This document shows, one piece after another, positions 1 to 64,000 of a stretch of DNA of 64,000 nt (its first letter is position 1; every line of letters starts with the position of its first letter). The DNA is from Rhodonellum psychrophilum GCM71 = DSM 17998 (GTDB taxonomy: Bacteria; Bacteroidota; Bacteroidia; Cytophagales; Cyclobacteriaceae). A program made the translations under genes and the position numbers. Below the pieces are notes generated by a model. That model ran no database searches and had not been told where the DNA came from. It worked only from the letters and a program-made list of their open reading frames with translations. The DNA is taken from contig NZ_KB906687.1 of assembly GCF_000381545.1 (NCBI RefSeq), positions 62,001 to 126,000 of the forward strand, read 5' to 3'.

Positions 1-145
1 AAAAAGAATTTCATCATTATTGTTTCGCGACGAGTTTTATTGTGTTTAAAATGTAATTACAGCTTCGCCCTTTCAGTCACAATATTGTGCCTATTAAAGT
101 GGTCGAATTACAATAAAATCAATGTCAATTACAAAATTTAATACA

Positions 146-658
146 TTACTCTGGCTTTTTGAATAAAACCAGACCCTTTGGATCGGGATCTCCAGATTTG
201 ATACTGAACTCAACTTTTTTATGGATGATCGTCTCGATTTTAAGACTTAGGTTTTTTAAATATTCAATATTCAGGTTTTCCCCGAAAATATCGATCATAA
301 TCGTTCCCGAATCTTTCCCCATCGCATAATCTCCCGTAAGGACGACCAAGGACACATTTCCCAATCTTTCCAATACAGTCTCTACCAATTGGTCCAAGCC
401 AATATATTTCCTGATGATATTCTGAATGTTGGAGTAATAAGGGTGAAGCGTGTTGACTTTGTATTCGATCTTGTTTTTTTCAGCCTGTTTAATCAAAAAC
501 CCTGCCTCAGTCAGATTATTCAATTCTTTCCGTATTGCATTGGTGGATTCACCAAATTCCTCCGCCAAGCCACGCAAATGACTATGATTGTTTTCGTTGA
601 TAAAAAATTTTATCAACAATCTCAATCTGGTTTTAGATGTGATCAATGAATCCAACAT
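146..658 (-). CDS. winged-helix regulator with nucleotidyltransferase-like C-terminal domain
   Basis: 170 aa. Residues 1-70 read as an ArsR/MarR-type winged helix: a LITSKTRLRLL helix, then a recognition helix around GESTNAIRKELNNLTEAG. The second half carries a GDYAMGKDSGTIMIDIFG segment that resembles the GSxxxG...DxD core of minimal nucleotidyltransferases, but only one of the paired acidic residues seems kept, so it is probably a catalytically dead sensing domain. The start ATG is at 658 with no better choice nearby. The gene points towards the left window edge, so anything it is co-transcribed with downstream lies outside. No function beyond transcription regulation can be supported. It could alternatively be read as a plain ArsR-family protein. 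Confidence 0.72.
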   Translation of the reverse strand: MLDSLITSKTRLRLLIKFFINENNHSHLRGLAEEFGESTNAIRKELNNLTEAGFLIKQAEKNKIEYKVNTLHPYYSNIQNIIRKYIGLDQLVETVLERLGNVSLVVLTGDYAMGKDSGTIMIDIFGENLNIEYLKNLSLKIETIIHKKVEFSIKSGDPDPKGLVLFKKPE

Positions 659-828
659 AAAATAGACGCTTCAAAATGAGCAACAAAAGTACTCGATACC
701 TTATATAAAGCAAAATTTAATCAATGGTTTTTAATCTAAACTTATCTTAGAGGGCATATTGAATTAAAACAATAAAAATTTGTGCCTTTACATATTTTGC
801 TGGATCACTGATGACCATGGTTTTGTGG

Positions 829-1206
829 TTAGTAACGTGGTCGTTTTTCCAATCTTTTGGAATGAATGGTTTTTTTGAACAGATTACCGGTAAGGGCACT
901 GAATCCCCCCAACAAAAACCCGAGAATGGTGGTAACAAGCCACAACAGCTGGGGATTGGTCAGGCCCATGAGAGCAGCCATTTTATCGGGAAGTCCTGAA
1001 TTGGTCTGGATGGAAATCATCAAAACCATCACCAGCCAAACTCCCCCAAACGCAATCCCACCTCCCAAAAAGGAGGTTCCTGAATTTCCTCCAACAAAAA
1101 ACGAGAGCCCAGCAATCAAAATCATCAAGGCCCAAAAGGGTAGAAATTGTCCTAAAAAATAAACGATCAAAGCAGTAATCAGTAAAAGCAAGAAAAACTT
1201 GGCCAT
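829..1206 (-). CDS. small multi-pass membrane protein, unknown function
   Basis: 125 aa, almost entirely hydrophobic. Four likely membrane segments (about residues 3-20, 22-40, 48-66 and 85-105) are followed by a basic cytoplasmic tail ending KRLEKRPRY. I do not recognise a named family. It begins only 3 bases after the stop of the penicillin-acylase-type gene on the same strand, so the two are almost certainly co-transcribed. The coding signal is supported by glycine-rich membrane helices (SFLGGGIAFGG) and by the tight spacing. Confidence 0.7.
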   Translation of the reverse strand: MAKFFLLLLITALIVYFLGQFLPFWALMILIAGLSFFVGGNSGTSFLGGGIAFGGVWLVMVLMISIQTNSGLPDKMAALMGLTNPQLLWLVTTILGFLLGGFSALTGNLFKKTIHSKRLEKRPRY

Positions 1207-1209
1207 GTG

Positions 1210-3633
1210 TTATTTATTGAATGTAGTGGTAAACAATATATTTTCTTTGTGTTCAGGTTTTCGGAGATTGAAATCCACGTATTCTCCATTCGCCCATTTT
1301 TTCAAGAAATTGTCATAATACTTGCTTCCTGGATTTCCGGATTGTCCGCCAGGGTAGATCCCGAAAGCGGTTATTTCCTCCCCCATTTCGACGACAAATC
1401 GCCAGCTTGCACCATGTCGTTCCGAAGTAGCGTTTACAATGCCCCTCCCTCCACCTGTGTACACATTTTCGGCGCTGAAGGATTTGAAGTCCGGAACCAA
1501 ATGTTGGATGGAGGTTCCTTTGAAACTGGCCCAATTGTATTCACCGTTTTCCTTTTCCCAAGCCTCGATTTCAGCGACCATTGCTTCAAAACTCTTTGTC
1601 GCCACGTCAGTGGCAACTTCCACATCTGGGGTTTCTGGATCATCAAAAAGCAGGTCAAGTGGTTCATTTTTCAATAATTTGGTGGTTTCGTAATTATTGG
1701 GCAAGACAATAGAAATCCCTTCCCTCTCCCATTTTGACCAGATTCCTTTGTGCAAATGTTCCCACCAAACCTGGAAAAGCGCTGGCTCGGTTTGGTTTGG
1801 ATGTGTGTAGAAATTCCAGTTTTTCAATTGATCCAAATATTTATTTGCTTTAGGATTTTCTACATCTTGATTTTTTATTTCCAAAAGGTTTAGCATCACC
1901 GGCAATGCCTCGGAGGCATGGAGATAATAGTTGTCAAATTGAAGCGCTTTCATATCCTCCAACGTGATGTCGGACAGCTCCGTCAATCTTGAATTTATCC
2001 TTCTGTTTCTGTATTGTTCAAATCCGTTGTCAAAAACATAGTAGGGATAGGAAGGGTCCACAGAGTTTTGGTTCGCCGAGGAAACAAAACCCCTGATAGG
2101 ATTGAGGGTGGAAGGATTTTGTTCGTTCGGGATAAAACCCTGCCATTCAAACCTGGGGTCGTTCCCATCCATCAGGAACTTGCCCTGTCCTTTCCATTTC
2201 AAGGGAAATTTGCCCTGGACCTTCATGGCGATATCTCCTGACTTTGAAGCGAAGACAAAATTTTGGGCAGGAGCGGTATAATGGCTCAGTGCTTTTTCGT
2301 AATCTGAGTGATCAATGGCTTTGTTCAGAAGCAAAAAGGTTTTTTGCTCATTGGATTCCATGTGAAGGGTCCATTTGAGGGCGAAATTCACGTCCAATCT
2401 CCCAGACCTGAAGGATTTATCATAAACCACAGGGCCATGGTGGGTGTATATCACCGAATCCATAAAGGGATTTTGCCCTTTTATTTTGATTTCTTCAATT
2501 CTTAGAGTACTGGCAATCCATTCATCCTTATAGAGATATTCCGTTCTTTTCTCATTTTTGAATTGGATGGCATACCAATCCCTTACATCTCTGGTGGCAT
2601 TGGTTACTCCCCAAGCGATATTTTCATTGAAACCCGAAATCACACCCAAAGCCCCTGGTAATGTTGCCCCTTTTGTGCTTTGAGAGGGAGTGGTCAGTTG
2701 CATCGCAAACCATAGTGATGGAAGATTAAGTCCCAAATGCGGATCATTGGCTAATATCGGATGACCGATTTTTGTCTTTTTGCCGGAGACAGCCCAGTTA
2801 TTGGAACCAATTCCCGGCTCGGGATTGGGCATTGTTTTCAAAAAAATACTGGCATCTGGATAAACCATGTCCTCAGGGACTTTTACTTCCAAAGGCACAA
2901 AATCCCATTTTCTATCCTGTTCGATCACAGGGTCATTGCTGTCAGGATATTCCGGAAAAAGCCTATTGATCAAATCTTCACCGATTAGCTCCCTCAGATT
3001 CGTGTATTGCAAATCTTGGTCACCTACCAACATATCCGTCATGTACTTCAAAAGCAAAATTGACTTATAAGCAGTCCATGGTTCTGGTCGGTAATTTAAG
3101 ATTTTGTATTCCAATGGCATTCTTGCATCCGTCATTTGGGCAATATATTGATTCACCCCGTCAGCATATGCCTCTAAAAGCCTGAATGTGGCAATGTCTT
3201 TCTCTTGGATAAATTTCATCCCCAGATCGGCCCCATATGTCAAGCCCTTTCTCCTTGTCATTCTGTCCAATTCCAAAGCTCTCTCTCCCACGATTTCAGA
3301 CAGCCGTCCAGCTGCGGCCATGGTCTGGAATTCCATTTGCCAAAGTCGGTGCTGTGCGGTGACATAACCTTGGGTCCTAAAAAGGTCTTCCTCATTTTGA
3401 GCGAAAATATGGGGAATCAAATTTTCATCATAAATCACTTCAACCGATTCCTTGAGGTTTACCAGCCTTATTTCAGAATCTGAAATTTCATCCTCACTGT
3501 ATGCATTTTGCCAAAAACCGTGATGGGGATCCAATAATTTCCCCAACGGTGGAATGGATCCAAATTGAAAAGAAATGGCTACTGCCAAGCAGACCGTGAT
3601 CAATAAGACCAAAATGAAGACCAAATACCTCAT
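1210..3633 (-). CDS. penicillin acylase family protein (Ntn hydrolase)
   Basis: 807 aa, in the usual size range of penicillin amidase / acyl-homoserine-lactone acylase precursors. An N-terminal hydrophobic stretch (residues 3-22) is a signal peptide or anchor. The residues FRTQGYVTAQHRLWQME near 86-102 are the typical alpha-chain motif. The autocatalytic cleavage and nucleophile site is GSNNWAV with Ser277, and NDPHLGL follows. The family hydrolyses amide-linked acyl groups in the periplasm. The actual substrate (beta-lactam, acyl-homoserine lactone, N-acyl amino acid) cannot be told from sequence. It is first in a two-gene unit with the small membrane protein downstream. Confidence 0.93.
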   Translation of the reverse strand: MRYLVFILVLLITVCLAVAISFQFGSIPPLGKLLDPHHGFWQNAYSEDEISDSEIRLVNLKESVEVIYDENLIPHIFAQNEEDLFRTQGYVTAQHRLWQMEFQTMAAAGRLSEIVGERALELDRMTRRKGLTYGADLGMKFIQEKDIATFRLLEAYADGVNQYIAQMTDARMPLEYKILNYRPEPWTAYKSILLLKYMTDMLVGDQDLQYTNLRELIGEDLINRLFPEYPDSNDPVIEQDRKWDFVPLEVKVPEDMVYPDASIFLKTMPNPEPGIGSNNWAVSGKKTKIGHPILANDPHLGLNLPSLWFAMQLTTPSQSTKGATLPGALGVISGFNENIAWGVTNATRDVRDWYAIQFKNEKRTEYLYKDEWIASTLRIEEIKIKGQNPFMDSVIYTHHGPVVYDKSFRSGRLDVNFALKWTLHMESNEQKTFLLLNKAIDHSDYEKALSHYTAPAQNFVFASKSGDIAMKVQGKFPLKWKGQGKFLMDGNDPRFEWQGFIPNEQNPSTLNPIRGFVSSANQNSVDPSYPYYVFDNGFEQYRNRRINSRLTELSDITLEDMKALQFDNYYLHASEALPVMLNLLEIKNQDVENPKANKYLDQLKNWNFYTHPNQTEPALFQVWWEHLHKGIWSKWEREGISIVLPNNYETTKLLKNEPLDLLFDDPETPDVEVATDVATKSFEAMVAEIEAWEKENGEYNWASFKGTSIQHLVPDFKSFSAENVYTGGGRGIVNATSERHGASWRFVVEMGEEITAFGIYPGGQSGNPGSKYYDNFLKKWANGEYVDFNLRKPEHKENILFTTTFNK

Positions 3634-3712
3634 AATAAACGTTTGGAGATTTTCAAAGACAAATTGAAATTGCTGTCAATAACTAAAAAAATCTCGACAA
3701 CTCAAATCTTTA

Positions 3713-3746
3713 TAAAAAAATGCCCTTTCCTTGGTTGGGAAAGGGC
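3713..3746 (-). terminator. rho-independent terminator of the DUF2911 gene
   Basis: Arms GCCCTTTCC (3722-3730) and GGAAAGGGC (3738-3746) form a perfect 9-bp stem with a 7-base loop. Read on the minus strand it is followed by a T run (3713-3720). It lies just past the stop of the gene ending at 3767. Confidence 0.88.
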
Positions 3747-3766
3747 TTGGCAATGATATCATGCTG

Positions 3767-4354
3767 CTATTGAATGGCAATTGGTAATTTTAATTTTTCC
3801 CATCTCACCACTATTCCCGGGGTTTCGATGGCGATGGTCAATTGCTCTTGGCTACTTTCTTCCCAGATAGGTTGAGATTCCACCCTTAACACATCATTCT
3901 CCAGCTTGTACTGAAAATGTCCATGTTCCAGATCCCACTCGGAATTGAAAATAACGGTCCATTTACCTGTAGCCTTTGGGATGGTGAAAAGCGAATATTT
4001 TCCAGCAGGAAGCTCTTTCCCTTCCACTAGTACATCTTTTGAGAATTCTACAAATGTGGCCTCATTTGCCCCTGTTCTCCAAACCTCATTGTAAGGTGCG
4101 ATATCTCCCCAGACAACTCTTCCTTTTACGGAAGGCGCTCCATATTGAATTTTCAAATCCTTATCTCCAATTTTGCCTGCTATTTCCCTAAGTGGACTTG
4201 CTCTTTGCTCTTGGGAGGCTTTTTTTTCTGTATCCATTCCTTCCATTTCGGTACCGGCGGATTCAGTCTCGGTGCTTTTTTCACCACCACAGCCGAAGAA
4301 AACAAGCGACCCTGTCAACAAAAATGACAACATCAATGCATTTGGTTTTTTCAT
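3767..4354 (-). CDS. DUF2911 domain-containing lipoprotein
   Basis: 195 aa. A short basic start and hydrophobic segment end in FFGC, a lipobox with Cys22, followed by a low-complexity Glu/Thr/Ser linker (about residues 25-55). The rest matches DUF2911: YGAPSVKGR, WGDIAPYNEVWRTGANEAT, GKELPAGKYSLFTIP and KWTVIFN. It is predicted to be a membrane-anchored periplasmic protein of unknown function, common in Bacteroidota. It is transcribed alone, divergent from the M24 gene, with its own terminator. Confidence 0.9.
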   Translation of the reverse strand: MKKPNALMLSFLLTGSLVFFGCGGEKSTETESAGTEMEGMDTEKKASQEQRASPLREIAGKIGDKDLKIQYGAPSVKGRVVWGDIAPYNEVWRTGANEATFVEFSKDVLVEGKELPAGKYSLFTIPKATGKWTVIFNSEWDLEHGHFQYKLENDVLRVESQPIWEESSQEQLTIAIETPGIVVRWEKLKLPIAIQ

Positions 4355-4471
4355 ATGTTCAACTATTTATTTGCCCGAATATAAAAAAAAAATTGAAATC
4401 AATTCTTATATTCAATCCAAATCCTTGATTACACAAACACTCTCCCTAAAACTTCCTTCCACTTCCAAGAA

Positions 4472-4493
4472 CCTTTAAATGGATATTTAAAGG
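4472..4493. repeat. perfect inverted repeat between divergent genes (possible operator)
   Basis: CCTTTAAAT (4472-4480), GGAT, ATTTAAAGG (4485-4493): a perfect 9-bp inverted repeat in the 213-bp gap between two divergent genes. There is no adjacent T run, so an operator is more likely than a terminator. The AT-rich core makes chance occurrence possible. Confidence 0.4.
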
Positions 4494-4567
4494 AATGTTA
4501 TAAAAAAAGCTTTCTATTCCCAAAAGGATGTTGTTAATTTTCCATCAAATTCAAAGTTTTAAAATAA

Positions 4568-5926
4568 ATGCATTTACAAATGTTCAAAACAAATAAATTG
4601 AAACCAGGGGCGATTTTTTTCTTGATGTTGGGACTGTTCATGGCCTGCCAGTCCAAATCGGATCACAAGACAATGGAGACCTTTGACAATCCATTTTCAG
4701 GTCCAAATCCATGGCCAGAAATCCGGAAGGAGAGAATTCAAAAGCTTCTCCCAGCAGCCATGGAAGCTGCCGGTGTGGATGCGTGGATAATCGTTTGTCG
4801 GGAAAACAACAATGATCCGATAGCACACCATGTGGGGGGAGAGAATGCTGGAGGTACTGCCCTGTTCCTTTTTTATCTCGAAAATCAAAAAGCGAAATCA
4901 ATAGTTTTTTCCCCTGTGGGAGAAATGACCGCTTTGGCAGAACTCAAAATCCATGATGAAGTCCTTCCCGTGGCGCGCGGTAATTCTGCGATTTTAGATG
5001 CAGGAAATTTCATCAAAAACAAAAAATTCAATAAAATTGCCATAAACAGCTCCGAGGAAAATGAGCTGGCTGACGGATTGAGTTATACACAAAGAAAGGA
5101 ACTGGAAGCCACTTTGGGTACAGAATCTTCCAAATTGGTTTCTTCAGAAGAACTTCTTTATGAATGGCTGTCCATCAAACTCCCCGCAGAAGTGGAAATC
5201 ATGACTAAAGCCGCCGAACTCACCTCCAAATGGCAGTATGAGGCCTACCAGCAAGTCGTCCCCGGAAAAACCACAGATGCAGACATCGCCAAATTCCTGA
5301 AAAAGAAAATGGAACAATACGGGGTAAAAGACGGTTGGTCCCCTGCTCAAAACCCAAGCGTGAATTCAGGAATTGACCGCGGACATTCACATGCTACTGA
5401 CAAAGTAATCCAGCCTGGGGACATCATTCAGACGGATTTTGGTATCCGTGTCTATGATATGTGGGTGTCAGATATCCAACGATTCGCTTATGTGTTGAGA
5501 CCTGAAGAAACCACTGCGCCAGATTCTGTTACGTTTTATTTTGAATCTTCAAAGGGAGGAAACAGAATCGCATTGGCAGCCATGAAACCCGGTGTATTGG
5601 GATATGAAGTGGATAAAGCACAAAGGGTATGGATGGCCGAAAGAGGCTCCGAACCTGTCATGTGGAGTACTGGCCATCCCGTGGGATATGTGGCACATGA
5701 CATCGGTCCCAATTTGGGTGGCGGCCTATTACCGGACCCTTCCGTGAGACCCGCAGCCATGAAGCCCTTAAAAGAAGGAATGCTTTTTGCATTTGACGGA
5801 TTCCATGCTTGGAAACTGCCAAATGGCGGCACCAAGACCATCTCCGTGGAAGAAACGGCGGTGGTAACCAAAGATGGAGCACGTTATTTGATCAATCCTC
5901 AAGAAGAATTGATTCTGATCAAATAA
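4568..5926 (+). CDS. M24 family metallopeptidase-like lipoprotein (Xaa-Pro aminopeptidase fold)
   Basis: 452 aa. The N terminus is a lipoprotein signal ending LFMAC (Cys27), so the protein should be anchored outside the cytoplasm. A second ATG at 4580 gives a more usual signal length and may be the true start. The C-terminal half has the pita-bread fold motifs: TDFG (Asp290), SDIQR (Asp302), GHPVGYVAHDIGP (His377) and SVEETAVVT (Glu428). The position of the usual fourth ligand Glu (TIEP-type motif) reads FAFDG, with Asp410. The family cleaves N-terminal X-Pro or X-any bonds with two metal ions. The swap is conservative, so activity is likely but unproven. It is a single-gene unit with a terminator directly downstream. 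Confidence 0.9.
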   Translation: MHLQMFKTNKLKPGAIFFLMLGLFMACQSKSDHKTMETFDNPFSGPNPWPEIRKERIQKLLPAAMEAAGVDAWIIVCRENNNDPIAHHVGGENAGGTALFLFYLENQKAKSIVFSPVGEMTALAELKIHDEVLPVARGNSAILDAGNFIKNKKFNKIAINSSEENELADGLSYTQRKELEATLGTESSKLVSSEELLYEWLSIKLPAEVEIMTKAAELTSKWQYEAYQQVVPGKTTDADIAKFLKKKMEQYGVKDGWSPAQNPSVNSGIDRGHSHATDKVIQPGDIIQTDFGIRVYDMWVSDIQRFAYVLRPEETTAPDSVTFYFESSKGGNRIALAAMKPGVLGYEVDKAQRVWMAERGSEPVMWSTGHPVGYVAHDIGPNLGGGLLPDPSVRPAAMKPLKEGMLFAFDGFHAWKLPNGGTKTISVEETAVVTKDGARYLINPQEELILIK

Positions 5927-5933
5927 AATCAAC

Positions 5934-5979
5934 CCTCCAAAACCGATTCCCCAAAAATGAACTGGTTTTGGAGGTTTTT
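5934..5979 (+). terminator. rho-independent terminator after the M24 gene
   Basis: Arms CCTCCAAAACC (5934-5944) and GGTTTTGGAGG (5964-5974) give an 11-bp perfect stem. TTTTTCCTTTT follows. It starts 8 bases after the stop codon. Confidence 0.9.
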
Positions 5980-6023
5980 CCTTTTGTTGGTGCTTGAGCC
6001 TAGATCCTTTTCAATCAAGGTGG

Positions 6024-6055
6024 TTTGGATTAGGCAGGTTTTAAATTTAATTTCG
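6024..6055 (+). promoter_or_regulatory. candidate Bacteroidota sigma-A promoter for the EEP gene
   Basis: TTTG at 6024-6027, a 20-base spacer, then TAATTTCG at 6048-6055, which is 7 of 8 to TAnnTTTG. The expected transcription start falls about 10 bases before the ATG at 6074. Confidence 0.5.
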
Positions 6056-6073
6056 TAAAAAATTTAGGTACGC

Positions 6074-7147
6074 ATGATGCGATTGATAACAGGTATAATA
6101 TTTTTGCTCTCTTTGGGTTTATTTTTTAGCGTCAATATTTCCCCTGAATACTTCCCGTATGTGGGATTGCTAACCCTGCTGATTCCGCCATTGATCGTCG
6201 TCAACGCAGTTTTGTTTCTTTCCTTGTTGTTGGCAAAAAGAAAATTGGCCTTACTTCCCTTGATCGCCGTGATTATCGGGTGGAAATTCATTGGCATCAC
6301 TTTTCAAATACGACCACAACAGGAAAATCCTCAGGGACTTTCGGTCTTGAGTTATAATCTTCATTTGCTTTCCTATACCAGAAATGGTGAAGACCCAAAT
6401 ATTGTCCGTCAAAACATCATCAAATGGTTGAAAGAGAACCCCTCTGACATCAAATGCTTCCAGGAGTTTTACCAGGACTTCACTACTCCATCCAGAAATG
6501 CCATCAAGCAACTGGCAAATGATAATGGATATGAATATTCCTATCAAACAATCGAGGGAATTCCTTCCAAAAGGTCTTATGGAATGGCCATCTTCAGTAG
6601 ATATCCCATCATCAATGAAGGTCGGGTGTTCGAAACCAGAAGAAACAACGGAGTGATATTCGCAGATATCAAGGTCAATAAAGATACCATCCGCATCTAC
6701 AATGCCCACCTCGAATCCATGAACATCCCTTCCGAGGGTTTGAATAACATTGAAGGGATCAAAGAAAACTACAGAGAAACACTCAGCAAACTAAAAAATG
6801 GACAAGTCATCAGAGCCACGCAATTGGGGGTTTTGATGGAACACATGGAAAACAGCCCATATATAAATCTTTTGATGGGCGATTTCAATGACGTTCCGTA
6901 CAGCTACACCTATTTCAGCCTGAGGAAAATAATGCGAAACGCTTTTGAAGATGCCGGTAAGGGATTTGGATTTACTTACAATAAGGTTCTTTTTTTCCTT
7001 AGAATTGACAATATCTTTTATGACTCAGATCTACAAATCGAACATTTTAAAACCCATCGAGAGGTAGATTATTCAGATCATTATCCAATATCTGCAACTT
7101 TCTCCTGGCCAAATAAATTGAGTAAAGAAATTCAATTGGAGGATTGA
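6074..7147 (+). CDS. endonuclease/exonuclease/phosphatase family membrane protein
   Basis: 357 aa. The first 80 residues hold three hydrophobic segments, followed by a soluble EEP domain. Visible motifs are SVLSYNLHLL (metal/phosphate-site Asn), CFQEFY (metal-binding Glu), YNAHLES, LLMGDFNDVP (catalytic Asp and Asn) and YSDHYPI (Asp-His pair). Family members cut nucleic acids or phosphate esters, including sphingomyelin. With the membrane anchor, an extracytoplasmic phosphodiesterase acting on lipid or nucleic acid is plausible, but the substrate is unknown. ATG at 6074 or 6077 are equally good. The 3' end overlaps the convergent MMPL gene by 16 bases. Confidence 0.9.
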   Translation: MMRLITGIIFLLSLGLFFSVNISPEYFPYVGLLTLLIPPLIVVNAVLFLSLLLAKRKLALLPLIAVIIGWKFIGITFQIRPQQENPQGLSVLSYNLHLLSYTRNGEDPNIVRQNIIKWLKENPSDIKCFQEFYQDFTTPSRNAIKQLANDNGYEYSYQTIEGIPSKRSYGMAIFSRYPIINEGRVFETRRNNGVIFADIKVNKDTIRIYNAHLESMNIPSEGLNNIEGIKENYRETLSKLKNGQVIRATQLGVLMEHMENSPYINLLMGDFNDVPYSYTYFSLRKIMRNAFEDAGKGFGFTYNKVLFFLRIDNIFYDSDLQIEHFKTHREVDYSDHYPISATFSWPNKLSKEIQLED

Positions 7148-9405
7148 TTGATTTTTGAATCAAAAATTTTCTTCATGGGCAAAAGCAAGATCGGAAGCAA
7201 CAACAAATCCGAAAGCAAAGCAAAAACAAGGGCCATACTGATCAGAAGACCTGCCAAATAGGTGACCCCAAAATCGCTGAAAATCAAAATTGAAAAACCG
7301 GAAACAAGGATGAGCGTGGTCAATATTATAGCCTTCCCTGTTTCCAAATACGTCCTTTTGATCGCATAGAGCAATGACTTCCCCTTTTTCAATTCACTCT
7401 GAAGTTTTGTCATAAAATGGATACTGTCATCGACAGCTATCCCAAAGGCCACCGTGAAAACGATGGCAGTGGTCAACTTGAGTTCAATCCCCAAAAGCCA
7501 CATCACGCCACACATCCAAAGCAATGGTATCACATTGGGCAGGAGCACCAGTAAGGAGATTCTCCAGGACCTGAACAGAAAACCAATGACCAAACCGACC
7601 AAAACAAAAGCAATTCCCAAGCCCTTTGCCATCTGATAGGTGATCGTCTCATGACTTTTGTCTATAAGAATCGAGGTTCCGGTAAGTTTGACTTTCAGTA
7701 AATCGCTGTTGATTTCAGATTTCAAAAAATCTTCCAATTCTTTTTTTAAAATACTGCTCTTTAAACTTCCCTCATCGGAAGTTCTTGAAGACAAACGTCC
7801 CGATTTCCTGTCTTCAGACAATAATTTTAGGCCCGCCTTTTCCAACGCCATCTCCACATTGGACGATATCAGCAACATTTGACCCGGACTGGGCAAGCGG
7901 AATGCATTCACATTCCCACCATTTAGGGCTTTGTTTATGTTTTTGACAAGCGTAAGTGGGGAAATTATGGTTCTCACAGAAAATTTATCGTGCAAAAAGG
8001 TTTCCAACACCACAATCTCCTCCAAAACTTCCCGATCCAAAAGAGTTTTTGCCTTTTCGCCAACTTCAAGGGAAATCTCCAAAGGTTTGGATCCACCAAA
8101 CTGGCGGTCAAAAAAATTAAACTCCTCCACCAATTTATGGTCTCGGGGAAGATTATCCAAGAGATAGCCATTGATTTGAAGCTGGGAAATGCCAATCAGA
8201 GAGAGGACCGAAACCAGCCCAAATCCGATCACCACCAATTTCCTGTTGGCAAGGGTCAGGAGTAAACTTATCCTAAGACCAATTCTCCAATTTTCAACCC
8301 ACTTGTCCCTGGACACCGAAGAAAGGGGACCCAACAGATACAACAATCCAGGAGTGATCAAGACCACACTCAAAAACATCAGTAAAACCCCAAGGCCCGA
8401 AAATAGCCCAAACATCTTCAGACTCACGGCAGAGGTGGCATACAAAGAAAAAAAGCCAAGTGAAGTCGTTAAAAATGTCAAGAAAATTGCCAAGAAAAGA
8501 CCAGAAAAAGTGGCGTGAATGGCTTTGTCTTTGGGTAAGCCATTCCGCAATTGGGTCAAGTAGAAAGTGAGATAATGCACCATTGCGCTCAATCCTACGA
8601 CTAACAATATTGTGGGCTGCATAACTGACATGATGTCAAGTGGTTTTCCGAGCAACATCATGATGGCAATGGTCCAGGCAATTCCCGTCGCCAAGACAAA
8701 AACAGGCACAAGTATTCCCCACCATGTCCTAAAGATAAGGTATAAAACCACGATGATGAGGAGGAATGAAATCCCGAGAAAAAAAGCAAATTCGGCTTGG
8801 AGAAGGCTCACAAACTCCCCTTGCGCCTTGATTTTACCTGCTGAATAGTACGTTTCAATACCGGAATTTTCAAGTAATTGCTTGACCGAGCCATATAGCT
8901 GATCCCCCTCTTCTTTGGTGATCAACTGTTTGTTTTTTAAAATTATCAGCAAGTAGTCCCCTTCCTTACTAATTAAGTTTTCGGAAAATTGCGGATCTTT
9001 CAATACCCTTTCAGAAGTGGTGCTCAGCGTCAGTGCGTCGGACCAGTCCAGCACCTTTCTTTTCACTATCCCAAAAGGATTGATAATGGATTCTTCCAGA
9101 TCTAAAATAGAGATGACCCTTTCTGCAAATTCAAGTTTTTTGAGTTCGGATTGAAACCGAGAGGCATTCTCCAAAAAACCCTTTTCAAAAATGCCGGAAG
9201 AATTGCCGAGGGCAATCAGTAAATAGTCATTGTCATTTTCAAACCGCTCCCTGAAATCCTGGTAAAAGGCAAGCTCAGGATCATCCGAAGGGAAAAAACT
9301 CTCAAAATCATAATCAAAAAGCAGTTGAGGCCTGAGAAGCAACAGCATCAGCGAAATAACCGCCGATAATCCCAATCCCCAAAAAGCCGACTTTTTTTCA
9401 AACAT
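7132..9405 (-). CDS. MMPL/RND family exporter
   Basis: 757 aa from the ATG at 9405. An upstream in-frame start at 9468 would add 21 residues that do not look like an N terminus. The layout is the RND duplication: one membrane helix (about residues 10-27), a large extracytoplasmic loop, a cluster of five helices, then the same again. DDSIHFM near the last helix cluster, and GxA/D-rich helices such as VGLSAMVHYLTF, are typical of the patched/MMPL sterol-sensing-like group. Members use the proton gradient to move lipids, hopanoids or drugs. There is no adaptor or outer-membrane partner beside it, which fits lipid-moving members that act alone. The tail overlaps the EEP gene. Confidence 0.9.
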   Translation of the reverse strand: MFEKKSAFWGLGLSAVISLMLLLLRPQLLFDYDFESFFPSDDPELAFYQDFRERFENDNDYLLIALGNSSGIFEKGFLENASRFQSELKKLEFAERVISILDLEESIINPFGIVKRKVLDWSDALTLSTTSERVLKDPQFSENLISKEGDYLLIILKNKQLITKEEGDQLYGSVKQLLENSGIETYYSAGKIKAQGEFVSLLQAEFAFFLGISFLLIIVVLYLIFRTWWGILVPVFVLATGIAWTIAIMMLLGKPLDIMSVMQPTILLVVGLSAMVHYLTFYLTQLRNGLPKDKAIHATFSGLFLAIFLTFLTTSLGFFSLYATSAVSLKMFGLFSGLGVLLMFLSVVLITPGLLYLLGPLSSVSRDKWVENWRIGLRISLLLTLANRKLVVIGFGLVSVLSLIGISQLQINGYLLDNLPRDHKLVEEFNFFDRQFGGSKPLEISLEVGEKAKTLLDREVLEEIVVLETFLHDKFSVRTIISPLTLVKNINKALNGGNVNAFRLPSPGQMLLISSNVEMALEKAGLKLLSEDRKSGRLSSRTSDEGSLKSSILKKELEDFLKSEINSDLLKVKLTGTSILIDKSHETITYQMAKGLGIAFVLVGLVIGFLFRSWRISLLVLLPNVIPLLWMCGVMWLLGIELKLTTAIVFTVAFGIAVDDSIHFMTKLQSELKKGKSLLYAIKRTYLETGKAIILTTLILVSGFSILIFSDFGVTYLAGLLISMALVFALLSDLLLLPILLLPMKKIFDSKINQSSN

Positions 9406-9633
9406 ACTTTTTTGTGGAAATATACTGGAAAATAAAGAAATTGTTTTGCCACATCTACGACAATGCATTTCAATAGTGAAATTTGAAGCAATGTTTTAAG
9501 TCGGTATATCCTGAAAATCCCCAAAGTCGGAATTCCCTCTTTTCCAAATCGTACTTATTGACCAATATGTGAAAATCATCTTCCATTTGAACGCCAAACT
9601 TTTTATCTTTCGCCCTTCAAAAACCCAATCGCT

Positions 9634-10428
9634 ATGAAGCAATACCATGATTTGATGCAGCACATTTTGGAAAATGGTGTGAAGAAAGAAGACCGTACCG
9701 GAACGGGGACAATCAGTGTCTTCGGATACCAGATGCGGTTCAACCTTCAAGATGGATTTCCGCTGATCACCACCAAAAAATGCCATCTGAGGTCCATCAT
9801 CCATGAATTGCTGTGGTTTCTGAGCGGTGATACCAATATTCAGTACCTCACCGATAACAAGGTCTCGATTTGGAACGAGTGGGCAGATGAAAATGGGGAT
9901 TTGGGTCCCGTTTACGGCTATCAGTGGAGACATTGGCCAGATGGAAAGGGAGGGGAAATCGACCAAATCAAAAACCTGATCCACCAAATCAAGACCAAAC
10001 CCGATAGCAGAAGATTAATTGTCAGTGCTTGGAATGTTGCTGACGTCGACCAAATGGCACTTCCACCCTGCCATTTGTTGTTTCAGTTTTATGTGGCAGA
10101 GGGTAAACTTTCCTGTCAGCTTTACCAAAGAAGTGCGGACGTATTTCTTGGGGTCCCTTTTAACATCGCCTCTTATGCGCTATTCACGATGATGGTCGCC
10201 CAGGTTTGTGGTCTGGAAGCAGGTGAGTTTGTCCATACTTTTGGAGATGCCCACCTTTACAGCAACCATTTGGAGCAAACAAATCTACAACTCAGCCGGG
10301 AACCGAAGCCTTTGCCTACAATGAAAATAAATCCTGAGGTGAAAGACATTTTATCTTTCAAAATAGAAGATTTCGAGTTGACCAATTACGACCCGCATCC
10401 ACATATCAAAGCCGCCGTTGCCGTGTAA
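9634..10428 (+). CDS. thyA: thymidylate synthase
   Basis: 264 aa, the same length as the E. coli enzyme. It methylates dUMP to dTMP with methylene-tetrahydrofolate in the cytoplasm. The nucleophile is Cys146 in MALPPCH. Other signatures are DRTGTGT (phosphate-binding Arg21), [31 protein letters not shown] and [12 protein letters not shown]. No folA (dihydrofolate reductase) lies next to it, although that pairing is common. It is transcribed alone, with a strong palindromic terminator downstream. Confidence 0.98.
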
Positions 10429-10450
10429 TCCTCAGTGGTTTTTAAAATTC

Positions 10451-10492
10451 AAAATCAAAAAAGCCAATGGATCCATTGGCTTTTTTGATTTT
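10451..10492. terminator. bidirectional terminator between thyA and the class IV aminotransferase
   Basis: A perfect 42-bp palindrome centred on GGATCC at 10469-10474. Stem arms AAGCCAATGG/CCATTGGCTT are flanked by A and T runs on either side. It can serve thyA (plus) and the converging aminotransferase gene (minus). Confidence 0.93.
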
Positions 10493-10611
10493 GATAACCT
10501 GAGTTAATCCAAGAAATACATTCACAATATCCAAATTTCAAAATTTAAACCCTCTTATGCATTCACAATTCAATTTCAGTCTCATTAAGAAACGGAATCC
10601 ATATTTCGGGT

Positions 10612-11445
10612 TTAAGGCTGGCCAAATAAGCTTTCCAAAAAATCGATAGGACTTACCTCAAACACGGAATCTCCAATCCTCTCCAAATAACTTATTCCAG
10701 TTACATTGCTGGTGAATACTTTATCAGCTTCCAGGATCGCTTCAGGCCTAAATGCGTCCACAACAATGGGGATTTGAAGTGCATTCAACTTATTCAGGAT
10801 GATTTTTCTCGCGACCCCTGCAATACCCCCACAGGCAAGGGATGGTGTATAAAACCGGTGATTTTTCAGCCAAAAAACATTGGCAGCACCAGCTTCTGAA
10901 ACGAATCCATCGGTGGAGAGTAAAATCACTTCATCCATTTCTTTCTGCCGCCGTTCCCTGTTGGCCATTACATAAGTGAGCGCATTCAGGGTTTTGCAAT
11001 GACTCCAAGGGGAAAAGGGTACCTGGATGGAATCGCTGATGTATCCATTTTTTTTGATTTTAACCGGAAGGGCGAAGGCCTGAATCTGGAGAATCTCAGA
11101 AATCATGTCGGTTTCAGGCGTGTATTTTCCCAAACCATTTCTAAACACATTCCATCGAATTCTTAAATCGGTGACCGTACCAAATTTTTCGGCAAGTCGT
11201 TTTTCCAATTCAGGAATGGAAGTGAGTGTGGAGCCGTCCAATCCCAAAGTCCCACAGCCTTCTGTCAACCTTTCCCAGTGCATTTCGGAAAACCGGATTT
11301 TCCCTCTCAAAAAAGCCATGGTCTCAAACAATCCATCCCCAAATAAAAATCCCCGATTCACCATCTGGGGAGTTTCTTCAATCCAAGGATTCCCATTTTC
11401 TTTAAACCAAACGATTGACTCAAAACCGAACATTGTATTGTTCAT
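10612..11445 (-). CDS. aminotransferase class IV (aminodeoxychorismate lyase / branched-chain aminotransferase fold)
   Basis: 277 aa, PLP fold type IV. Motifs: NRGFLFGDGLFETM near the N terminus, CKTLNALTYVMANRE holding the likely PLP lysine, then DEVILLSTDGFVSEAGAANVFW and the phosphate-cup region ACGGIAGVARK. The length fits PabC-type aminodeoxychorismate lyase (4-aminobenzoate for folate) as well as small D-amino acid or branched-chain aminotransferases, and sequence alone does not separate these. A pabC role would go with the neighbouring folate-using thyA, but that is inference. An ATG 12 bases downstream is an equally possible start. Confidence 0.88.
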   Translation of the reverse strand: MNNTMFGFESIVWFKENGNPWIEETPQMVNRGFLFGDGLFETMAFLRGKIRFSEMHWERLTEGCGTLGLDGSTLTSIPELEKRLAEKFGTVTDLRIRWNVFRNGLGKYTPETDMISEILQIQAFALPVKIKKNGYISDSIQVPFSPWSHCKTLNALTYVMANRERRQKEMDEVILLSTDGFVSEAGAANVFWLKNHRFYTPSLACGGIAGVARKIILNKLNALQIPIVVDAFRPEAILEADKVFTSNVTGISYLERIGDSVFEVSPIDFLESLFGQP

Positions 11446-11600
11446 TATTGAACATAAATTAAATATGTATTCTTATCATGCATTTAAATTTACTTAAATT
11501 ATCTAAATAATAGTCCTTAATTTGCAAATCAAGGGCTAAAAACTAATCTGTTGATATTAAAATTGTTACTTTAGCACCATAATTGAAATAATTTTAAGCT

Positions 11601-12278
11601 ATGGGCGGAAAAAGCAGTGTATTTGATATGATAGGACCTATTATGATAGGACCCTCTTCTTCTCACACTGCTGGTGTAGTCAGGATAGCAAGGTCGGCCA
11701 TAAGGGTTCTCGGGGGAAGGCCGGATCATGCCGAAATCACTTTCTACAATTCTTTTGCGAGAACTTATGAGGGCCATAGCAGTGACAGGGCCATTATCGG
11801 GGGATTGCTGGATTTCAAAACCGATGACCCAAGGATCAAACAAGCTTTGGACCTGGCCAAAGAGTTTGGTTTGACTTATAATTTTAAGTCAATTGGAAAT
11901 GCCTCGGTCTATCACCCCAACACCATTAAATTATCCCTGACCAAAGGGGAACAGAAAGTAGAAATCATTGGCGAAAGTTTGGGCGGGGGACTGATCAATA
12001 TCGCAGAATTGGATGGATTTTCGGCTAATTTTTCGGCACAGTCCCATACCTTGATCATCAAGGCCAAAGATGAGTCCGGTGCGATTGCCTTTATCTCCAG
12101 TGTGATTGCCCAAGAAAAAACAAACATCGCCACGATGTCGGTGTCCCGGAAAGGAAAACATGATGTGGCTTGTCATGTTATCGAAATGGATTCTGGTCTT
12201 AATCCCATCACGATCACTTACCTTAAAAGCTTGCCCTGGATCAAAGAATTGATTTACATTCCTGAAATTGATTTATAA
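11601..12278 (+). CDS. sdaAB: L-serine dehydratase, iron-sulfur type, beta subunit
   Basis: 225 aa. Residues 1-150 form the ASB domain: DMIGPIMIGPSSSHTAG, FYNSFARTYEGHSSDRAIIGGLL and YHPNTIKL. A C-terminal ACT-like regulatory domain begins near HTLIIKAKDESGAIAFI. The enzyme converts L-serine to pyruvate and ammonia when paired with the 4Fe-4S alpha subunit (SdaAA). No alpha gene is present here; the next gene, 2 bases on, encodes a TolC-family protein. The beta subunit therefore depends on a partner encoded elsewhere. Confidence 0.93.
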   Translation: MGGKSSVFDMIGPIMIGPSSSHTAGVVRIARSAIRVLGGRPDHAEITFYNSFARTYEGHSSDRAIIGGLLDFKTDDPRIKQALDLAKEFGLTYNFKSIGNASVYHPNTIKLSLTKGEQKVEIIGESLGGGLINIAELDGFSANFSAQSHTLIIKAKDESGAIAFISSVIAQEKTNIATMSVSRKGKHDVACHVIEMDSGLNPITITYLKSLPWIKELIYIPEIDL

Positions 12279-12280
12279 AA

Positions 12281-13627
12281 ATGAAGAAAAATTACTTTTA
12301 TTGTACACTCTTATTTCTTTTTTTTGGCATCAAGTCCGAAGCGCAAGAAATAAATATCACAGCATTGGACCTCGAAACCTGCATCGAGGTAGCTTTGGAA
12401 AACAACCTTACGCTGAAGCGAAGTCAGATTAATTTAGGTATTTCTGAAGCCAATCTTTTGGAAAGTCAAGGTCAAAGGCTGCCTTCACTGAATACCGGGG
12501 CAAGCTCAGGTTACCGATGGGGAAGATCCATCAACCCTGTGACCAACCTTTTTGAAAACAACAGGATTGGTAACATTAACTTATTCGCCAATTCCAATCT
12601 AACGCTTTTTGCTGGCCAACAGATCAACAACAGTGTCAGGCAATCCAAAGTAAACATTGAAGCTGCCAAGTTCGATGTTTTGGCAACAGAAAACGACATT
12701 TCCCTGAACGTAATCAATCTGTTCATCAATGTGGTTTTTGGAAAAGAACAGTTGAAAATCGCTGAAAACCAATTGAATTCTACAAAGGAGCAGTTGTCGA
12801 TCACTTCCAAATTGGTGGATGCGGGCTCACTTCCCTTGGCAAATAGATTGGATCTGGAATCGCAGAATGCGACCAATCAATTGGAAGTCATCAATGCGAC
12901 GAATAACCTTAGGATCTCCAAACTGAACTTGGCCCAAGCCCTACAGATCCCCTTTGATGAAGACCTAGATGTCATCTCCCCGGAATTGGAGGCCGAGTCC
13001 TTCGATGTTCCAGAAAATAATGTGAATGAGATTTTCTCTGTTGCATTGGAAACCATGCCACAAATTAAGGCTGCCGAGTTAAACTTGGAAAGTGCAGAAT
13101 ATGGAATCAGAATTGCAAAGGGTGCTTTTTTACCTACATTAGGAATCGGTGCCAATATCTTCTCCAACTATGTAGATCAGGCAATTCCAGGATTTGATAT
13201 CCCTTCTTTCAGTACCCAAATCGAAAATAATCTTTCACAGGCGGCAAACATCCAGCTCAATATCCCTTTATTTTCAAACTTTAGAAACAGAGCAGGATTA
13301 CAGCGCGCCAGATTGCAAAAGAACCTAAGCGAAATCCAACAAACAGAGACCAAAAACTTATTGCGTCAGGACATTGAAACTGCTTACACCGGTGCATATG
13401 CCTCTAGGCAGTCTTACCAAGCCTCACAGGTAAGAGTTTCCTCTTTACAGGAATCGTTCCGTATTGCGCAACAGAGATTTGATGCCGGCGCTATCAATTC
13501 CGTGGATTTCCAGATTGCCCAAAACAATTTGTTCAATGCACAGGCAGATTTGATCACATCAAAATACACGTATATCTTTAGAGTAAAAGTTCTAGATTTT
13601 TACCTGGGTAATCCCCTTAATTTATAA
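12281..13627 (+). CDS. TolC family outer-membrane efflux channel
   Basis: 448 aa. Signal peptide up to about SEAQ (residue 22), then the TolC duplication: DLETCIEVALENNLTLKRSQINLGISEAN opens repeat one, and a long Asn/Gln/Ala-rich coiled-coil and strand region ends with RFDAGAINSVDFQIAQNNLFNAQADLI and FRVKVLDFYLGNPLNL. It forms trimeric outer-membrane ducts for tripartite pumps. It starts 2 bases after sdaAB and is followed after 9 bases by an adaptor gene, so three genes form one unit. No inner-membrane transporter is included. Confidence 0.93.
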   Translation: MKKNYFYCTLLFLFFGIKSEAQEINITALDLETCIEVALENNLTLKRSQINLGISEANLLESQGQRLPSLNTGASSGYRWGRSINPVTNLFENNRIGNINLFANSNLTLFAGQQINNSVRQSKVNIEAAKFDVLATENDISLNVINLFINVVFGKEQLKIAENQLNSTKEQLSITSKLVDAGSLPLANRLDLESQNATNQLEVINATNNLRISKLNLAQALQIPFDEDLDVISPELEAESFDVPENNVNEIFSVALETMPQIKAAELNLESAEYGIRIAKGAFLPTLGIGANIFSNYVDQAIPGFDIPSFSTQIENNLSQAANIQLNIPLFSNFRNRAGLQRARLQKNLSEIQQTETKNLLRQDIETAYTGAYASRQSYQASQVRVSSLQESFRIAQQRFDAGAINSVDFQIAQNNLFNAQADLITSKYTYIFRVKVLDFYLGNPLNL

Positions 13628-13636
13628 TTTACAATC

Positions 13637-14947
13637 ATGGCTAAGAAAAAGTCCAACAAACTCATTTACATCCTTTTAGGGGTAGTAGTAATTGTCATCC
13701 TTTTTGCGGTTATCGGAAGATCAGCCGGTTGGATAGGTGGAGAAAAAGAGATCAGTGTAGAAACCGCAAAAGCGAAGAAAGCAAGTATCATCGAAAAAGT
13801 CAGTGCCTCGGGAGTGGTAGAACCAGAAACCGAAGTAAAAATGAGTCCAGATGTGGCGGGTGAAATCATCACCCTCAATGTAATGGAAGGCGATTCGGTG
13901 AAGGCCGGAGACCTTTTGGTGAAAATCCGACCAGACAATTTTATCTCTGCCTTGGACAGAAGCCGGGCAAACCTCAACCAACAAATGGCTAACATGGCGC
14001 AGGCCAAAGCCAACCTAAAGCGGTCTGAAGCTCAATTCACAAGAGCCGATTTGGAGTTCAAAAGAAACGATAAACTGCACAAGGACAAGGTTATTTCAGA
14101 CTCGGATTTTGAACAAATCCAGTCAAATTTCCTTACTGCTCAAAACGACCTCGATGCTGCCCAGCAATCTGTTTTGGCGGCAGAATACATTGTGAAAAGT
14201 TCACAGGCAACCGTAAACGAGGCATCAGAAAATCTTCGACTTACCAATGTTTATGCTCCTATGAATGGTGTGGTTTCAAAACTTTTGGTTGAAAAAGGAG
14301 AAAGGGTAGTTGGAACACAACAGATGGCCGGAACAGAAATGTTGAGATTGGCTGACCTTACCAGAATGGAAGTACGGGTAAATGTCAATGAAAACGACAT
14401 TATCAGAATAAGCTTGGGGGATACCACTGTCATTGATGTGGACTCCTATTCTTCTTCTGCCAAGAAATTCACGGGAATTGTAACATCCATAGCCAATTCG
14501 GCAAACACAAAAGCCAGCCAGGATGCTGTAACTGAGTTTGAGGTAAAAATCAGAATTCTTAATGAGTCCTACACAGACCTCATCACTGAAAAAAACAAAT
14601 ACCCGTTTAGACCAGGAATGACCGCTAGTGTCGATATCATTACACAGAAAAAGAACAATATACTTTCTGTCCCGCTTGCTGCAGTCACCACAAGAGAGGA
14701 TCAAAAAACAGAGGCTGAGGGCGGTGTTACCAAATCAAAAGAATTGATTTTTGTGGTTGAAAACGGAAGAGCAAAGATGAAAGAAATCAAAACCGGAATT
14801 TCGGATTTTGACAACATTGAAGTGCTTGAAGGAATTGCGGAAGGCGAGGAAGTCATCTCAGGACCCTATTTTATTGTCAGCAAACAAATCAAAGACAATG
14901 ATCCCATTAAGGTAGAAAAACCAAAGGAGGTTGAAAAGAAAGACTGA
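13637..14947 (+). CDS. efflux periplasmic adaptor (membrane-fusion protein, MacA/HlyD-like)
   Basis: 436 aa. One N-terminal anchor (KLIYILLGVVVIVILFAVI), a lipoyl half-motif (GEIITLNVMEGDSVKAGDLLVKI), a long alpha-hairpin (about residues 110-195, heptad Ala/Gln/Leu), the second lipoyl half (VYAPMNGVVSKLLVEKGERV), then beta-barrel and membrane-proximal domains. The C terminus is a charged KxxKEVEKKD tail. It should bridge an inner-membrane ABC or RND pump to the TolC protein encoded just upstream. The pump gene does not follow; a terminator does. Confidence 0.92.
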   Translation: MAKKKSNKLIYILLGVVVIVILFAVIGRSAGWIGGEKEISVETAKAKKASIIEKVSASGVVEPETEVKMSPDVAGEIITLNVMEGDSVKAGDLLVKIRPDNFISALDRSRANLNQQMANMAQAKANLKRSEAQFTRADLEFKRNDKLHKDKVISDSDFEQIQSNFLTAQNDLDAAQQSVLAAEYIVKSSQATVNEASENLRLTNVYAPMNGVVSKLLVEKGERVVGTQQMAGTEMLRLADLTRMEVRVNVNENDIIRISLGDTTVIDVDSYSSSAKKFTGIVTSIANSANTKASQDAVTEFEVKIRILNESYTDLITEKNKYPFRPGMTASVDIITQKKNNILSVPLAAVTTREDQKTEAEGGVTKSKELIFVVENGRAKMKEIKTGISDFDNIEVLEGIAEGEEVISGPYFIVSKQIKDNDPIKVEKPKEVEKKD

Positions 14948-15009
14948 TCACTGATCTAAAAAGTGGGATGAAGAGTTCAAAATCAATGTATTTTGTTGTC
15001 TTATCATTC

Positions 15010-15073
15010 AAAATCCAGCACAAAAAAAGAGTCCAAGACAATTGTCCTGGACTCTTTTTTTGTGCTGGATTTT
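15010..15073. terminator. 64-bp near-perfect palindromic terminator
   Basis: Outer arms AAAATCCAGCAC (15010-15021) and GTGCTGGATTTT (15062-15073) enclose an A run, then GAGTCCAAGACA/TGTCCTGGACTC, then a T run. Only one position pair mismatches (A against C, which is G-U in the minus-strand RNA). A T run sits inside the right arm and an A run inside the left, so it can terminate both converging units. Confidence 0.88.
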
Positions 15074-15076
15074 GGC
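15054..15076 (+). repeat. 23-bp sequence repeated exactly at 57697-57719
   Basis: C, seven T, then GTGCTGGATTTTGGC. The identical 23 bases recur at 57697-57719, again directly after a terminator stem. The first 20 bases also occur inverted at 15010-15029 as the left arm of the local palindrome. Confidence 0.85.
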
Positions 15077-15262
15077 TTTCTATTCCTTTTTATTAAAAAA
15101 ACACAAAGCTATGTTTCAAATAAACCTAAAAAAGGAAAATAAGTATCGCCAAATCCGTATTTCGGGCTTTTTAGATTCTAAATCGTCCCTGTTTTTCAGG
15201 ACATGTCCAACATGGGGATTATAGAACAAATATCCACCAGCCCCCAAAGGGGATTCGGCATT

Positions 15263-15844
15263 CTATTGACCCCAAAGGCTAAGTTCTTTGTAAACCCTAT
15301 GGACTGGCAATCCCATCACTGTGTAATAAGAACCTTCGATCTTATCAACCGCTACAAAACCAATCCACTCCTGTATGCCGTAAGCACCCGCTTTATCGAA
15401 GGGTTTGTATTTTTCGATGTAATATTGGATCTCAAGTTCCGTGATTGGCTTGAAATACACTTTTGCAATGTCCTGAAAAGTAAGAATTCTCTCCTTATCC
15501 ATCAAAGTGACCCCGGTAATGACCTCATGGGTCCTGTTTGAGAGTGCTGTCAGCATCTCGAATGCTCCTTTCGCATCTGTGGGTTTACCCAAGATTTGGT
15601 TTCCCAGGACAACGATGGTGTCCGCTGCAATGACCAACTCGCCTTCCTGCAATTCTTCCGCAAAAGCCATGGCTTTTTTCTCCGACAAAAACCCAGCTAC
15701 TTCCCCAACAGGCATTTCTGAAGGGAAATCTTCCTCGGTGTCCTTTGTTTTTATTTCAAACTCCAGCCCAAGCCCTCTTAAAAGCTCACTTCTTCGGGGT
15801 GATTTGGAGGCCAATATTATTTTTTTATCAATCAATGGTATCAT
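15263..15844 (-). CDS. maf: Maf-family nucleotide pyrophosphatase
   Basis: 193 aa from the ATG at 15844; an upstream in-frame start at 15895 would add 17 residues not typical of the family. It opens with the hallmark IILASKSPRRSELLRGLG and continues with VIAADTIVVLGNQILGKP, TGVTLMDKE, and the substrate-site segment DKAGAYGIQEWIG. Members hydrolyse dTTP/UTP and modified nucleotides to monophosphates in the cytoplasm. The start codon lies inside the end of the DUF1015 gene (17-base overlap), so it is the third gene of the accC operon. Confidence 0.95.
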   Translation of the reverse strand: MIPLIDKKIILASKSPRRSELLRGLGLEFEIKTKDTEEDFPSEMPVGEVAGFLSEKKAMAFAEELQEGELVIAADTIVVLGNQILGKPTDAKGAFEMLTALSNRTHEVITGVTLMDKERILTFQDIAKVYFKPITELEIQYYIEKYKPFDKAGAYGIQEWIGFVAVDKIEGSYYTVMGLPVHRVYKELSLWGQ

Positions 15845-17141
15845 TTTGAAATACTTGATAAGGAAATTTAAACTCAGATTCCTCAATGGATGCAAAAAGC
15901 AACCCTGAAAGAGATTTTGGATAGAAGTACGTGGATTTTTGGGGCATGGTTTGACCGCTTTTGCAGACGTCCAAAACTTGGGTCATGGCCACTTCCTTAG
16001 TGATCACGGAAAAAGAGGCCTCTCCTGAATTGACTTTACCCAAGCACCGTCTCAAATTTCTTTCGTATTCAATTTGATTGGAGTACCGCTGTTCTTCCAA
16101 AGGTATCCCAAGCACTTTATCCACCAGAAAATAATGAATGATCATCAAATCCAGTTCCCTTACGGTTGAAGGAAAGCGGTCTGGCATTTCATTTATTTTT
16201 TCGGGGATCAAGCGGATTTTATAGGCATTCTTTGAAAAAACCAAGCCAAAAGCCCATTTTTTCTGAAGGATCAATTCCTCAATTTCACCTACATCATTGA
16301 GCTTTTTGATAATAAACCAAGGGCGTAATTTTTCCAATATTTCAGTTTCCTCCATTTCAATCTGGGAAAAGATTCTGTGCGTAGGCAAAATCCTAAGATC
16401 TTTGGAATGGGCGTTGGTCAAGTACATCATGTGAAAATTATACCCTTCGCTACCCGAATGATCCGGATTGTTTGAGGCCATCTCTTTTCGATATGCTATG
16501 GCTCCTTCAAAACGGTGATGACCATCTGCGAGGATAATCTGCCTCTCTCCGATCAATTGTATAAATTCCTTGATAATTTCCGCATCATGGATCACACCTA
16601 AAACTTCCCTTACCCCTTGATAGTCATCAAAGTCATAAATGGGATCTTCTATGGCTTTGTCCATATAAGGTTCCAACTGGTGAAGTGGGTCCTCATACAA
16701 GCCATGGGTGGGACTCGCCTGAAACTGGGTGGCTTTGAGCAATTCTATCCTATCATTGACAGCTTTTGGGATGGTATCTTCGTGCCTGAGCACGATTTTC
16801 TCTTCCCAATCGCAGGCCTTGGTCTGGGCAATAAAACCCTTACGGCAACTTTCCTTTTCTTCACCAGGCAATCTGAAATACTGATAATACACATAAATAC
16901 CAGGAAGCTGATCCTGGACGATTACCCCCTTTGTCTTCCAATCAAGAAGGACCTCTTTTGCATGCAAAGCGGGTTCTTCCCCCAATGGAACGGACAAGTG
17001 GATACTGTTATAGGGATTTTCATAAAGCGCCTCCCTTTGGAGTTTGGAAACCACATCAAACAAAGGAGATGTCAATTCCTCAATCCTGTCGGTAAACCTT
17101 TCATGGTATCTCCAACCTTTAATCGGTAATATCTCCGCCAT
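15828..17141 (-). CDS. DUF1015 family protein
   Basis: 437 aa from the ATG at 17141, chosen because it overlaps the stop of the upstream accC gene as TGATG; a start at 17162 would add seven residues. The family is recognised by LPIKGWRYHERFT, ENPYNSIHLSVP, RHEDTIPKAVNDRIELLKATQFQASPT-type segments, LADGHHRFEGAIAYR and FHMMYLTNAHSKDLRILPTHR. It is a conserved cytoplasmic protein without a settled function; members are widespread in bacteria, often near amino-acid genes. Here it is the middle gene of a translationally coupled trio. Confidence 0.9.
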   Translation of the reverse strand: MAEILPIKGWRYHERFTDRIEELTSPLFDVVSKLQREALYENPYNSIHLSVPLGEEPALHAKEVLLDWKTKGVIVQDQLPGIYVYYQYFRLPGEEKESCRKGFIAQTKACDWEEKIVLRHEDTIPKAVNDRIELLKATQFQASPTHGLYEDPLHQLEPYMDKAIEDPIYDFDDYQGVREVLGVIHDAEIIKEFIQLIGERQIILADGHHRFEGAIAYRKEMASNNPDHSGSEGYNFHMMYLTNAHSKDLRILPTHRIFSQIEMEETEILEKLRPWFIIKKLNDVGEIEELILQKKWAFGLVFSKNAYKIRLIPEKINEMPDRFPSTVRELDLMIIHYFLVDKVLGIPLEEQRYSNQIEYERNLRRCLGKVNSGEASFSVITKEVAMTQVLDVCKSGQTMPQKSTYFYPKSLSGLLFASIEESEFKFPYQVFQNDTID

Positions 17142-18643
17142 CAGATCAATCTGTTTTTCCAATTCGAAGATTTCTGGACATCACCATTTTGGGAATTCAC
17201 CATTCTAAGGCTTTTTTTCTTTTTTTCAAACCTATCCACAGCAAATGCCGCCAATAAGGAAAGTTCTTGATCGGAGAATATAGGATTGAGTTTTTCAGGT
17301 GTGAAATATTTTTCAACAAATTTAGTGTCGAAATCCCCGCTTTTGAATTTCTCATGCTGAAGCACAAAACTGCAAAAAGCCAAAGTCGTTTCTATTCCGG
17401 TGATTTTATATTCTTCGATCGCTCTGATCATTCTTTCAATCGCTTTCTCCCGACTCTCATCATGTGTGACGAGCTTTGCGATCATGGGATCGTAGTAGAT
17501 CGGAATATCCATTCCCTGCTCAAAACCATCGTCAACCCGAATTCCAGGTCCCTGGGGACGGATATAGGTTTCAAGTCTTCCAATGTCTGGCAAGAAATTA
17601 TTTCTTGGATCTTCGGCATACACCCTGACTTCTATCGCATGTCCATGGATATGGAGGTCTTCTTGGGTATAGGACAAAGGATACCCTTCGGCGATAAGGA
17701 TCTGTTCTTTGACCAAGTCTTTGCCTGTGATCATCTCTGTCACTGGATGCTCGACCTGAAGACGGGTATTCATTTCAAGGAAATAGAATTTCAATTGTTC
17801 GTCAACAATGAACTCAACCGTCCCCGCACCATAATAATTACAGGATCTGGCCACTTGGACAGCAGCCTCTCCCATGGCTTTTCTCATTTCCGGAGAAACA
17901 ACAGCAGAAGGTGCCTCCTCGATAATTTTCTGATGGCGCCTTTGGACAGAACACTCCCTTTCGAATAAGTGAACGATGTTCCCATGTTGATCTCCCAAAA
18001 CCTGGATTTCAATATGTTTTGGAGAGGTGATGTATTTTTCGATAAATACGGCTCCGTCTCCGAAAGAAGACTGTGCTTCAGAAATGGCTCTGTTCATCTG
18101 GTCTTCGAATTCCCCTTCATTCTCGACTACACGCATTCCTTTCCCTCCACCGCCTGCGCTGGCTTTGATCAATATGGGATAACCGATTTCGAATGCACGT
18201 TCTTTGGCTGCTGGAATATCGGAAATCGCCTCGTCTGTGCCCGGCACCATGGGAATGTCATATTGGGAAACAGTGCTTTTTGCTGCCAATTTGCTCCCCA
18301 TCACCTCAATGGATTCGGGAGATGGCCCAACGAAAATGATTCCTGCATTGGTCACTTTTCTGGCAAAATCCGCGTTTTCGGATAGAAATCCATACCCGGG
18401 ATGAATGGCATCTACCTGGAGAGATTTGCATACCGCTATGATTTTGTCTCCCAAAAGGTAGGATTGCGCGGAAGCAGGTGGTCCCAGACAAACTGCTTCA
18501 TCGGCGAATTTGACATGAGGGGCATCTCTATCGGCTTCACTGTAAACTGCAACCGTTTTAATTCCCATTTCCTTGGCCGTCCGCATGATCCTGAGGCTAA
18601 TTTCACCACGGTTGGCCACCAAAAGTTTATTTATTTTTTTCAT
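17141..18643 (-). CDS. accC: biotin carboxylase subunit of acetyl-/acyl-CoA carboxylase
   Basis: 500 aa. N-terminal domain LLVANRGEISLRIMRTAKEMGIKTVAVYSEAD, an ATP-grasp domain with KASAGGGGKGMR and VFIEKYI, the catalytic region FLEMNTRLQVEHPVTEMITGKDLV, and a C-terminal domain through IEEYKITGIETTLAF. It carboxylates carrier-bound biotin using ATP and bicarbonate. It is about 50 residues longer than E. coli AccC, with a Lys-rich extension. No biotin carrier (accB) gene is next to it, so it may serve a propionyl-type carboxylase instead of fatty-acid synthesis. It is first in an overlapping operon with DUF1015 and maf. Confidence 0.92.
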   Translation of the reverse strand: MKKINKLLVANRGEISLRIMRTAKEMGIKTVAVYSEADRDAPHVKFADEAVCLGPPASAQSYLLGDKIIAVCKSLQVDAIHPGYGFLSENADFARKVTNAGIIFVGPSPESIEVMGSKLAAKSTVSQYDIPMVPGTDEAISDIPAAKERAFEIGYPILIKASAGGGGKGMRVVENEGEFEDQMNRAISEAQSSFGDGAVFIEKYITSPKHIEIQVLGDQHGNIVHLFERECSVQRRHQKIIEEAPSAVVSPEMRKAMGEAAVQVARSCNYYGAGTVEFIVDEQLKFYFLEMNTRLQVEHPVTEMITGKDLVKEQILIAEGYPLSYTQEDLHIHGHAIEVRVYAEDPRNNFLPDIGRLETYIRPQGPGIRVDDGFEQGMDIPIYYDPMIAKLVTHDESREKAIERMIRAIEEYKITGIETTLAFCSFVLQHEKFKSGDFDTKFVEKYFTPEKLNPIFSDQELSLLAAFAVDRFEKKKKSLRMVNSQNGDVQKSSNWKNRLI

Positions 18644-18737
18644 ACTTGGGTTTATACCTTTCCTAAAACATTGTTTCGTACGAATTAAATAAAATTAACC
18701 CAGTATCCGAAAGAATTTCTGAAATGGACAGGGAATA

Positions 18738-18768
18738 TTGCACCGTTGATCAAAAAGTATTACTTTTG
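18738..18768 (+). promoter_or_regulatory. promoter for the alpha-oxoamine synthase gene
   Basis: TTG at 18738-18740, a 20-base spacer, then TACTTTTG at 18761-18768, which fully matches TAnnTTTG. It lies inside the longest open frame for the next gene. That argues that translation begins downstream, at the TTG at 18829. Confidence 0.6.
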
Positions 18769-18828
18769 GCTGTTTTAGTGGGAGATTTTAGTATTAAAAA
18801 AAATATAAAACATAAACGTTTTAAAGCT

Positions 18829-20079
18829 TTGGATTTATTCAAAAAATTGCAAACCAACCTTGGCCCATTGGGCAAGCATTCGGAATTATCAGAGGGATAT
18901 TTCACTTTCCCTAAATTAGAGGGGGAAATTTCTCCAAGAATGAAGTTCAAGGGGAAAGAAGTATTGACTTGGAGTCTCAATAATTATCTTGGCCTTGCCA
19001 ATCACCCCGAGGTGAGGAAAGCTGATGCTGATGCAGCCGCAAAATGGGGTGCTGCCTACCCAATGGGTGCCAGGATGATGTCTGGTCAAACAGATCTACA
19101 TGAGCAACTCGAAACCGAATTGGCTGATTTTGTCGGAAAAGAAAAGTCTTACCTGCTCAATTACGGCTATCAAGGTATTATGTCAGTGATCGATTCCCTT
19201 CTTGACCGAAAGGACGTCGTCGTGTATGACAGTGAATGTCATGCTTGCATCATAGATGCCCTGAGGATGCATTTGGGCAAGCGCTATGTGTTTCCCCACA
19301 ATGATATCGAAAGTTGCGAAAAGCAGCTGCAAAGAGCGACAAAACTAGCGGAAGAGACTGGCGGTGGGATTTTGGTCATCACCGAGGGTGTTTTTGGAAT
19401 GACCGGAGATCAGGGCAAACTTGCCGAAATCGTAAAACTGAAAGAAAAATACGATTTTAGATTCTTGGTGGACGACGCACATGGCTTCGGTACCATGGGT
19501 AAAACGGGAGCAGGCACTGGCGAGGAACAAGAGATTCAGGATGGAATCGACCTTTATTTCTCCACCTTTGCAAAGTCAATGGCCTCTATTGGCGCCTTTA
19601 TTGCAGGTGATGCCAATGTGATCCTTTATCTAAAGTACAACATGCGTTCGCAAATCTATGCAAAGTCGCTTCCCATGCTATTGGTGGAAGGTGCTTTGAA
19701 GAGACTTGAAATGCTCAGGACCCAGCCTGAATTGAAGGAAAACCTTTGGAAAATCGTAAGGGCTTTGAAGTCCGGATTGATCGAAAAGGGCTTCAGTATC
19801 GGAAAATCAAATTCTCCAGTGACTCCAGTCGTCTTAAATGGTACTGTGGGTGAAGCCGCAACCTTAAGTAAAGACCTGAGAGAAAATTACAACATATTTT
19901 GTTCTGTGGTGATTTACCCAGTAATCCCTAAGGGCATGATTATCTTAAGATTAATTCCGACCGCAGTTCATTCTTTGGAAGATGTTGCTGAAACTATTGT
20001 TGCTTTCGAAGCAGTAAAGGAAAAGTTGACCAGCGGATTTTATAGAACTTCAGAGCTTGCAGTGTCGTTTGGAGAATAA
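18829..20079 (+). CDS. PLP-dependent alpha-oxoamine synthase, probable serine palmitoyltransferase
   Basis: 416 aa from a TTG start at 18829. The frame is open to an ATG at 18724, but those 35 codons encode a Lys-rich stretch unlike family N termini and cover a promoter. From the TTG the protein begins DLFKKLQTNLGPLGKHSE, as in Bacteroidota homologues. Key residues: DSECHACIIDAL (His138, stacks on PLP), VDDAHGFG (Asp215, His218) and STFAKS (Lys249, Schiff base). The family condenses an amino acid with an acyl-CoA. Cytophagales make sphingolipids, so serine plus palmitoyl-CoA is the likely reaction; 2-amino-3-ketobutyrate CoA ligase or 8-amino-7-oxononanoate synthase remain alternatives. Confidence 0.85.
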   Translation: MDLFKKLQTNLGPLGKHSELSEGYFTFPKLEGEISPRMKFKGKEVLTWSLNNYLGLANHPEVRKADADAAAKWGAAYPMGARMMSGQTDLHEQLETELADFVGKEKSYLLNYGYQGIMSVIDSLLDRKDVVVYDSECHACIIDALRMHLGKRYVFPHNDIESCEKQLQRATKLAEETGGGILVITEGVFGMTGDQGKLAEIVKLKEKYDFRFLVDDAHGFGTMGKTGAGTGEEQEIQDGIDLYFSTFAKSMASIGAFIAGDANVILYLKYNMRSQIYAKSLPMLLVEGALKRLEMLRTQPELKENLWKIVRALKSGLIEKGFSIGKSNSPVTPVVLNGTVGEAATLSKDLRENYNIFCSVVIYPVIPKGMIILRLIPTAVHSLEDVAETIVAFEAVKEKLTSGFYRTSELAVSFGE

Positions 20080-20179
20080 AAAAAATTGAAAAATGCCGTT
20101 ATTCTGTTGTTTTATAAACATTTTAACTATATTCAACGGGAAATTAAACTTATCATCAACCTTAAAATTAATTTTTATT

Positions 20180-20353
20180 ATGAGCAAATTCAGTGAAATT
20201 AAAGACCTTGTAATGGGCCTTGAAGATGACTTCGAGAAATTCTATGAGAAGAACAATCAAGCAGCCGGTACAAGAGTAAGAAAAGGAATGCAAGACCTTA
20301 AAAATTTGGCGCAGGAAATCCGTAAGGAAGTCCAGGACAAGAAAAATACCTAA
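20180..20353 (+). CDS. histone H1-like mini-protein
   Basis: 57 aa, beginning at the ATG at 20180; a longer frame from 20093 adds a hydrophobic stretch that does not look native. Sequence features: a start MSKFSEIKDLVMGLEDDFEKFY, then NNQAAGTRVRKGMQDLKNLAQEIRKE, highly charged and helical. Small proteins of this kind in Bacteroidota are annotated as histone H1-like and are presumed nucleoid-associated, though direct evidence is thin. It lies 100 bases downstream of the oxoamine synthase and ends in a strong terminator. Confidence 0.8.
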   Translation: MSKFSEIKDLVMGLEDDFEKFYEKNNQAAGTRVRKGMQDLKNLAQEIRKEVQDKKNT

Positions 20354-20398
20354 TAATAAAAAAAAAGGTGACCATCGGCCACCTTTTTTTTTATTATT
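20352..20398. terminator. bidirectional terminator overlapping two stop codons
   Basis: A 19-bp inverted repeat: left arm ends in GGTG at 20370, right arm begins CACC at 20380, with 9-base A and T runs and ATTATT ends. The left arm begins inside the stop of the H1-like gene, and the right arm covers the stop of the converging M1 peptidase gene. Confidence 0.92.
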
Positions 20399-22256
20399 TT
20401 TTGGGAATATCCACAGAAACTTCCTGTTTGTTGTTTTCCCTATTTATATCTGCCAATCTCATGCTCGGGTCTATTTCTACACTTTTGATATCCGAGATTG
20501 GTCTCCCAATACTGACTTCCGTTGAATAATCCGTCCAAGGCCACCTTTGGGTTAGGATTCTTTTTGGCTTACCGGCCTCTTCTGGCTTAGAACCCCTCTG
20601 AATCACCAATGGCATATACACCATCTCCTGACTTCCATCCTGATAGGTCACGACCACATCCAATGGCATTGGCATCAAGCCTATTCTTTCCAGTGTGATT
20701 TTGGTATTGTTCCCATCAGCTTCCACAGCTTTGACGCCGTAATCAATGGTTTTGGTAGATCCAATGAAATAATCATAAAACCAATCCAATTCCAGACCAC
20801 TTTCCTTCTCCATTACGCGAACGACATCAATCCCGGTGGGATGCTTGAACTTCCATTCGTTCCAAAGTCGCAACATGGCTTTGTCAAAATTTTCTTTCCC
20901 GATCAAGTATGTCATTTGCTCTATGAAGACAGCTCCTTTTGTATAGGTGGCCGCACCGTAGGCGGAATTGAGGTTATAATGATCACCATGAGTCGTCAGT
21001 GGCTCCTCATTGCCTGACTTGGCCAATCGGAAATACGATCTATAATTGCCTTCCTGAACAAAACCAGGATCTTTTTCAAAAACCGCATCCATGACCACAC
21101 TGGTACCCCAAGTCGTGAAACCTTCATCCAGCCAAGGTTCTGAAGATTCGTTGAAACCCAAAACCCCATAATACCAGCTATGGATCAATTCGTGAACAGT
21201 GACACCCACCAAGCTTCTTAAATTTCGGTTTCCTGTGATCAATGTTGCCATGGGATACTCCATCCCACCATCTCCACCTTGGATCACCGAATACTGATCA
21301 TATGGGTATTTGCCCGAATGTTCACTCATGTACTGGATCGCAGCTGTGGTGTATCCTTTTAACTTGCTCCAGTTTTCTTCAGTTTTCTCACTTTTTACAT
21401 AAAGAAAATGAACCATCGGACCATTTTCCATTTGCACTTTTTCGTGTGTGTATTTAGGATCTGCTGCCCATACAAAATCATGCACATTCGGGGCAATGAA
21501 ATGCCATGTATGCGTAGCACCACTGACCGGCTTCACTTTTACACCCTTGTCCTCATAACCATACCCGATCTCATTTGCATTTTGTAGGTAGCCAGTTCCT
21601 CCAAGGATGTACGTTTTGTCAATTGTGATTTTCACATCAAAATCTCCGAAATTACCATAAAACTCTCGGCCGATATAAGGATTGGCATGCCAACCTCTTC
21701 TGTCGTATGCGGCCATTTTAGGATACCACTGTGCCATCGAGTAGCGAATCCCTTCCGCATTGTCCCTGCCCGATCGCCTAACCTGTAAAGGCGCCTGCCC
21801 CTCAAAATCCATATCAAAAACCACCGTACTCCCGGGAAGAATCGGATCCACCAGGTCGACCTCCAAAATGGTCTCCACGTGCTCAAATCTCACGGGTTTC
21901 CCGTTCATCTTCAAAGTAGTGATTTCTAAAGATCCAATTTCCTCGGGGCCAAGATTTTTGATCCTTTCGCCAACTCTTCTATCGGGATCAGCGATAGTCC
22001 TGGAACGCACATCCATCATGCTGTTGGGCTGGAAAGCATTGTTGAAGAGGTGATAAAAAACCCTTTCCAAGGTATCGGGAGAATTGTTGGTATAATGGAG
22101 CTTTTGGGTCCCCTTATACTGATTTTTGACCACGTCCATGGTCACATCCATTTCATAAATCACTTTTTGTTGCCATCTGTCCGCTTGTGCAGAAGCAGCA
22201 GTAAACAATCCTGTCAGGACAATCACCCATACAGGCATCCAAAATTTCTTGATCAT
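20394..22256 (-). CDS. secreted M1 family zinc aminopeptidase
   Basis: 620 aa from the ATG at 22256 (the frame extends to 22304, but the signal peptide MIKKFWMPVW...ASAQA begins here). The zinc site is HELIHSWYYG with the third ligand Glu in EPWLDEGFTTW, 18 residues after the second His. GGDGGMEYPMA is the substrate-binding GxMEN-like motif. Members remove N-terminal residues from peptides; the signal peptide places it in the periplasm or beyond. The C-terminal region is beta-rich, without a visible T9SS sorting tail. It is a single-gene unit. Confidence 0.94.
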   Translation of the reverse strand: MIKKFWMPVWVIVLTGLFTAASAQADRWQQKVIYEMDVTMDVVKNQYKGTQKLHYTNNSPDTLERVFYHLFNNAFQPNSMMDVRSRTIADPDRRVGERIKNLGPEEIGSLEITTLKMNGKPVRFEHVETILEVDLVDPILPGSTVVFDMDFEGQAPLQVRRSGRDNAEGIRYSMAQWYPKMAAYDRRGWHANPYIGREFYGNFGDFDVKITIDKTYILGGTGYLQNANEIGYGYEDKGVKVKPVSGATHTWHFIAPNVHDFVWAADPKYTHEKVQMENGPMVHFLYVKSEKTEENWSKLKGYTTAAIQYMSEHSGKYPYDQYSVIQGGDGGMEYPMATLITGNRNLRSLVGVTVHELIHSWYYGVLGFNESSEPWLDEGFTTWGTSVVMDAVFEKDPGFVQEGNYRSYFRLAKSGNEEPLTTHGDHYNLNSAYGAATYTKGAVFIEQMTYLIGKENFDKAMLRLWNEWKFKHPTGIDVVRVMEKESGLELDWFYDYFIGSTKTIDYGVKAVEADGNNTKITLERIGLMPMPLDVVVTYQDGSQEMVYMPLVIQRGSKPEEAGKPKRILTQRWPWTDYSTEVSIGRPISDIKSVEIDPSMRLADINRENNKQEVSVDIPKK

Positions 22257-22836
22257 AAATCCTTTTATTTGTGTTTTTAAAATTAAGACAAAAAACACCG
22301 CCAACCCAAACCGTTAATCAAATTAGAGGGAAGATCTCTTCAGGTATGCCAATTTCCAAAAAATACGGAGTCTAATATTTGATCGGATTGCTGTTCAACT
22401 GATGTTGCGCATTTCCAATTTTATTCAGTGCTGAAATAGTTTGCCCCATTTCATTCATTACCAATTCTATTTCTTTCAATAATTACCTGGTAATCATTCA
22501 GTTGTTCTCAATTTTTGAGTTCACCACATGGGCACTACACCTTATTTCCAATTCGTCTGATTTTCTTGCAGTTTCAACCCATTGGGAAACCCAATACCCA
22601 ATTGGGGTTCAATGGGCATCTCCATTTTTATTGCGGTCATTGGCCTTGGTTTCCGCTGACTGGGAAACCCAGAAAAATCCAATCGAAATTTATCCCCAAT
22701 TTTTTAGACAAAACATGGGTCCGTGCGCTCAAAAAGGCCATTATTCATTGATATTCAAAAAAGCAGGATTTGCTTTTTTGTGAAGTGAAAGGGAAATCTG
22801 GTAATAAAAAAACCAGCCAAATGGCTGGTTTTTTTA
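22257..22836. other. 580-bp intergenic region with repeated small palindromes
   Basis: No convincing gene. It contains ATTGGGAAACCCAAT (22581-22595) and CTGGGAAACCCAG (22660-22672), two palindromes sharing the core TGGGAAACCCA. The first sits inside a larger imperfect hairpin CCATTG...CAATGG (22579-22615). The open frame across it encodes repeated W-E-T-Q segments created by these repeats. Confidence 0.5.
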
Positions 22837-22841
22837 TTACC
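22800..22841 (-). terminator. terminator of the polysaccharide gene cluster
   Basis: A 42-bp palindrome: CCAGCC (22813-22818) and GGCTGG (22823-22828) with loop AAAT, extended by A7/T7 runs and GGTAAT/ATTACC ends. It overlaps the rfbB stop codon and can act in both directions. Confidence 0.93.
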
Positions 22842-23889
22842 TATTATCATAGTGTAATTCATAATACTTTTGATAATCACCCGAGGTGACGTTGTTCAGC
22901 CATTCCTCGTTTTCAAGGTACCAATCAATAGTTTTGGTAATTCCTTCCTCGAATTGAAGACTGGGTTCCCAACCCAGTTCTCTTTGGATTTTGGTGGCGT
23001 CGATGGCATATCGGTGATCATGACCTGCACGATCCGTTACATAGGTGATCAATTTTTCGGAACTCCCTGCTTCTCGTCCAAGTTTCTCGTCCATCTTCTG
23101 GCAGAGCAACTTTACGATATCGATGTTTTTCCATTCATTGAATCCACCCACGTTGTAGGTTTCGCCGGGTTTCCCTTCGTGAAACACCATATCAATCGCC
23201 CTTGCATGATCCACCACATAAAGCCAATCCCTGATATTCTCTCCTTTACCATAAACGGGAAGTGGTCTGTTGTTTTTGATATTGTGGATGCAAAGAGGGA
23301 TCAATTTTTCCGGAAATTGATTGGCGCCGTAATTGTTGGAGCAGTTGGTGATGACAGTTTTCAATTTGTAAGTATTGGCATAGGCCCTTACAAAATGATC
23401 CGAAGATGCCTTTGAAGCAGAATATGGGGACTGGGGATCATAAGGCGTCGTTTCGGTAAAAAAGCCACCGTCTTCGAGTGAGCCGTATACTTCATCCGTG
23501 GAAACATGGTAGAATAAATGATCATCATAGTTTTTCCAATAAGCTTTGGCCACATTGAGAAGATTGACCGTACCGATCACATTTGTCCTTACAAATGCCA
23601 AAGGGTCCGTGATTGACCTGTCCACATGGGACTCGGCGGCCAAGTGGATGACATCCGTGACATTATGTTTTTCGAAAACGAACTTTAAATCCTCCTCTTT
23701 CAGGATATCTACCCTTTCAAATCGGTAATTGGGTGCATTTTCGACTTCTTTTAGATTTTCGAGATTACCCGCATAGGTCAGTAAGTCCAAATTGATAATG
23801 TTGTAATCCGGATATTTTTCAACAAAAAGTCTGACAACGTGGCAACCGATAAAACCTGCGCCACCTGTGATTAAAATTGATTTTTTCAT
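22837..23889 (-). CDS. rfbB: dTDP-glucose 4,6-dehydratase
   Basis: 350 aa extended SDR. The NAD-binding motif ITGGAGFIGCHVV is at residues 7-19, HLAAESHVDRSI follows, the catalytic triad region is STDEVYG plus YSASKASSDH (Tyr and Lys), and substrate-site motifs are NCSNNYGANQFPEKLIP and GENIRDWLYVVDHARAID. It makes dTDP-4-keto-6-deoxyglucose for rhamnose and other deoxysugars. rfbA, rfbC and rfbD are not adjacent, so the pathway must be completed elsewhere. It is downstream of two other polysaccharide genes on the same strand, with gaps of about 130 and 70 bases. Confidence 0.96.
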   Translation of the reverse strand: MKKSILITGGAGFIGCHVVRLFVEKYPDYNIINLDLLTYAGNLENLKEVENAPNYRFERVDILKEEDLKFVFEKHNVTDVIHLAAESHVDRSITDPLAFVRTNVIGTVNLLNVAKAYWKNYDDHLFYHVSTDEVYGSLEDGGFFTETTPYDPQSPYSASKASSDHFVRAYANTYKLKTVITNCSNNYGANQFPEKLIPLCIHNIKNNRPLPVYGKGENIRDWLYVVDHARAIDMVFHEGKPGETYNVGGFNEWKNIDIVKLLCQKMDEKLGREAGSSEKLITYVTDRAGHDHRYAIDATKIQRELGWEPSLQFEEGITKTIDWYLENEEWLNNVTSGDYQKYYELHYDNR

Positions 23890-24016
23890 TGTTTAATTGT
23901 TAAACCCACAGATTTTTTTGATTTATTTAAAACATGCACTTGGAAGAGATTGAATGTTTTTTTAACCAATTTCAATCTTCCGGTGAAGCCAAATGGATTT
24001 TCTGGATGAATTTATT

Positions 24017-25078
24017 TTATTCCCCTGATTTGTTGTAGAATTTGTTGTACCACTCCACAAATGCAGTAACACCATCTTCGACCGAGGTTGCTGGTTTGTA
24101 GCCGGTATCCCTCACCAAATCAGACACATCCGCAAAGGTCGCTGGCACATCCCCTTGCTGTAAAGGCAACATGTTTTTTTCCGCAACTTTCCCTACTGCC
24201 TTTTCCAAAGCCCCAATGTAATCCATCAATTCGACTGGATTCGAGTTTCCGATGTTGTAGATTTTATAAGGTGTGTAAGAACTTCCCGGATCTGGATTTT
24301 GACCTGTCCAATCTGGATTTGGTTTGGCTGGTCTGTCCGCTACCCTGATAATCCCCTCGACGATGTCATCGATGAAGGTAAAGTCCCTTTTCATTTTTCC
24401 ATGGTTGAAAACCTGGATAGCTTCTCCTTTGTTCATCGCTTCTATGAATAAAAACAGAGCCATATCGGGTCTTCCCCAAGGTCCATAAACCGTAAAAAAA
24501 CGAAGTCCCGTCGTGGGAATCTGGAAGAGATGACTATAAGTATGGGCCATCAATTCGTTGGATTTTTTGGTGGCGGCATACAAGCTTACCGGATGATCTA
24601 CATTGTGTGAGGTAGAAAATGGCATATTGGTGTTTGCCCCGTACACGGAGCTGGATGATGCATACACAAGATGTGTAAGAGGATATTTCCTGCAAGCCTC
24701 CAAGATATTGAGGAATCCCTGAATATTGGCAGCGATGTAGGCATCTGGATTGGTGAGGGAATACCTCACACCAGCTTGGGCAGCAAGATGAATCACTACA
24801 TCGATCTTTCCGTTTTCAAAAATATCCATAAGGACCTCCTTGTTGGCAAGATCCATTTGGACAAAAGTGTATCCTGAAAAAACAGTGGATTTAACAGGTT
24901 TGTTGAATGCCAATTCAGACCGGTCGATCCCTGCAATTTCCAAGCGTTTGTACTTAAGATCCACATCGTAGTAATCGTTGATAATATCCAAACCAATCAC
25001 TTCCTCACCTCTTTTGAGCAACTGTTGTGCTACGTGAAAACCGATAAATCCGGCTGTGCCGGTCACAAGATATTTCAT
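24017..25078 (-). CDS. NAD-dependent epimerase, UDP-glucuronate 4-epimerase-like
   Basis: 353 aa extended SDR. YLVTGTAGFIGFHVAQQLL binds NAD; then IHLAAQAGVRYSLTNPDAYI, YASSSSVYGANT, and YAATKKSNELMAHTYSHLF (Tyr/Lys). The segments GLRFFTVYGPWGRPDMALF and FNHGKMKRDFTFIDDIVEGI are typical of the UDP-glucuronate to UDP-galacturonate epimerases found in capsule loci. The exact sugar is inferred. It lies between the glycosyltransferase and rfbB, all on the minus strand. Confidence 0.92.
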   Translation of the reverse strand: MKYLVTGTAGFIGFHVAQQLLKRGEEVIGLDIINDYYDVDLKYKRLEIAGIDRSELAFNKPVKSTVFSGYTFVQMDLANKEVLMDIFENGKIDVVIHLAAQAGVRYSLTNPDAYIAANIQGFLNILEACRKYPLTHLVYASSSSVYGANTNMPFSTSHNVDHPVSLYAATKKSNELMAHTYSHLFQIPTTGLRFFTVYGPWGRPDMALFLFIEAMNKGEAIQVFNHGKMKRDFTFIDDIVEGIIRVADRPAKPNPDWTGQNPDPGSSYTPYKIYNIGNSNPVELMDYIGALEKAVGKVAEKNMLPLQQGDVPATFADVSDLVRDTGYKPATSVEDGVTAFVEWYNKFYNKSGE

Positions 25079-25145
25079 TTTTTATCTGATATTAAAGTCT
25101 TAATTTTTTAAAGCAAAGTAATCAAATTCACGGAAAATTTGAAAC

Positions 25146-26306
25146 CTAATCCAATGCATCTGCATTTAGGCGTTGATAATTTTCCAAAATTAGTTGGTGT
25201 ATTCTTGGCCTGGAGTATTTGTGTGTTACTTCCAGATAAAGATTATCTGCAAGTACCTGTAAATCATCTCTTTTGACAAATGAAAATTCCAATGCTTCTT
25301 TTAGGATTTCAACGTTTTTGGCCGGAAAAATCAATCCAGTCTCTCTTTGGGTGACCACATCAATATTCCCGATAATGTCGGAACAAATCACAGGCAATTG
25401 CATCGCAGCCGCTTCCAATAAAACATTGGGGAAGCCTTCACGGTGGGATGCATGGACCAACACATCAGACAAAGCCATATAATGCGCCACGTGATCGGTC
25501 CATTCTACATGAACAATTCGAGGATGGTCTTGAATCTTTCTCACTATTTCTTCATCCAAGGGATTGAGTTGTTGTTCAAAACTTCCCAAAAGAACCAATT
25601 TAGACTGATTTACGATTTTAGAATCCAAAAAAGCAGTCACTAATTGTTCAATGCCTTTGTCCCGCACCAATCTACCCACAGCAAGTATAATGAAATCATT
25701 CTCTCCTGGCATGATGCGCATAGTCGCTGCAATGAGATGGTTTTCGGCTAGCGCTCCCCTATTGAATTTCTCCAAATCCACACCATTGGAAGAACCCTCT
25801 CCTATCACCTTGATTTTTTGGGAATCCAAAAGTTTTTCCTCCAAAATAAACTTCATCAGCGATTGCGAATTCGACCAAACTTCGGTGGCCCAATGAAAAG
25901 TAAGTTTTTCCATTGCGATGAGAATCTTTTTTCTCTGCTTGTCCGCCACCATATAGGGCATTCCCGCTACGGTATGCACCCTTATCTTCACACCTGCAAA
26001 CTTGGCTGCAATCATTGACAACAAGCCTGCTTTTGGGGTATGGGAATGAACAATATCAGGTTTTTCTTTTTTGAACAACCAGTACAGTAACCATAAACAA
26101 TAGATATCTTGAAAAATAGTGATTTTTCTGGTGAAGGGAATTACTTGATGCGGACAACCTTCTCGTTTGACCACCTCATTGACTTCTCTTCCGTCAGCAC
26201 TGACCATCAAAACGTCAAACCCGGACTCCTTCATAAACTTCATCTGTCCTGCCAACAAAAGTTTCAATGACAGTGGGACAGTTGTGACCCGAATTAATTT
26301 TGGCAT
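25146..26306 (-). CDS. GT4-family glycosyltransferase
   Basis: 386 aa, GT-B fold. The N-terminal domain has DIVHSHTPKAGLLSMIAAKFAG and the acceptor-side IRVHTVAGMPYMV. The C-terminal donor-binding domain has FIILAVGRLVRDKGIEQLV and the E-x7-E-type segment HASHREGFPNVLLEAAAMQLPVI. It probably adds a sugar to a lipid-linked O-antigen or capsule precursor on the cytoplasmic face. It is the first gene of the three-gene surface-polysaccharide patch. No signal peptide is visible. Confidence 0.93.
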   Translation of the reverse strand: MPKLIRVTTVPLSLKLLLAGQMKFMKESGFDVLMVSADGREVNEVVKREGCPHQVIPFTRKITIFQDIYCLWLLYWLFKKEKPDIVHSHTPKAGLLSMIAAKFAGVKIRVHTVAGMPYMVADKQRKKILIAMEKLTFHWATEVWSNSQSLMKFILEEKLLDSQKIKVIGEGSSNGVDLEKFNRGALAENHLIAATMRIMPGENDFIILAVGRLVRDKGIEQLVTAFLDSKIVNQSKLVLLGSFEQQLNPLDEEIVRKIQDHPRIVHVEWTDHVAHYMALSDVLVHASHREGFPNVLLEAAAMQLPVICSDIIGNIDVVTQRETGLIFPAKNVEILKEALEFSFVKRDDLQVLADNLYLEVTHKYSRPRIHQLILENYQRLNADALD

Positions 26307-26684
26307 TAATTTTTTTTATTTTTAAAAGTCAAAGATAACTTTTTATTGTTTCGATTGGGCTTCCTATTTGAAAAAAGCCAGAATAAAGTAACTTGAAAAC
26401 AAGCAGAATTGGCTTTTTTATCCTTTCATAATTCCTTTTTGAGGATGCATGTTTTCAAGCAAACACCAAATACCTTGCCCATTTTCCCTCCCTAAACCTT
26501 AAAAAATTTAATTTAGATTGAGGATAGTTATTGGGAAAGCCCCCTTTGCCTGAAACAATTGGCAACCTGACTTATTTTTAAAACTTAATCCAAATCAAGA
26601 AGCAATTTTCTGCCATTTATTCAAAAAATCAGCAATCTTATTTACCTTTAGACAATTGTAAATCCCTTTTATTAAAAATTCACC
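26307..26684. other. divergent intergenic region
   Basis: 378 bp between the glycosyltransferase (minus) and proC (plus). It contains AAAAAAGCCA (26371-26380) and TGGCTTTTTT (26410-26419), a terminator-like hairpin with a long 29-base loop and no gene ending at it. It may be a remnant or a leader element. I see nothing else. Confidence 0.5.
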
Positions 26685-27488
26685 ATGTTGAAGGACATAA
26701 AAATCGCCATCATTGGATGTGGAAATCTTGGGACCTCCATTGTGAACGGCCTATTGGAGCAAGCTGATTTTCAACCACAAAACCTCCATGTTACCAAAAG
26801 GAATCCCGAGAACCTGTTATATCTCCAAGACAAGGGAGTTAGGGTTCATTCTGACAACCTGATTGCTGCCCAGGAAGCTGATTTGGTGATTTTGGGGGTC
26901 AAACCTTATAATGTATCCGCAATCCTAAGGGAAATAAAACCAGCATTGGATCCTAATAAACAAGTCATTATTTCCTTGGCAACGGGCATCACTTTGGACG
27001 AGATGTATACCGTTTTGGATCCTCAAACGACTGTTTTCAGAGCGATGCCGAATATTGCAGCGGATATACAGGAATCTGTCACCTGCATATGTGGACGCAA
27101 CCAGTCCGAATCAAGTGAAGAAAAAGTGAAGCAACTTTTCAACAGCATTGGTTTTTCCATCACCATCGATGAAGGGTTGATGGAAGCGGCAACCATCCTC
27201 GGCGCCTGCGGGATTGCCTATGTCTTGCGTTTCATGCGGGCGATGATCCAAGGGGGGATACAGATCGGATTCGATGCCAAAACCGCCAGTAAGATCGTCA
27301 ACCAAACCGTAAAAGGTGCCGCTGAGCTGATGATTCAGAAACAGATTCATCCCGAAGAAGCCATAGACAAAGTCACCACACCAAAGGGATGTACCATTGT
27401 CGGCCTCAATGAAATGGAGCATCAAGGTTTCAGTGCAGCCATGGTTAGGGGGATTCTGGTTTCATTTGAAAAAATCGAAAAAAAATAA
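26685..27488 (+). CDS. proC: pyrroline-5-carboxylate reductase
   Basis: 267 aa. The Rossmann motif AIIGCGNLGTSIVNGLL is followed by the NADPH-site VTKRNPENL, then LVILGVKPYNV, FRAMPNIAADIQES, and the C-terminal signature from ILGACGIAYV through TVKGAAELMI to TTPKGCTIVGLNEME. It reduces 1-pyrroline-5-carboxylate to L-proline, the last step of proline synthesis, in the cytoplasm. It is a single-gene unit ending in a strong terminator. Confidence 0.97.
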   Translation: MLKDIKIAIIGCGNLGTSIVNGLLEQADFQPQNLHVTKRNPENLLYLQDKGVRVHSDNLIAAQEADLVILGVKPYNVSAILREIKPALDPNKQVIISLATGITLDEMYTVLDPQTTVFRAMPNIAADIQESVTCICGRNQSESSEEKVKQLFNSIGFSITIDEGLMEAATILGACGIAYVLRFMRAMIQGGIQIGFDAKTASKIVNQTVKGAAELMIQKQIHPEEAIDKVTTPKGCTIVGLNEMEHQGFSAAMVRGILVSFEKIEKK

Positions 27489-27592
27489 GGGGAAAAGCTT
27501 GAAGATAATCCCAAAGGGGAATCTTAACAATCGACACGTTGCAGGGCTTTGACTATCTACCTGTGGAGACCCTCCAGAAGATATTCTATACT

Positions 27593-27642
27593 AAAACACC
27601 CTTCATTTAAGGCCATATTTAGCCAAAAATGAAGGGTGTTTT
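27593..27642. terminator. bidirectional terminator between proC and glutamate dehydrogenase
   Basis: AAAACACCCTTCATTT (27593-27608) and AAATGAAGGGTGTTTT (27627-27642) form a 16-bp perfect stem. A GGC/GCC pair inside the 18-base loop extends it. It lies between two converging genes. Confidence 0.92.
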
Positions 27643-27699
27643 CCAATTCAGAGGAAACCAGCTCCATGATTGAACCTGGATCTATATCCCCCAGTATCC

Positions 27700-29118
27700 T
27701 TAAGGGAAAATCCCCAAGTCGGTATAACTGATGGCAATTCTTTCGAGTGCAAGGATAAAACCTGCTGTCCTCAAACTTTTAATGTTTTTGTCTTTGCGGG
27801 TTTTGTTCATGCTGTGGTAAGCCGCAACCATGGTGTCTTCCAGTCCAGAAATAACCAAATCCCTTTCTGAGGCACCTGAAATCAAACCTTCCTTTTCGTC
27901 ATCCGTGAAACTTTCCCCTGTGGCATTTTCTATGGTAGACATCAGTTTCCTGTATTTCTCCATGTCATACCTTTTTTCCAATTTACCGAAAGAAACCCTT
28001 GAGAGATTCTTTAGCCATTCGAAATAAGAAACGGTTACACCGCCAGCATTGAGATACATGTCGGGAATGACCATTACCCCATTTTCCAAAAGGATATTGG
28101 AAGCTTCTTGTGTGACAGGTCCGTTGGCCGCTTCGCCGACGATTTTTGCCTGGATTTTAGATGCATTTTCTTTGGTAATCTGATTTTCCAAAGCTGCTGG
28201 CACCAAAATATCACATGGATAAATCAGGAGTTCTTTGCTTTCTTTTATAAATTCTCCTCTGGAATACCCCTTAAAACCCTTGTTTTTTGTTTGGTATTCT
28301 TTGAGGGATTTCACATCGATTCCTGCCTCATCCCATATCCCCCCATTCCATTCTGCGACACCGACTATTTTGGCACCTGCTTCCCGCAAATACAGCGCTG
28401 AATGGTATCCTACGTTTCCAAAACCCTGGATGATGATATTTTTACCCTTTAGCCCCGTTGTCAATCCTAGCTCTTTCATGTCTTCCTCCACTCCAACGGC
28501 TTCTCGGATACCGATATATACCCCCATACCGGTGGCTTCGTTTCTTCCCTCAATTCCATGTTGGGAAAGTGGTTTACCGGTCACGCAGCCTTTGGCATTG
28601 ATCAATTCCGGATTGAAAGCTTCGAAAGTATCGACGATCCAAGCCATTTCCCTAGCACCTGTTCCATAATCGGGTGCGGGCACGTCAATGGCAGGACCTA
28701 TAAATTTCTTTTTGATCAATTCCGAGGTATATCTTCTGGTGATCCGCTCCAATTGGTTGGCATTGTATTTCAAGGGGTCCATGCGTACCCCTCCTTTTGC
28801 TCCACCAAAAGGGATATTGACCAGCGCACATTTATAGGTCATCAAGGCTGCCAATCCTTTGACTTCATCCTCATTGACATGCTCACTGTATCGGATTCCT
28901 CCTTTTACAGGAAGTTTGTGATGGGAATGTTGAATCCGATAACCTGTAAGGGTTTCATAGGTTCCGTCATCATTGCGAAGTGGGAAATTAAACTTGTAAA
29001 TGCTATTGCATTGCTTGATTTGATTCAAAAGGCCGGGGTGTAAATCCATGTGTCTGGCAGCCTCATCCACAAAACCACATACATCATCAAATAAGCTATA
29101 CTCGGTTTTTTTGGTCAT
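27700..29118 (-). CDS. Glu/Leu/Phe/Val family dehydrogenase (glutamate dehydrogenase)
   Basis: 472 aa. The active-site core is LPVKGGIRYSEHV, ALVNIPFGGAKGGV (catalytic Lys) and DVPAPDYGTGAREMAWI. The nucleotide-binding domain begins IIIQGFGNVGYHSALYL, and PCDILVPAALENQIT and EAANGPVT complete it. The acidic residue after the third strand (VAEWNGG) hints at NAD over NADP, but this is weak. It interconverts glutamate and 2-oxoglutarate. It is transcribed alone. Confidence 0.93.
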   Translation of the reverse strand: MTKKTEYSLFDDVCGFVDEAARHMDLHPGLLNQIKQCNSIYKFNFPLRNDDGTYETLTGYRIQHSHHKLPVKGGIRYSEHVNEDEVKGLAALMTYKCALVNIPFGGAKGGVRMDPLKYNANQLERITRRYTSELIKKKFIGPAIDVPAPDYGTGAREMAWIVDTFEAFNPELINAKGCVTGKPLSQHGIEGRNEATGMGVYIGIREAVGVEEDMKELGLTTGLKGKNIIIQGFGNVGYHSALYLREAGAKIVGVAEWNGGIWDEAGIDVKSLKEYQTKNKGFKGYSRGEFIKESKELLIYPCDILVPAALENQITKENASKIQAKIVGEAANGPVTQEASNILLENGVMVIPDMYLNAGGVTVSYFEWLKNLSRVSFGKLEKRYDMEKYRKLMSTIENATGESFTDDEKEGLISGASERDLVISGLEDTMVAAYHSMNKTRKDKNIKSLRTAGFILALERIAISYTDLGIFP

Positions 29119-29373
29119 AAAAATATTCGTTTAGATTAAACGTGAATTTACTAATCATTCTCTTCAATACGAATTTTATGGTAGATTGATATTTTTTTTA
29201 ACCCCTTCCAATTGGCCTTCAATCAAAAAAAATATGGACATGTAGATCAGAAGTATTTATTCACCCATTCCAACAACCAAAAAACAGAATATTATTTTGT
29301 GTTTTGGGCCGAATATCGTGTTAAAACTTAAACCAAAAAAATGAAAATCAATATATACCCTCCTTGATTAGTT

Positions 29374-30057
29374 TTACTGGCGTATAATTCTTCCATCCTC
29401 CATCTCGATGATTCTGTCTGTTGCTGCGGCGAAATCTTGATCATGTGTGACAATCAAGAGCGTCTGATGAAACTCCTGGGTCAATTCCTTGAAAATACTG
29501 AATACGATATCTCCATTTTTTTTATCCAAATTTCCAGAAGGTTCGTCTCCCATAATGATCAAAGGGTCATTGATCAGTGCCCGAGTGATGGCTACACGCT
29601 GCTTCTCCCCGCCCGAAAGTTGATTGGCCTTTTTCAATGCATGCCCTTGCATCCCAAAAATCTTCAGCTTTTCCATCGCCCGATGTTCCAATTCCTCTCT
29701 GGAATATTTCCCAAGTTTCAGCCCGGGGATCATCACGTTTTCCAACACGGAAAATTCATTCAACAAATAATGGAATTGAAAAACAAACCCTATCTTTTCA
29801 TTTCTGATTTTCGAATGGTATTTTTGAGACTTGGTGTTCATCTCTTCCCGATCGATAAAAAGTGCCCCCTCATAATCCGTATCCATGGTGGAAAGAATAT
29901 AGAGCAATGTGGACTTCCCACAGCCCGACTTCCCAACCACAGACACGAATTCTCCCTTTGAAATCTGAAAAGTCACCTCCTTTAAGACCTGCGTTTTTTC
30001 GGGACTGAAGAAATACTTATTGATTCCTTTGGCTTCAAGTACGATCTCTCCTTTCAT
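29374..30057 (-). CDS. ABC transporter ATP-binding protein (LolD/MacB-type)
   Basis: 227 aa single NBD. Walker A GKSGCGKST, Q-loop FVFQFHYLL, signature QLSGGEKQRVAI, Walker B LIIMGDEPSGNLD, H-loop LIVTHDQDFA. The SGNLD D-loop is typical of the LolD/FtsE/MacB group. It starts 2 bases after the permease stop, as third gene of an adaptor-permease-ATPase operon. It powers mechanotransmission-type export; the substrate (lipoprotein, antibiotic, peptide) is not visible. Confidence 0.94.
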   Translation of the reverse strand: MKGEIVLEAKGINKYFFSPEKTQVLKEVTFQISKGEFVSVVGKSGCGKSTLLYILSTMDTDYEGALFIDREEMNTKSQKYHSKIRNEKIGFVFQFHYLLNEFSVLENVMIPGLKLGKYSREELEHRAMEKLKIFGMQGHALKKANQLSGGEKQRVAITRALINDPLIIMGDEPSGNLDKKNGDIVFSIFKELTQEFHQTLLIVTHDQDFAAATDRIIEMEDGRIIRQ

Positions 30058-30059
30058 GA

Positions 30060-31319
30060 TTATTTGCCTCTGATGATGTCTACGGGATCGACTGAACTGG
30101 CTTTTCTTGCGGGAAAATAACCTGCAAAATAAGTAGTCACCAAGCCAAAAACCCCGCCGATTAGGTAATATTTTGGATTAAAATCAACAGGAAAAGTCTT
30201 AATGGTCGGCAACGCTTCTGTTTCAAAAGGAATCCTTTCGATGCCCAAACCTGCCAAAAACCCCAAGATCAAACCTGCGCCTCCCCCTACAAAGCCTATA
30301 GTCAAGGCAATCGCGATAAATATATTGTTCACATCCCTCCCCGAAAAACCGATTGCCTTTAGAATGGCTATCGTATCCATTTTCTCATATATCATCATGT
30401 TCAGGATATTGTAAATCCCAAATCCAGAGACGATCAACAGGGTGATTCCAACTGCATAGCTGATCAATGTCCTGATCCTTGTGCCTGTTTCAAATTGCGC
30501 ATTGACAGTCTGGATATCATCCGCATCGATGCCAAAAACATCTCGATATTCCCTGGCCATGGAAGGAGCTAAAGCCAAGTCCTTTAGCTTCACCTGAACA
30601 TCCGTAATATAGGAAGCTGTTTCGCCCAACATTTTTTGGGTCGTTGCGATGGAAGCATAACTTTGGACATTATCCAGATCTCCCAATCCTGATTGATAGT
30701 AGCCAACCACCTTTAATTGTATTCTGTTGCCTTGGGCGGTAGTGGCTTGGATGACATCTCCGATTTCGGCCATCATTCTATCGGCAGCTCCTTTCCCCAA
30801 AATAATGCTGTTTGCCGTGTTTTTTAGATCAATGTAATTTCCTGCCGTGACGTAATCCTGAAAGAAGAAAAGATCGGCTTCAGCTTCGACGTCAATTCCA
30901 TTGATTACACCTGTAATGTTGATGGTGCCAACATTGTAAAAAACCTGTGCTGATATTTTTGGGGCTACCCCCAAAACCCGGGGATCCTCCTGGAGCGTCT
31001 TGACAATGGCTTCATTGTTATGGATACTGATGCGACTGGCACTGGGTTTTATCGACCGAATAATATTATAGTAATCCCCAAATTCCTCGGATTGGTCTAT
31101 GGGTTGATTCGGGTTGGGTTTGACTTCATTGTAAAACCGGATATGGGGAGTTCTATTCAATATCAACCCGTCAAGCATGGTATTCAATCCATTCATAAAC
31201 CCCAGCAATGCCACGAACATGGTAAGACTGAAGGTCACCCCTACTGCAGCTACCGTAGTTTGCTTCAACCTCGCCAACATCAGCGATTTTGCGATTTCCA
31301 ATGTAAGAGAAATTTTCAT
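30060..31319 (-). CDS. ABC transporter permease (FtsX/LolC/MacB-type)
   Basis: 419 aa. The topology is one N-terminal membrane helix (TTVAAVGVTFSLTMFVALLGF), a large periplasmic domain of about 240 residues, then three helices near the C terminus (TLISYAVGITLLIVSGFGIYNIL, IAIALTIGFVGGGAGLILGF, YYLIGGVFGLVTTYFAGYFPA). The C-terminal signature GYFPARKASSVDPVDIIRGK is characteristic. Its start overlaps the end of the adaptor gene by 4 bases (ATGA). It pairs with the ATPase encoded next. Confidence 0.94.
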   Translation of the reverse strand: MKISLTLEIAKSLMLARLKQTTVAAVGVTFSLTMFVALLGFMNGLNTMLDGLILNRTPHIRFYNEVKPNPNQPIDQSEEFGDYYNIIRSIKPSASRISIHNNEAIVKTLQEDPRVLGVAPKISAQVFYNVGTINITGVINGIDVEAEADLFFFQDYVTAGNYIDLKNTANSIILGKGAADRMMAEIGDVIQATTAQGNRIQLKVVGYYQSGLGDLDNVQSYASIATTQKMLGETASYITDVQVKLKDLALAPSMAREYRDVFGIDADDIQTVNAQFETGTRIRTLISYAVGITLLIVSGFGIYNILNMMIYEKMDTIAILKAIGFSGRDVNNIFIAIALTIGFVGGGAGLILGFLAGLGIERIPFETEALPTIKTFPVDFNPKYYLIGGVFGLVTTYFAGYFPARKASSVDPVDIIRGK

Positions 31320-32401
31320 TTTTCCACCTTGATTACTTGGTCATTCTCTCCCAAACCTTCCAGGATTTCCGCCTTCTGAAAATCCCTGAGCCCCAATACC
31401 ACCGCAACGGTATCCCCATCTGACTTGATCGCGTAACGGTCCCGATAAATATAACTCCTGGGCAGCGTGAGTGCATTTTCTTTGGATTGGATCAATATAT
31501 TTGCCTCAAGGGTAAGGTTCGGGTAAAGCACCGCTGGCTTTCTGACGAATTTCCCCTCAACTGTGAAACTTTTGCTGTTTTGATCCATAAGGGGATTGAT
31601 TTGACTGATCATTGCCTCAAATGTTTCCCCACGGTAACTGTCCATACTGACAAGGATCTTTTGGCCGACTGCCACTTTCACGATATCATATTCATCCACC
31701 TGCATTTCGATAACAAATTCCCGATCACTCCCAATCACCGCCAAAGGGGTTTGAATCCCCACCATTTCCCCCTTTTCTCGGAGTAGGGCATAAATTCTAC
31801 CCTTGACCTTGCTTCTCAAAATAAAATCACTTTCAAGCACTTTGGATATTGCCAAGTTTTTTGATGCGTTTTTATCATTGAAATCAATCTGCCTCTCTTG
31901 GTCCTCGTATCTTAGCAATGAAGATTGATATGCGGTTTGGCTATTGTCAAATGCTAACTTTCGTTGCTCTAGCTCTATCAAAGACCCAATGCCCCTTTCA
32001 TGAAGCCGCTGCTGTCGAACCCACAGAAGCGAATCATTCTGCAGCCTGTTTTTGGCGAGTTGGATATTGATTTCCAAATCCTTCAATTTAGATTGGTTGG
32101 TTTTTCGATCTGCAAATAGCCTTGCCAATTCGGCATTTTCCCGATTTAGCTTGGCTGATTCGTTATAAATGGCAAGGATTGGAGTACCAACATCCACGCT
32201 ATCCCCTTCCCGCACGAATATTTCTTGGATCAATCCACTTGCATTGGCATAAGCCTGATATTGGTTTTGGCTTCGAACAATTCCAGATGCATAAACGGAT
32301 TCAGAAATATGTTCTCTCTTGGGATTGGTTTTCTGGGAGGAATTTCCACAGGACGATAAGAGAAAAATCAACAAAAAACAGGAAACTAGTGTCGGTTTCA
32401 T
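31316..32401 (-). CDS. lipoprotein periplasmic adaptor of an ABC exporter (HlyD/MacA-like)
   Basis: 361 aa. The lipoprotein signal ends LLSSC (Cys18). Lipoyl halves are GLIQEIFVREGDSVDVGTPILAI and GRIYALLREKGEMVGIQTPLAVI, flanking a helical hairpin (about residues 80-165, LeuArgGln-rich). A membrane-proximal domain follows. It is first of a three-gene operon with permease and ATPase. No TolC gene is included, whereas a TolC-adaptor pair without a pump lies at 12.3-14.9 kb. Confidence 0.92.
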   Translation of the reverse strand: MKPTLVSCFLLIFLLSSCGNSSQKTNPKREHISESVYASGIVRSQNQYQAYANASGLIQEIFVREGDSVDVGTPILAIYNESAKLNRENAELARLFADRKTNQSKLKDLEINIQLAKNRLQNDSLLWVRQQRLHERGIGSLIELEQRKLAFDNSQTAYQSSLLRYEDQERQIDFNDKNASKNLAISKVLESDFILRSKVKGRIYALLREKGEMVGIQTPLAVIGSDREFVIEMQVDEYDIVKVAVGQKILVSMDSYRGETFEAMISQINPLMDQNSKSFTVEGKFVRKPAVLYPNLTLEANILIQSKENALTLPRSYIYRDRYAIKSDGDTVAVVLGLRDFQKAEILEGLGENDQVIKVEK

Positions 32402-32518
32402 GGGTTTTTAGTTTTACCAAAAATAATCTTAACCGTCACTAAAGTACAAGTTTTTCATGTCTAAATTGGCATTCCTCCAGAAAAATAACAGCAAGATATT
32501 GCCGATCAAAACAAATTA

Positions 32519-32564
32519 AACCCATCACAAAAGCAAAAATTAATTTCTGCTTTTGTGATGGGTT
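32519..32564 (-). terminator. terminator of the S10 peptidase gene
   Basis: AACCCATCACAAAAGCA (32519-32535) and TGCTTTTGTGATGGGTT (32548-32564) form a 17-bp perfect stem with a 12-base loop. The minus-strand tail TTAATTTGTTTT is only moderately U-rich. Confidence 0.8.
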
Positions 32565-32601
32565 GAGGAATATGGATTGAAGAATTAAAGAATCAAAACG
32601 A

Positions 32602-34107
32602 TTATTTTGAGGTATCCTTGATGAAATCCGCAAGATCTTTTTTGAATTTGACAAGTGAAGGCAAGTGGGTATACATCATGTGTCCCGCTTCATAATACGT
32701 CATGGTGATATTGTCCCTGATTTCAGGTCTCAGACCCAGATGGTCAATGGAGTTTTCCACCCCATAAAATACCGTCGCCAAATCATAATACCCGTTCATG
32801 ATCAATACTTTTACATTTGGATCCTTGTTCATTGCCGAAGCCATATCGATACCGGTGTTGATGGCTGTCTGGGTACCCCAACCCATATTTCCGGCATGGC
32901 TCCAATCCCATTTGAATCCCGGTGAGGAATAGGCTGAGGTCTTGTAATTCAATTTTTTGCTTACGCCAAGTTCCCGGTGGAAGTAATCCAGAAAACCCGT
33001 GGTATATGCCGAAGAGATCGCATCGCTTTGTGGATCGGTCGTACTTGATTGATTGAGTAAGTTTTCATTGATCCCAACAAACCTTGAATCCAAGCGACCA
33101 ACGGTCTTCCCTTCTTCCCGCATCAATTCATTGAAAAACTCCTCTGCTTTCACCCTGAGGTCTGCCTTCATCCAATACTCTTTGCTCAGACCGGTGTATT
33201 GCCCGAGCTTTTGTGCCATTTTGGCTTTATCCTCCAAAGAGAGTCTGCTGCCTCTGTAGAGTGCCGGCATGTACTCCTCTTCCGTAAATTTTCTCAATTC
33301 CTCGACAAAAGATTCCAAATCCGGATTTTTGTTTTCCAGTTTGTCATGGTACCAAGCCGTGGTGGCATAAGATGGAAAATGAACAAGGTAAGGGGTATCA
33401 TCTCCAACAGGAAATGTCAGTGTCCTCAAATCAAAAACGGAAGACACCATCACTACGCCATTCAGCGCAATGCCTTTGTCCAACAAACTACTCATCACCC
33501 CGGCATTCCGGAAAGTACCATAACTTTCCCCTAACAAATACTTGGGAGATTGGAATCTGTCATATTCCTTTAGGAACTGGACAATAAAGAGAGAAATAGA
33601 CCTGATGTCTTGATCCACTCCCCAGAAATCCTCGCCTTTTGCTTTGCCTATGGGAATACTCAATCCTGTACCCACTGGATCGATCATGACGACATCAGCC
33701 ATATCAAGGATGGAGTATTCGTTGTTCACCACAGTATAGGGAGCGGCTTTGGTATAATCCGGATCATTGACAACGACCCTTTTGGGCCCCATTACTCCCA
33801 TGTGTAACCAGTACGAAGAGGATCCAGGGCCTCCATTGTAAGAAAATATGATTGGCCGTTTGGAAGGCCCCTCCTCTTTGAAATAACTGGTAAAACCAAA
33901 TAAGGCAATGGGCTCATTGTTTTCATCCCGAAGTTGTAGGGTTCCAGCCTTGGTTTTCAGGCTATGCGTTGTGCCCTCTATTTTCACATTTTGGATGGAA
34001 GAAAAAATTTCTCCTTGGGGAATGGTTTCCGGTGTTTTTTCTTGGGCAAATGAAAATGTAAATGTCAGGCAAATCGCCAGTATCGATAAAGAAATTTGTT
34101 TTTTCAT
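32602..34107 (-). CDS. secreted S10 family serine carboxypeptidase-like protein
   Basis: 501 aa with a signal peptide (to about FSFAQ, residue 22). Alpha/beta-hydrolase motifs: IIFSYNGGPGSSSYWLHMG (oxyanion region), the nucleophile LLGESYGTF with Ser195, a catalytic Asp in LIMNGYYDLATVF and a His in YYEAGHMMYTH. S10 enzymes remove C-terminal residues at acidic pH. It lies 33 bases downstream of a secreted amidohydrolase on the same strand, so the two may be co-transcribed and both handle imported or extracellular peptides. Confidence 0.93.
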   Translation of the reverse strand: MKKQISLSILAICLTFTFSFAQEKTPETIPQGEIFSSIQNVKIEGTTHSLKTKAGTLQLRDENNEPIALFGFTSYFKEEGPSKRPIIFSYNGGPGSSSYWLHMGVMGPKRVVVNDPDYTKAAPYTVVNNEYSILDMADVVMIDPVGTGLSIPIGKAKGEDFWGVDQDIRSISLFIVQFLKEYDRFQSPKYLLGESYGTFRNAGVMSSLLDKGIALNGVVMVSSVFDLRTLTFPVGDDTPYLVHFPSYATTAWYHDKLENKNPDLESFVEELRKFTEEEYMPALYRGSRLSLEDKAKMAQKLGQYTGLSKEYWMKADLRVKAEEFFNELMREEGKTVGRLDSRFVGINENLLNQSSTTDPQSDAISSAYTTGFLDYFHRELGVSKKLNYKTSAYSSPGFKWDWSHAGNMGWGTQTAINTGIDMASAMNKDPNVKVLIMNGYYDLATVFYGVENSIDHLGLRPEIRDNITMTYYEAGHMMYTHLPSLVKFKKDLADFIKDTSK

Positions 34108-34140
34108 GATGCAGTGTTTCTGTTTTGCGTCTTCATATTA

Positions 34141-35442
34141 TCAATTCATGCCCATAGACGGCACATGTTTATAAACTTTCCCTTCTTTCATTACAAAAAC
34201 CACATCTTTCATGACCTTGATGTCCTTTTCAGGATCTCCTGAGACGGCGATGATATCCGCAAATTTCCCTGATTCCAAGACACCAATTTTGTTTTCCATG
34301 CCCAATAGTTCCGCGCCACGTAGGGTTGCGGTTTGGATGGCTTCCAGGTTTGGCATGCCTACCTCCGTCATGTAAATAAATTCTCTGTAGTTTTCCCCAT
34401 GAGGAAAAACACCGGCATCTGTTCCAAAAGCGATTTTCACACCTCTCTTATAAGCCTTTCCGAACGTAGTTTGAATTTGGGCTCCGATGGCTTCGGCCTT
34501 TGCTTTGACCGGAGCGGGATAGTAGCCCGGTATTCTGGCATATTCAGCCACGGACATCCCTGCGGTGATGGTAGGCACATACCAAGTACCTGCTTTTATC
34601 ATCATGTCCATCGTTTTTTCTGACATCAATGTACCGTGTTCGATGGAGTGAATCCCTCCAATCACGGATCGCTGCATGCCCTCATCACCATGTGCATGAG
34701 CAGCGACATGGATCCCAAAATCCCTGGCGGTCTCTATCACAGCATTCAATTCATCTTGTTGGAATTGAGGAGCGGAACCATCTTTGGCCACACTCAATAC
34801 TCCACCCGTGGCGGTTATCTTGATGACATCTGAGCCGTTTTTTACTTGTTGGCGAACTGCTTTCCTTGCGTCTGCAACGCCATTGATCACCCCGACTTCC
34901 GGCCCGGGGTCACCCATCAAGTCTCTCCTGACACCATTGGTGGGATCCGCGTGGCCGCCGGTGGGTGCGATTGATTTTCCTGCGGTGATGATCCTGGGAC
35001 CGTCCACTTTTCCGGCAGCAATCGCATCCCTAAGGGAGATATTTACCCCTGATCCACCCATGTCTCTGACAGTGGTAAAACCAGCCATGAGGGTAGTCTT
35101 GGCATAGACCAGGGAATTGAAGGCCACGTCCGCTTCGTTGTTGGTAAATCTTTCCATGTACTGGCGAGGGCCTGTCTGTCCTTCCACATGAATATGCATG
35201 TCCATCAGCCCCGGCATTACTGTAGCGGATTTCAGGTCAATGATTTGATCTTCATCCGTTCCCTTTTGATATCCTTTAGCGACCGAAACGATCATCTCCC
35301 CCTCCACAACGATCGTCATTTCGGACAAGGTTTTGTTATTCCTGACATCTATCAACTTCCCAGCCTGTATATAGGTTTTTTGGGCAAACAAGTTTCCGCA
35401 GACTAATGCCAAAACAGCAGTTCCGTAAAATATTCTTTTCAT
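34141..35442 (-). CDS. secreted amidohydrolase family protein (imidazolonepropionase/prolidase-like)
   Basis: 433 aa from the ATG at 35442, which starts a clean signal peptide (MKRIFYGTAVLALVCGNLFAQ); the frame runs further upstream to 35595 without family support. Metal-site motifs: VMPGLMDMHIHVEG (HxH), DVIKITATGG (carboxylated Lys), HVAAHAHGDEGM, IHSIEHGTLM (third and fourth His), and the catalytic Asp in IAFGTDAGVFPHG. Close relatives include secreted Xaa-Pro dipeptidases and organophosphate hydrolases, so an exported dipeptidase is plausible. It is first in a likely two-gene unit with the S10 peptidase. Confidence 0.92.
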   Translation of the reverse strand: MKRIFYGTAVLALVCGNLFAQKTYIQAGKLIDVRNNKTLSEMTIVVEGEMIVSVAKGYQKGTDEDQIIDLKSATVMPGLMDMHIHVEGQTGPRQYMERFTNNEADVAFNSLVYAKTTLMAGFTTVRDMGGSGVNISLRDAIAAGKVDGPRIITAGKSIAPTGGHADPTNGVRRDLMGDPGPEVGVINGVADARKAVRQQVKNGSDVIKITATGGVLSVAKDGSAPQFQQDELNAVIETARDFGIHVAAHAHGDEGMQRSVIGGIHSIEHGTLMSEKTMDMMIKAGTWYVPTITAGMSVAEYARIPGYYPAPVKAKAEAIGAQIQTTFGKAYKRGVKIAFGTDAGVFPHGENYREFIYMTEVGMPNLEAIQTATLRGAELLGMENKIGVLESGKFADIIAVSGDPEKDIKVMKDVVFVMKEGKVYKHVPSMGMN

Positions 35443-36157
35443 TTTTATTTGGTTTTTATTGACGAAACAATCTATTAAAAAAAAACGATGAATGCGGCAC
35501 GGAATGGCTTGGATCAAAAACAATGATGACTTTTGAGTTGATTTTTTTTCTTGGCATCTGCAAAACGAAAAACCCAATCCCACTATCGGAAACAATTGGA
35601 TCCATCCTGGAAATCACATCCCCGATTGATTTTGTCAAGCTCCTACTTTTTGAACTGATCAGAAAGGGAGTTTTGAATTTTACAATCACTAATTAAACCC
35701 GTACTGTACATTCCCATTTCTCTTCCAGCCTACAATTCCTAATAATCATGGAGTTGTCTGTGATTTTTGTTTTCACACTATCAGTAATATGTATTACTCC
35801 CTACTTGGTTTAACCCGTTTTATGCAAGACGAACTCAATTCAAGATTTTAATTGAATCATAATCAATTAGGTGTTGATTATTTTTGACTTCACCTTATAG
35901 GTGTCAGAAAATAGTCTCATAATATTCTGATTTTCTTGCAGTTTAACTCCTTTTGAACCAAATGCATATTACGTTACAGGTTAAGTCCTGCGTCCCAATA
36001 TTATCTCCCAAAACACATCCTATCCATTTTAAACGTTTATAAACGACTATAAGCGAAAAGCAACCGACTCTCTGGTTTTTGGCTCCCCATCTTTGTTCCG
36101 TTGCTTGAATGAAAGAAGCAAGTTTCCAATTCATCTATAACCATAATTTAAAAAAAC
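35443..36157. other. 715-bp divergent intergenic region
   Basis: No gene or tRNA seen. A small AT-rich hairpin TAATCAA (35860-35866) / TTGATTA (35874-35880) followed by TTTTTG looks terminator-like, but no gene ends there. The remainder is AT-rich without long repeats. Confidence 0.5.
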
Positions 36158-36505
36158 ATGAACAAATTGAGAAACCGGGTACAATTGATCGGGAGATTGG
36201 GTGCCAAAGCAGATGTAAAACATCTTGAAAGTGGAAAGATCGTGGCAAACTTTAATTTGGCCACCAATGAGGTGTATTACAATGCCAAGGGAGAGAAAGT
36301 GGAGGAGACCACTTGGCACCAACTGGTGGCTTGGGGAAAAACGGCCGAAACCATAGAAAAATACACCGACAAGGGATCAGAAATCGCCATCGATGGGAAA
36401 TTGACCAATCGCTCTTATACAGATAAGGATGGGGTGAAAAAATATGTAACCGAAGTAAATGTTGATGAGGTGCTTCTCCTTGGAGAAAAGGTGGTAAGTG
36501 TCTAA
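36158..36505 (+). CDS. ssb: single-stranded DNA-binding protein, short form without acidic tail
   Basis: 115 aa, a single OB fold: NRVQLIGRLGAKADVKHLESGKIVANFNLAT, WHQLVAWGKTAETIEKY, GSEIAIDGKLTNRSYTDKDGVKKYVTEV. It stops at GEKVVSV right after the OB domain. The flexible linker and acidic C-terminal tip (DDDLPF-type) through which housekeeping SSBs recruit partners are absent. It is therefore probably a second SSB paralogue used for a special task. It stands alone with its own terminator. Confidence 0.93.
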   Translation: MNKLRNRVQLIGRLGAKADVKHLESGKIVANFNLATNEVYYNAKGEKVEETTWHQLVAWGKTAETIEKYTDKGSEIAIDGKLTNRSYTDKDGVKKYVTEVNVDEVLLLGEKVVSV

Positions 36506-36513
36506 TTTATAAT

Positions 36514-36552
36514 AAAAAAGGGTGTTTGTTGATGAAGGCAGACACCTTTTTT
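36514..36552 (+). terminator. terminator after ssb
   Basis: AAAAAAGGGTGT (36514-36525) pairs with ACACC plus T6 (36542-36552), allowing one bulged G. It begins 8 bases after the ssb stop. Confidence 0.75.
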
Positions 36553-36698
36553 GGATCTTTTCCCCAAATCACAGCAAGGAGTAAATCTCTTTTTGATTCA
36601 CGGTTTCTTGTCCTTCATCAGTCCTTATTTTGAGTTTATATATACGATTGGCATCCAAAAGATTTCTAGGTTTTTTAACAATTGAAGGCAATTATGAG

Positions 36699-36706
36699 TA
36701 TTTTTG
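36699..36706 (+). promoter_or_regulatory. candidate minus-7 element for pfkA
   Basis: TATTTTTG is a full match to TAnnTTTG, 24 bases before the pfkA ATG. The minus-33 side is weak: a T-rich stretch at 36671-36677 lies about 21 bases upstream. Confidence 0.4.
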
Positions 36707-36730
36707 ACCTCGCAAAAAACCTATTAAACA

Positions 36731-37705
36731 ATGAAAAAAATAGCAGTTTTTACATCTGGAGGTGATGCTCCCGGTATGAATGCCTGTATTCGCGCCGTGG
36801 TCAGAACCTCGATTTTTTACGGACTGGAGATCTATGGAATCAGCTATGGTTTCGATGGCATGATTAAGGGTGGGTTCAAAAGAATGCAATCCAATTCCGT
36901 CAGCAATATCGTCCAAAGAGGTGGAACAATCCTCAAATCTGCAAGAAGTGAAGAGTTCATGACCAAAGAAGGTCGTCAAAAAGCTTATGATCAATTAAAG
37001 GAGCATGAGATAGAGGGGGTCGTGGCCATAGGAGGAGACGGCACGTTTACCGGTGCAAAGGTGTTTTTTGAAGAATTCGGAATCCCCATCATTGGTTGCC
37101 CTGGCACCATTGACAATGACATCTATGGCACGGATTATACCATCGGTTTTGACACAGCAGTCAACACAGCGCTGGAAGCCATCGACAAAATCAGGGACAC
37201 GGCTGCGGCCCATGACCGGATTTTCTTTGTCGAAGTGATGGGTCGAGACAGTGGCTATATAGCCGTAGAGTGTGGCATCGGCGGTGGAGCAGAATTTGTA
37301 TTTGTCCCTGAAACCGAAACGGATCTGAAAAAAGTGGTGAAATCTCTAAAAAGCCTGAGAAAGTCCAAATCGTCCAGTCTTATCGTGGTTGCTGAAGGCG
37401 ATGAAGAAGGCACTGCCGAGTACATCATGGAAAAAGTGAAAGGAAAGCTAAACGATGCCGATAAAGAATTCAAAGTAACCACACTGGGTCATATCCAAAG
37501 AGGCGGGAACCCTACGGCCAGAGACAGGGTATTGGCTTCCCGTTGCGGAATGGCGGCAGTTGACGGTCTCATTGCGGGTAAATCCAACTGCATGGCGGGA
37601 GTTGTCAATGGAGATGTCATCTACACCCCTTTCGAGGATTGTATTGGCAAAACCAAACCACTAAAAGAAGACCATTTGAAACTGATTGAAATACTTAGTA
37701 TATAA
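36731..37705 (+). CDS. pfkA: ATP-dependent 6-phosphofructokinase
   Basis: 324 aa, PfkA type. ATP site FTSGGDAPGMNACIRA and AIGGDGTFTGA; fructose-6-phosphate site GCPGTIDNDIYGTDYTIGFDTA (catalytic Asp in TIDND), VEVMGRDSGYIAV, VAEGDEEG, and the C-terminal LGHIQRGGNPTARDRVLASR. The Gly and Asp of GGDGT match ATP-using enzymes rather than PPi-dependent ones. It commits fructose-6-phosphate to glycolysis. A small membrane protein follows 3 bases after the stop. Confidence 0.97.
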   Translation: MKKIAVFTSGGDAPGMNACIRAVVRTSIFYGLEIYGISYGFDGMIKGGFKRMQSNSVSNIVQRGGTILKSARSEEFMTKEGRQKAYDQLKEHEIEGVVAIGGDGTFTGAKVFFEEFGIPIIGCPGTIDNDIYGTDYTIGFDTAVNTALEAIDKIRDTAAAHDRIFFVEVMGRDSGYIAVECGIGGGAEFVFVPETETDLKKVVKSLKSLRKSKSSSLIVVAEGDEEGTAEYIMEKVKGKLNDADKEFKVTTLGHIQRGGNPTARDRVLASRCGMAAVDGLIAGKSNCMAGVVNGDVIYTPFEDCIGKTKPLKEDHLKLIEILSI

Positions 37706-37708
37706 AAA

Positions 37709-38077
37709 ATGGGGTTTATACCGATATTCATTACTCTTGGTGGTGCAGTGATGCTTTTTATGATGGTGGTCAACATGACCTTGAAAACCAAAAAAAACCA
37801 GGTGTTCAACCTGCAGGCCAAGGTTCTGGAGGAATTGCAAAAAATCGGGGAGCAAGGAAAGATGAACTTGAAGCTTGACCCCAATGATACAACAGCGCTG
37901 AAAGCCGTCTATATCCAAGTAAAAAACAATTTGGGAGAAAAGGATAAAGCAATTTTTGAAAAGGAAATCAAAAAACCTTTCCAAACCGCCAAACTCATCA
38001 AATCCCAATACAACGAACTCCTGAAAAGAAAACCCTATAGCATTGTAGCCAGGTTACTGGGCTACAATGCTATATGA
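37709..38077 (+). CDS. small single-pass membrane protein, unknown function
   Basis: 122 aa. One N-terminal membrane helix (IPIFITLGGAVMLFMMVVNMTL) is followed by a Lys/Gln/Glu-rich helical region with coiled-coil character and a basic end. I do not recognise a family. It starts 3 bases after pfkA and is probably co-transcribed. Its last 16 bases overlap the convergent miaA gene. Confidence 0.75.
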   Translation: MGFIPIFITLGGAVMLFMMVVNMTLKTKKNQVFNLQAKVLEELQKIGEQGKMNLKLDPNDTTALKAVYIQVKNNLGEKDKAIFEKEIKKPFQTAKLIKSQYNELLKRKPYSIVARLLGYNAI

Positions 38078-38973
38078 TTTCGGATTAAATTTTGGATTTC
38101 CAGATATTGGTCTGGGTGAAACCAATGTATTTGTTCATCCTTTTTGAACCAGGTCAATTGCCTTTTGGCATACCTTCTTGAATTTCTCTTTAAAAGCCTG
38201 ACCGCTTCTTCTTTGTCGTATTCCCCTTCGATATACCCAAAAATCTCGGAATATCCCACAGTTTGCAGGGCATTGAGGTGCCTGAAGGGATAAAGTCCTT
38301 CTGCCTCCTCAAAAAGCCCTTTTTCAATCATTTGATCCATTCTCAAATTGATCCTGGTATAAAGTTCCTCCCTGTCTCTTTTCAATCCTATTTTGATAAT
38401 TCCAAAAGGCCTAGGTTGTATTTTCTTTTCCCGAAAAGCACTGAAAGGCTTGCCCGTTCCCCTAAAAACTTCCAAAGCCCTCATTAATCGCTGGGGATTT
38501 TGAAGATCAACGGTTCGATAATACTCCGGATCACAGTTCAAAAGTTCTCTTTGAAGAGGTTCGATGCCTTCCGATTCAAAACTTTGGATCAATTCCCTGC
38601 GGATGTTTGGATCTACCGCATCAATATCATCAAATCCTTTACAAATGGCATCGACATATAGTCCTGAACCTCCCGTCATCACGACCAAATCGTGGCTTTC
38701 AAATAAGGTCTCCAAAAGAAAAAGTGTATCCCGCTCAAATTTTTTCACATCATACTCCTCGTGGATGGAGAGGGTATTGATAAAATGATGTCGGGCCATT
38801 TTCAGCTCTTCAGCAGAAGGCTTCGCTGTTCCCAATTCCATTTCTCTAAAAAATTGCCTACTATCTGAAGATATAATTTCAGTTTTGAAATTTTTAGCTA
38901 AATTAAGGCATAATTCAGTTTTCCCGACAGCCGTGGGACCTACGATTACCAATAGATGTTTATTTTTCTTCAC
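38062..38973 (-). CDS. miaA: tRNA dimethylallyltransferase
   Basis: 303 aa. P-loop VIVGPTAVGKTELCLNLA (residues 9-26), then IISSDSRQFFREMELGTAKPS, RHHFINTLSIHEEYDVKKFERD, VMTGGSGLYVDAI, and DLQNPQRLMRALEVFRGTGKPFS. It adds the isopentenyl group to A37 of tRNAs that read UNN codons. The C-terminal Arg-rich helix RLLKRNSRRYAKRQLTWFK binds tRNA. It is divergent from the response-regulator operon and overlaps the small membrane gene tail to tail. Confidence 0.97.
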   Translation of the reverse strand: MKKNKHLLVIVGPTAVGKTELCLNLAKNFKTEIISSDSRQFFREMELGTAKPSAEELKMARHHFINTLSIHEEYDVKKFERDTLFLLETLFESHDLVVMTGGSGLYVDAICKGFDDIDAVDPNIRRELIQSFESEGIEPLQRELLNCDPEYYRTVDLQNPQRLMRALEVFRGTGKPFSAFREKKIQPRPFGIIKIGLKRDREELYTRINLRMDQMIEKGLFEEAEGLYPFRHLNALQTVGYSEIFGYIEGEYDKEEAVRLLKRNSRRYAKRQLTWFKKDEQIHWFHPDQYLEIQNLIRNHIAL

Positions 38974-39027
38974 TAAAATTAGGTCAAAATCCTACTTATT
39001 GAATGGCCTCAAAAATACCAATAAAAC

Positions 39028-39774
39028 ATGACGAAAAACAAAAAGGTATTGATCGTGGACGATAATGCTTTGAATAGAAAAGTTTTCGAACACATCATTG
39101 GGCAAGTTTATTTTTATGAGACCGCCGAAAATGGGGTCGAAGCGATAGAGAAGGTAAAGGAAGGAGATTTTGACCTTATCCTGATGGATATTCAAATGCC
39201 TTTACTTGACGGCATTAGTGCTTTGAAAATAATAAAAGCGGAACAACTCACCAACAGTCCAGTCATTGCCATATCCGCCTATGCAAGCACAGCAGACCGC
39301 GACTATTTTCTTTCTGCTGGATTCGATGATTTTATTGCAAAACCGATAACACCAAGACAACTTTTGGAAACCATCGAAAACAATATCTTAAAAAACGGCT
39401 TTACTTTTGAAGACAGCCAAGGATTTGACGAGGACCTCATTTTGGATGAAACCGTAATCAACCAATTGATGAAGTACAATACCCTAGAAAACATCAAAAC
39501 CGTTTACCAAGATTTTTTGGACGAATCCTTTCGTTTGCTTACAGAAATCGACTTGTTAATAAAGGAAGAAAATTATCCAGAAATAGGGGAAAAAATACAC
39601 ATTATGAAAGGAAATTCAGGTACTTTGGGAGCGATGAAGATTTTTAATTTCACCAAAGCATTTGAGAAAAACATAAAAACCACCAATTTTGACAATATCT
39701 TTAGGGAATATTTAATTTTGGAAGGGCTCATCACTAGTTTTCAAGAACACCTCCAAGCAAAAAAAATGATTTGA
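39028..39774 (+). CDS. response regulator with fused HPt phosphotransfer domain
   Basis: 248 aa. Receiver domain residues 1-120: acidic pocket Asp11/Asp12, phospho-acceptor Asp54 in LILMDIQMP, Ser83 and Lys105 (IAKP). The C-terminal domain (about 140-245) is an HPt helix bundle with His191 in HIMKGNSGTLGA. There is no DNA-binding or enzymatic output, so it should relay phosphate between a hybrid kinase elsewhere and another receiver, perhaps the one encoded 3 bases downstream. It is the first gene of a five-gene operon. Confidence 0.92.
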   Translation: MTKNKKVLIVDDNALNRKVFEHIIGQVYFYETAENGVEAIEKVKEGDFDLILMDIQMPLLDGISALKIIKAEQLTNSPVIAISAYASTADRDYFLSAGFDDFIAKPITPRQLLETIENNILKNGFTFEDSQGFDEDLILDETVINQLMKYNTLENIKTVYQDFLDESFRLLTEIDLLIKEENYPEIGEKIHIMKGNSGTLGAMKIFNFTKAFEKNIKTTNFDNIFREYLILEGLITSFQEHLQAKKMI

Positions 39775-39777
39775 TCC

Positions 39778-40158
39778 ATGACGGAAAGTAAGAAAATATT
39801 GGTCGCTGAAGACAGTTCAGTGATTATCAACCTCACCAAGAATGTGTTGCTGTTTGAAAACTATTCCATTGCAGCAGTAAAAAACGGAAAGCAGGTTTTG
39901 GAAAAACTGGCCAATGAAGATTTTGATTTGATCCTGATGGACATCAACATGCCAGTGATGGATGGAATCGAATGCACAAAAGCCATTCGGGAACTTGAAG
40001 ATCCAAAAAAGGCAAGCGTCCCCATTGTGGCAATCACCGGGAATTATAAAAACTATACACTGGATGATTTCAAAAAAGCAGGCTTGAATGATTATGTCCA
40101 AAAACCTTTGGATTACGATTATTTATTGGCCACAGTAAGAAAACATCTTGAAAAGTAA
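39778..40158 (+). CDS. single-domain response regulator (CheY-like)
   Basis: 126 aa, receiver only: Glu11/Asp12 pocket, Asp55 in LILMDINMP, Thr87 (AITGN), Lys109 (VQKP). No output domain. It follows the receiver-HPt gene after 3 bases, which makes it a natural phosphorelay partner. The next gene is 9 bases on. Confidence 0.93.
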   Translation: MTESKKILVAEDSSVIINLTKNVLLFENYSIAAVKNGKQVLEKLANEDFDLILMDINMPVMDGIECTKAIRELEDPKKASVPIVAITGNYKNYTLDDFKKAGLNDYVQKPLDYDYLLATVRKHLEK

Positions 40159-40167
40159 TATTTCTCC

Positions 40168-40446
40168 ATGACCATAAAGTTCACAAAACATTTTCTGGAA
40201 AAACTCGAAAACCTTTTCGCAGCTTCGGATTATATTTTGAGGTACGAAAAGGGAAGTTTCAAATCCGGGTATTGTATTCTAAATGATAGCAAAATCGTCA
40301 TCATCAACAGGTATTATACCCTTGAGGGAAAAATCAACACCTTATTGGAAATCGTGAAAGAACTGAATTTCAATCCAAAGGATTTTGTGGACAAAAAAAA
40401 CCAAGATCTTCTTTCAGAACTCCAACAAACCGAATTGAAACTTTGA
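40168..40446 (+). CDS. conserved hypothetical protein, 92 aa
   Basis: 92 aa, alpha/beta, with no membrane segment. Notable pieces: HFLEKLENLFAASDYILRYEKGSFKSGYC and DSKIVIINRYYTLEGKINTLLEIVKEL. I do not recognise a characterised family. Its last four bases overlap the TTG start of the MBL hydrolase gene, which supports co-translation and a real gene. Confidence 0.8.
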   Translation: MTIKFTKHFLEKLENLFAASDYILRYEKGSFKSGYCILNDSKIVIINRYYTLEGKINTLLEIVKELNFNPKDFVDKKNQDLLSELQQTELKL

Positions 40447-41207
40447 AGGTAACATTTTTAGGGACAGGAACTTCCCAAGGCGTCCCAGTGATCGGCTGTG
40501 ATTGCCCGGTTTGCAGCTCTTTGGATTTTAGAGATAAAAGGTTCAGAACAGCCATTCACCTTGACATTGATGGGAAAAGTATTGTCATAGACACTGGCCC
40601 GGATTTCAGACAACAAATGCTTCGGGAAAAAATCAGCAGCCTGGACGCCATTCTTTACACCCATCAACACAAAGACCATACAGCAGGATTGGACGATATA
40701 CGTCCATATAATTTTTCTCAGAAAAAGGACATCCCCATCTACGGCACCAAGGAGGTATTGGAACAGATAAAAATGGAATTCTCCTACATCTTTCAGGAAG
40801 TAAAATACCCTGGAGTTCCAGCTGTCATTCCCAATGAAATCACCAAATCTCCATTTGTGGCGGAGGGAATATCGGTGATCCCTATAGAAGTACTCCATTA
40901 CAGATTGCCTGTATTGGGATTTCGATTCAAGGATTTCACCTATATCACGGATGCTAGTTTTATTTCGGAGAAAGAGATGCGAAAAATAAAAGGGACCAAA
41001 GTATTGGTTCTCAATGCCCTTCAGAAAGAATACCATATTTCCCACTTCACACTGGAAAAAGCCATCGAAATGGTAAATATCATCAAACCGGAGAGGGCAT
41101 TTTTCACCCACATTAGTCACAAACTCGGAAACCATAAAGAAGTCGAAGACAATCTTCCCGAAAACATCAAGCTTGCGTTTGATGGGCTAAAAATCCATAT
41201 TGACTGA
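40443..41207 (+). CDS. MBL-fold metallo-hydrolase, PhnP-like
   Basis: 254 aa from a TTG start at 40443 that overlaps the preceding stop (TTGA); there is no ATG alternative near the conserved N terminus. It opens VTFLGTGTSQGVPVIGC, and the cluster Cys19-x-Cys21-x2-Cys24 resembles the structural zinc site of PhnP. Metal motif THQHKDH (His74, His76, Asp78, His79), then ITDASFIS (metal-bridging Asp) and FTHISHKLG. PhnP-type enzymes cleave cyclic phosphate or phosphodiester bonds. The substrate is unknown. It shares one base with the following NFACT gene. Confidence 0.93.
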   Translation: MKVTFLGTGTSQGVPVIGCDCPVCSSLDFRDKRFRTAIHLDIDGKSIVIDTGPDFRQQMLREKISSLDAILYTHQHKDHTAGLDDIRPYNFSQKKDIPIYGTKEVLEQIKMEFSYIFQEVKYPGVPAVIPNEITKSPFVAEGISVIPIEVLHYRLPVLGFRFKDFTYITDASFISEKEMRKIKGTKVLVLNALQKEYHISHFTLEKAIEMVNIIKPERAFFTHISHKLGNHKEVEDNLPENIKLAFDGLKIHID

Positions 41208-42766
41208 TGCACTTCAATTTTCACTTTCTCAAATTTCTATGTCCAGCCCTCGAAGAGCGGTATCAGGGAATGGAAATCACCTCTTGCTTTTCACAAAACA
41301 AGAATGAGCTGATCATTGCCTGCAAAAAGGAGGAAGAAGGTTTTTATATTCGTGCGAATCTTTTGCCTTCGATTTCATGCTTGGGATTCCCAGATGATTT
41401 CAAAAGAGGCAAAAGAAATACCATTTCTTTATTCCCAGATCTCATCGGTCAGGTGATCCATTCCGTTCAGGTTGTGAATTTCGAAAGAGCTTTTATTATC
41501 GAACTTGAGAGTGGAGACAAGCTTTTGTTCAAACTTCACGGCACCCGTAGCAATGTTCTTTTTTACAAAATCGGGGAAGACCTCCCTAGTATTTTGTTCA
41601 GAAACGATTTGAGAGTGGACAGGGAGATTTCACTTTCCGAATTCCCGAAAAACTTTGATTTGGGAAATTCGAGATTTGAAAGTTTAGAGGGAAATGCCTC
41701 CCAGTTTTTGCCGACATTGGGAAAAATCCCAAGGGAATGGCTACAGTCACATGGCTATATCGATGCCGATCTTGAAGTGAAGTGGGCATTGATGCAGGAA
41801 TTATTGGACATGTTGGAAAGTCCTTTGTTTACGATCACCAAACGTGGAAAAGAGCATGTTTTAAGTTTATTACCGGAAGAAAACCCGATTTTCCAGACCG
41901 AAGATCCCATCCACGCATGCAATGCACTTTTTGGTTATTTGGTGGTTGTCCAAGCCTTTGATAAGGAAAAAAGCCATTGGCAAAAAATCTTTGAAGACCA
42001 GAGAAAAAAATCCATTGGGTACATTCAAAAAACCTCTCAAAAACTGGAGGATTTGATCAATGAAATCAGCCCTGCCCAGATCGCAGATGTGATCATGGCG
42101 AACCTTCACCAAATCGCTCCCAATCAAGAGGAAGTGCAGCTTTTCAATTTCTACACAGAAAAAGAGGAAACCATCAGGCTGAAAAGGGGGCAATCCCCGC
42201 AGAAGTTTGCAGAAAATCTATATCGCAAATCCAAAAACCGAAAAATAGAAATCAACCAACTTCATGAAAATCTGGAAGGGAAGCAATCCCTGGTAGAAAA
42301 TCTTGACCTGATGCTTTCCGAAATCAGTCCAATCAAAGAGTTCCGGGGACTGAGGGATTTCATAAAGAAACACAATCTGGTTGCACAGGAAAAAGAAAGC
42401 CAAGAACAAGTCCCTTTTAAACGATTCGATGTAGAGGGTTTTGAGGTCTTGGTCGGCAAGTCTGCTAAAGGAAATGATGAAATGCTCCGCAATTATGCCT
42501 GGAAAGAGGACCTTTGGCTGCATGCGAAAGATGTTTCTGGTTCTCATGTGCTCATAAAATTCAAATCGGGTATCCAATTCCCGAAATCGGTTATCGAGAG
42601 AGCAGCTGAACTGGCTGCCTATTACTCCAAAAACAAGAATGAGAGCTTGTCTGCGGTTATTTATACCCCTTCAAAGTATGTGAGGAAGGTAAAAGGTTCC
42701 GCACCTGGAGCTGTGATGGTGGCCAAGGAAAACATTCTCCTTGTTCCACCTAAAGGACCTTCCTAA
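41207..42766 (+). CDS. NFACT family RNA-binding protein (RqcH/NEMF-like, divergent N terminus)
   Basis: 519 aa. The C-terminal NFACT-R domain is clear: FEVLVGKSAKGNDEMLR, then DLWLHAKDVSGSHVLIK (435-451) and KYVRKVKGSAPGAVMV. The centre (about 260-390) is a long charged coiled coil. The N-terminal 200 residues are only loosely like NFACT-N and lack the usual opening signature. RqcH binds stalled 50S-peptidyl-tRNA and adds alanine tails in ribosome quality control. Whether this Bacteroidota form does so is unproven. The start ATG overlaps the MBL stop as TGATG, ending a coupled five-gene operon. Confidence 0.85.
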   Translation: MHFNFHFLKFLCPALEERYQGMEITSCFSQNKNELIIACKKEEEGFYIRANLLPSISCLGFPDDFKRGKRNTISLFPDLIGQVIHSVQVVNFERAFIIELESGDKLLFKLHGTRSNVLFYKIGEDLPSILFRNDLRVDREISLSEFPKNFDLGNSRFESLEGNASQFLPTLGKIPREWLQSHGYIDADLEVKWALMQELLDMLESPLFTITKRGKEHVLSLLPEENPIFQTEDPIHACNALFGYLVVVQAFDKEKSHWQKIFEDQRKKSIGYIQKTSQKLEDLINEISPAQIADVIMANLHQIAPNQEEVQLFNFYTEKEETIRLKRGQSPQKFAENLYRKSKNRKIEINQLHENLEGKQSLVENLDLMLSEISPIKEFRGLRDFIKKHNLVAQEKESQEQVPFKRFDVEGFEVLVGKSAKGNDEMLRNYAWKEDLWLHAKDVSGSHVLIKFKSGIQFPKSVIERAAELAAYYSKNKNESLSAVIYTPSKYVRKVKGSAPGAVMVAKENILLVPPKGPS

Positions 42767-42871
42767 ATTTTTGTTTTATTAAATCCGAATTATGCCCACG
42801 CAATTCTAATTCGGACTCGAGTTGCTTAAACCCCTGGTATGCAATACCATTTCTAAAAGGGTGGGTACAAA

Positions 42872-42906
42872 AAATCGGGACATGTTTTTTAAACATGTCC
42901 CGATTT
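42872..42906. terminator. terminator between the NFACT operon and pyk
   Basis: AAATCGGGACATGTTT (42872-42887) and AAACATGTCCCGATTT (42891-42906) with a 3-base loop: a 16-bp perfect stem. The T run on the minus strand is good, so it mainly serves pyk. Confidence 0.92.
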
Positions 42907-42935
42907 CAATTTTAATTCAAACTATTGTGCTTTTA

Positions 42936-44366
42936 TCAATCGACAACATGTACTTTCAACATGTTGGTTTTCCCTTTTGATTTCAATGGCATACTGGCTG
43001 TATTGATGATGATATCACCAGCATTGACATGTCCATTGTTTTTCAGTGTTTTTTCGATATCGGCAAAAGTCTCGTCGGTGGACACATTGCTTTCATAGTA
43101 AAAGGATCTCACTCCCCACACCAAACTCATCTGGGTTATCAATTGCTTGTTTCGGGTGAAAACAAAAATACTGGCCAAAGGTCGATGGGAAGCGATTCTG
43201 AAGCCCGTAAAACCTGAAGTGGTGATTCCCACGATTGCTTTTGCCTTTACGTTTCTGGAAAGTCTTGAAGCCATCAACAGCAAATTGTTACTTAGAAATG
43301 TCTCATCATCTTCCTCAATTTTGTAGAGGTTGTGGTAGACATCCGCATTGTTTTCTACGTAGGAAATAATGCTGCTCATGGCCTTCACTGAATTTACGGG
43401 ATAATTGCCAGATGCAGTCTCTGCAGAGAGCATCACGGCATCTGCGCCATCCAATACTGCTGTGGCGACGTCATTGGTTTCAGCTCTTGTAGGCCTTGGA
43501 TTCACGATCATACTCTCCAGCATCTGGGTAGCGATAATCACCGGCTTGCAAGCGATTTTGCATTTCTCCACCATTTTCTTCTGCCAAAGAGGGACCATTT
43601 CCATGGGTACTTCCACACCCAGGTCACCTCTTGCGACCATGATGGCGTCTGTTGCCTCTATGATCGCATCAATGTTATCCAGTGCCTCTGGCTTTTCTAT
43701 TTTTGCAACGATTTTACAAACCTTGCCAGCTTTTTTAATCCTTTCTCTCAAATCCAGGATATCCTCTGCAGAACGTACAAAAGAAAGGGCAATCCAATCC
43801 ACATCATTTTCCAACCCGAAGATCAAGTCTTCCAGATCTTTTTCCGTAAGGGAAGGTGCGGATACTTTTGTGTTGGGCAGGTTTATGCCTTTTCTGGATT
43901 TTAAGATCCCTCCATGAATGACTGTACAATTCACGTTTTTGCCATCTGTACTGACCACGACCAATTCAAGATTACCATCATCGATCAAGATACGGTCACC
44001 TGTGGAAACGTCGTTTGGAAGGTTTTGATAAACGGTGCTGACCAATTCAGCAGTTCCGATCACGGGATCGTTTGTAATGGTAATGGAATTTCCAGGGAGG
44101 ATTTCCACTCCATTGTTTTCGACCTCGCCCACCCTAATTTTGGGTCCTTGAAGATCTTGAAGAATCCCCAGATGGAGATTGTTTTCCTTATTGATTTTTC
44201 GGATTAGTTTGATGACCTCCGAATGACCTTTGTGATTGCCGTGAGAAAAATTCAGGCGAAAAACATTGGCTCCAGCTTTTGCCAAATTGATAAGTACTTC
44301 TTCGTTGTTAGAGGCAGGACCAACAGTAGCTAGAATCTTTGTTTTATTAAAGACGGTTACGCTCAT
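42936..44366 (-). CDS. pyk: pyruvate kinase
   Basis: 476 aa. TKILATVGPASNNEEVL and FRLNFSHGNHKGH open the barrel; GPKIRVG, KDLEDLIFGLENDVDWIALSFVRS, the catalytic Lys in IVAKIEKPEALDNID, MVARGDLGVEVP and ATQMLESMIVNPRPTRAETNDVA follow. It makes pyruvate and ATP from phosphoenolpyruvate. The C-terminal domain is complete. It is second in a unit with the IPExxxVDY gene, 14 bases apart. Confidence 0.98.
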   Translation of the reverse strand: MSVTVFNKTKILATVGPASNNEEVLINLAKAGANVFRLNFSHGNHKGHSEVIKLIRKINKENNLHLGILQDLQGPKIRVGEVENNGVEILPGNSITITNDPVIGTAELVSTVYQNLPNDVSTGDRILIDDGNLELVVVSTDGKNVNCTVIHGGILKSRKGINLPNTKVSAPSLTEKDLEDLIFGLENDVDWIALSFVRSAEDILDLRERIKKAGKVCKIVAKIEKPEALDNIDAIIEATDAIMVARGDLGVEVPMEMVPLWQKKMVEKCKIACKPVIIATQMLESMIVNPRPTRAETNDVATAVLDGADAVMLSAETASGNYPVNSVKAMSSIISYVENNADVYHNLYKIEEDDETFLSNNLLLMASRLSRNVKAKAIVGITTSGFTGFRIASHRPLASIFVFTRNKQLITQMSLVWGVRSFYYESNVSTDETFADIEKTLKNNGHVNAGDIIINTASMPLKSKGKTNMLKVHVVD

Positions 44367-44380
44367 GAGTAAATATTTTG

Positions 44381-44809
44381 TTAATAGGTTAAAAGATTTT
44401 CTTTTGATTTGATTTTGGACAAGTCCAGCTTCACCACATTTTGGATGAATAAGCTCGTGGAAAGTTGCTCAATATAAGCATTAATATTCAATTGGGAGGT
44501 CAAGTCCTGCAGCAGCAGGAAGTAATCCATGATTTTAAGTTCTGGAATTAGAAATAACGCATTTCCACCATCACTATAGGATCGGTTTTTCAACAACTGA
44601 ATAAACCCATGTTCTTTCTCAAGAATAAATTGGGATATTTTCAATTGTGGCTGATTTGTAAATTCCAACTCATAGTCTTTTGCTTTAACCAAGTTGATTC
44701 CCAAAGAATCATTGATTACCCAAGCCATTTTGTAATCCTTTAGTGGAGCCACAAAACCTAAAAGTTCAAAGTCAAATTCGGGTTCTACGAATAGTTTTGT
44801 TTTCTTCAT
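44381..44809 (-). CDS. IPExxxVDY family protein
   Basis: 142 aa. It carries the name-giving motif as LIPELKIMDYFLLLQ (about residues 86-100). The rest is a mixed alpha/beta domain with aromatic strands (DFELLGFVAPLKDYKMAWVIN). The family is a small Bacteroidota-restricted group of unknown function that commonly sits beside pyruvate kinase, as here. It is upstream of pyk on the minus strand and divergent from acpP. Confidence 0.88.
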   Translation of the reverse strand: MKKTKLFVEPEFDFELLGFVAPLKDYKMAWVINDSLGINLVKAKDYELEFTNQPQLKISQFILEKEHGFIQLLKNRSYSDGGNALFLIPELKIMDYFLLLQDLTSQLNINAYIEQLSTSLFIQNVVKLDLSKIKSKENLLTY

Positions 44810-44897
44810 TCAGGAAGAATTTTTCATGGACAAAGTTAAAAATAATCTTAGAACTTCTATCTTGCGAGAGAATATCTTGATTTAGTTGCCCAGTATT

Positions 44898-44929
44898 TTT
44901 GGCAATAAGGTTTTAAATATATTTCTTTG
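44898..44929 (+). promoter_or_regulatory. candidate promoter of the acpP-fabF-rnc operon
   Basis: TTTG at 44898-44901, a 20-base spacer, then TTTCTTTG at 44922-44929, which is 7 of 8 to TAnnTTTG. It lies 29 bases before the acpP ATG. Confidence 0.5.
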
Positions 44930-44958
44930 CACAGTGTTTAAATTAAACTGATCACAAA

Positions 44959-45195
44959 ATGTCTGAAATTGCACAAAAAGTAAAAGCCATTATCGTTGAT
45001 AAATTAGGCGTTGAGGAATCCGAAGTTACTCCCGAAGCTAGCTTCACAAACGATCTTGGTGCCGACTCTCTGGACACAGTAGAGCTCATCATGGAATTCG
45101 AAAAAGAATTCAACATTTCCATCCCAGATGATCAAGCTGAGCAAATTGGCACAGTTGGTCAGGCGATTAGCTATCTGGAAGCAAACGTAAAATAA
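44959..45195 (+). CDS. acpP: acyl carrier protein
   Basis: 78 aa, acidic, four-helix. The phosphopantetheine attachment site is Ser37 in [15 protein letters not shown]. Helix III motif [13 protein letters not shown] is standard. It carries growing acyl chains in fatty-acid synthesis. fabF follows after 21 bases and rnc directly after that, an order common in Bacteroidota. Confidence 0.98.
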
Positions 45196-45216
45196 GTAAT
45201 CACTCAAAATTCATTT

Positions 45217-46470
45217 ATGAATTTAAGAAGAGTTGTAGTAACAGGTATTGGTGCCCTTACACCCATAGGCAATACCGTCCCGGAATTCTGGGAAGGTCTT
45301 ACTAATGGTGTGAGCGGTGCTGCACCTATTACTAAATTCGATGCCTCCCTATTCAAGACACAATTCGCTTGCGAAGTGAAAAACTTCGATGCGGAAAAAT
45401 TTCTGGATAGGAAAGAGGCGAGGAAGATGGATCCTTTCACTCAATTCGCAATGATTGCAGTGGCAGAAGCCATGAATGATTCCGGTTTGGATCTAGAAAA
45501 AATTAATCTCTACCGTGCAGGTGTTATCTGGGGTTCCGGAATAGGTGGACTAAAAACATTTCAAGAGGAGGTTGTCGATTTCGCGAGAGGAGATGGTACT
45601 CCCCGCTTCAACCCATTCTTCATTCCAAAAATGATTGCGGACATCAGTGCTGGGTTCCTTTCCATAAAATATGGATTCAAAGGCCCCAATTTTGTAACCG
45701 TTTCGGCTTGCGCCTCCGGTACCAATGCATTGATCGATGCCTTCAACTACATCAGATTGGGAAAGGCGGACATCTTTATCAGCGGTGGCTCAGAAGCTAC
45801 TATTACTGAGGCTGGTGTCGGTGGATTCAATGCCATGAAAGCGCTTTCCCAGAGAAATGATTCTCCTCAAACTGCTTCGAGACCTTTTGACAAGGATCGT
45901 GAAGGTTTTGTTTTGGGAGAAGGTGCTGGAGCACTTATACTTGAAGAATATGAGCATGCCAAGTCCCGGGGAGCAAAGATTTACGCTGAACTCGTAGGTG
46001 GCGGCATGACAGCCGATGCTTACCACATTACCGCCCCCCACCCGCAGGGTGAAGGAGCCACAAACGTGATGAAATTGGCATTGGAAGATGCCGGAATGAA
46101 TCCAGAAGATATCGACTACGTCAATGTCCATGGTACTTCCACACCTTTGGGTGATATCAGTGAAGTTAAAGCGATCCAAAATGTCTTTGGGGAACATGCC
46201 TATAAACTCAATATCAGCAGTACCAAATCCATGACAGGTCATTTGTTGGGTGCTGCCGGTGCGATAGAAGCAATTGCTTCCATCCTTGCGATACAAAACA
46301 GCCTCATTCCGCCTACCATCAACCATTTCACGGATGATGAAGGATTGGATAGCAAATTAAATTTGACATTCAACAAAGCTCAAAAAAGAGAAGTGCGTGC
46401 TGCTTTAAGCAATACTTTTGGATTTGGTGGTCATAATTGCTCCATTATTTTCAAAAAAATAACAGAGTAA
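45217..46470 (+). CDS. fabF: beta-ketoacyl-ACP synthase II
   Basis: 417 aa, thiolase fold. Nucleophile Cys near residue 166 in TVSACASGTNALIDA; the His pair is in NVHGTSTPLGD and KSMTGHLLGAAGAIEA; GFVLGEGAGALILEE and SNTFGFGGHNCSIIF complete the signatures. It extends acyl-ACP with malonyl-ACP. It is second gene of the acpP-fabF-rnc unit. Confidence 0.98.
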   Translation: MNLRRVVVTGIGALTPIGNTVPEFWEGLTNGVSGAAPITKFDASLFKTQFACEVKNFDAEKFLDRKEARKMDPFTQFAMIAVAEAMNDSGLDLEKINLYRAGVIWGSGIGGLKTFQEEVVDFARGDGTPRFNPFFIPKMIADISAGFLSIKYGFKGPNFVTVSACASGTNALIDAFNYIRLGKADIFISGGSEATITEAGVGGFNAMKALSQRNDSPQTASRPFDKDREGFVLGEGAGALILEEYEHAKSRGAKIYAELVGGGMTADAYHITAPHPQGEGATNVMKLALEDAGMNPEDIDYVNVHGTSTPLGDISEVKAIQNVFGEHAYKLNISSTKSMTGHLLGAAGAIEAIASILAIQNSLIPPTINHFTDDEGLDSKLNLTFNKAQKREVRAALSNTFGFGGHNCSIIFKKITE

Positions 46471-46472
46471 AA

Positions 46473-47213
46473 TTGAAACTTTCCAGATTGCTCAGATTTC
46501 AAGCATTTCTTTTCAATACAGATGAAAAAAGGCTTGCTGCCTCCATAAAACATATGGTAGGCAGCAAGCCTTTTAATTTATCCCTTTATAAACTTGCCAT
46601 CAAGCACGTATCCGTAGCAGAGGAATTCAAGAATGGCCTAAGAATTTCGAACGAAAGACTGGAATATTTGGGTGACGCTATTTTAGGTGCGGTAGTCGCT
46701 GAATTTTTATTCAATAAATTTCCATTTCGCGATGAAGGTTTTCTCACAGAAACCCGTTCAAGAATGGTCAACCGAGAAGCCCTAAACCAAATCGCGGTTA
46801 AAATCGGCCTCTCCAAAATCTTGGAAGCAGAGCTGAAGGGGAAAAATCTCAGTGCCCATAAATCCATTTTTGGGGATACCCTCGAAGCAATGGTGGGAGC
46901 TGTATATTTGGATAGAGGATATAAATTTTGCAAAAAATTCATTCACCAAAGAATCCTGATCCATTTTGATGTGGATGACATCATTGCCACCACCACAAAT
47001 TTCAAAAGTAAAATAATCGAGTGGTCTCAAAAGGAAAGCAAAGAAGTCGATTTCAAACTGGTTTCCGTGACAGGAAACACAAGATTCAAGGAGTTTTTGG
47101 TTGAACTTTGGGTGGGAGGTGAAGTTTGCACTTCCGGAAAAGGGGCTACCAAGAAAAAAGCCGAACAGGAGGCTGCCAAAAATGCTTGTGAAAAACTTAA
47201 AATCGCTTTTTAG
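46473..47213 (+). CDS. rnc: ribonuclease III
   Basis: 246 aa from the TTG at 46473, 2 bases after the fabF stop. The frame is open back to an ATG at 46437 inside fabF, but those 12 residues are antisense-like carry-over and the TTG gives MKLSRLLRFQ, closer to the usual start. Catalytic signature ERLEYLGDAILGAVVAEFLF, second acidic site FGDTLEAMVGAVYLD, and a C-terminal dsRNA-binding domain ending GKGATKKKAEQEAAKNACEKL. It processes rRNA precursors and other double-stranded RNA. Confidence 0.95.
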   Translation: MKLSRLLRFQAFLFNTDEKRLAASIKHMVGSKPFNLSLYKLAIKHVSVAEEFKNGLRISNERLEYLGDAILGAVVAEFLFNKFPFRDEGFLTETRSRMVNREALNQIAVKIGLSKILEAELKGKNLSAHKSIFGDTLEAMVGAVYLDRGYKFCKKFIHQRILIHFDVDDIIATTTNFKSKIIEWSQKESKEVDFKLVSVTGNTRFKEFLVELWVGGEVCTSGKGATKKKAEQEAAKNACEKLKIAF

Positions 47214-47259
47214 AACACTATCTTTGGGATCGCTGTTTTAAAGATACGATTTCGTTTTT

Positions 47260-49107
47260 ATGTCAAAATTAAAAATAGCTTGCGCCACTGTCAACCAAAC
47301 CCCTTTGGATTGGACAGGGAATTTCAACAGAATTGTCGATGCCATCCAAGAAGCAAGAGAACTAGGGGTGGAACTCCTTTGCTTTCCTGAACTCACATTG
47401 ACAGGATATGGAAGTGAGGATTTGTTTCTCAGTCATTGGTATCCCCAAAAAGCCCTTCTTCAGCTCGAGAAACTTGTTGCCCACTGTGACCAAATCACCG
47501 TGGCTGTTGGATTGCCGATAAGGATTGCCGAAACTGTCTACAATTGTATGGCTGTGATAGAAAACGGTCAACTCCTGGGAATCGTAGCAAAACAATTCAT
47601 GGCCATCGATGGTGTGCATTATGAATTCAGATGGTTTACGCCTTGGGTAGCGAGAGAAATCATTCCTTTTGAATTTTCAGGAGGTCAAATTCCACTTGGA
47701 GATGTTATTTTTGAAAAAAAAGGCGTTTCCTACGGATTTGAAATCTGTGAAGATGCCTGGAGAGGGGATGCCCGTCCGGGATACCGACTCCAGGATCGAA
47801 AGGTCGATGTGATTTTCAACCCCAGCGCCAGTCATTTTGCGATGGGAAAAAGTGAAATTCGGGAGAACCTCGTCAAAAAGAGCTCTACTCTTTTGAATGC
47901 AACCTATTTTTACACCAATTTATTGGGAAATGAATCCGGGCGAATGATTTTTGACGGAGAGATATTGGCTGCCAGAGCTGGTGAATTGATCCTGAAGAAT
48001 GAATTGCTTTCCTTTTTGGATTATCAAGTCATGGGTTTTGAATTTGAAAAAGAAAATTTTGAAATCACCCCTGTCCCCACTCTTCATGACAAAAACAATG
48101 AATTTGTAAAAGCCACCTCCTTGGCACTTTTTGATTATTTGAGAAAAAGCAAAAGCAAGGGATTTGTTCTTTCCTTGAGTGGAGGGGCGGATTCCTCTTC
48201 CATCGCAGTTTTGATAGCAGAAATGGTGAGACGCGGAATCGAAGAATTGGGCGTAAGTTCTTTTTTGAAAAAAATAGGTTTGCCATTCAATCCACAAACT
48301 TCCGATCCCAAAACAGAAATTGTCGGAGAACTACTGACTACTGCATACCAAGCTTCTGAAAACTCTTCCTATTCGACCTTTCAGAGTGCCAAAACACTTT
48401 CCAAAAGCATTGGTGCCAAGTTTTATAATTGGGAGATTTCCGATGAGGTAAAATCCTATACCGAGAAAATCGAAACTGCTCTGGGTAGAAAACTGACCTG
48501 GAAAGACGATGATATTACCTTGCAAAATATTCAGGCCCGATCCCGTTCCCCGATCATTTGGATGTTGGCCAATATCAACAATGCTTTGCTCATCAATACT
48601 TCCAACAGAAGTGAAGGAGGCGTAGGTTATACCACGATGGATGGCGACACGAGCGGAAGCATATCCCCGATTGCTGGCGTAGACAAATTTTTCCTGATGA
48701 ATTGGCTGAAATGGGCCGAAGAAAACCTGGGCTATCACGGCTTGAAAAGTGTGAATGCCCTCACGCCCACAGCTGAACTCCGACCAAATGAAAATCACCA
48801 AACGGATGAAACTGATTTGATGCCATATGCAGTGATCGTCGAAATCGAGCGGCTTGCTATTCGGGACAGAAAGTCACCAATGGATGTTTACCTGATTCTG
48901 AAGGAAAACTTAGGTATCGAAGATGGTTTGCTGAAAACATACATCAAGAAGTTTTTCAGGCTTTGGTCCAGGAATCAATGGAAGAGAGAGAGATTGGCGC
49001 CGTCGTTTCATTTGGATGAATTCAATATTGATCCAAAAACATGGTACAGATTCCCCATATTATCAGGGGGTTTTGAAGAAGAATTGAAAGAATTGGACAA
49101 TTTTTAA
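47260..49107 (+). CDS. nadE: glutamine-dependent NAD(+) synthetase
   Basis: 615 aa. The N-terminal nitrilase-type glutaminase has Glu44 (CFPELTLTGYG), Lys111 region (GIVAKQF) and Cys163 (GFEICEDAW). The C-terminal synthetase has the PP-loop LSLSGGADSSSIA near residue 304, then IQARSRSPIIWMLANI, LLINTSNRSEGGVGYTTMDGDTSG. It amidates deamido-NAD using ATP and glutamine-derived ammonia. A full minus-7 element TATCTTTG at 47219-47226 is a possible promoter, though no minus-33 partner is seen. Confidence 0.97.
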   Translation: MSKLKIACATVNQTPLDWTGNFNRIVDAIQEARELGVELLCFPELTLTGYGSEDLFLSHWYPQKALLQLEKLVAHCDQITVAVGLPIRIAETVYNCMAVIENGQLLGIVAKQFMAIDGVHYEFRWFTPWVAREIIPFEFSGGQIPLGDVIFEKKGVSYGFEICEDAWRGDARPGYRLQDRKVDVIFNPSASHFAMGKSEIRENLVKKSSTLLNATYFYTNLLGNESGRMIFDGEILAARAGELILKNELLSFLDYQVMGFEFEKENFEITPVPTLHDKNNEFVKATSLALFDYLRKSKSKGFVLSLSGGADSSSIAVLIAEMVRRGIEELGVSSFLKKIGLPFNPQTSDPKTEIVGELLTTAYQASENSSYSTFQSAKTLSKSIGAKFYNWEISDEVKSYTEKIETALGRKLTWKDDDITLQNIQARSRSPIIWMLANINNALLINTSNRSEGGVGYTTMDGDTSGSISPIAGVDKFFLMNWLKWAEENLGYHGLKSVNALTPTAELRPNENHQTDETDLMPYAVIVEIERLAIRDRKSPMDVYLILKENLGIEDGLLKTYIKKFFRLWSRNQWKRERLAPSFHLDEFNIDPKTWYRFPILSGGFEEELKELDNF

Positions 49108-49220
49108 TGTCACTCCTTGTCGAATTAAATTCTGAAGACATGCTGTTAATTTCAATGAGAGGTATTAGGTTTACATGCGGTTTTTGAATTGTTAAATTCA
49201 TTTCCATAAAAGAAAAAACA

Positions 49221-50339
49221 ATGACAGATGTTATATTGAGTTATGTGGTTTGGAGCCCAGATGCTTCGGTGATTCCGGGGTTTGAAAGACTCAGGTGGTA
49301 CAGTTTACTGTTTGCTTTGGGGTTTATTATTTCCCAACAGGTAATGGTCTACATTTTTCGTAAAGAAGGCCAAGATGAGCGTTTGGTAGACAAGTTGACC
49401 ATATACATGGTACTTGCCACGATCATCGGGGCAAGATTGGGTCATGTTTTGTTTTATGAACCCGAAAAATACCTCAGCAATCCCTTAGACATATTGAAGG
49501 TGTGGGAAGGTGGCTTGGCGAGTCATGGAGCGGCGGTAGCCATCATGCTTGCTCTGTATTTATATTCCAGGAAAATCCCAACGCAAAGTTACTTCTGGAT
49601 TATGGACAGAATCGTCATTGTAGTAGCCATGACAGGTGCCATGATCAGAATGGGGAACTTGATGAATTCAGAAATCGGAGGTAAACCAAACGGTAACGAC
49701 AGTGGTTTTGTCTATGCAAGGGATACCGAAGAAATCTTGACTACTTTAAAAATCCCCGTTTTGGAAGTGGATGCTTACAAACCCAAAAATAGGGCATCCG
49801 AATTGCAGGGGAATGGAATTGTTCCCGTTAATTTTGACATTAAAATCGAGAAGGGCGGATATCAGGAAGCTGACTTGAGAAACACCTTGGAAACGGATGT
49901 GAAATATGTACTCACAAGGTTCCAAAGCTCACTTAAATATCTAGCGGAAGATCCGAATACACCACTGAATTATGATTTGTTGGACAAGGGAGATCATTAT
50001 CTTGCCACGGTGCGGACCTTTGGTGTATCTCGTTACCCAACCCAAATTTATGAAGCCATCACCTATCTTCTGATTTTTATAGGTCTTTTTTGGATCTGGT
50101 TTCGATATGACTCAAGGGTTCCCGATGGATTGTTGCTCGGACTTTTCTTTATTTCTGTATTTGGAATGCGATTTGTATGGGAATATTTCAAAGAAAACCA
50201 AGTGGATTTTGAAGAAGGACTTTCTCTAAATATGGGCCAATATCTGAGTATTCCCTTGGTGATTGCTGGAATTGTTTTTACAATTCTTGCACTAAAAAAA
50301 GGGTTAAAACCAAAAGAAAATCAAGGAACAGGATCGTGA
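49221..50339 (+). CDS. lgt: prolipoprotein diacylglyceryl transferase with inserted domain
   Basis: 372 aa, against about 290 for E. coli Lgt. Core residues are kept: His102 in GGLASHGAA, Arg143 in [14 protein letters not shown], and the RYPTQIYEA motif (residues 271-279). Seven membrane helices can be counted. Between Arg143 and RYPTQIYEA lies an extra hydrophilic stretch (about residues 158-268) that should face the periplasm. It attaches diacylglycerol to lipobox Cys of lipoproteins such as those encoded here. The last 19 bases overlap the convergent yidD gene. Confidence 0.95.
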
Positions 50340-50542
50340 CCATGCCCACCCCAGGGATTGCAACTTGCAATCCTTTTTAAGCCCATCCACCCTCCGGTAA
50401 AAACACCATGTTTGAGAATTGCCTCCTTCATGTATTGGCTACAAGTAGGTGTGTACCTACAAGAAGTCGGTAAGAGCGGGGATATCGTATATTGATAAAC
50501 CAAAACGGGAAATATGGCTATTTTTCGGAGAAGTGTTTTCAA
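50321..50542 (-). CDS. yidD: membrane protein insertion efficiency factor YidD
   Basis: 73 aa, full family length. [27 protein letters not shown], then [23 protein letters not shown], are diagnostic, including the conserved Cys residues. It is a small amphipathic inner-membrane protein assisting YidC-dependent insertion. It is usually next to rnpA/yidC, but here stands alone, tail-to-tail with lgt and divergent from the barrel gene 15 bases away. Confidence 0.95.
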
Positions 50543-50557
50543 GGGTGATAAATTTCA

Positions 50558-52072
50558 ATGATAAAGAAAATCCATTCAATAAAGTTCCATAAATTTAGTG
50601 TAGAAAGGCGAGTGGCTGTGATTTCTGTTTATAAAAAATTCTTGGTATTTATTGTTTCGGCTTGGATGATAATTCCAGTGGCTGACACCTATGCCCAAAT
50701 AAAAGAAGATACTGTCAATACTACAATCCTCGATATTCCGCAAAAAGTATTGATCAACAATATTTTCATCGTAGGGAACGAAAAAACACGCAAAAACATC
50801 ATTCTCAGAGAATTGAATTTGAAGCAAGGTCTTGTCTATGACTGGGAGGAACTTTTGGGAATGATAAAGGCAGACCAACAAAAAATCTATAATCTTCAAT
50901 TGTTCAACAATGTCGAGATCACCCCGCTTCTTACTGAAGTTGGACAGATTGAAATATTGGTTTCGGTCACTGAAAGATGGTATATCATTCCTTCCATTAT
51001 TTTTAATTTGGCAGACAGAAACTTTGCCGAATGGTGGACCAACCAAAACAGGGATTTTTCCAGAGTAGATTATGGTCTCCGCTTGGCCCATAACAACGTC
51101 GGCGGGCGAAACGAAAAAATGAAAATCAGCGCACAGTTGGGGTTCACCAAGGCCTTTGATGTCCTATACAGCATTCCTTATATTGACAAGAACCAACAAC
51201 ATGGCCTTGCTGTTCAGTTCAATTATTTCACCAACAAAACTGTCGCCTTAAGGTCTTTGGAAAACAAGCAGGTATTTTTTCAAAATGAAACCCAAGATGC
51301 TTTGAGGAAGAATACTGCAGCATTTCTTCGGTATACCTACCGTGGAAGTTTTTACAACTTTCATTTTGCCACTTTTGGATTTAACCATACGTGGGTAAAA
51401 GACGAAGTTCTCGAACAAAACCCAAACTACTTCTTGAATGAGCAGAACGACCTGAGGTATTTTTTGGCGAGCTATAATTTCAGGCACGATAGAAGAGACA
51501 ATAATGCATACGCCACAGATGGGGAGTCCCTCAATATCGGAATTACCAAATATGGCCTTTTCAGCGGTGATGGGATCAACGAAACCGAGCTTTCCTTGAA
51601 TGTAAACAAATACCAAAAATTCAACAATAAATTCCACTATGCTGCGGGTTTGTCATTGAATGCTTTTATGAGTCCGAAGCAACCCTATACATTGGTCAGA
51701 GGGATCGGTTACAAACCCAATTTCATCAGGGGGTATGAGCTCAACGTAATCGAAGGACAACAGACAGTTGTCCAAAAAAATAGCTTGAGATTCACGATAT
51801 TCGACTTGGGATATGATATTTCCAACATTATGCCCGTCGAAGAATTTTCTTATTTCCCCGTAAAGCTCTATTTCAGCGCCAATTTTGATCACGGATATGT
51901 CAAGGACAGGAATTTTATTCCCGAAAATGGGCGCTTGACCAACCAGTACCTTTACGGATATGGAGCAGGCTTTGATTTGGTGACTTTTTATGATTTGGTC
52001 CTGAGATTTGAATATTCCATCAACAGCCAAAAAGAAGGGACGTTTTTCATCAACTTCCTTGCACCCTTTTAA
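50558..52072 (+). CDS. BamA/TamA family outer-membrane protein
   Basis: 504 aa. Signal peptide (KKFLVFIVSAWMIIPVADTYAQ); a GTG at 50618 would be a neater start than the ATG at 50558. One POTRA-like domain (about residues 62-145: INNIFIVGNEKTRKNIILRELNLKQG) precedes a C-terminal barrel of about 16 strands with the RGIGYKPNFIRGYE loop, equivalent to the conserved VRGF/Y lid motif. With a single POTRA it is shorter than BamA and may be a TamA-like or two-partner-type translocator. Its substrate is unknown. Confidence 0.88.
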   Translation: MIKKIHSIKFHKFSVERRVAVISVYKKFLVFIVSAWMIIPVADTYAQIKEDTVNTTILDIPQKVLINNIFIVGNEKTRKNIILRELNLKQGLVYDWEELLGMIKADQQKIYNLQLFNNVEITPLLTEVGQIEILVSVTERWYIIPSIIFNLADRNFAEWWTNQNRDFSRVDYGLRLAHNNVGGRNEKMKISAQLGFTKAFDVLYSIPYIDKNQQHGLAVQFNYFTNKTVALRSLENKQVFFQNETQDALRKNTAAFLRYTYRGSFYNFHFATFGFNHTWVKDEVLEQNPNYFLNEQNDLRYFLASYNFRHDRRDNNAYATDGESLNIGITKYGLFSGDGINETELSLNVNKYQKFNNKFHYAAGLSLNAFMSPKQPYTLVRGIGYKPNFIRGYELNVIEGQQTVVQKNSLRFTIFDLGYDISNIMPVEEFSYFPVKLYFSANFDHGYVKDRNFIPENGRLTNQYLYGYGAGFDLVTFYDLVLRFEYSINSQKEGTFFINFLAPF

Positions 52073-52139
52073 AAGCCAGTCGAATTTAAACGTTTAACTT
52101 TCAGTAGAAGCTTTTCTTTTTTTACCTTAAGGCTTATTT

Positions 52140-52176
52140 TTAGGTGCGTTCATTTTTGTGTCACCTAATTTTTTTT
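52140..52176 (+). terminator. terminator-like hairpin just before the PorQ-like start codon
   Basis: TTAGGTG (52140-52146) and CACCTAA (52162-52168) form a 7-bp stem with a 15-base loop, followed by T8 (52169-52176). The ATG of the next gene is at 52181. It may simply end the barrel-gene transcript, or attenuate read-through into 52181-55104. Confidence 0.7.
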
Positions 52177-52180
52177 CCAA

Positions 52181-53005
52181 ATGTCAATTCGGCAATTTGC
52201 ATATGTACTTTTATTTTTCTTTCCGTTAGGGGCATTTTCCCAAAACGGAACTGAGACCTTCCCCCGAGGGGCTCGAAGTATGGGAATGGGGAACACCCAT
52301 GTCACTCTTTTTGATGCTTGGAGCATCTTCAACAACATCGGCGGTCTGAGCAGGTTGACAGAATCGCAGGTCTTCGTAGGCTATGACCACTTGCTCAATC
52401 TCAACGAACTGACGACTCTGTCTGCAGGAGCGGCATTCAAAAATGATTTGGGTGCTTGGGGACTGGGAATTTCCAGCTTCGGGGGAGCCCAATTCAACCA
52501 GCAAAACATAGGATTGGGATTTTCCAATCAAATGGGCATCACCAGTATCGGAATCAAAATCAATTACTTTCAAACCAATATCGAAGGATTTGGAAGAGGC
52601 GCTGCTCCGGTTATTGAGCTGGGAGGAGTAGCGGAACTTGGGCCTCAATTGTTTTTTGGTGCACATATCTACAATCCTACCCGATCCAAATTGGGGAAAA
52701 ATGCTCCCGATCGACTGCCAACTGTAGTCAAGGCAGGGTTTTCTTATCGCCCTTCTGCCAAGATCATGGTCAACATGGAAGCTGAAAAGGAAATTCTTTT
52801 GGATCCAATGCTGAAAGTTGGGCTGGAATATAACCTAATGGATAGATTTTGGGCCAGAGCAGGCGTGAATTCCAATCCTCACAATCTCTTTTTTGGTATT
52901 GGCTTCAAGCCAAAAAAATTCCATTTGGATTATGCAATGACCCAAAACAATGCCTTGGGCAACACCCATCATTTCTCGTTTACCTATGCATTCACTAAAC
53001 AATGA
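52181..53005 (+). CDS. PorV/PorQ family outer-membrane protein
   Basis: 274 aa. Signal peptide to about FSQ (residue 21), then the family opening FPRGARSMGMGNTHVTLFDAWSIFNNIGGLSRL, followed by amphipathic strands (LGAWGLGISSFGGAQFNQQNIGLGFSNQMGITSIGIKINYF) of a FadL-like barrel. PorV and PorQ act in type IX secretion, but many paralogues have other roles, so a T9SS role is not shown. Its stop overlaps the next start as ATGA, so it works with the HhH-barrel protein. Confidence 0.85.
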   Translation: MSIRQFAYVLLFFFPLGAFSQNGTETFPRGARSMGMGNTHVTLFDAWSIFNNIGGLSRLTESQVFVGYDHLLNLNELTTLSAGAAFKNDLGAWGLGISSFGGAQFNQQNIGLGFSNQMGITSIGIKINYFQTNIEGFGRGAAPVIELGGVAELGPQLFFGAHIYNPTRSKLGKNAPDRLPTVVKAGFSYRPSAKIMVNMEAEKEILLDPMLKVGLEYNLMDRFWARAGVNSNPHNLFFGIGFKPKKFHLDYAMTQNNALGNTHHFSFTYAFTKQ

Positions 53006-55104
53006 AGGCGCAATATCCCCTTATGGTTTTGTTCCAATTGCTCTGTTTACAGGCTTTTGCCCAAAACTACCGGAAAGGAGAAATCGATATTGAGCAGTTT
53101 ATGGAGGAACTTTTTTCACTTCCCGAGACAGATGACAATTATGAAGATCTTTATGAAAGCCTGTTGCAGCTCTATCTCAATCCAATCAACCTGAATAAAA
53201 CAAATCCAGAGGAACTGAAATCCGTGTACGTGCTCTCTCCTATTCAATTGACCGCTTTTTTTGACTATAGAAAGAATTTCGGCGACCTGATTTCCATCTA
53301 TGAATTACAGGCCATTCCCGGATTCGATTTGGCCACGATCTATAAATTATTGCCTTTTGTGACTTTGGCCGATGGCAGCCACATTACCAACAAGCCACTT
53401 CTGGAAAGGATTTTGACCGAAAGGGAAGGCTACTTTATGCTGAGACAAAATCAGGTATGGGAAACCAGAAAAGGTTTCACTCCGCCCGACACACTCTCCA
53501 ACGGAAGGCTGACCAGCCGATACATTGGTGATCCCAATAATGTGTATGCCCGATTCAGGATTCAGCACAGTCGGGATTTCAGTTTGGGATTTACGATTGA
53601 CAAAGATCCGGGAGAAAAATTTGTCTGGGATCCGAAAACCAAAAGATATGGATTCAATTTCCTTTCCTATCATTTTACACTGTTCAATAAGGGGAAATGG
53701 AAAGCCATTACCTTGGGGGATTTTCAGGCACAGTTTGGACAAGGGCTGGTTTATGGCGCGGGGTTTTCCGTAGGAAAAGGTGCCGAAACCATCACCACGA
53801 TCAGGAGAAGCACCATTGGCCTGAGATCCTATACTTCAGCAATGGAATTTGGTTTTTTCAGGGGCGCTGCAGTGACCAGAAAAATAGGCGCAATAGATGT
53901 GACCATTTTGGCATCAAATGCACCTAGGGACGGGAACATTCAGGTAATGTTGGACACCTTGGAAAGAGAAGCGGCAACCATCAGTTCATTCCAAACCAGC
54001 GGCCTCCACAGAACGCAAACAGAAATAGCCTATAAAGATCAGATTCAAGAATTGAATCTCGGAGGAAACCTACATTATCAAAGTCCCGATAGAAATTTAC
54101 AGATTGGGATAAATTCTCTCTACACAAAATTCAGCAGGGAATACAAAAGAGCTCCCCAAGTGTATAATAAATTTGAATTTTCGGGAAAGGAAAACCATAT
54201 CCATAGCATGTATTACAGTTACAATTTCCAGAACTTCTTTCTGTTTGGGGAAACAGCCATTTCGCGAAGCGGCGGAAAAGGGACCGTAATGGGCATGATG
54301 AGCAGCCTGAGCAAAAGACTGGATTTTTCGGTCCTGTGGAGAAGGTTTGACAGGGATTTCCACACTTTTTATGGCAATGCATTTTCCGAAGGAACACGCC
54401 CCATCAATGAACGAGGGGTATATATGGGATTGAATTTCAAGCCCAATCCCCGCTACAACCTATTCCTCTATTATGACTATTTCAAATTTCCTTGGCTTCG
54501 GTATCGGGTATACTCCCCTTCTTCAGGCCAGGAATGGCTCGCAAGGTTCAGCTATTCTCCCTCCAGAAACATTCTTCTCTTCTTCCAAATGAGAGAGGAA
54601 CAAAAAGACAGAAACATCAGTGATCTTCCCCGTTTTCAGTCCACCTATCAACTTTCAACTGGCAGAAAAATGAATTATTTGATCAATTTGGATTATGCAA
54701 TAGACAAACAATGGTCCATCAAGTCAAGGATAATGGCAAGCAGCTTTGATTTCAACAACAAAACCACCAAGGGATTTGCTATCAGCCAAGATCTCAATGT
54801 GGACATGCAGAAGTGGCGAATATCCACTCGCTTTGCATTATTCGACACTGAAGACTATGACAATCGCCAATACGTTTACGAAAGAAATGTCCTCTGGGCC
54901 TTTTCCATTCCCGCACTCAACGGGCAAGGCATGCGCTATTACATACTGGGACAATATAAAGTGAGTCCAAAACTCACATTTTGGGCGAGGTTTGCCAGAA
55001 CCACCTATACAGACCGGGAATCCATTGGATCCGGCCTGCAGGAAATCTCCGGCAATAGACAAACAGAAACCACTTTTCAGCTCCGCTACCAATTCAACCG
55101 GTAA
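53002..55104 (+). CDS. secreted helix-hairpin-helix protein with large C-terminal beta-barrel
   Basis: 700 aa. Signal peptide (LMVLFQLLCLQAFAQ). Residues about 30-120 are helical and include tandem HhH-like motifs: NPINLNKTNPEELKSVYVLS and FGDLISIYELQAIPGFDLATIYKL, resembling ComEA-type DNA-binding modules. The remaining 570 residues are Tyr/Phe/Arg-rich alternating strands (FARFRIQHSRDF, RYNLFLYYDYFKF) ending TTFQLRYQFNR, as expected for an outer-membrane barrel of more than 20 strands. Function unknown. The ATG overlaps the PorQ-like stop by 4 bases. Confidence 0.82.
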   Translation: MKAQYPLMVLFQLLCLQAFAQNYRKGEIDIEQFMEELFSLPETDDNYEDLYESLLQLYLNPINLNKTNPEELKSVYVLSPIQLTAFFDYRKNFGDLISIYELQAIPGFDLATIYKLLPFVTLADGSHITNKPLLERILTEREGYFMLRQNQVWETRKGFTPPDTLSNGRLTSRYIGDPNNVYARFRIQHSRDFSLGFTIDKDPGEKFVWDPKTKRYGFNFLSYHFTLFNKGKWKAITLGDFQAQFGQGLVYGAGFSVGKGAETITTIRRSTIGLRSYTSAMEFGFFRGAAVTRKIGAIDVTILASNAPRDGNIQVMLDTLEREAATISSFQTSGLHRTQTEIAYKDQIQELNLGGNLHYQSPDRNLQIGINSLYTKFSREYKRAPQVYNKFEFSGKENHIHSMYYSYNFQNFFLFGETAISRSGGKGTVMGMMSSLSKRLDFSVLWRRFDRDFHTFYGNAFSEGTRPINERGVYMGLNFKPNPRYNLFLYYDYFKFPWLRYRVYSPSSGQEWLARFSYSPSRNILLFFQMREEQKDRNISDLPRFQSTYQLSTGRKMNYLINLDYAIDKQWSIKSRIMASSFDFNNKTTKGFAISQDLNVDMQKWRISTRFALFDTEDYDNRQYVYERNVLWAFSIPALNGQGMRYYILGQYKVSPKLTFWARFARTTYTDRESIGSGLQEISGNRQTETTFQLRYQFNR

Positions 55105-55181
55105 AATCTCGGAAGATTTCCACCATCGGTAAATCCCATTCCTTTGGTTTTTGATATATTATAGCACCAAACCATTCTCAG

Positions 55182-57638
55182 ATGAAAAAAACACTACTAT
55201 TGGCCCTATTGATCGTTTATAACGCTTTTTTGGGCTTTGGACAAACCTTGGACAAAAATAAATTTGTTAAGAATGAGGGTTTCATCCCTTTTTATACCCA
55301 AGAAGACAAAGGAAAGATATTCCTGGAAATCACCGACCTAGAAAAGGAATTTCTCTATGTCAATTCCCTTGCTGCCGGAATCGGATCAAATGACATCGGT
55401 CTTGACCGGGGTCAATTGGGAAGGACCAGGATTGTGGAGTTTAGGAAAGCAGGGAACAAATTGCTCTTGGTCCATAAGAATTACGACTTCCGAGCGTACA
55501 GTGACAATCCTTCCGAGGTAAAATCCGTGAAGGATGCATTTGCAGAATCGGTTTTATGGGGATTTGAAATCAGCGAAGAAGAAAAGGGTAAAATCTTGGT
55601 GGATGCCACGACTTTTTATCTTCAAGATGCCCATCAGGTAGCCGAAAAGCTAGGTTCGGCTAGACAAGGCACTTACAAAACTGAGCCTTCCAGAAGTGCC
55701 ATTTATTATCCCATGACCAAAAATTTTCCGCAAAACACAGAAGTGGAAGCCATGATTACCTTGACAGGAACACCGGCTGGAGCATATATCAGATCTGTGA
55801 CACCTTCACCCGAAGCGGTCACGGTTAGGCAAAGACATTCTTTTATTGAATTGCCTGATGAAAATTATCAGCCGAGGGAATTTGACACCAGGGCTGGATA
55901 TTTCAATATCAGCTACATGGATTTCACCAGTTCGATTGGAGAGCCAATGGTCAAAAAATTCATTTCAAGGCATCGCTTGGAGAAAAAAGATCCCAATTTG
56001 GCAGTATCCGAAGCAGTCAAACCAATCGTATATTATTTGGACAGGGGAACGCCTGAGCCAGTCAGGTCTGCTTTGATTGAAGGTGGAAACTGGTGGAATG
56101 AAGCTTTTGAAGCTGCAGGATTCAAGGATGCCTTTCGGGTGGAATTGATGCCGGAGGAAGCAGATCCTATGGATGTGCGCTACAATGTCATTCAATGGGT
56201 CCATCGCTCTACAAGAGGCTGGTCTTATGGCTCATCTGTAAGAGATCCCCGAACGGGTGAAATCATCAAAGGCCATGTTTCTTTGGGTTCACTCCGAGTA
56301 CGTCAGGATTTTTTGATTGCCCAAGGACTCTTGCAACCTTTTGAGGATGGGAAACCAAAAAACCCGAAAATGCTGGAAATGGCTTTGGCAAGACTTCGGC
56401 AACTCTCAGCGCATGAAATCGGGCATACCATTGGCCTGTCGCATAATTATTCCTCGTCTCCCAACAATCGCTCTTCGGTAATGGATTACCCCTACCCTTT
56501 TATCACCATGGATGCCAATGGGGAAATCGATCTTTCAAAAGCCTATGACGATAAAATTGGGGATTGGGACAAATTGGCCATTCGCTACGGATACGATGTG
56601 ATTCCCGATGGCCAGGAAGATCAAAGCTATCTCCAAAATTTGTTGGAAGACACCTATTCTGCAGGGCATACTTTTATTTCGGATATGGATTCGAGACATC
56701 CAAGTGGAAGCCATCCCACTGCACATCTATGGGACAATGGCGCTTCTGCATCGAAAGAACTGATGCGCATGATGGAGATCAGAAGTAAAAAAATGGCAAG
56801 TTTTGGATTGAACGCCATCGACCAAAACCAACCGGAGGCCTTAATGGAAGAGGTATTGGTGCCGCTTTATTTGATGCATCGCTACCAGTTGGAGGCTACA
56901 GCCAAATTGCTTGGTGGATTGGATTATACTTACAAGGTCAAGGGTGACAATCAGCGCACACAAACAAGACTAAATGGAGAGCAACAAAGGGAAGCGCTCA
57001 CCAGCCTAATGTATGCCCTAAACCCCGAACAATTGGCATTGCCGAAACATATCATTTCGATGATCCCTCCACGACCTTTGGGTTATGGCAGAAATCGGGA
57101 AACATTTCCTTCCAGAAATGGATTGAATTTTGATCCTTTAGCACCTGCTGAGAATGTGGTAGACATGGCCTTTGGTTTTCTGTTCGAAGCTGGCAGAGCA
57201 AATAGATTGCATCAGCAGAAATTATTCGACGTCAATCTCCCTTCATTCAGTGAGGTTTTAGATATAGTCTTCAAGGATATTTTTGACCGTAAATTTGAAG
57301 AGAATTACAAAGGAGAGATCAAGCTGATGACCGAAAATAAGTTGGTGGATAAGCTGATTGAACTTTCCAGGGATCCTCAGTCCACAGCCACAGTCAGGGC
57401 AATTGTCCGTAGAAAATTAAAGGATTTAGTGGTTGTATCCCAAGACCCTAAGTTCTCATTTCTATTGGGCAGAATCAATAGCCAAAACAATACCCTAAAC
57501 AACCACAGTCAATATCTTGCCGACAAGATCATCTCCTACTTGGACTTGCCCGAACAGCTCAACTCACCGAAGACCATAGAGATTCCGGATGGAGCACCGA
57601 TTGGAAGTGAAGAAATGGCATGCGACTTTGACCATTGA
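55182..57638 (+). CDS. secreted zinc-dependent metalloprotease (DUF5117/DUF5118 type)
   Basis: 818 aa with a signal peptide (LLLALLIVYNAFLGFGQ). The metzincin-type zinc site is HEIGHTIGLSH with His411, His415 and His421 and catalytic Glu412; VMDYPYPF downstream acts as the Met-turn. The N-terminal 350 residues form the domain that precedes the protease in this family (FVKNEGFIPFYTQEDKGKIFLEI; VMITLTGTPAG-like strand region). The substrate is unknown. It starts 77 bases after the HhH-barrel gene and may or may not share its transcript. A strong terminator follows. Confidence 0.92.
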   Translation: MKKTLLLALLIVYNAFLGFGQTLDKNKFVKNEGFIPFYTQEDKGKIFLEITDLEKEFLYVNSLAAGIGSNDIGLDRGQLGRTRIVEFRKAGNKLLLVHKNYDFRAYSDNPSEVKSVKDAFAESVLWGFEISEEEKGKILVDATTFYLQDAHQVAEKLGSARQGTYKTEPSRSAIYYPMTKNFPQNTEVEAMITLTGTPAGAYIRSVTPSPEAVTVRQRHSFIELPDENYQPREFDTRAGYFNISYMDFTSSIGEPMVKKFISRHRLEKKDPNLAVSEAVKPIVYYLDRGTPEPVRSALIEGGNWWNEAFEAAGFKDAFRVELMPEEADPMDVRYNVIQWVHRSTRGWSYGSSVRDPRTGEIIKGHVSLGSLRVRQDFLIAQGLLQPFEDGKPKNPKMLEMALARLRQLSAHEIGHTIGLSHNYSSSPNNRSSVMDYPYPFITMDANGEIDLSKAYDDKIGDWDKLAIRYGYDVIPDGQEDQSYLQNLLEDTYSAGHTFISDMDSRHPSGSHPTAHLWDNGASASKELMRMMEIRSKKMASFGLNAIDQNQPEALMEEVLVPLYLMHRYQLEATAKLLGGLDYTYKVKGDNQRTQTRLNGEQQREALTSLMYALNPEQLALPKHIISMIPPRPLGYGRNRETFPSRNGLNFDPLAPAENVVDMAFGFLFEAGRANRLHQQKLFDVNLPSFSEVLDIVFKDIFDRKFEENYKGEIKLMTENKLVDKLIELSRDPQSTATVRAIVRRKLKDLVVVSQDPKFSFLLGRINSQNNTLNNHSQYLADKIISYLDLPEQLNSPKTIEIPDGAPIGSEEMACDFDH

Positions 57639-57660
57639 TAAAGAGTGATCGCAGTTTGAC

Positions 57661-57704
57661 AGCCTTCCCCTAAAAATCATGATTTTTAGGGGAAGGCTTT
57701 TTTT
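57661..57704 (+). terminator. perfect palindromic terminator after the metalloprotease
   Basis: A 38-bp perfect palindrome with left arm AGCCTTCCCCTAAAAATCA (57661-57679), directly followed by T run 57698-57704. The sequence after it is the 23-bp repeat shared with 15054-15076. Confidence 0.95.
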
Positions 57705-57719
57705 GTGCTGGATTTTGGC
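57697..57719 (+). repeat. 23-bp sequence repeated exactly at 15054-15076
   Basis: C, seven T, then GTGCTGGATTTTGGC. Here CTGGATT (57708-57714) can also pair with AATCCAG (57720-57726), making a small second hairpin after the terminator. Confidence 0.85.
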
Positions 57720-57774
57720 AATCCAGAAAATATTTGGCGGAAATCTCTAAAAATCAAGTCCTATCGATAATGAT

Positions 57775-57912
57775 CTAAGTCGATTTTTTTTGACCAGAAC
57801 ATTTTTTCGAACAGTATTTTACGGCTTCCCAGTTCTTCTCCCATTTCTTCCGCCAAGCAAAAGGTCTTTGGCAGACGACACAAATTTTTGTGGGGAGGTG
57901 TTGCTTTTTCAT
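57775..57912 (-). CDS. DUF2256 domain-containing protein
   Basis: 45 aa. Reading back from the ATG at 57912 gives a basic protein starting [18 protein letters not shown], continuing [16 protein letters not shown], and ending with Cys38 (CSKKC) before GQKKST and a TAG stop. The two Cys pairs (Cys11/Cys14 and Cys34/Cys38) make a likely zinc ribbon, and the Trp/Lys pattern is the DUF2256 hallmark. Function unknown; relatives often sit near cryptochrome/photolyase genes, which is not the case here. A longer frame on the same strand overlaps it but has no family resemblance. Confidence 0.9.
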
Positions 57913-58012
57913 TTGAGATAAACCAGCCTGAATATTGAATGTTTGGACTGGTGTTCGAAACCATTAAAATACATGAAAGAAATACAAACCCATAGACCCT
58001 TCCTCCAAAACT

Positions 58013-58342
58013 TTATTGCAACTTTTTATTCTCTTTGTGCCGGTCTTTGTCTCGGATATTCTTCTTTTCGAAATTCTTCTCCAAGGCTTTGGTGAGATCT
58101 ATTCCAGTCTGATTGGCCAAACAGATCAAAACCCATAGCACATCGGCCATTTCATCGCCCAAATCCTGTCCTTTATCGGATTCCTTGAAGGATTGTTCTC
58201 CGTATTTTCTGGACATGATCCGCGCCAATTCCCCCACTTCTTCCATCAGTATGGTCATGTTGGTGAGTTCGCTGAAATAACGGACACCAACCGTTTTGAT
58301 CCATTCGTCTACTTGTTTTTGGGCTTCTTCTATGGTCATCAT
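58013..58342 (-). CDS. MazG-like nucleotide pyrophosphohydrolase
   Basis: 109 aa, all-alpha. The magnesium-binding EExxE...ExxD arrangement is visible as LMEEVGELARIM and LGDEMADVLWVLICLAN. It is the size of the single-domain MazG/RS21-C6-like enzymes that hydrolyse (d)NTPs, perhaps damaged ones. The Lys-rich C terminus (DKDRHKENKKLQ) is probably flexible. ATG at 58342 or 58339. It lies 76 bases downstream of the ModF-like ATPase on the same strand. Confidence 0.9.
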   Translation of the reverse strand: MMTIEEAQKQVDEWIKTVGVRYFSELTNMTILMEEVGELARIMSRKYGEQSFKESDKGQDLGDEMADVLWVLICLANQTGIDLTKALEKNFEKKNIRDKDRHKENKKLQ

Positions 58343-58418
58343 CGATTTGGTTAAATGGTAATGTCAAAAGGTTTAGAGAAAGAATTTTTTATTGATTTCA
58401 ATGCTTTTTTTACGGTAT

Positions 58419-59909
58419 TTAGATGACACGGCCATTTTCCAAATGGAGGATTTTAGTAAAGGCCTTGGGAATCGCTTCTTCATAATGGCTTACAAAAATC
58501 ATTGAAATCGAAGTATAGGCACAGATTTGATCGATGGTATTCCTGAAAAGCAAACTTTGCTGGGCATCCAAGCCCTGGGAAGCTTCATCCAAAATCAGGA
58601 GTGCCGGCATTTTAATCATCGCCCTTGCCAAAAGCACAAAACGTTGATTCTCGACAGAAATCTGATGGAACATTACCTGTCCGATATTTGAAAGATTGAA
58701 CAATTCCAGCCAAACCCTTGCCAAGCTTTCCTCTTCACCATTAACTTTTTTGAAAAGACCCATGGTATCAAACAGTCCAGATAAAACCACCTTCAAGCAA
58801 GTTTGGTTTCTGGGAAAATACCTTGACAACTCAGGAGCTACAAATCCTACATGCTTTTTAATGTCCCAAATACTTTCACCCGTCCCTCTTTTCCGACCAA
58901 AAAGCCAAATATCATTCGCATAAGCCTGTGGATTTTCGCCTAGCAGCAAACTCAACAATGTTGATTTCCCTGCGCCATTGTCCCCTTTCAATACCCATCT
59001 ATCCCCGGGCGCTATGGTCCAACCCACTTTATCCAAAATGACTTTGTCTCCATAAGTTATCGTCACCGCTTTCAAGTCCACGATCGTTTGAAAGGAAGCG
59101 TCTGGTTTATCCTTCAACAGATTTTTCAAAAGTTCCCAATCAAATTCCAAGGATCTATTGATACCGCTCAACAGTCCTAATTCTTTGGTGTTTTCAAGTA
59201 ACTCGTCAATTTTTTTGTTTTTCAAAACGGCCAAATGGGTGATGCATTCTGGGATTTCGTTGGGATTAGCGGACATGATTACGTGGGTTCCTGAGGCAAT
59301 GATCTCCTGCAAAATAAACCCGAAATCTCTACGGCTTGCAATATCCAATCCCGTCATCGGCTGATCCAAAAATAGCAGCCTGGGGTTTTTCATCAATGCC
59401 GATGCGATGGTCAACCTTCTTGTTTCCCCATTGGAAAGCTTGATCAGGGACTTCCCCCGCAACGCTGTCAGGCGCATCAAAACCATTGTCTTCTCTTTGT
59501 CCCAAGGACCTTCCAGTTTTACTTCTATCCCTTCCAAGTAATCACCGACCGTTGCGGTGTCTTCGGATTCCATGGAATTAAAGCGCTGTTGATAGTAGAA
59601 GTTCTGGAGGTTGGATTTGTTCCTGAATTGGTAATCTTGGGAAACGCTCGCGATCAAATCCCTGAAACTATTGATTTCACCATTTTCGGTTTTTTCATCC
59701 TGATAAGCTTTTGCGAAGGGTTTTTCAAGAATTCCCTTTGACAATATCGTTTTACCCATAAGGGTATCCAAAAAAGCGGTTTGTTCCGTCCCAGATGGAC
59801 CTATTATGGCCCAGTGCTGTCCCTTCTTCCATTCAAAATCCAAATCCACAAATATGGTCTTATCCAAGGATTTTACGGTAGCATTTTGAAGAGAAAGCAA
59901 TGGATCCAT
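58419..59909 (-). CDS. ModF-like tandem ABC ATPase with one degenerate ATP site
   Basis: 496 aa from the ATG at 59909; a start at 59945 would add 12 unlikely residues. It has two NBDs and no membrane segment. NBD1: Walker A is GPSGTEQT (Gln43 in place of Lys), signature LSNGE (158-162), Walker B LLFLDQP (Gln183 in place of the catalytic Glu), no H-loop His (SANPNE). NBD2: Walker A GDNGAGKST (Lys315), Walker B LLILDEA (Glu442), H-loop His475, but signature ISVEN (417-421). The NDIWLFGRKRGTGESIWDIKKHVG region is close to E. coli ModF. Its role is unknown; ModF is linked by context to molybdate transport. Confidence 0.9.
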   Translation of the reverse strand: MDPLLSLQNATVKSLDKTIFVDLDFEWKKGQHWAIIGPSGTEQTAFLDTLMGKTILSKGILEKPFAKAYQDEKTENGEINSFRDLIASVSQDYQFRNKSNLQNFYYQQRFNSMESEDTATVGDYLEGIEVKLEGPWDKEKTMVLMRLTALRGKSLIKLSNGETRRLTIASALMKNPRLLFLDQPMTGLDIASRRDFGFILQEIIASGTHVIMSANPNEIPECITHLAVLKNKKIDELLENTKELGLLSGINRSLEFDWELLKNLLKDKPDASFQTIVDLKAVTITYGDKVILDKVGWTIAPGDRWVLKGDNGAGKSTLLSLLLGENPQAYANDIWLFGRKRGTGESIWDIKKHVGFVAPELSRYFPRNQTCLKVVLSGLFDTMGLFKKVNGEEESLARVWLELFNLSNIGQVMFHQISVENQRFVLLARAMIKMPALLILDEASQGLDAQQSLLFRNTIDQICAYTSISMIFVSHYEEAIPKAFTKILHLENGRVI

Positions 59910-60008
59910 GAATGGTGGGGCTTTACAATATTGCAGTGGATGCAATTTTACGTTTTTAAAGCCATTTTTGAAAATGAAAATTGGAATCAGAAAAATCCCA
60001 GGACTTTT

Positions 60009-60461
60009 TTAAATCCTATTCTTGCTATCGATAAGGATGGTCACAGGGCCATCATTGACCATGGCAACCTTCATGTCTGCCCCGAATTCTCCGGTTTGGA
60101 TGGGTTTTCCAAGTGTTTTTTCCATAGAGGAAATAAATTTTTCATACAAGGGAACCGCTACTTCAGGTTTGGCGGCCTTGATGTAAGAAGGTCTATTTCC
60201 CTTTTTGGTGCTGGCGTGTAGGGTAAACTGGGAAATGAGCAACAAATCCCCATTCACATCTAGGAGGCTTTTGTTCATGACCCCATTTTCATCCGGAAAA
60301 ATGCGAAGATTTACTATTTTATTGCATAACCAATCGATGTCATCCTGGCCATCTACCTCTTCGATGCCCAACAACACCATCAAACCTATCCCAATTAGTC
60401 CTTTGATTTCCCCATTTATTCTCACGGAAGATTCCGAGACACGCTGGATTACTGTTAGCAT
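60009..60461 (-). CDS. dtd: D-aminoacyl-tRNA deacylase
   Basis: 150 aa, the usual length. Signatures: VIQRVSESSVRINGE at the N terminus, LLISQFTLHASTKKGNRPSY (the SQFTL active-site strand) and AMVNDGPVTILID (cross-subunit NxGPVT motif). It removes D-amino acids mischarged on tRNA. It begins 9 bases after the stop of the oxidoreductase-like gene upstream, so the two are probably co-transcribed. Confidence 0.97.
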   Translation of the reverse strand: MLTVIQRVSESSVRINGEIKGLIGIGLMVLLGIEEVDGQDDIDWLCNKIVNLRIFPDENGVMNKSLLDVNGDLLLISQFTLHASTKKGNRPSYIKAAKPEVAVPLYEKFISSMEKTLGKPIQTGEFGADMKVAMVNDGPVTILIDSKNRI

Positions 60462-60470
60462 CGCTCTATC

Positions 60471-61187
60471 CTAAAAATCTTGCATATCCTTGGAAGGAAT
60501 CACTTCCACCTTTGCAGATTTGTTTTGATTCGCATGGAAAACCATGGCTTTGGCAACCTGATAATCATGGATTGGCCTGAATTTTTTCAGGAGTTTCAAC
60601 CAAACCAAAGGCTTCATAACAATTTTGGCAATCTCTTCCCCTAGCCTGAATTCTTTTCTGCTTCCAAGCAACAACGAAGGTTGGAACAGTCCCAAATAGG
60701 AAAAAGGAATCACTTTCAGATCCTCCTCGACTTCACCCTTCACTTTGTTATAAAAAGTGGAAGATTGCGGATCTGCACCAAGAGCACTGACATAAAGGAA
60801 TTTATTTGCCCCTAAACCATTGCTCCAGAAGGCGAAATTCATGACATAATCGTGGTCGATTTCCTGGAATTTCTCCTTGGAACCGGCAATCTTAATCGTG
60901 GTACCCAGCGAACAAAAAGCATGTATTTCGAGACTTTTGTTTTTCAAGTCTGCAATCAAAGGGAAATAAACACCTCCAATATCAGATTCCCTCAATTTGG
61001 TTTCCAAATCCATGGACCTGATCTTGGCCATATCCATTTCCACCTGAACCAATTTCTCGTGTTTAAGGGCAAGCTTTCTTCTTCCCACAGAAATGATCAT
61101 GTCGTAGGAATTGTCCTGAATCAGGCAATGCAAAAGCTGCATTCCGATCATCCCTGAAGTACCTGATAAGACCGCTATTTTTTTCAT
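60471..61187 (-). CDS. NAD(P)-binding atypical SDR, HTATIP2-like
   Basis: 238 aa. The Rossmann opening is IAVLSGTSGMIGMQLLHCLI (a G-x2-G-x2-G variant), with SVGRRK after the second strand suggesting NADP binding. FLYVSALGADPQSSTFYNKVKGEVEEDL supplies a Ser...Tyr-x3-Lys arrangement. It resembles the HTATIP2/TIP30 group of atypical short-chain dehydrogenases, annotated in bacteria as oxidoreductases. The substrate is unknown. It lies upstream of dtd on the same strand. Confidence 0.82.
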   Translation of the reverse strand: MKKIAVLSGTSGMIGMQLLHCLIQDNSYDMIISVGRRKLALKHEKLVQVEMDMAKIRSMDLETKLRESDIGGVYFPLIADLKNKSLEIHAFCSLGTTIKIAGSKEKFQEIDHDYVMNFAFWSNGLGANKFLYVSALGADPQSSTFYNKVKGEVEEDLKVIPFSYLGLFQPSLLLGSRKEFRLGEEIAKIVMKPLVWLKLLKKFRPIHDYQVAKAMVFHANQNKSAKVEVIPSKDMQDF

Positions 61188-61233
61188 ATTTCACTTTGTT
61201 CAACAATAATTTATTACTTCTTAAAAAACAGCC

Positions 61234-61647
61234 TTAGAACCTGGATTTTTCCCATTCCAAAAACTCATTCACCTCATCCTGCACAGCTTTAAAGATGGCC
61301 AAGATTACGGAAAGGTCATCCGCATAACCCAACAGGGGGATAAAATCAGGAATAAGGTCAAAAGGCATCACAAAATACAACAAGCCCAGTACCAATAGGC
61401 CTTGGGTTTTGAGTGGGATTTTATGTTCTCCATTTTTGTGCGCTTTTATCATCCTCTTGAAAATCATCAAAGGCTCGATGGCGGAATTGATTCTTGGATG
61501 ATTTTTCAAATCTTGGATCCTTTTGGCAACCCTTTCCATCAATTTCTTAAGCTGTCCCTCCTCTGCTAGAATCCCTTTTGCCTTTTCCAAATAAAGCAAT
61601 TTGGCACTCTCGAAAAAATCAATGGTTTTCCCCTTTATTGAAGTCAT
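61234..61647 (-). CDS. YkvA family protein (DUF1232)
   Basis: 137 aa. The DUF1232 core is LLYFVMPFDLIPDFIPLLGYADDLSVILAI (about 94-123), one or two membrane-associated helices. The first 80 residues are charged helices. The function is unknown. It starts 11 bases after the stop of the neighbouring membrane-anchored gene, so both are probably co-transcribed. Confidence 0.9.
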   Translation of the reverse strand: MTSIKGKTIDFFESAKLLYLEKAKGILAEEGQLKKLMERVAKRIQDLKNHPRINSAIEPLMIFKRMIKAHKNGEHKIPLKTQGLLVLGLLYFVMPFDLIPDFIPLLGYADDLSVILAIFKAVQDEVNEFLEWEKSRF

Positions 61648-61658
61648 GTTCGTTTTGA

Positions 61659-62180
61659 TTAAAAATAAATTCTGATCTCTGATTTGACATTTTTCAGCGC
61701 CTCTTGAATGGCATCATTTTTTTGGTCTAAGGAAAGTTGGAAAATCCGCTTTGCCAAATCAATGCCACGGGCTTCTTCATTCATGTCCTGGATGCCTGTA
61801 TTGATCAAGGTGACCACGCTTTCCACTGCCCTTTTGACGCTCTCCCAGGTTTCATCCGAGAAGTAAACCTGCTGAGAAAGATTGTGGTTGAACTCTTCCC
61901 TAACTTCTGAAAGGAGTTGGCCATGTAGTTCCTTCGCTGAAAAACTGCTGTTGTTCACCCTACGAATCAGGTTGTTGAGCGTAATTCTTTCGAGCAACAA
62001 ACACAATCTTTCGCCCGCTTGAAGCCGGATGGGAAGAATGGTTTGTGTGTTTTGGGTTTTGATTTCCACCAGCATTTTATCTCTGTCTTTGTTCAAAAAT
62101 GAGACCACTGTCAGGTACATTCCATAAATGACCAAACCGGCCGGTAAAACGATTTTTAACAAATCTGCCACAAACTCCAT
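61659..62180 (-). CDS. membrane-anchored conserved hypothetical protein
   Basis: 173 aa. One N-terminal membrane helix (LLKIVLPAGLVIYGMYLTVVSFL) and then a soluble, mostly helical domain with RLQAGERLCLLLERITLNNLIRRV and LLSEVREEFNHNLSQQVYFSDETW. I recognise it only as a conserved Bacteroidota hypothetical. It is first of a two-gene unit with the YkvA-family gene and divergent from the IscA-like gene. Confidence 0.78.
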   Translation of the reverse strand: MEFVADLLKIVLPAGLVIYGMYLTVVSFLNKDRDKMLVEIKTQNTQTILPIRLQAGERLCLLLERITLNNLIRRVNNSSFSAKELHGQLLSEVREEFNHNLSQQVYFSDETWESVKRAVESVVTLINTGIQDMNEEARGIDLAKRIFQLSLDQKNDAIQEALKNVKSEIRIYF

Positions 62181-62297
62181 AGGATTCTTTTGATTAATGT
62201 CCGAATATCTGAATTAATTGATTGGTAAAAAACTATGCCAAATCATATTTTCAAATGTAAATTTGAACTTACAATCATCAATTACCATTGAGTAGGC

Positions 62298-62612
62298 ATG
62301 CTTATCCCAATAAAAATCACCGAAAAGGCACTGATCGAGATCAAAAACATCATTGATAACAAAAACATTCCCCAAGATTATTCCCTGAGAGTAGGTGTCA
62401 AAGGTGGCGGATGTGGCGGAATGTCCTATTTATTGGGATTTGACAAGCCAAAAACAGAAGATGTTCAATTTGAGTTTGAAGGAATCCCCATTTTGATAGA
62501 AAAGAGACACATGATGTTTTTGATGGGTATGGAAGTTGATTTTTTTGATGGAACCGAAGCAAGGGGATTTACCTTTGTAAATCCTGACATTCCAAAAAGA
62601 CACGATGTTTAG
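62298..62612 (+). CDS. iron-sulfur assembly accessory protein, IscA/HesB-like, lacking C-terminal Cys pair
   Basis: 104 aa A-type carrier fold: ITEKALIEIKNII, YSLRVGVKGGGCGGMSYLLGFD, and RGFTFVNPDIPKRHDV at the end. Canonical IscA/SufA/ErpA ligate the cluster with Cys in GGGCxG and a C-terminal CGCG; only Cys39 is present here. It may therefore bind a cluster differently, with His near the C terminus as a candidate, or have lost the role. It is a single-gene unit between divergent and convergent neighbours. Confidence 0.9.
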   Translation: MLIPIKITEKALIEIKNIIDNKNIPQDYSLRVGVKGGGCGGMSYLLGFDKPKTEDVQFEFEGIPILIEKRHMMFLMGMEVDFFDGTEARGFTFVNPDIPKRHDV

Positions 62613-62712
62613 AATTATTTGAATTGATTGGACCCCGAAAGCGTAAAAGCCCCGCTCACAGTCTACTTTCCTCAACTCCTCAATAGCGCAAATCCAATTC
62701 AATCAATATAGA

Positions 62713-62740
62713 AAATCCCTCAGTTTTCACCGAGGGATTT
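62713..62740. terminator. terminator between the IscA-like and DUF1080 genes
   Basis: AAATCCCTC (62713-62721) and GAGGGATTT (62732-62740) with a 10-base loop. Flanking AATAT/ATATT can extend the stem. It lies between converging genes. Confidence 0.78.
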
Positions 62741-62841
62741 CAATATTGGTTAATCGAATGATTTTTTGCCAAAAGCTACATTATGAAGTTTTTAAAACTT
62801 GATCGTTAAAACAATGGAATGATGAATTGGCAAAAACAATC

Positions 62842-63690
62842 TTATTTGTGCTGCTTCAATTCCTCCAAGACTGATTTCAATTTTGCCTGATCCTTCATAT
62901 AAGGATCCAAGTCAAAGATTTCCACCTTCCTGAAATCTATGGGATGGCTTTCACTCTGTAGGGAAATATATCCAGACTTGAGCATTTGCCCATCTATCTT
63001 CACCTTGGGGTCAAAAGGATTTACATTTCCACCACCGATTTGGGGTTTGTGGTAGGTCAGCACCGTGTCCCCTTCAAGGATATGATGGATGACCGAATCG
63101 CCCAAAACCAAAAATTCAGCAGTGACCCACTGGTCTCCATGATAGGTTTTGGAAGAAGAATTCAGGCAATGAGCCGTAAACAATTCCCCATCGATCACGA
63201 CGTTTGTGCCTGGAGTACAAAGATTGCTGGTCGTTCTTTCCTTTTCACCATCGCCGCCCAATAACTGGCCTTCTATGGAAATAGGGAAATCCTGGTCCTT
63301 CAACATTGTTCTTGGGTCTTGGCCGTGGAGCATCGCTCCACTGTTTCGCAACGCCCAACCTTCACCGCCTTTTGCCTGCTCCCCAACAAAACGATATTGA
63401 ATTTTAAGGAGGTACGCTGAAAATGGCTTGTCATAAAATATATGCCCGTATTGTCGGTCAAATTCAGAATAACCGTCATAGCGAACTTTCATCAAACCAT
63501 CTTCAACCCTAAACGTGTTGGCGAAATTCTCTCCCACCTCATGTTTGGAAATTTTGACGATCCAGTTGTCCAAATCCTTCCCATTGAAAAGCTGAATCCA
63601 TTTCCCTGTGCTGTTTTGTTGTTTGAGATTACTGGGGGAACAAGCAAAAATCCCCAGAGAAAGACAGACAATACCGATATATTTTTTCAT
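62842..63690 (-). CDS. DUF1080 (3-keto-disaccharide hydrolase) lipoprotein
   Basis: 282 aa from the ATG at 63690; an upstream in-frame TTG adds 8 residues that precede the signal. The lipoprotein signal ends GIFAC (Cys17). A LamG-like beta-sandwich follows: WIQLFNGKDLDNWIVKI, YGHIFYDKPFSAYLLKIQYRFVG, GGEGWALRNSGAMLHGQDP, GYISLQSESHPIDFRKVEIFDL. Members act on, or bind, 3-keto sugars and related glycans. It starts 11 bases after the stop of the GH88 gene, so both belong to one carbohydrate operon continuing beyond the right edge. Confidence 0.92.
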   Translation of the reverse strand: MKKYIGIVCLSLGIFACSPSNLKQQNSTGKWIQLFNGKDLDNWIVKISKHEVGENFANTFRVEDGLMKVRYDGYSEFDRQYGHIFYDKPFSAYLLKIQYRFVGEQAKGGEGWALRNSGAMLHGQDPRTMLKDQDFPISIEGQLLGGDGEKERTTSNLCTPGTNVVIDGELFTAHCLNSSSKTYHGDQWVTAEFLVLGDSVIHHILEGDTVLTYHKPQIGGGNVNPFDPKVKIDGQMLKSGYISLQSESHPIDFRKVEIFDLDPYMKDQAKLKSVLEELKQHK

Positions 63691-63701
63691 AGTGTTTGAT
63701 T

Positions 63702-64000
63702 TTAAAGGAACCAATTTTTATACCTGACCAAAGCCTCGATAAAATAATAATCCGCATAGGTCAGGGGAGTATCGACTTCTGTCCCTGCTGGAAAATGGCC
63801 AACGGAATGCTTTAGGATAAAACCTCCATTTTCACCCTTTTTTGCCAAATAGGTCTCCGATGAAAGATTTTGCAAGATGGTTTTGGCTGCGTTCAAATAC
63901 TTTTCAGATTGATTTTCCTCTACATATTTGCTCAGCTCCAACAAAGCGGAAGCATTGATGGCAGCTGCGGAGGCATCTCTTAAGGTATTTTCATCCGCTT
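63702..64000 (-). CDS. GH88-family glycoside hydrolase, C-terminal part (cut by window end)
   Basis: The reading frame is open from the right edge to a stop at 63702, so only the last 99 codons are visible. The translated end contains RDASAAAINASALLELSKY and GTEVDTPLTYADYYFIEALVRY, matching the C-terminal (alpha/alpha)6 barrel of unsaturated glucuronyl/rhamnogalacturonyl hydrolases. Such enzymes remove 4,5-unsaturated uronic acids left by polysaccharide lyases. The true start lies outside the window. Confidence 0.85.
   Translation of the reverse strand, partial: ADENTLRDASAAAINASALLELSKYVEENQSEKYLNAAKTILQNLSSETYLAKKGENGGFILKHSVGHFPAGTEVDTPLTYADYYFIEALVRYKNWFL

Follow-up and report, generated by a model that had tools for sequence, protein, structure and literature searches.

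A PorV-like barrel and a helix-hairpin-helix-bearing large barrel encoded as a conserved gene pair: a candidate two-barrel outer-membrane module of Bacteroidota and close relatives

The gene pair

The window (the whole stretch of DNA that was analysed, 64,000 nucleotides) is part of a 5.19-Mb genome of the Cyclobacteriaceae. The nearest named relatives are at 67-72% identity and, judged by them, the source genome appears to lie near Belliella, Aquiflexum, and Cognataquiflexum. Two genes of the window encode a small and a large barrel protein (Table 1), both of which have signal-peptide-like N-termini without a lipobox. A preliminary description of this DNA had presented them as two open reading frames coupled by an ATGA, and their coordinates and overlap are borne out by the sequence.

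Table 1. Features of the gene pair (positions are those of the window)
Feature	Position	Strand	Basis
FadL-like outer-membrane protein of the PorV/PorQ superfamily, 274 aa, barrel of 14 predicted strands	52181..53005	+	Open reading frame, NCBIfam, model, structure matches
Putative signal peptide of the small PorV-like protein, residues 1-21	52181..52243	+	Sequence MSIRQFAYVLLFFFPLGAFSQ, without a lipobox cysteine
Stop and start codons overlapping as ATGA	53002..53005	+	Sequence; TGA stop 53003-53005, ATG from 53002
Helix-hairpin-helix-bearing large outer-membrane barrel protein, 700 aa	53002..55104	+	Open reading frame, profiles, model, distribution
Putative signal peptide at residues 1-21 of the large barrel protein	53002..53064	+	Sequence MKAQYPLMVLFQLLCLQAFAQ; Q21 conserved
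Helix-hairpin-helix region with degenerate motif, residues 61-121, predicted to be periplasmic	53182..53364	+	HHH_3 23.6-28.5 bits; predicted helices; hairpins VYVLSP, IPGFDL
Barrel region at residues 143-698 with 24 long predicted strands and the best-conserved positions of the family	53428..55095	+	Model and alignment

The small barrel

The AlphaFold model of the small barrel (pLDDT 93) has 14 strands, a count that, like that of the large barrel, is taken from the model without coordinates in hand. Its best solved match is the PorV chain of the T9SS translocon (entry 8gl6, TM 0.77), followed by FadL, so that the model and the structure matches agree on a FadL-like 14-stranded barrel. Chains of the BAM complex (9hiv and 9n2d) are weaker structural matches than PorV, and a sequence search against solved structures gave no match for either protein of the pair. 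The NCBIfam profile PorV_fam (NF033709) scores 69.7 bits on the small barrel, under its cut-off of 90, and is matched by 52 of 53 aligned small-barrel proteins at E <= 0.001. The protein had been called PorQ-like in the preliminary description, which is right insofar as it is a FadL/PorV-type barrel of the superfamily that it shares with the T9SS protein PorQ. It is not PorQ itself, as its score with the PorQ profile (NF033711), 29.1 bits, lies below the cut-off of 220 and the true PorQ of this genome is encoded by another gene on another contig (G000:C6:147232-148197, 303 bits). A profile of the small-barrel family gives scores of 26-38 bits with the PorQ and PorV-like proteins of this genome. 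In Cyclobacterium qasimii (L097:5148-5651 and downstream) the small barrel gene is split over two frames, possibly by a frameshift or an assembly error.

The fold could also suggest that the pair handles lipids or hydrophobic molecules, which the FadL-type barrel would hand to or receive from the large barrel. FadL and, after PorV and FadL, TodX/TbuX are among the closest solved structures of the small barrel, whose N-terminus moreover carries an NNxAGLA-like motif that we take to resemble the FadL hatch. However, PorV and BamG share this fold and are not described as lipid transporters, so that the fold leaves the question unsettled, and no lipid genes recur near the pair. We consider lipid handling improbable.

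The large barrel

The large barrel model (pLDDT 83.5) contains 24 long strands starting at residue 143; they were counted by hand, and the count depends on stretches where the model is weaker (residues ~250-270, 310-350, and 540-550). Foldseek returned only generic large barrels at a TM of ~0.4, including MtrB, TonB-dependent receptors, the FimD usher, and AlgE, and identified no specific family. The family alignment reveals conserved motifs within the barrel region, namely GDFQxQFGQGL, KDxGE, HRTxxE, and NExGxY. HhH-like helices are predicted in front of the barrel at residues 69-73, 80-93, 99-104, and 110-119; the model thereby contains both the helix-hairpin-helix (HhH) fold and the barrel that had been proposed for this protein.

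The HhH region and DNA uptake

ComEA-like HhH motifs had been described behind the signal peptide and in front of the barrel. An HhH region is indeed located there, but its motif is degenerate. Pfam HHH_3 (cut-off 27) matches residues 61-121 with 23.6 bits by hmmscan and 28.5 bits in the genome search; the match is stronger in relatives, reaching 55.3 bits in one of them (L050), and extends to 41 of 54 aligned large-barrel proteins at E <= 0.001. In the window, the hairpins read VYVLSP and IPGFDL in place of GIG. Among 62 diverse members, the GxG expected of a phosphate-contact hairpin is found in none of the first hairpins and in nine of the second, and among 54 closer sequences the corresponding numbers are 0 and 1. 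The mean charge of the HhH region is -3.3 in these 54 sequences and -1.3 in the 62 diverse members. As the ComEA-like repeats of the same genome have charges of -4 and +1, charge alone does not set the region apart from them, and the hairpin motif carries more weight.

At least two members (L057 and L058) lack an alignable HhH segment, which a misplaced start codon could explain in one of them. In closer relatives the identity to the window is 50% in the HhH region and 44% in the barrel. With a conservation on a par with that of the barrel, the HhH region has a role; judging from its residues, it probably binds no DNA, and docking of a protein fits best. The region lies N-terminal to the barrel and, following the usual topology of outer-membrane barrels, is most likely periplasmic rather than exposed at the surface. 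The earlier suggestion of DNA or nucleoprotein handling at the cell surface is disfavoured by this placement, by the lost GxG, and by the slightly acidic average charge.

The same suggestion is further weakened by the presence of a separate ComEA-like protein in the genome. ComEA-type HhH proteins (TIGR01259, PF12836; for example, RA0C_RS02645 of Riemerella and PGN_0421 of P. gingivalis) resemble the large barrel protein in that a signal peptide is followed by an HhH_3 region. In contrast to them, the hairpins of the large barrel protein are degenerate and a barrel of 24 strands comes after them; its comEA score of 22 bits is below the cut-off of 152. The Riemerella HhH protein is distinct from the large barrel protein and ComEA-like. 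Its likely counterpart, judged by architecture, is a 236-aa protein with HhH repeats encoded elsewhere in the source genome (L002:982-1692; G000:C13:45339-46046). Of 40 genomes tested, 36 have a ComEA-like HhH match, whether or not they encode the large barrel; the match is clear in almost all tested Bacteroidia and weak beyond this class. Moreover, no competence genes were recognised among the recurrent neighbours of the pair in the loci of relatives.

These data bear directly on the reading that the large barrel is an outer-membrane DNA-uptake channel with the HhH region acting as a ComEA-like periplasmic DNA ratchet. Besides the HHH_3 and weak comEA matches, the charge of the barrel would be in its favour: the barrel region is strongly basic in the window (net ~+25), unlike other outer-membrane-like proteins nearby, and it is positive in most members (median +16), a charge that would be compatible with a polyanion. 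It is, however, acidic in several lineages, and charge was set aside as a pointer to a polyanion substrate because its sign flips between them. A further point in its favour is that, in P. gingivalis, the outer-membrane step of DNA uptake has been stated to be unclear (PMC11532111). DUF5689, a domain of a Riemerella protein that is essential for transformation (PMC8459023), is nearly mutually exclusive with the large barrel among 49 Bacteroidia genomes, with strong matches in 23 of the 25 genomes that lack the large barrel and in 4 of the 24 that have it, as if one had taken the other's place. This contrast is confounded by phylogeny, and it may reflect replacement or phylogeny only. Taken with the loss of GxG from hairpin 1 and its rarity in hairpin 2, the slightly acidic region, the separate ComEA-like protein in the source genome and most relatives, and the lack of recognised competence genes as recurrent neighbours, DNA uptake by the large barrel is a weak reading, and we regard it as distinctly unlikely. 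It nonetheless makes the large barrel a concrete candidate for the outer-membrane step of DNA uptake, to be tested or excluded.

Distribution and pairing in relatives

The large barrel is found in 155 of 198 genomes of the phylum sample and 199 of 247 genomes of the class sample, nearly always as a single copy. The groups to which the unnamed sampled genomes belong are assigned by inference, with the exception of family f16. The FMO protein is a marker of green sulfur bacteria and is encoded in all eight f16 genomes tested, which identifies f16 as green sulfur bacteria; all 43 genomes of this family have the large barrel. Conversely, the groups that lack it include all sampled genomes of f7 (probably the Flavobacteriaceae), which do have the T9SS.

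After de-duplication, 161 large-barrel loci were obtained, in 131 of which the gene of the small barrel directly precedes that of the large barrel on the same strand, whereas 28 lack it at that position and two leave no room. The pair is consequently adjacent in 131 of the 159 loci with room to judge, although these loci include close relatives and the counts are not independent events. The exact overlap of -4 occurs in 45 of the 131 paired loci. Among 80 named loci, 67 of the 76 that can be judged were scored as paired by script, and three more (L076, L084, and L104) are also paired but were missed by the script because their start codons had been placed too far upstream. No small partner adjoins the large barrel in the Dyadobacter loci. 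A large barrel without a detectable small partner is furthermore found in most green sulfur bacteria and in five other genomes (G190, G002, G007, G041, and G162).

Outside of the green sulfur bacteria (n = 155), both barrels are present in 103 genomes, the large barrel alone in 9, the small barrel alone in 7, and neither in 36, as tallied by hand with genomes not among the matches listed counted as absent. For the co-occurrence of the two barrels in this set, Fisher's test gives p = 7e-20 without correction for phylogeny. The other neighbours of the pair differ between families and are mostly unrelated housekeeping genes; as they change while the two barrels stay, selection seems to keep these two together. 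Conservation of the pair across families and classes exceeds chance, and the co-occurrence in relatives that had been proposed as a check of the preliminary description is widespread.

Relation to the T9SS

The leading rival to our interpretation is that the pair is an accessory of the T9SS. The closest solved match of the small barrel is the PorV of the T9SS translocon, and the small barrel is present in 110 of 154 genomes with SprA but only 8 of 44 without it, a contrast that comes mostly from one family, the green sulfur bacteria. The genomic neighbourhood points in the same direction. Whereas the neighbours of the pair in Bacteroidia are mostly unrelated housekeeping genes, porD is the main recurrent partner outside of this class, where it divergently adjoins the small barrel gene in most sampled families (L041, L042, L046, L056, and others). 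The neighbouring PorD belongs to PF16119 (DUF4835) and scores 229 bits with NCBIfam T9SS_PorD, above the cut-off of 170. PorD is among the components of the extended T9SS translocon (PMC10994853, PMC8754138). In some genomes (G180, G156, and G160) the link between porD and the small barrel is kept though the large barrel is located elsewhere or was not found.

The large barrel argues against this reading. It is present in all 44 genomes without SprA and in 111 of the 154 with SprA, being missing from the other 43, which include all sampled f7 genomes. Its distribution across the 198 genomes hence does not follow SprA as that of a T9SS component should; the small barrel comes closer. In five loci of genomes without SprA (L043, L044, L045, L064, and L165) the large barrel occurs without an adjacent small barrel. 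In addition, the small barrel scores under the cut-offs of both PorQ and PorV, and the genome has its own PorQ. As the SprA contrast of the small barrel rests mostly on one family, the accessory reading is kept as the leading rival, which we judge unlikely. The preliminary description's alternative of a modified secretion partner stays plausible.

A candidate two-barrel module

We tentatively favour, at a confidence short of probable, the reading that the pair forms one outer-membrane two-barrel module of Bacteroidota and close kin, in which, by analogy with known systems, the PorV-like barrel would be docked on a large channel. The 700-aa protein would be this channel-type barrel of ~24 strands, with a periplasmic N-terminal part whose degenerate HhH would dock another protein or the protein itself, and not DNA. 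The 274-aa FadL/PorV-type barrel would pack against it as a gate or cargo-holding partner, and the module would move or assemble an envelope component across the outer membrane. What is observed comprises the pairing of the two genes, their conservation and co-occurrence, the predicted folds, the loss of the hairpin motif, and the independence of the large barrel from SprA; from these we infer physical contact between the barrels, the periplasmic placement of the HhH region, channel activity, and export rather than import. No study of the pair or description of its function was found in open-access papers, in agreement with the preliminary description, which knew of none.

The analogy lies in fold and pairing. 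SprA-PorV of the T9SS translocon likewise combines a FadL-type barrel of the PorV family with a very large barrel. The SprA barrel has 36 strands, whereas the large barrel described here has ~24 predicted strands, matches no SprA family, carries an HhH region, and is found in genomes without SprA. In PorV-SprA, the FadL-type subunit sits on the large barrel (PMC8754138; entry 8gl6), and BamG with BamA is another case of a FadL-family barrel bound to a different barrel (PMC12611786). BamA-BamG is conserved across the same superphylum as our pair, for which a similar contact is suggested by analogy. BamG and BamH are, however, reported to be universal in Bacteroidota and apparently essential (PMC12611786), while entire families lack our pair, whose large barrel has no BamA match. 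If the PorV-like partner does gate the large barrel, this would be a third case of a FadL-type protein on a large barrel and would point to a general design rule.

A bolder reading, which we hold to be unlikely, is that, next to BAM and the T9SS, Bacteroidota and kin have in this pair a third machine for translocation across the outer membrane. It would serve as a large channel dedicated to export or uptake and gated by a PorV-like protein of its own, and the large barrel would predate the split of the green sulfur bacteria from the rest. In one version, the pair would supply the missing channel for DNA uptake through the outer membrane, and in Flavobacteriaceae-like lineages another pair would have taken its place. 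A nearly single-copy large barrel that occurs in ~80% of the sampled Bacteroidota and every sampled green sulfur genome, and for which the open-access papers searched describe no function, marks a gap in the envelope biology of this phylum.

Other genes beside the pair

Just upstream of the pair, at 50558-52072, a gene encodes a short protein of 504 aa that is BamA/TamA-like and has a single POTRA domain; the gene occupies this position mainly in relatives within the Cyclobacteriaceae. Directly downstream, at 55182-57638, lies the gene of a secreted Met-zincin-type protein (DUF4953, DUF5117, and DUF5118), which keeps its place beside the pair in Belliella and Algoriphagus relatives and not farther out. 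In several families outside of Bacteroidia, a protein combining HEAT repeats with a cyclophilin-type prolyl isomerase (L042:11253-13271) recurs beside porD and the pair.
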